Source of the DNA: Anaerolineae bacterium
GTDB taxonomy: Bacteria; Chloroflexota; Anaerolineae; Anaerolineales; Villigracilaceae
NCBI GenBank assembly: GCA_003524705.1
Contig: DQGV01000226.1
Span: 1-12,077 of the forward strand
Direction of reading: 5' to 3'
DNA: 12,077 nucleotides
Shown here: piece by piece, positions 1 through 12,077 of the stretch
Position numbering within the stretch: the first letter of the stretch is position 1
Layout of the letters: each line of letters starts with the position of its first letter
Made by a program: the position numbers and the translations under genes
Notes under the pieces: model-generated
Told to the model about the DNA's origin: nothing
The model's input: only the letters and a program-made list of their open reading frames with translations
The model's database searches: none

Positions 1-519
1 CCTGATTACATGGTGATGGGCATGAGTGCCGAAACATTTTGGGATGGCGTTGAAGGCAATCGTAAATTTACAAAACGAATTTCTGATTGGGCGCATGGAC
101 TCAAAGTTGCCACAGGTGCAGAAGCTTGTGAACGCGCTTTGAAATTATTTAACGTAAAGAAAATTGGCGTGGTGACTCCCTATCAACCAGTCGGTGATAA
201 AAATGTTGTGCGCTTCTTCTCTGACCTTGGGTTTGAAGTTGCCGCGATAAAAGGATTTCGTTGCCCGACAGCTATTTCAATTGCACACGTCACGCAAGAT
301 GAATTACGAAATGCATTAATGGAAGTCAACAAATCTGATGTAGATGCGTTGGTTCAAGTCGGTACAAATCTCAGCATGGTCAGTTTGGCTGATGAAGCAG
401 AACGTTGGCTTGGAAAACCTGTCATCGCAATCAACGCCGCAACGTATTGGATGGCGTTAAGAGATAATGGTATTCAAGATAAAGTGTATGGATGTGGAAA
501 GTTGTTAAGAGAGTTCTAA
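1..519 (+). CDS. Maleate isomerase/arylmalonate decarboxylase-like protein (3' part, cut by window start)
   Basis: The reading frame is open from base 1 (P-D-Y-M-V-M-G-M-S...) and ends in TAA at 517-519, so the first methionine at base 10 need not be the start. The visible 172 residues resemble the maleate cis-trans isomerase/arylmalonate decarboxylase group of the Asp/Glu racemase superfamily: an 'MSAETFWDG' segment, then 'VGTNLSM', then 'LGKPVIAINAATYW'. Family members are about 240-250 residues, so roughly 70-80 N-terminal residues lie outside. Enzymes of this group use one or two cysteines for isomerisation, racemisation or decarboxylation of dicarboxylic acids. By my by-eye alignment both cysteine positions are changed here: Met in 'GMSAETF' (about base 22) and Val in 'VQVGTNL' (358-360). 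The exact reaction is therefore uncertain. The gene converges on the minus-strand catabolic operon and may contribute to the same pathway. The superfamily call is fairly secure; the substrate is not. Confidence 0.75.
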   Translation, partial: PDYMVMGMSAETFWDGVEGNRKFTKRISDWAHGLKVATGAEACERALKLFNVKKIGVVTPYQPVGDKNVVRFFSDLGFEVAAIKGFRCPTAISIAHVTQDELRNALMEVNKSDVDALVQVGTNLSMVSLADEAERWLGKPVIAINAATYWMALRDNGIQDKVYGCGKLLREF

Positions 520-542
520 TAGTGAGTAGAAAGTGGAATAAT

Positions 543-592
543 AAAAGAGGAAAGAAGAAAGATAGCCGTTTTTCTTTCTTCTTTCCTCTTTT
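543..592. terminator. Bidirectional intrinsic terminator between convergent genes
   Basis: A perfect 20-bp inverted repeat has arms at 543-562 (all purine) and 573-592 (all pyrimidine) around a 10-base loop. Each strand ends its 3' arm in TTTT; on the minus strand this continues as TTTTATTATT. It lies 24 bases after the stop of the + strand gene and just beyond the stop of the MFS gene, so it can end transcription from both sides. The stem is A/T-rich at its base and unusually strand-biased, but placement and symmetry make a terminator the simplest reading. Confidence 0.75.
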
Positions 593-601
593 GTCTTCCG
601 T

Positions 602-1912
602 CTAATGTCCTGAAACCATATCCGTTTTGTCATTTCGAGGAACGATTCGCTTTCTAATCACTAAACCAATTACCACAACCACAAAACCTAAAATGCTAAA
701 TAAAATAAACGGACCTTGTGGAAGCCAATTATCAAATAGCTGACCGCCGATTCCAGTGGCAGTCATAATCCCAAATGTGCCACATAGACTAAATATCCCA
801 ATCACTGAGCCACGAATATCACGTGGAGCTTGTTGAGCGATTAAGACTCCGCTGGCAATCACGCCACTGATTTCACCAATCCCAATCAACGCGGCGACGA
901 TAAACATAGACGGTCCAGTTGGGTCAGTGACAAAAATAGTAGAACCATATCCAAATGAAGCAAGAGCAACTGCAAAGATAACGGCATTGGCGCGATTCAT
1001 TCTATCGGACAACATGCCGAAGATTGGAGCAGAAATCAGTGCCATTGTTTGTGAAATGCCGATGATGATTCCAGCCGTAGCAAGTGCTTCGGCTGTAGAT
1101 AATCCTTTTTGTGTTGTGCCATACGTCACCACCCAAAGTGTGAAGAACGTGCCGACGATGGCTAAATCTCCACGCGAGATAAATGCCGCCATGTAGGCTA
1201 ATGCCACACCTGGGTCAGAAGCGGCGGAAATTCCTTCTTTTGCAATTTCGATAAATGATTTCTTTTGTTCAAGTTGAGTCTTCGTGCGATTTTGTAATCC
1301 AAAATATAAAATGATAGCAGAGACAATTGCCACACCCATCATTGCCAGATAAGTGATGCGACCCGCTTCAAATTCGGACATGCCATCTGCTACAAAAATT
1401 TTCGGCAGTTGCAATACAACAAACACGGTCAACAACGCGCCGATGCCATTGCCTACACCTTGAATACCTGATGCTTTGCCGCGGTCTTCATCCATTGCAT
1501 AATCAGCAATGACAGTGGAAATCATCGTCGTCACAGCGGATGAACCTAAAGCAAATAATCCGCGAAAGAAAAATAATGTAAAAACACTATCAACGTTTGG
1601 ATAAAAATATAAAGCTAAGCCCATGATAAGAAAACCAGCCGCAAAAACAAACTTGCGACCGATCTTATCTGATACAGTTCCCCACGCGCCAATGGATAAA
1701 AGAATAATAATTTCTGCAAAGAATTGCAGATTACCACTCAAAACACCTTGTTGAGATTCAGGAATACGAAGAACTTCAGTCAATAAAAATGGTTGAAACT
1801 GTGGCAAGAATGTAAATAACAACAATGAAGTGACCGTAGCAAAATAATATGTAAACATGTTGCCGACTGTCACGCCTTGCATCAAACGAATAGGACCGAA
1901 TTTGGTTGTCAT
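602..1912 (-). CDS. MFS transporter (12 predicted membrane segments)
   Basis: This 436-residue protein is very hydrophobic, with about 12 membrane segments in two halves and a hydrophilic central loop near residues 207-230. Both halves carry MFS motif A between helices 2 and 3: 'GTVSDKIGRK' at 78-87 and 'GMLSDRMNR' at 299-307. Motif-like 'DYAMDEDRGKASG' (137-149) and 'APRDIRGSVIG' (362-372) follow in the corresponding halves. It should be a secondary transporter in the cytoplasmic membrane; substrate and direction (uptake or export) cannot be read from sequence. An AAGGAG ribosome site (1918-1923) lies 5 bases before the ATG. It is the last gene of the six-gene minus-strand operon, 44 bases after the aldehyde dehydrogenase, so it probably moves the substrate or a product of that pathway. 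Family assignment is secure. Confidence 0.9.
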   Translation of the reverse strand: MTTKFGPIRLMQGVTVGNMFTYYFATVTSLLLFTFLPQFQPFLLTEVLRIPESQQGVLSGNLQFFAEIIILLSIGAWGTVSDKIGRKFVFAAGFLIMGLALYFYPNVDSVFTLFFFRGLFALGSSAVTTMISTVIADYAMDEDRGKASGIQGVGNGIGALLTVFVVLQLPKIFVADGMSEFEAGRITYLAMMGVAIVSAIILYFGLQNRTKTQLEQKKSFIEIAKEGISAASDPGVALAYMAAFISRGDLAIVGTFFTLWVVTYGTTQKGLSTAEALATAGIIIGISQTMALISAPIFGMLSDRMNRANAVIFAVALASFGYGSTIFVTDPTGPSMFIVAALIGIGEISGVIASGVLIAQQAPRDIRGSVIGIFSLCGTFGIMTATGIGGQLFDNWLPQGPFILFSILGFVVVVIGLVIRKRIVPRNDKTDMVSGH

Positions 1913-1956
1913 AAAATCTCCTTAATTGCAGTAATCAGTAAATCTAAAATCGTAAA

Positions 1957-3402
1957 TCAAAACGGTCTCGGAGTTTCACCTAATTCCAAACTAATCCACT
2001 TTAATTCTGTAAAATGCTCCACTGAATATTTTCCGCCGCTTCGACCAAAACCAGACATGCCATATCCGCCAATTGGAGCCATGGGGTCTGATTGAAACGA
2101 ATGTGCACCGACATGTACCGAACCGCAACGAATTTTTCTTGCGGCTGTCATACCGCGTACTAGGTCATTTGTTAATATTCCAGCACTTAATCCATAATCA
2201 CTTTCATTCGCAATGGCAATCATTTCATCAAATGAGTCACATTCTGTCACCGAAGCAACAGGTCCAAAGGTCTCCTCACACCAACTTGGTCCAGATTGAG
2301 GCGGGTTGTAAATCACAGTAGGTTGAAAAATTAAACCATCATGTACATCACCACCTGTCAAAATTTCTGCACCACCATCTTTTGCGGCTTGCACATGACG
2401 AATCACTTTATCCAATGCGCGTTGATTAATTAATGGACCATACGCAGTTTTTTCATTTCGCAAATCACCGAGTTGTAAACTTTTTGCTTTCTTTGCCAAT
2501 GCTTCTGCAAATGCGCGACCATTTGGTTTTTCAACTAATATGCGCGCGCTCGACATACAAATTTGACCCGCATGTGTAAACGCACCTACCGCCGCAATCT
2601 CCGCCGCTTTGTTTACATCTTCATCATTCAAAATCAATAACGGATTTTTTCCACCAAGTTCCAATTGCAAACGCTTCATAGATTGAATTGCAATCTCGCC
2701 AATCTTTACACCTGTCGCAGTTGAACCCGTTAATGCAATGCCATTAATCCCAGAATGTTTTGCTAATGGCTCGCCAACTTCTTTTCCAAATCCAGTCACA
2801 ACATTGAACACACCATCAGGCAAACCCGCTTCATGTAAAACTTTTGCAAACTCAATTGCAATCAATGGCGTTTCTTCAGATGGTTTCGCAATCACTGCAT
2901 TGCCTGCGCCCAACGGAAACACAACCATTTTTGCCAACAACACCAATGGCGCATTGAATGGCGAAATTGCTAACACTACGCCTACAGGTTCGCGCACCAC
3001 CATAGACATGCGATGTGGTTTTTCATTTGGCAATGTGTCTGCATACAATCTTCGCACTTCGCCCGCCGCAGTTCTCAAAACAGATGCCGTATACATCACT
3101 TCATATTTTGCTTTGATGATGGTTGACCCGCTTTCATCTATCAATAGATTTAGTAACGCTTCATACTTCGCTTCAACTTGGTCTGCGCACTTCAACAGAA
3201 TCCTCTCCCGCTCCGCAGGTGGAAGTGATGACCAATACAAAAATCCCTTGCGTGCTGATGTCACCGCCGCTTCAGCGTCCGCTTCTGTTCCACGTGCCGC
3301 ATGACCAAGAATTTCTCCAGTCATTGGTGCAACACTTGGAAATGATTCTCCAGTAGATGCAGGGATTTCTTTTCCATCAATAAAATGTCCGTAAGTTTTC
3401 AT
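1957..3402 (-). CDS. NAD(P)-dependent aldehyde dehydrogenase
   Basis: This 481-residue protein has normal length for the aldehyde dehydrogenase superfamily, whose members oxidise an aldehyde to the acid with NAD(P)+ in the cytoplasm. Catalytic elements are present: Asn150 in 'SPFNAPL', the cofactor-side 'KPSEETP' at 173-179, 'GSTATG' at 226-231, general base Glu248 in 'LELGGKNP', nucleophile Cys282 in 'GQICMSS', and Glu377 in 'EETFGP'. The 'SPFNAPL' and 'LELGGKNPLLIL' forms recall the benzaldehyde/vanillin/salicylaldehyde dehydrogenase branch, so an aromatic or other bulky aldehyde is plausible, though this is inference. An AAGGA site lies 6 bases before the ATG. It follows the monooxygenase gene after a 49-base gap holding a palindromic repeat, and precedes the MFS gene. 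It probably oxidises an aldehyde made by upstream enzymes of the operon. Confidence 0.92.
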   Translation of the reverse strand: MKTYGHFIDGKEIPASTGESFPSVAPMTGEILGHAARGTEADAEAAVTSARKGFLYWSSLPPAERERILLKCADQVEAKYEALLNLLIDESGSTIIKAKYEVMYTASVLRTAAGEVRRLYADTLPNEKPHRMSMVVREPVGVVLAISPFNAPLVLLAKMVVFPLGAGNAVIAKPSEETPLIAIEFAKVLHEAGLPDGVFNVVTGFGKEVGEPLAKHSGINGIALTGSTATGVKIGEIAIQSMKRLQLELGGKNPLLILNDEDVNKAAEIAAVGAFTHAGQICMSSARILVEKPNGRAFAEALAKKAKSLQLGDLRNEKTAYGPLINQRALDKVIRHVQAAKDGGAEILTGGDVHDGLIFQPTVIYNPPQSGPSWCEETFGPVASVTECDSFDEMIAIANESDYGLSAGILTNDLVRGMTAARKIRCGSVHVGAHSFQSDPMAPIGGYGMSGFGRSGGKYSVEHFTELKWISLELGETPRPF

Positions 3403-3417
3403 AATAATTCCTTAATC

Positions 3418-3445
3418 GTAAGGGCGAGGCATGCCTCGCCCCTAC
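3418..3445. repeat. Palindromic GC-rich intergenic repeat (REP/MITE-like)
   Basis: The core GGGCGAGGCATGCCTCGCCC (3422-3441) is a perfect 20-bp palindrome. With flanking GTA...TAC it forms a 28-base inverted repeat with one mismatched pair. It fills most of the 49-base gap between the monooxygenase and aldehyde dehydrogenase genes and is much more GC-rich than its surroundings. Palindromes of this 'GTAGGGGCnnGGCATGCC' type occur dispersed between genes in various cyanobacterial and Chloroflexota genomes (from memory). No T-run follows on the minus strand, where the next bases are TTACGATT, so it is probably not a strong terminator. It may form a stem in the operon mRNA and affect expression of downstream genes. 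Confidence 0.65.
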
Positions 3446-3451
3446 AAAAAT

Positions 3452-4633
3452 TTAAATCCGTTCTTCCAACATACTCGCCTTCAACAAATATTCTCTTGCC
3501 TTCTTTGGATCCTTCGCAATTTCGGAAAGTGATTTATTCCTCTTCACACGTTCTTCATCCGAAGTCATAGCCATATTTTTATATTGTTGGTCTGAATACA
3601 ACTGTACAGATTCAATTGCGTATTTTCTTCTTTCATTTGAATAATCATCCAAAATTGAATCTGATTCGCCATTACATATTCGGATAAATTTCTCTGTCAA
3701 ATTTGCCGCATCATGGATTCCACTATTCATGCCCATTCCACCTGATGGATTGTTATTATGAGCAGAATCACCAACTAACACCACACGCCCAACTCGAAAT
3801 GTATCTGCTACGCGTTGATGAACTCGATACAACTGTGTCGTTTTTATTTGATAATCAGGAACTTCGCCAAAAAAATTCGAGATTCTTTTTCTCAAATTTT
3901 CTTCTTTCATTGCAATGGTTTCATCTTCTTCATTCTGCATTCGAAATACCACACGCACAATATCTGGCAAATTTAAAATAATGACCCACTCTTGCGGGTC
4001 AAAGACATAACAGACTTGTGCCCCATTAGGCAGTAAATCATTTGTGTTCAAGTCACTTCCTATTAAAAGAAAACGGTCTTCGTACGTTTTGCCTTGAAAA
4101 CCGATATTCAATTGCTTGCGAACAGTGCTATGAGTCCCATCTGCTCCACAGAGATACGAACCTTCCTTTTCTACAATTCCATTTTTCGTTTCAAACCTTG
4201 CTGTGACGTGTGTTCCACAATCCACAAAGTCAATTAATTTATGTCCCATATAAACTTTGCCAAATTCAGTTAACTCAACCGCTGGTTTCAACACTCGTGT
4301 TGTAATATGTTGTGGACATTGCAAGCGATATGGATATTTTGTATCTTTGGCAATTACTTGATAATCAAAATCCGCAATGATGGTTCGTGTTGCTCGTTCC
4401 CAATATTGCAATTGGTTAACTTTGTAGCCATGTTTGATGATTTCATCCACAACGCCCCAGTTCTCAAATAACTCCAATGTTTTTGGATGAAATGTACTCG
4501 CTCGAATTTGTGTATTTAATTCCTCATCCGCTTCATAGACTTCAGCATGAATCCCTACTCGTGCAAGTGACAATGCAAGCGAAAGACCGACAGGTCCAGC
4601 ACCAATAATGAGAATAGGAAGAAATTGTTTCAT
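3452..4633 (-). CDS. FAD-dependent monooxygenase, p-hydroxybenzoate hydroxylase fold
   Basis: This 393-residue protein has the three signatures of class A flavoprotein monooxygenases. These are the N-terminal Rossmann 'GAGPVG' (11-16) ending at acidic Glu34, the 'CGADGTHSTVRK' DG motif (162-173) used in FAD/NADPH binding, and 'VGDSAH' with 'SGGMGMNSGIHDAANL' (287-312) contacting FAD. The 'RASTFHPKTLELFENWG' stretch (44-60) is typical of the branch acting on aromatic or N-heterocyclic rings. Such enzymes use NAD(P)H and O2 to hydroxylate or oxidatively open activated rings; the substrate cannot be told. Length is normal for a single-domain member. Its ATG overlaps the stop of the upstream membrane-protein gene by four bases (ATGA, 4630-4633), and no good ribosome site is seen, so translation is probably coupled. 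Its neighbours suggest an oxygen-dependent step in a catabolic pathway. Confidence 0.9.
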   Translation of the reverse strand: MKQFLPILIIGAGPVGLSLALSLARVGIHAEVYEADEELNTQIRASTFHPKTLELFENWGVVDEIIKHGYKVNQLQYWERATRTIIADFDYQVIAKDTKYPYRLQCPQHITTRVLKPAVELTEFGKVYMGHKLIDFVDCGTHVTARFETKNGIVEKEGSYLCGADGTHSTVRKQLNIGFQGKTYEDRFLLIGSDLNTNDLLPNGAQVCYVFDPQEWVIILNLPDIVRVVFRMQNEEDETIAMKEENLRKRISNFFGEVPDYQIKTTQLYRVHQRVADTFRVGRVVLVGDSAHNNNPSGGMGMNSGIHDAANLTEKFIRICNGESDSILDDYSNERRKYAIESVQLYSDQQYKNMAMTSDEERVKRNKSLSEIAKDPKKAREYLLKASMLEERI

Positions 4634-5007
4634 TTAATATTTGCTCTAAATTCTGATGATAATGATTTTGTTCCCCATAACTTAAATAATGAATACAGAA
4701 CTATAGCAACATATACTAATCTGCTTTGCCATGGTTGATCAGGACTAATTACGCCTAAAAAATATAACCCACAAACTGCACCCCAAAATAACAGAGATAT
4801 TTTAGGTAAAAATGATTCTTTACCTTTAGCGACAAAATAAACAGAAAGAAGGTCAATAATCGTAATTACTGTTACAACAGGAAGCAAACAAATCAGAGAA
4901 AGAAGAACCACAATATCTTTTTCAGGATAAATGTTAATGACTATCCCAACAACTATAAGCCAGCCTAATATTGAAGTTGCAACGTGAGCCTTGGTAATCA
5001 ATTTCAT
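4630..5007 (-). CDS. Small membrane protein of unknown function, four predicted helices
   Basis: I do not recognise this 125-residue protein. It is strongly hydrophobic with about four membrane segments, near residues 10-27, 33-57, 69-86 and 93-113, and a Lys/Arg-bearing C-terminal tail. No catalytic motif or signal peptide is evident. It starts 9 bases after the stop of the RCCR-like gene, without a clear ribosome site, and ends in a 4-base ATGA overlap with the monooxygenase gene. This tight packing makes it a real gene co-translated with catabolic enzymes. It could be a membrane anchor, a small transporter component or an accessory factor for the neighbouring redox enzymes; this is speculation. 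Its DNA looks more AT-rich than that of its neighbours. Confidence 0.75.
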   Translation of the reverse strand: MKLITKAHVATSILGWLIVVGIVINIYPEKDIVVLLSLICLLPVVTVITIIDLLSVYFVAKGKESFLPKISLLFWGAVCGLYFLGVISPDQPWQSRLVYVAIVLYSLFKLWGTKSLSSEFRANIK

Positions 5008-5016
5008 TTATAAGAA

Positions 5017-5808
5017 TTATTCTCTTTCCCCTGCATGTAGAATCCTGACCAATCTTTCGCGCATCGGAACACCCAACATACGGTCTGCTAAAACATTGGC
5101 GGGGTCTTTTTCTACAATCGTTCGGCGCACAAGTTCATCACGAGCTTTTAATTTTGCTCGTTTTTCTTTGTCAATTGGCTTCGCATTTTTCACAATCTCC
5201 ACCCACTTCTTGACATACTCCATCATCACAGGCTCAACTGCGGATTTGAAATCTTCAAATGGTAACAAACCGCAAATCGCAATCGGAGATAATGTACTGC
5301 GAGTGTATAAATGTATCGGATTAAAAACTTTATAAGCAGGGTTTCTTTTGAGCGTAATCCAAGATTGATTCATTTGCTCGTGATATTGATTCAAATGTTC
5401 AAAACTTGCGGGTGCATCATAACGTGGAAGAAAATCAACGTAGCAAAAAACATCAGGTGCAGTACCAAGTGCAAATCCAAGATGAGGCGCATCAATTTCA
5501 TCATTCAACCAACAGGTCAGATGAATATTTGTAAATCCAGTTTCAGGTTTCCCGATCCATGAACGCACAATCCAATCCACTGGACTTTTATCACCTGTGT
5601 AAGTGAACATTGTGCCAACCGTGTTGCCTTGCAAATCAGGAATATTTTCAATATCTTTACATTTCAAATCACGCTTCAAACTTAAATTGGCATTGATATA
5701 TTCCCATGCTTGTTCGCGCACATTTAACAAGTAATTAAAATTTTCAGTATTATCTACTGGCTTACGCGAATCAAGTACATCTGCAAGTTGTTGAGTTGTA
5801 TCGCTCAT
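5017..5808 (-). CDS. Red chlorophyll catabolite reductase (RCCR)-like protein
   Basis: This 263-residue protein resembles the plant RCCR family, relatives of ferredoxin-dependent bilin reductases that reduce an open-chain tetrapyrrole in chlorophyll breakdown. Compared from memory with Arabidopsis RCCR, collinear matches run along most of the protein: 'GDKSPVDW' (72-79), 'SWI' (83-85), 'LNDEIDAPH' (101-109), 'VDFLPRYD' (124-131), 'HLNQYHEQ' (138-145), 'LYTRSTLSPIA' (167-177) and C-terminal 'KARDELVRRTIVEKDP' (221-236). Asp235 aligns with plant Asp291, but the plant active-site Glu154 becomes Ala113 and the stereochemistry-setting Phe218 becomes Leu173. No transit peptide or membrane segment is seen. 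Its ATG overlaps the nitrilase stop by four bases, with AGGAG 5 bases upstream. No ferredoxin gene is nearby. The family call is good; the substrate, possibly a bilin or another cyclic nitrogen compound, is unknown. Confidence 0.72.
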   Translation of the reverse strand: MSDTTQQLADVLDSRKPVDNTENFNYLLNVREQAWEYINANLSLKRDLKCKDIENIPDLQGNTVGTMFTYTGDKSPVDWIVRSWIGKPETGFTNIHLTCWLNDEIDAPHLGFALGTAPDVFCYVDFLPRYDAPASFEHLNQYHEQMNQSWITLKRNPAYKVFNPIHLYTRSTLSPIAICGLLPFEDFKSAVEPVMMEYVKKWVEIVKNAKPIDKEKRAKLKARDELVRRTIVEKDPANVLADRMLGVPMRERLVRILHAGERE

Positions 5809-7460
5809 GTTTTCTCCTGTTTACTAATAATTGGTTCTGCCAAATGCCATGGTCTGCCATTCAACACATCAGTGCGATGCGAAACCATTTTATTAACCGA
5901 AGCCGCGGGGTGAATCATTGCTGTTGTTAAACCATCATTTGCCATCGTCACAATTGGAACATTTATATTTCCATCAAACGGGCGATTTTTCCATTCTGTC
6001 CACAATGTAAAATCTTCAGTGATGGCATAAATGCCAGAATCTTTTTTGCTAGCAACAATTACATTCATTCTGTTTTCTGCCGCGCGTTCTTTGAAACCAA
6101 ATTCTGTTTCCCATTTTTCTAAAATCATAGTTGGCACACAAACTACATCAACATCTTTTAATGCCGCCAAACGAAATGTTTCGGGATAAATCGCATCATT
6201 ACCAACGATGATTGCCACACGCCCAAACTCTGCATCAAAAATATTTAATTCATTTCCTAACTTCGACCAAGCAAGTCTTTCTGAATAATGCAATTGAGGT
6301 TGCTTTAACAAAATTTTATTTTTATCAAACATCACACCCACATGTTGATTATCTTCAACAATCGAAGTAACAACAAAAGAATCTTTCATCACTGTTTGCA
6401 ATTCACGAATCATTTCATCATCATTTTCTTTAAGATGAAATAACTCTGGCAAAACGATTAACTTAACTTGATTTGATTCAGCGTCTGCAACATATTTCTT
6501 CGCTTCATTAATCGCCTCTTTTCCTTGACTTGAAACCTGTATCACCCCCACCAACAGATTCTCAGCCCCAACTTTTTTCTTGTTATCTTTGGGCTCATCA
6601 CCAATTGGTTTATATAATTCAGGTCGGCGTGATGTGAAAATATCTGTGCCATCCGGTCTTAACTTATTATCAGCAAAATCAACTTCGATATCTGCAAACA
6701 CAACCGCTTCACCCTTTTTCGGCGCTTTGGCTAAAACTGTTCCATCTGGCGCCACAATTTGACTTTCACCCGCACCTTCGAGAAAACTTGGGTCAATTTT
6801 TAATTTCGCCGCAACATTTGCTCGCATTTCCTCTGGCACAAGTGACCCAACTTTATTCGCCGCTACTACATACACTTTATTTTCTGCGGCTCTTACAGGA
6901 ATATGCAATGAGGCTTCATCATGTGCGAATGAATTCAAACTATTCAATAATATTTGCGGTCGACGTACAGCCAATGCCCTTGCTACTTCAGGAATAACTC
7001 CATCCATACAAGCATACATACCCACTTCACCAATTTCAGTAGAAAGAATCGGCGCGATTTCTGTTGCTTTTTCTAAAAAGTTATTTTCATTGCCCATCAA
7101 AATTTGCTTGTCATTGACTCCCACAATATTCCCCGCTCGGTCAAATAAAATATTCGTGCCCGTTACTTTTCCATTTTCCCGCTTCATCGTCACATTGATT
7201 TTTATATAACAGGCATGTTCTTTGGCTTTGTTCGCAATGCCTTGAATAAACTCATCATCGAGCGAAACAGCCACGCGGTAACAATGTTCCACGTTTTCAT
7301 ACCATGCAATGTGATTGACAAACTCAGGCAACACCATCACGTCAGGTTTGTGTTTTGCTGCTTCATCAATCATGCGTAAGCAGGTAAGTAGGTTTGCCTT
7401 GACATCAGTTGTCACCGCAAATTGCACCGCCGCCGCTCGAATTTTGGTTTTCTTAGCCAA
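5805..7460 (-). CDS. Tandem-domain nitrilase-superfamily C-N hydrolase, second domain probably inactive
   Basis: Two carbon-nitrogen hydrolase domains lie in one chain of 551 residues, about twice the usual single-domain length. Numbering from the TTG start, domain 1 (about 6-285) keeps the catalytic triad: Glu46 in 'VLPEF', Lys118 in 'VNDKQIL' and Cys151 in 'YACMDG'. Domain 2 (about 302-545) keeps Glu339 in 'VLPELF', but the cysteine position is Gly420 in 'IIVGNDAIYPE', and the lysine region 'KQPQLH' does not match cleanly. Domain 2 is probably structural or regulatory. The superfamily hydrolyses amides, nitriles or carbamoyl groups in the cytoplasm, and this protein looks more like an amidase or carbamoylase than a nitrilase. 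I chose TTG at 7460 because GGAGG (7467-7471) lies 6 bases before it. The ATG at 7475 would have no ribosome site and lies only about 15 bases after the predicted transcript start. It is the first gene of the operon and overlaps the RCCR-like gene by ATGA. Confidence 0.85.
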   Translation of the reverse strand: MAKKTKIRAAAVQFAVTTDVKANLLTCLRMIDEAAKHKPDVMVLPEFVNHIAWYENVEHCYRVAVSLDDEFIQGIANKAKEHACYIKINVTMKRENGKVTGTNILFDRAGNIVGVNDKQILMGNENNFLEKATEIAPILSTEIGEVGMYACMDGVIPEVARALAVRRPQILLNSLNSFAHDEASLHIPVRAAENKVYVVAANKVGSLVPEEMRANVAAKLKIDPSFLEGAGESQIVAPDGTVLAKAPKKGEAVVFADIEVDFADNKLRPDGTDIFTSRRPELYKPIGDEPKDNKKKVGAENLLVGVIQVSSQGKEAINEAKKYVADAESNQVKLIVLPELFHLKENDDEMIRELQTVMKDSFVVTSIVEDNQHVGVMFDKNKILLKQPQLHYSERLAWSKLGNELNIFDAEFGRVAIIVGNDAIYPETFRLAALKDVDVVCVPTMILEKWETEFGFKERAAENRMNVIVASKKDSGIYAITEDFTLWTEWKNRPFDGNINVPIVTMANDGLTTAMIHPAASVNKMVSHRTDVLNGRPWHLAEPIISKQEKT

Positions 7461-7466
7461 AAACTG

Positions 7467-7471
7467 CCTCC
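7467..7471 (-). promoter_or_regulatory. Ribosome binding site fixing the TTG start of the nitrilase gene
   Basis: Minus-strand GGAGG is spaced 6 bases from the TTG at 7460-7458. It lies after the in-frame ATG at 7475-7473, so that ATG cannot use it. The conserved domain starts right after the TTG ('AKKTKIRAAAVQF'), consistent with the shorter protein. Confidence 0.75.
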
Positions 7472-7478
7472 ACATCTA

Positions 7479-7492
7479 AATGTTATAACATT
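7479..7492. promoter_or_regulatory. 14-bp palindromic operator candidate for the catabolic operon
   Basis: AATGTTATAACATT is a perfect palindrome. It sits directly downstream of the -10 box at the expected transcription start of the minus-strand operon and just before its ribosome site, a position typical of a repressor site. The half-site differs from the LacI-type GGTAACG operators at 7780 and 8879, so another regulator (GntR-, MarR- or TetR-like) is more likely. No gene for it is in the window. Confidence 0.55.
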
Positions 7493-7497
7493 ATGAC

Positions 7498-7527
7498 AAT
7501 ATACCGCAGTAAAGCACTTTCTGTCAA
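7498..7527 (-). promoter_or_regulatory. Sigma70-type promoter of the minus-strand catabolic operon
   Basis: On the minus strand, a consensus -35 TTGACA (7522-7527) and -10 TATATT (7498-7503) are separated by 18 bases. Transcription would start near 7490-7492, inside the 14-bp palindrome, giving a leader of about 30 bases to the TTG start. It would drive the six genes down to 602. Confidence 0.7.
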
Positions 7528-7643
7528 CAATGTGAGTAGGTAATGCTCTCAATCTGACATAATTTACAAAGCACATATCTAAAATATGGGCATAAATTTG
7601 GACTCACATAACTATTTAATTACACTTAAGAATAAGATTTACT

Positions 7644-7675
7644 TGCCCTGTCAGAAATCTGGCAGGGCATTTTTT
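7644..7675 (+). terminator. Orphan intrinsic terminator
   Basis: TGCCCTGTCAG (7644-7654) pairs with CTGGCAGGGCA (7659-7669) through 11 positions, one a G-U wobble, around an AAAT loop. TTTTTT (7670-7675) follows on the + strand. The minus strand has no T-run after the stem. No + strand gene ends upstream within the window, so it either closes a small unannotated transcript or blocks antisense transcription from reaching the lacI-type promoter. Confidence 0.7.
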
Positions 7676-7742
7676 ATAGAAAATTGGGAAAATCCCCCTT
7701 TTGGGGAATAGCGAAAAGACGAAAATTCTAATCTTAAAATTG

Positions 7743-7770
7743 TTGACTTTAATTTTATTCTATGTATAAT
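7743..7770 (+). promoter_or_regulatory. Sigma70-type promoter of the LacI-family regulator gene
   Basis: The -35 TTGACT (7743-7748) and consensus -10 TATAAT (7765-7770) are separated by 16 bases. Transcription would start near 7777, a few bases before the GGTAACGTTACC operator, which places the promoter under likely autorepression. Confidence 0.75.
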
Positions 7771-7779
7771 GCGTTAAAT

Positions 7780-7793
7780 CGGTAACGTTACCG
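7780..7793. promoter_or_regulatory. LacI-family operator 1 (autoregulatory)
   Basis: CGGTAACGTTACCG is a perfect 14-bp palindrome with the central CG typical of LacI/GalR-family operators. It lies just after the predicted transcription start of the adjacent LacI-type gene. A near-identical site is found before the binding-protein gene at 8879-8898, so the same repressor should bind both. Confidence 0.8.
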
Positions 7794-7826
7794 GTATCGT
7801 TCTCTATACGCAACACAATTACTGAT

Positions 7827-8846
7827 ATGCCAACCAAAAAACGCACGGTCACTATCCAGGATGTTGCAAAGAAAGCAGGAGTATCTGTTTCTACAGTTTC
7901 GCGCGTGTTGAACGGAAAGGCAGATGTAGCAGGAGATACCCAAGAAAAAATCCTCGGCGTTATCAGCAAGTTGGGGTATACCTCTAACCTAGCCGCACGC
8001 AGTATGCGAAGCCGCCGAAAAGATTTGCTAGGTTTAGTCGTACCGGATATCGGTTTTCCTTATTCAATTGAAGTGATGAAAGGGATTAACCGAGCCATAG
8101 CAGAATCAAAATTTGATTTATTGGTTTACACTATGGGGGATGTGAAAAAATCTGGGGCAGTCATCCACGAACAACATTACGTTTCCTTATTAAATAACTC
8201 AATTACAGATGGTGTCATTATTGTAGCCAGCGCCGCGGCAGAATTTATTACCGATGCGCCTATCATTGCTGTTGACCCGCATGTTGTAAATCCAAAATAT
8301 CCATCTGTACAAGGAACAAATTACCATGGGGCATTAGATGTGATGAATTACCTTTTGCAATTGGGACACAAACGCATCGGATTCATCTGCGGGAGACCTG
8401 AGATTGCCAGCGCAGAAAGACGGCTTACGGGATACAAAGATGCACTCAAAAAAGCAAGCATCGAAATTGATGAGACATTAATTAAAGATGGGGATTTCAC
8501 AACAAAATCTGGTTATACATCCGCTTTAGAGTTATTGAAACTAGAAAACCCACCTACTGCAATTTTTGCCGCAAACGACCAATCTGCATTGGGTGTTTTT
8601 CAAGCCGCAGAAGAATTAGGGTTACACATTCCTGATGATTTATCTATTGTCGGGTTTGATAACATCGCAGAAGCCAAGTTTGTTGGGCTTACAACAGTTG
8701 ACCAATTTCTTTCAGAAATGGGCTACATCGCAACACAAATGCTCATCAAAATGGTCAACAATGAACCATTAGATGTTCAAGTTCACAAAATGCCAACTAG
8801 GCTTGTGGAGCGCACTTCATGCCGAGCATTAGAGCCTGTTCATTAA
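7827..8846 (+). CDS. LacI/GalR-family transcriptional repressor
   Basis: This 339-residue protein has normal length and architecture for the family. The N-terminal helix-turn-helix is 'VTIQDVAKKAGVSVSTVSRVLNG' (8-30, named here in parts), the hinge helix is around 'LAARSMR' (55-61) with Met60 where Leu is usual, and a periplasmic-binding-protein-like sensor domain follows. That domain shows 'VMNYLLQLGHKRIGFICG' (172-189), 'TAIFAANDQSALG' (244-256) and 'DDLSIVGFDN' (270-279). It should bind operators as a dimer and respond to a sugar or sugar derivative. Matching operators lie at its own promoter and ahead of the sugar-binding lipoprotein, so it very probably controls the downstream ABC importer and itself. 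No ribosome site is obvious before the ATG, suggesting low-level translation. The inducing sugar cannot be predicted. Confidence 0.93.
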   Translation: MPTKKRTVTIQDVAKKAGVSVSTVSRVLNGKADVAGDTQEKILGVISKLGYTSNLAARSMRSRRKDLLGLVVPDIGFPYSIEVMKGINRAIAESKFDLLVYTMGDVKKSGAVIHEQHYVSLLNNSITDGVIIVASAAAEFITDAPIIAVDPHVVNPKYPSVQGTNYHGALDVMNYLLQLGHKRIGFICGRPEIASAERRLTGYKDALKKASIEIDETLIKDGDFTTKSGYTSALELLKLENPPTAIFAANDQSALGVFQAAEELGLHIPDDLSIVGFDNIAEAKFVGLTTVDQFLSEMGYIATQMLIKMVNNEPLDVQVHKMPTRLVERTSCRALEPVH

Positions 8847-8867
8847 TTATGGAAGTGTGCGTTATGT
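8839..8867 (+). promoter_or_regulatory. Possible promoter of the sugar-uptake operon
   Basis: TTCATT (8839-8844) and TTATGT (8862-8867) are spaced 17 bases apart, overlapping the end of the regulator gene. Both boxes are weak matches. The support is mainly positional: a start near 8874 would put the LacI-type operator just downstream. Confidence 0.35.
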
Positions 8868-8878
8868 TTTTTTATTCA

Positions 8879-8898
8879 TGTCGGTAACGCTACCGACA
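8879..8898. promoter_or_regulatory. LacI-family operator 2, upstream of the binding-protein gene
   Basis: TGTCGGTAACGCTACCGACA is a 20-bp palindrome with a single mismatched pair near the centre. Its half-site TCGGTAACG matches operator 1 at 7780-7793. It is placed between the regulator and the ABC importer genes, where bound repressor would block transcription of the importer. Confidence 0.8.
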
Positions 8899-8918
8899 AA
8901 TATAAAGGAGGTGGTTTG

Positions 8919-8942
8919 TTGCGCAAGATAAAAATTAAATAG
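8919..8942 (+). CDS. Candidate leader peptide ahead of the solute-binding protein gene
   Basis: A strong AAAGGAGGT ribosome site (8904-8912) precedes two tandem TTG codons. From the second, 7 bases after GGAGG, the frame reads M-R-K-I-K-I-K and stops at TAG (8940-8942). It lies just after operator 2 in the leader of the importer operon. The stop codon's last base is the first base of a hairpin (8942-8980), so a terminating ribosome would disturb that stem. The peptide is Lys-rich and too short for homology. It could also be a decayed gene start, since the downstream lipoprotein also begins M-R-K. Only the good ribosome site supports it. Confidence 0.35.
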   Translation: MRKIKIK

Positions 8943-8980
8943 CAGGCCTTCCAGACCTTTTGCGAAGAAGGAAGACCTGC
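8942..8980 (+). promoter_or_regulatory. Leader hairpin A
   Basis: GCAGG (8942-8946) pairs with CCTGC (8976-8980) and CTTCC (8948-8952) with GGAAG (8970-8974), with one C/A mismatch between them. A short CTT/AAG pairing is possible inside. There is no T-run after it, so it is not an ordinary terminator. It may stabilise the mRNA or act with the small upstream reading frame. Confidence 0.5.
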
Positions 8981-8985
8981 ACCAA

Positions 8986-9007
8986 TGTGCGGAGAATTCT
9001 CCACACA
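8986..9007 (+). promoter_or_regulatory. Leader hairpin B with possible ribosome-site switch
   Basis: TGTG-C-GGAGAATTCTCC-A-CACA is a 22-base near-perfect palindrome, with a 12-bp perfect core at 8991-9002. Its TTCTCC (8997-9002) can pair with its own GGAGAA or with the identical GGAGAA at 9041-9046, which contains the ribosome site of the solute-binding protein gene. This permits two alternative structures, only one of which leaves the start region open. Confidence 0.4.
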
Positions 9008-9051
9008 AAATTAGTATAACTCATAACAATTATTCAAGAAGGAGAAGAAAC

Positions 9052-10500
9052 ATGCGTAAGTCAATTTTGTCAGTCTTAAGTTTGTTAATGATTGCCAGTA
9101 TGCTTTTAGCAGCCTGCGGCGGTGGTTCCTCTGCAACCGAAGCCCCTGCTGATAGCGGTGGTTCCTCTGATAGTGGTGGTTCATCCGATAGCGGTGGCTC
9201 ATCTGATAGTGGCGAAAAGCAAGTCCTCAAAGTATGGTCATTCACCAATGAAATTTTGACCATGGCGATTGCTTTTGAAGGTCAAAACCCAGATGTAGAT
9301 GTTCAATTCACCATGATTCCTATGGATGCTGGTGAATATCAAACAAAAATCAAAGCCGCAATTGGTACCGCTGATGTACCAGATGTAGTCGCGTTAGAAG
9401 CGGCTTTCGTCAAAGAATGGGTAGAAGCCGATTTCCTCGCTGATTTAGGTGATTTATTACCTTTAACAGAAGAATTACAAACCTATCCTTCCGTTGTTGA
9501 AGTAGGTACTCATGAGGGTGTAACAAAAGCCTATTCCTATCAAGCAACTCCTGGTGCTTTCTTCTATCGCCGTAGCATTGCAACAGAATGTCTAGGCACT
9601 GATGACCCAGCTGAAGTTCAAGCTTTGGTCAATGATATTGAATCATTCCTTGAAGTTGCCGAAACCATCAAACAATGTAATCCAAATTACTTCACCGTTG
9701 GTACTTCGGGTGAATTGTTCAATCCGTTCCTCGCCAATCGCGCTCAACCATGGATTGTTGATGGTGCTTTGGTGATTGACCCACAAGTTGAAGCCTACAT
9801 TGACTTCGCCAAATTGATGCGCGATAACGGCTACGAATCACAAGCCAATCAATGGAGTGAAGGTTGGTTCGCTGGTATGAACGACTCCCTCGTTGGTGCT
9901 GATGGTCAACCAAAGAAAGTCTTCAGCTACTTCTTACCCACTTGGGGCTTACCATACGTGTTGATTCCAAACTCTGGTGATACCGGTGGTGACTGGGCTA
10001 TGATTAATGGTCCATTGCCTTATCAATGGGGTGGTACTTGGGTTGGCGCAATGGCAGACAGCCCGAACCTCGATTTAGCAAAAGAATTCGTTGCTTTCGT
10101 TGCGCTCAATGAAGAAAACTTAACCAACTGGGCAACCGGTGTGTACACCAACGAATACCTCAAAGCCATTGACCCAACTGTAGCAGATGGTCAAGCACAA
10201 GCCGCTGGTGACTTTGTTTCCAGCCAAGTTGTCGTTGAGAAAATCACTTCCTCATTTGACGGCTCTGAATTGTATGAATGGCTCGGTGGTCAAAACAACT
10301 ACGAAGCCTTCGGTGTAGCCGCTCCGAATGTAAATGGTGCCTTGCTCACTGGTTCTGATGATGCGATTCAACGCGCACTTCAAAGTGCCCGTGACCAATA
10401 TTTGAACGGCGAAATTGATAAAGCCACCATGTGGCAACAATGGTTAGACGTCGTTCGCAGTGAGTTCCCGGATTTAGTTATCCCTGAACCTCCACAATAG
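9052..10500 (+). CDS. Sugar ABC transporter solute-binding lipoprotein (family 1, MalE/UgpB-like)
   Basis: This 482-residue precursor begins with a lipoprotein signal peptide (M-R-K, hydrophobic core, lipobox 'LLAAC', lipidated Cys22). A flexible linker of Gly, Ser and Asp follows (23-54). The mature part has features of extracellular family 1 binding proteins: 'KVWSFTNE' near 59, 'DVPDVVALE' near 109-117, and late 'GTWVGAMADSPNLDLAKEFVAF', a segment shared by MalE/UgpB relatives. It should be anchored outside the membrane and deliver a sugar or oligosaccharide to the downstream permeases; many Trp/Tyr residues fit carbohydrate stacking. AAGGAG (9039-9044) lies 7 bases before the ATG. Likely control is by the upstream LacI-type repressor through operator 2 and perhaps by leader structures. 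The exact sugar is not predictable. Confidence 0.92.
   Translation: MRKSILSVLSLLMIASMLLAACGGGSSATEAPADSGGSSDSGGSSDSGGSSDSGEKQVLKVWSFTNEILTMAIAFEGQNPDVDVQFTMIPMDAGEYQTKIKAAIGTADVPDVVALEAAFVKEWVEADFLADLGDLLPLTEELQTYPSVVEVGTHEGVTKAYSYQATPGAFFYRRSIATECLGTDDPAEVQALVNDIESFLEVAETIKQCNPNYFTVGTSGELFNPFLANRAQPWIVDGALVIDPQVEAYIDFAKLMRDNGYESQANQWSEGWFAGMNDSLVGADGQPKKVFSYFLPTWGLPYVLIPNSGDTGGDWAMINGPLPYQWGGTWVGAMADSPNLDLAKEFVAFVALNEENLTNWATGVYTNEYLKAIDPTVADGQAQAAGDFVSSQVVVEKITSSFDGSELYEWLGGQNNYEAFGVAAPNVNGALLTGSDDAIQRALQSARDQYLNGEIDKATMWQQWLDVVRSEFPDLVIPEPPQ
9151..9213 (+). repeat. 18-bp coding tandem repeat (Asp-Ser-Gly-Gly-Ser-Ser linker)
   Basis: Three full 18-base units begin at 9151, 9169 and 9187, plus half a unit at 9205-9213, each starting GATAGYGGT. 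They encode D-S-G-G-S-S repeats in the linker after the lipobox of the binding protein. The differences between units are at third codon positions, so the amino acid repeat is conserved while the DNA drifts. Copy number may vary between strains and so change the distance between membrane anchor and ligand-binding domain. Confidence 0.85.
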
Positions 10501-10516
10501 TAATTTGATATAAAAC

Positions 10517-10550
10517 TTGCAGGTCAGCAATTCATTTTGCTGACCTGCAA
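10517..10550 (+). promoter_or_regulatory. Intercistronic hairpin after the binding-protein gene
   Basis: Arms 10517-10530 and 10537-10550 form a perfect 14-bp stem (TTGCAGGTCAGCAA) with a TTCATT loop. The next bases on the + strand are AAAATCTT, with no T-run, so termination should be poor. Between binding-protein and permease genes such stems commonly protect the upstream message and raise binding protein over permease; that role is inferred. Confidence 0.7.
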
Positions 10551-10577
10551 AAATCTTACGTACCAAAAGGAGATATG

Positions 10578-11525
10578 ATGAAGTTTACAAAAATCAATCG
10601 GAATTATTACGGGTATTTTTTCATAGCCCCATTTATTATTGCATTCCTAGTTTTTGGCTTGTATCCCCTTTACAATACATTATCACTTAGTCTTACAGAT
10701 TACACTTTGATGACACGAAAAGGGGAATATATTGGATTGCAAAATTTCACAGTCTTATTCGCTGACCAACTCTTTTTGAAAGCAATTGGCAACACATGGC
10801 TGATTTGGTTATTGAACTTTATCCCACAAATCGGTGTAGCACTTTTGTTATCTGCTTGGTTTACAAACAATCGCTTAAAGATTAAAGGTGTAGGCATTTG
10901 GAGAGCTATTTTTTACTTACCCAATCTTTTGATTCCTGTCGTGATTGCCGCATTGTTTAATAGCTTCTTTTCGTTTTACGGACCCATCAACCAATTCATG
11001 GTCAGGTTTGGGTATCAAGCCGAAGCAGTACATTATTTACAGAATGTTGAAATTACTCGAGCTGTCGTAATATTTATTCAGTGGTGGATGTGGTTTGGAC
11101 AAACAATCATCATTGTTATGGCAGGTATGACTTCTATCCCTGTGCATTTGTATGAAGCCGCCATGGTAGATGGGGCAAGTGCCGCGCAAATGTTTAGACG
11201 CATCACGCTTCCTTTACTTAAGCCAATTCTGATTTTTATTTTCGTCACATCACTGGTTGGGGGTATGCAAATGTTTGATATTCCATACCTGTTGACCGAC
11301 GGAAGAGGCGCACCGAGTAATTCCATTATGACAAACAATATCCTCATGTATATGAAGTTTGCAAGCAGCCGAGGTCATATTGGTGCCGCATCCGCAGTAG
11401 CAGTCTTAACTTTTATTATGACAACAATTTGTGCGTTGGGAATCTTTTTCGTATTGCGCGATAAAGATGATACCGTTTCTAATAAACCAAAAAGAAGTTG
11501 GTTTAAGAAAAGTGAAACAAAGTAG
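10578..11525 (+). CDS. Sugar ABC transporter permease, MalF type
   Basis: This protein of 315 residues has about six membrane helices, beginning 'YFFIAPFIIAFLVFGLYP', a typical first segment of MalF/UgpA-like permeases. The cytoplasmic EAA loop is present as 'EAAMVDGASAAQMFRRI' followed by 'TLPLLKP', about residues 193-216; it docks the ABC ATPase. Two tandem ATG codons occur at 10575 and 10578. I chose the second because GGAG (10569-10572) lies 5 bases from it and only 2 from the first; the difference is one Met. It forms the membrane channel with the next permease and receives substrate from the upstream binding lipoprotein. The C-terminal tail is Lys-rich and cytoplasmic. No ATPase gene is in the window, so it lies downstream or a shared ATPase serves the system. 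Confidence 0.92.
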   Translation: MKFTKINRNYYGYFFIAPFIIAFLVFGLYPLYNTLSLSLTDYTLMTRKGEYIGLQNFTVLFADQLFLKAIGNTWLIWLLNFIPQIGVALLLSAWFTNNRLKIKGVGIWRAIFYLPNLLIPVVIAALFNSFFSFYGPINQFMVRFGYQAEAVHYLQNVEITRAVVIFIQWWMWFGQTIIIVMAGMTSIPVHLYEAAMVDGASAAQMFRRITLPLLKPILIFIFVTSLVGGMQMFDIPYLLTDGRGAPSNSIMTNNILMYMKFASSRGHIGAASAVAVLTFIMTTICALGIFFVLRDKDDTVSNKPKRSWFKKSETK

Positions 11526-11531
11526 GCTACC

Positions 11532-12077
11532 ATGCTAAATAATTACAAATTCAACACTACTTTATTACGGTTTTTTATATACATTGTTTTGATTTTCCTA
11601 CTCATCCTTATCGTTGTGCCGATTTGGATATTAATCGTGAATGCTTCACGTTCAACTGTAGAAATTCAACAAGGTTTAAGTTTGATACCAAGCACAAACT
11701 TGATTAATAACTATAACGTTTTAGAAAATAGAGGTCTTAACATGGTAAGAGGGTTTACCAACAGCTTCTATTTAGCGGCAGCATCTACCCTTGTGACTGT
11801 TTATTTCTCTATGCTAACCGCATACGGTATCGTCGTATATAACTTCAAAGGCAGACAAACATTTTCAAATTTCATCTTAGTATTGGTGATGATACCAACG
11901 CAATTAACCATTATTGGCTTCTTCCAATATATGTCGAGATTGGGTCTCACCGATAACTACGCCGCGCTGATTTTGCCCTTAATTGCAAATGCTGGCGGTG
12001 TATTCTTTAGCAAACAATATTTTGAATCTATGCTGATTCAAGATTTAATTGACGCGGCACGCATTGATGGTGCCAGT
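11532..12077 (+). CDS. Sugar ABC transporter permease, MalG type (5' part, cut by window end)
   Basis: The ATG at 11532 lies 6 bases after the stop of the MalF-type gene, and the frame stays open to the last base, giving 182 residues. The N-terminus is one long helix (about 12-37) with 'VPIWILIVNASRS', typical of the first helix of MalG/UgpE permeases. A region rich in 'NSFYLAAASTLVTVYFSMLTAYG' (in parts, about 77-99) and further helices follow. The final residues 'DLIDAARIDGAS' are the start of the EAA loop that contacts the ATPase. About 95-100 residues should lie beyond the window. The ribosome site is weak (TAGG about 5 bases upstream), so translation may depend on the preceding gene. It pairs with the MalF-type permease as the channel. 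Confidence 0.9.
   Translation, partial: MLNNYKFNTTLLRFFIYIVLIFLLILIVVPIWILIVNASRSTVEIQQGLSLIPSTNLINNYNVLENRGLNMVRGFTNSFYLAAASTLVTVYFSMLTAYGIVVYNFKGRQTFSNFILVLVMIPTQLTIIGFFQYMSRLGLTDNYAALILPLIANAGGVFFSKQYFESMLIQDLIDAARIDGAS

Follow-up and report, generated by a model that had tools for sequence, protein, structure and literature searches.

The window, a stretch of 12,077 nucleotides from a bacterium of the Anaerolineae, contains on its minus strand an open reading frame at 5017..5808 with an ATG start, 263 encoded amino acids and no internal stops. The product (RCCR-A) was assigned to the RCC_reductase family according to Pfam, the alignment with solved relatives, a predicted model and residue columns. 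Directly upstream on the same strand lies a two-domain carbon-nitrogen hydrolase of the nitrilase superfamily (5805..7475, minus strand; PF00795, E 2.7e-48 in two stretches), which overlaps the start of RCCR-A by 4 bases. By eye, its N-terminal half presumably retains a Cys-bearing active-site-like motif, and its C-terminal half appears to have lost the Cys. Downstream, all on the minus strand, are a hydrophobic reading frame of 125 amino acids with no family match (4630..5007), a class A FAD monooxygenase (3452..4633; PF01494, E 2.1e-58) that is MhpA/PRK06184-like and scored under the NCBIfam cut-offs, an aldehyde dehydrogenase (1957..3402; PF00171, E 1.8e-152) and an MFS transporter (602..1912; PF07690, E 1.7e-45). 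The gaps between these genes, taken from the hydrolase to the transporter, are -4, 9, -4, 49 and 44 bases, and the genes are presumably co-transcribed. A sigma-70-like promoter (TTGACA-18-TATATT, 11/12; 7498..7527, minus strand) is located 22 bases upstream of the hydrolase start, and such matches numbered 2 in the searched stretch against 2.0 expected by chance. The 3' part of a gene for a maleate isomerase/arylmalonate decarboxylase/EutA-like protein (PF17645) occupies 1..519 of the plus strand, where the window edge cuts it.

The preliminary description had placed RCCR-A between the hydrolase and the FAD monooxygenase. The hydrolase does adjoin it, whereas the 125-residue frame separates it from the monooxygenase. 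This frame had no match in the 51 other neighbourhood loci searched; hence, it is probably not a conserved part of the operon. A motif scan of the window gave no ferredoxin-like motif, and the matches in relatives were scattered and chance-like. Divergent from the operon, the region 7827-12077 carries a LacI regulator and then genes for a protein resembling solute-binding lipoproteins and for two others resembling ABC permeases (these three recognized by eye). According to the clustering of reading frames among loci, these genes recur next to the operon in L002 only.

The RCCR family membership proposed in the preliminary description was borne out by the profile searches. RCCR-A matched PF06405 (RCC_reductase) over residues 52-255 with 65.6 bits (E 5.2e-18; cut-off 24.9), whereas its score for PF05996 (Fe_bilin_red) was 19.8 bits, below the cut-off of 31. 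The top solved relatives by sequence were structures of Arabidopsis RCCR (3agb, 1.1e-9; 3aga, 1.5e-9; 2zxk, 1.7e-9), followed by GtPEBB (6qwq, 1.1e-3). The comparison with the Arabidopsis structure that had been suggested gave the same picture, as the predicted model has the RCCR/bilin-reductase fold common to the PF06405 and PF05996 groups. Clear fold matches included RCCR, HY2, PebA, PebB, PebS, PcyA, PcyX and coproporphyrinogen oxidase, all of which act on tetrapyrroles, and the Ycf2/Orf2971-FtsHi motor of Chlamydomonas also has a subunit with this fold. The family motifs listed earlier were also present, except that the last one reads RD...RR...E.D, with three residues between its pieces and not two.

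At E <= 1e-3, 43 homologues of RCCR-A were found, with identities down to 44%, and 41 of them covered at least 95% of the query. Relative to three close relatives (L001-L003), dN was 0.008-0.017 and dS was 0.38-0.55, which gave a dN/dS of about 0.015-0.037; this ratio rests on these three loci, dS being not computable for L012 and L015. RCCR-A is under purifying selection and is neither a chance reading frame nor a decaying gene. It is a member of an old family, with a known fold, in a new setting. One 168-residue protein (P0042) starts like the C-N hydrolase and ends like the RCCR, the N-terminus of the former being joined to the C-terminus of the latter, and is probably a deletion or an assembly artefact across the two adjoining genes.

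The active-site residues were evaluated by aligning RCCR-A to the solved Arabidopsis RCCR, where the plant numbering equals the chain index plus 43, anchored on the F218V site. The pairings given in the preliminary description were reproduced: Asp291 with Asp235, Glu154 with Ala113 and Phe218 with Leu173. The conserved residues of RCCR-A are D78, H96, H109, D125, R129, R170, D224, R228 and D235, the last of which opens a D-P-A-N motif at 235-238. Residue columns were counted on the 168-row tree alignment, in which clade A has 41 rows and clade B 119 rows. The Asp291 column holds Asp in 41/41 clade-A and 119/119 clade-B rows as well as in Arabidopsis, and D125 and R129 are likewise invariant across both clades. 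The H96 column is His in every clade-A and clade-B row and Asn in Arabidopsis; the H109 column is His in all of clade A and in 114/119 rows of clade B, and again Asn in Arabidopsis. At the Phe218 position, 40/41 clade-A rows have Leu, and clade B is mixed. The Glu154 column holds Ala in 41/41 clade-A and 115/119 clade-B rows (the other four have Val), Glu in Arabidopsis, and Asp in 4/4 rows of a second family, cl7. Hence, of the two residues looked for in a functional plant-type RCCR, RCCR-A has the equivalent of Asp291 and carries A113 in place of Glu154. The replacements Ala113 and Leu173 are real, but neither is peculiar to the window protein; judged from the aligned proteins, Ala at the Glu154 position is a mark of the whole bacterial group. 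The group has a common active-site pattern of its own, which argues against descent by decay from a plant enzyme.

The phylogeny was computed with FastTree on the 168 rows and rooted on cl7; clade B was represented by the best 120 of 422 clade-B-type matches and the plants by one row. Clade A, whose members with a name or placement belong to Chloroflexota, was monophyletic (support 0.88), and its sister was a pair of Thiotrichales sequences (0.97). The named cyanobacterial RCCRs grouped with other rows (0.998) inside clade B, the deeper nodes of which had supports of 0.0-0.4, and the RCCR of Parahaliea also grouped with clade B. Arabidopsis RCCR fell outside clades A and B (0.92), as a single row on a long branch that does not settle the origin of plant RCCR. 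Some clade-B proteins are already named red chlorophyll catabolite reductase at NCBI. A description of RCCR-family homologues from cyanobacteria dates from 2009 (PMC2716323), and Rockwell and colleagues took RCCRs together with related sequences for their outgroup, in which Schekmanbacteria sequences also fell (PMC10151467). The Nostocales homologues, which databases list under the name red chlorophyll catabolite reductase, belong to clade B and to oxygenic phototroph hosts, whereas the window gene belongs to clade A. Plant RCCR (PF06405; PDB 2ZXK, 3AGA-3AGC) shares with RCCR-A the sequence family, the fold, and D235 (Asp291), D125, R129, R170, D224 and R228; it differs in having Glu154 for Ala113, two Asn for His96 and His109, and Phe218 for Leu173. 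The ferredoxin-dependent bilin reductases (HY2, PebA, PebB, PebS, PcyA and pre-PcyA; PF05996) have the fold in common with RCCR-A, which scored under their Pfam cut-off.

The neighbours of clade-A genes were counted within 12 kb of the RCCR in 19 loci (the window, L001-L015 and L089-L091) on tblastn maps with a 60-bit floor, and the counts are lower bounds, as many loci end at contig or excerpt edges. These maps were preferred to called reading frames, which in relatives, and not in the window, ran antisense to several real genes (cl26, 28, 29, 34, 41, 42 and 80). In this count, a neighbour survey of the kind that the preliminary description had called for, the FAD monooxygenase was present in 19/19 loci, not always adjoining, and the C-N hydrolase in 16/19. 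L015 is truly without the hydrolase gene, and the other two loci in which it was missed, L005 and L011, start at contig edges. A maleate-isomerase/AMDase-like gene was found in 13 loci and an isochorismatase-type hydrolase in 12; the aldehyde dehydrogenase occurred in 10 loci and the MFS transporter in 9. The catabolic setting proposed earlier is supported. In the Roseilinea-type loci (L012, L013, L014, L090 and L091), another Rieske protein, of the Ring_hydroxyl_A type (cl73), is located between the C-N hydrolase and the FAD monooxygenase.

A large RCCR-associated cluster occurs in part of the Anaerolineae and in a small number of Gammaproteobacteria. It comprises a VanA-type Rieske oxygenase (cl1), cl7, alpha/beta hydrolases, a hydantoinase-like amidohydrolase, amidases, a LeuCD/DmdB-type hydratase, CoA-transferases and an HMG-CoA-lyase-like enzyme, the gene families being assigned from representatives. 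In G756 (L092), RCCR-A stands at the contig start and is followed by the module genes and then by the larger set, all in less than 20 kb and mostly on one strand. This set includes the alpha/beta hydrolases cl23 and cl2, membrane proteins, an isochorismatase, a CoA-transferase III, an HpcH/HpaI aldolase, a GntR-UTRA regulator, a DUF3891 protein, proteins without Pfam match (cl12, 17, 18 and 20), the VanA_C Rieske cl1 and cl7. In G113 (L081), the cluster lies 2.85 Mb away from the RCCR-A gene and has additional genes for an SDR, a flavin reductase/HMG-CoA-lyase-like fusion, LeuC, LeuD, a second CoA-transferase, a hydantoinase/allantoinase-like amidohydrolase, an MFS transporter and an acyl-CoA-dehydrogenase-like protein. 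The fusion is a single reading frame at L081:11807-13201 (plus strand), and some relatives have shorter cluster reading frames. The NCBIfam scores (cut-offs in brackets) were 535 bits (385) for the LeuC family, 204 (109) for LeuD/DmdB and 323 (246) for HMG-CoA lyase. The amidohydrolase at 231 (358) and the mesaconate-type CoA-transferase at 301 (700) remained below theirs, so that only the superfamily is certain for both. The LeuC/LeuD-DmdB, CoA-transferase III and HMG-CoA-lyase-like genes suit the use of alkylmaleates and recall the LeuCD/DmdAB dimethylmaleate/homoaconitate hydratase and mesaconate-type CoA-transferase routes; unlike in those routes, they stand in the relatives beside a Rieske oxygenase and bilin-reductase-fold proteins, and none is in the window itself.

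The cl1 Rieske is of the VanA_C type, with SxtDIOX and NdmA as the nearest solved structures. The cl7 protein is a second RCCR-fold protein without a Pfam match; a sequence profile gave no significant solved relative, and its kinship to the RCCR/bilin-reductase superfamily emerged from profile-profile and fold comparison. The cl7 family has at least 1,834 proteins at E <= 1e-5, and 119 of 120 among the matches listed had no Pfam domain. No significant solved relative was obtained for cl12, which also has no Pfam match; the label 'lipocalin-like' for cl12, 17, 18, 20 and 40 is our assumption from a G-x-W-x-G look. The cl2 profile matched mostly PET hydrolases, cutinases and lipases, and one cl2 protein matched Chlorophyllase weakly (E 0.006, below the cut-off). 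An assignment of cl2 as a chlorophyllase was therefore rejected, 'hydrolase' being all that can be assigned. Alignments covered the window protein with 21 of the 43 homologues (A1), 17 of 21 called cl7 reading frames (A2), 15 of 28 cl1 (A3), 14 of 23 cl2 (A4) and 10 of 17 cl12 sequences (A5), and 15 chosen RCCR sequences (A6).

The RCCR-A profile had matches in 18 of the 396 class genomes, comprising nine with clade A, eight with clade B and G566 with cl7 only. The cl7 gene was present in 16 of the 396, and 15 of these carried an RCCR of clade A or B (Fisher p 4e-24, a value inflated by kinship and linkage). Two RCCR genomes were without cl7, namely G001 and G615, and the cluster of the latter is apparently cut by the contig end. 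Among the 16 cl7 genomes, clade A occurred in eight, clade B in seven, both in none and neither in one (p 0.0014); after the addition of six relatives, one genome (G765) had both (p 0.0003). The Rieske gene directly precedes cl7 in 21 of 22 Chloroflexota loci and, according to a separate Rieske homologue search, in the 22nd likewise, whereas no more than seven of the 22 have RCCR-B less than 12 kb away from cl7. This count left out G769, which has cl7, and L016, a near twin of L017. In the gamma loci, from which G864 was left out, the Rieske gene adjoins cl7 in 0/4. In G902, G891 and G793, which belong to the order of Parahaliea, many shared cluster families lie within about 20-38 kb in a different order, and Rieske and cl7 are not neighbours. 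Several genomes hold two or three separate superfamily members in one cluster. RCCR-like genes occurred in 4 of 125 genomes of Parahaliea's order, Parahaliea included, and Parahaliea maris HSLHS9 (L018) is a strain-level carrier of the cluster. In G864 of the same order, six matches to the RCCR/bilin-reductase superfamily (L138-L143; weakest E 1e-3) were scattered over the chromosome. Spread by plasmids was also considered and rejected, as tblastn searches of plasmids returned nothing for RCCR-A, a cyanobacterial RCCR or one cl7.

In G001 and G750, the nearest relatives of the window among the genomes examined, and in the distant G135, cl7 was not found. Among 30 genomes searched, cl12 was unmatched only in these three, and G635 gave just a 26-residue piece. 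The three also had no close homologue of the cl1 Rieske, G001 and G750 having a distant one (about 1e-60). Hence, the lineage of the window may have no more than the reductase module. A MAG tagged HC797, which by its tag contains both cl7 and an RCCR-A 92% identical to that of the window, counts against this view.

Enzymes that might supply an opened pigment were searched for in the carriers. Stay-green homologues (L100-L109) were found in 11 of the 396 class genomes, 10 of them over the cut-off. The 18 RCCR/cl7 genomes of this sample had none, a zero overlap that was also expected by chance (p 1.0), and none was found in 12 further RCCR/cl7 genomes, in a search without a positive control signal. 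A plant-type PaO domain over the cut-off was found in 0/23 genomes, with one weak match in G793; plant RCCR differs from the bacterial proteins in that no Stay-green or PaO-domain partner was seen in the relatives searched. Heme oxygenase was found in 1/26 carrier genomes, for which reason heme opened by this enzyme was rejected as a general source; the setting of the bilin reductases differs accordingly, 25/26 RCCR carriers giving no heme oxygenase match. As these enzymes are mostly absent, neither the plant route nor the heme-oxygenase route is visible, and the source of an open tetrapyrrole appears not to be explained by any known enzyme. If cl2 or cl23 were esterases, ester-bearing chlorophyll-type pigments would be favoured over heme-type ones. 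Mg-dechelatase homologues of Anaerolineae have already been studied (PMC8531759, PMC11006732). Mono- and dipyrrolic chlorophyll breakdown products were reported from leaves and herbivores (PMC7318184), which makes maleimide-type intermediates plausible.

Taken with the family, fold and conservation data, these observations incline us to regard RCCR-A as a working enzyme of the RCCR/bilin-reductase superfamily whose most likely role is the reduction of an open-chain tetrapyrrole in carbon and nitrogen catabolism. Its substrate would most likely resemble a bilin or a phyllobilin, or be a dipyrrole derived from such a compound, and would be reduced with the aid of a putative electron donor. In the presumed order of steps, each assigned from its enzyme family, the alpha/beta hydrolases cl2 and cl23 would take off ester groups, the Rieske oxygenase cl1 would open or oxidise the macrocycle, and cl7 and the RCCR-type enzyme would reduce the linear product. 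The FAD-type monooxygenase and the acyl-CoA-dehydrogenase-type monooxygenase, the latter with a flavin reductase, may split this product into pyrrolinones and maleimides. Subsequently, the hydantoinase-like amidohydrolase, the isochorismatase-type hydrolase and the C-N hydrolases would open the imide or lactam, freeing ammonia. The maleate-isomerase-like protein, the LeuCD/DmdB-type hydratase, the CoA-transferases and the HMG-CoA-lyase/HpaI-type aldolases could lead alkylmaleates to central metabolism, with a presumable benefit to growth. Genomes such as G001 and G750, which are without cl7 and a close Rieske, would import already opened pigment. The earlier guess at a reductase of a tetrapyrrole pathway is thus favoured by the Rieske, the second bilin-reductase-fold protein and the maleate- and imide-type enzymes of relatives, whereas substrate and activity are predicted ones. 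Against this explanation would speak the absence of Stay-green and PaO and the near absence of heme oxygenase in the genomes searched, the lack of the plant Glu154, the negative ferredoxin motif scan of the window, the lack of cl7, cl12 and a close Rieske in G001, G750 and G135, the frequent distance of RCCR-B from cl7 and the separation of the gamma Rieske from cl7; moreover, the downstream enzymes belong to common families that also serve other N-heterocycles. The fuller proposal, namely a complete aerobic pathway of some Anaerolineae and Gammaproteobacteria that mineralises chlorophyll-derived or other tetrapyrroles by Rieske opening, reduction by RCCR-A/B and cl7, and a maleimide-alkylmaleate branch (with an imide hydrolase and amidases among its enzymes) leading from the pyrrole rings to central metabolites, with the window lineage having the reductase module only and scavenging opened pigment, is tentative and was given somewhat less than an even chance.

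Recruitment of the fold elsewhere, with the reductases working on some N-heterocycle or aromatic, not a tetrapyrrole, that the cluster breaks down, was considered rather unlikely. Heterocycle pathways ordinarily include enzymes such as the Rieske, the FAD monooxygenase, the amidohydrolase, the amidases, LeuCD and the CoA-transferases, the bacterial clade has Ala in place of plant Glu154, most genomes are without a known tetrapyrrole-opening enzyme, and the Chlamydomonas motor subunit indicates that the fold can leave metabolism. However, those clear fold matches that are enzymes have tetrapyrroles as substrates, several genomes hold two or three superfamily members per cluster, and D125, R129 and D235 are invariant in the 41 clade-A and 119 clade-B rows. 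Plant-type chlorophyll breakdown, in which Stay-green would remove Mg, pheophorbide a oxygenase would make RCC and the RCCR would reduce it, is consistent with PF06405 membership, with the Rieske oxygenase and alpha/beta hydrolases in the relatives' cluster and with the sub-cut-off Chlorophyllase match of one cl2 protein. It was rejected as a simple reading and is improbable, as Stay-green was found in 0/18 RCCR/cl7 genomes although 11 of the 396 class genomes have it, PaO-domain oxygenases did not exceed the cut-off in 23 genomes, the cluster Rieske is of the VanA_C type nearest to SxtDIOX/NdmA, and Glu154 is not kept. A role in bilin biosynthesis, supplying chromophore for photoreceptors or biliproteins, would have a precedent in the pre-PcyA bilin reductases of heterotrophic bacteria, Chloroflexi included, which produce reduced bilins according to PMC10151467; it is highly improbable given the sub-cut-off PF05996 score, the single heme oxygenase among 26 carriers, and the recurrence of the FAD monooxygenase and the C-N hydrolase within 12 kb (19/19 and 16/19 clade-A loci). 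A pseudogene or assembly error is scarcely credible in view of the intact reading frame, the low dN/dS, the 43 homologues and the FAD monooxygenase near every clade-A gene.

In the literature searched, which missed most subscription journals, no description of an RCCR/Rieske/cl7 cluster was found, nor any bacterial gene set that takes an opened tetrapyrrole further. The RCCR family, its fold and its cyanobacterial homologues were known; the cluster setting and the pathway to which it points would be new.

Very large amounts of chlorophyll are degraded each year. The cluster described here looks like an undescribed means by which rings of the chlorophyll or bile-pigment kind are taken apart and used as food. 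Moreover, as the cluster is defined and has a carrier at the strain level in Parahaliea maris HSLHS9, the tetrapyrrole question is testable. With the cl7 proteins, a family without a name would be added to the bilin-reductase fold, and the bacterial RCCRs bear on the origin of plant and cyanobacterial RCCR.
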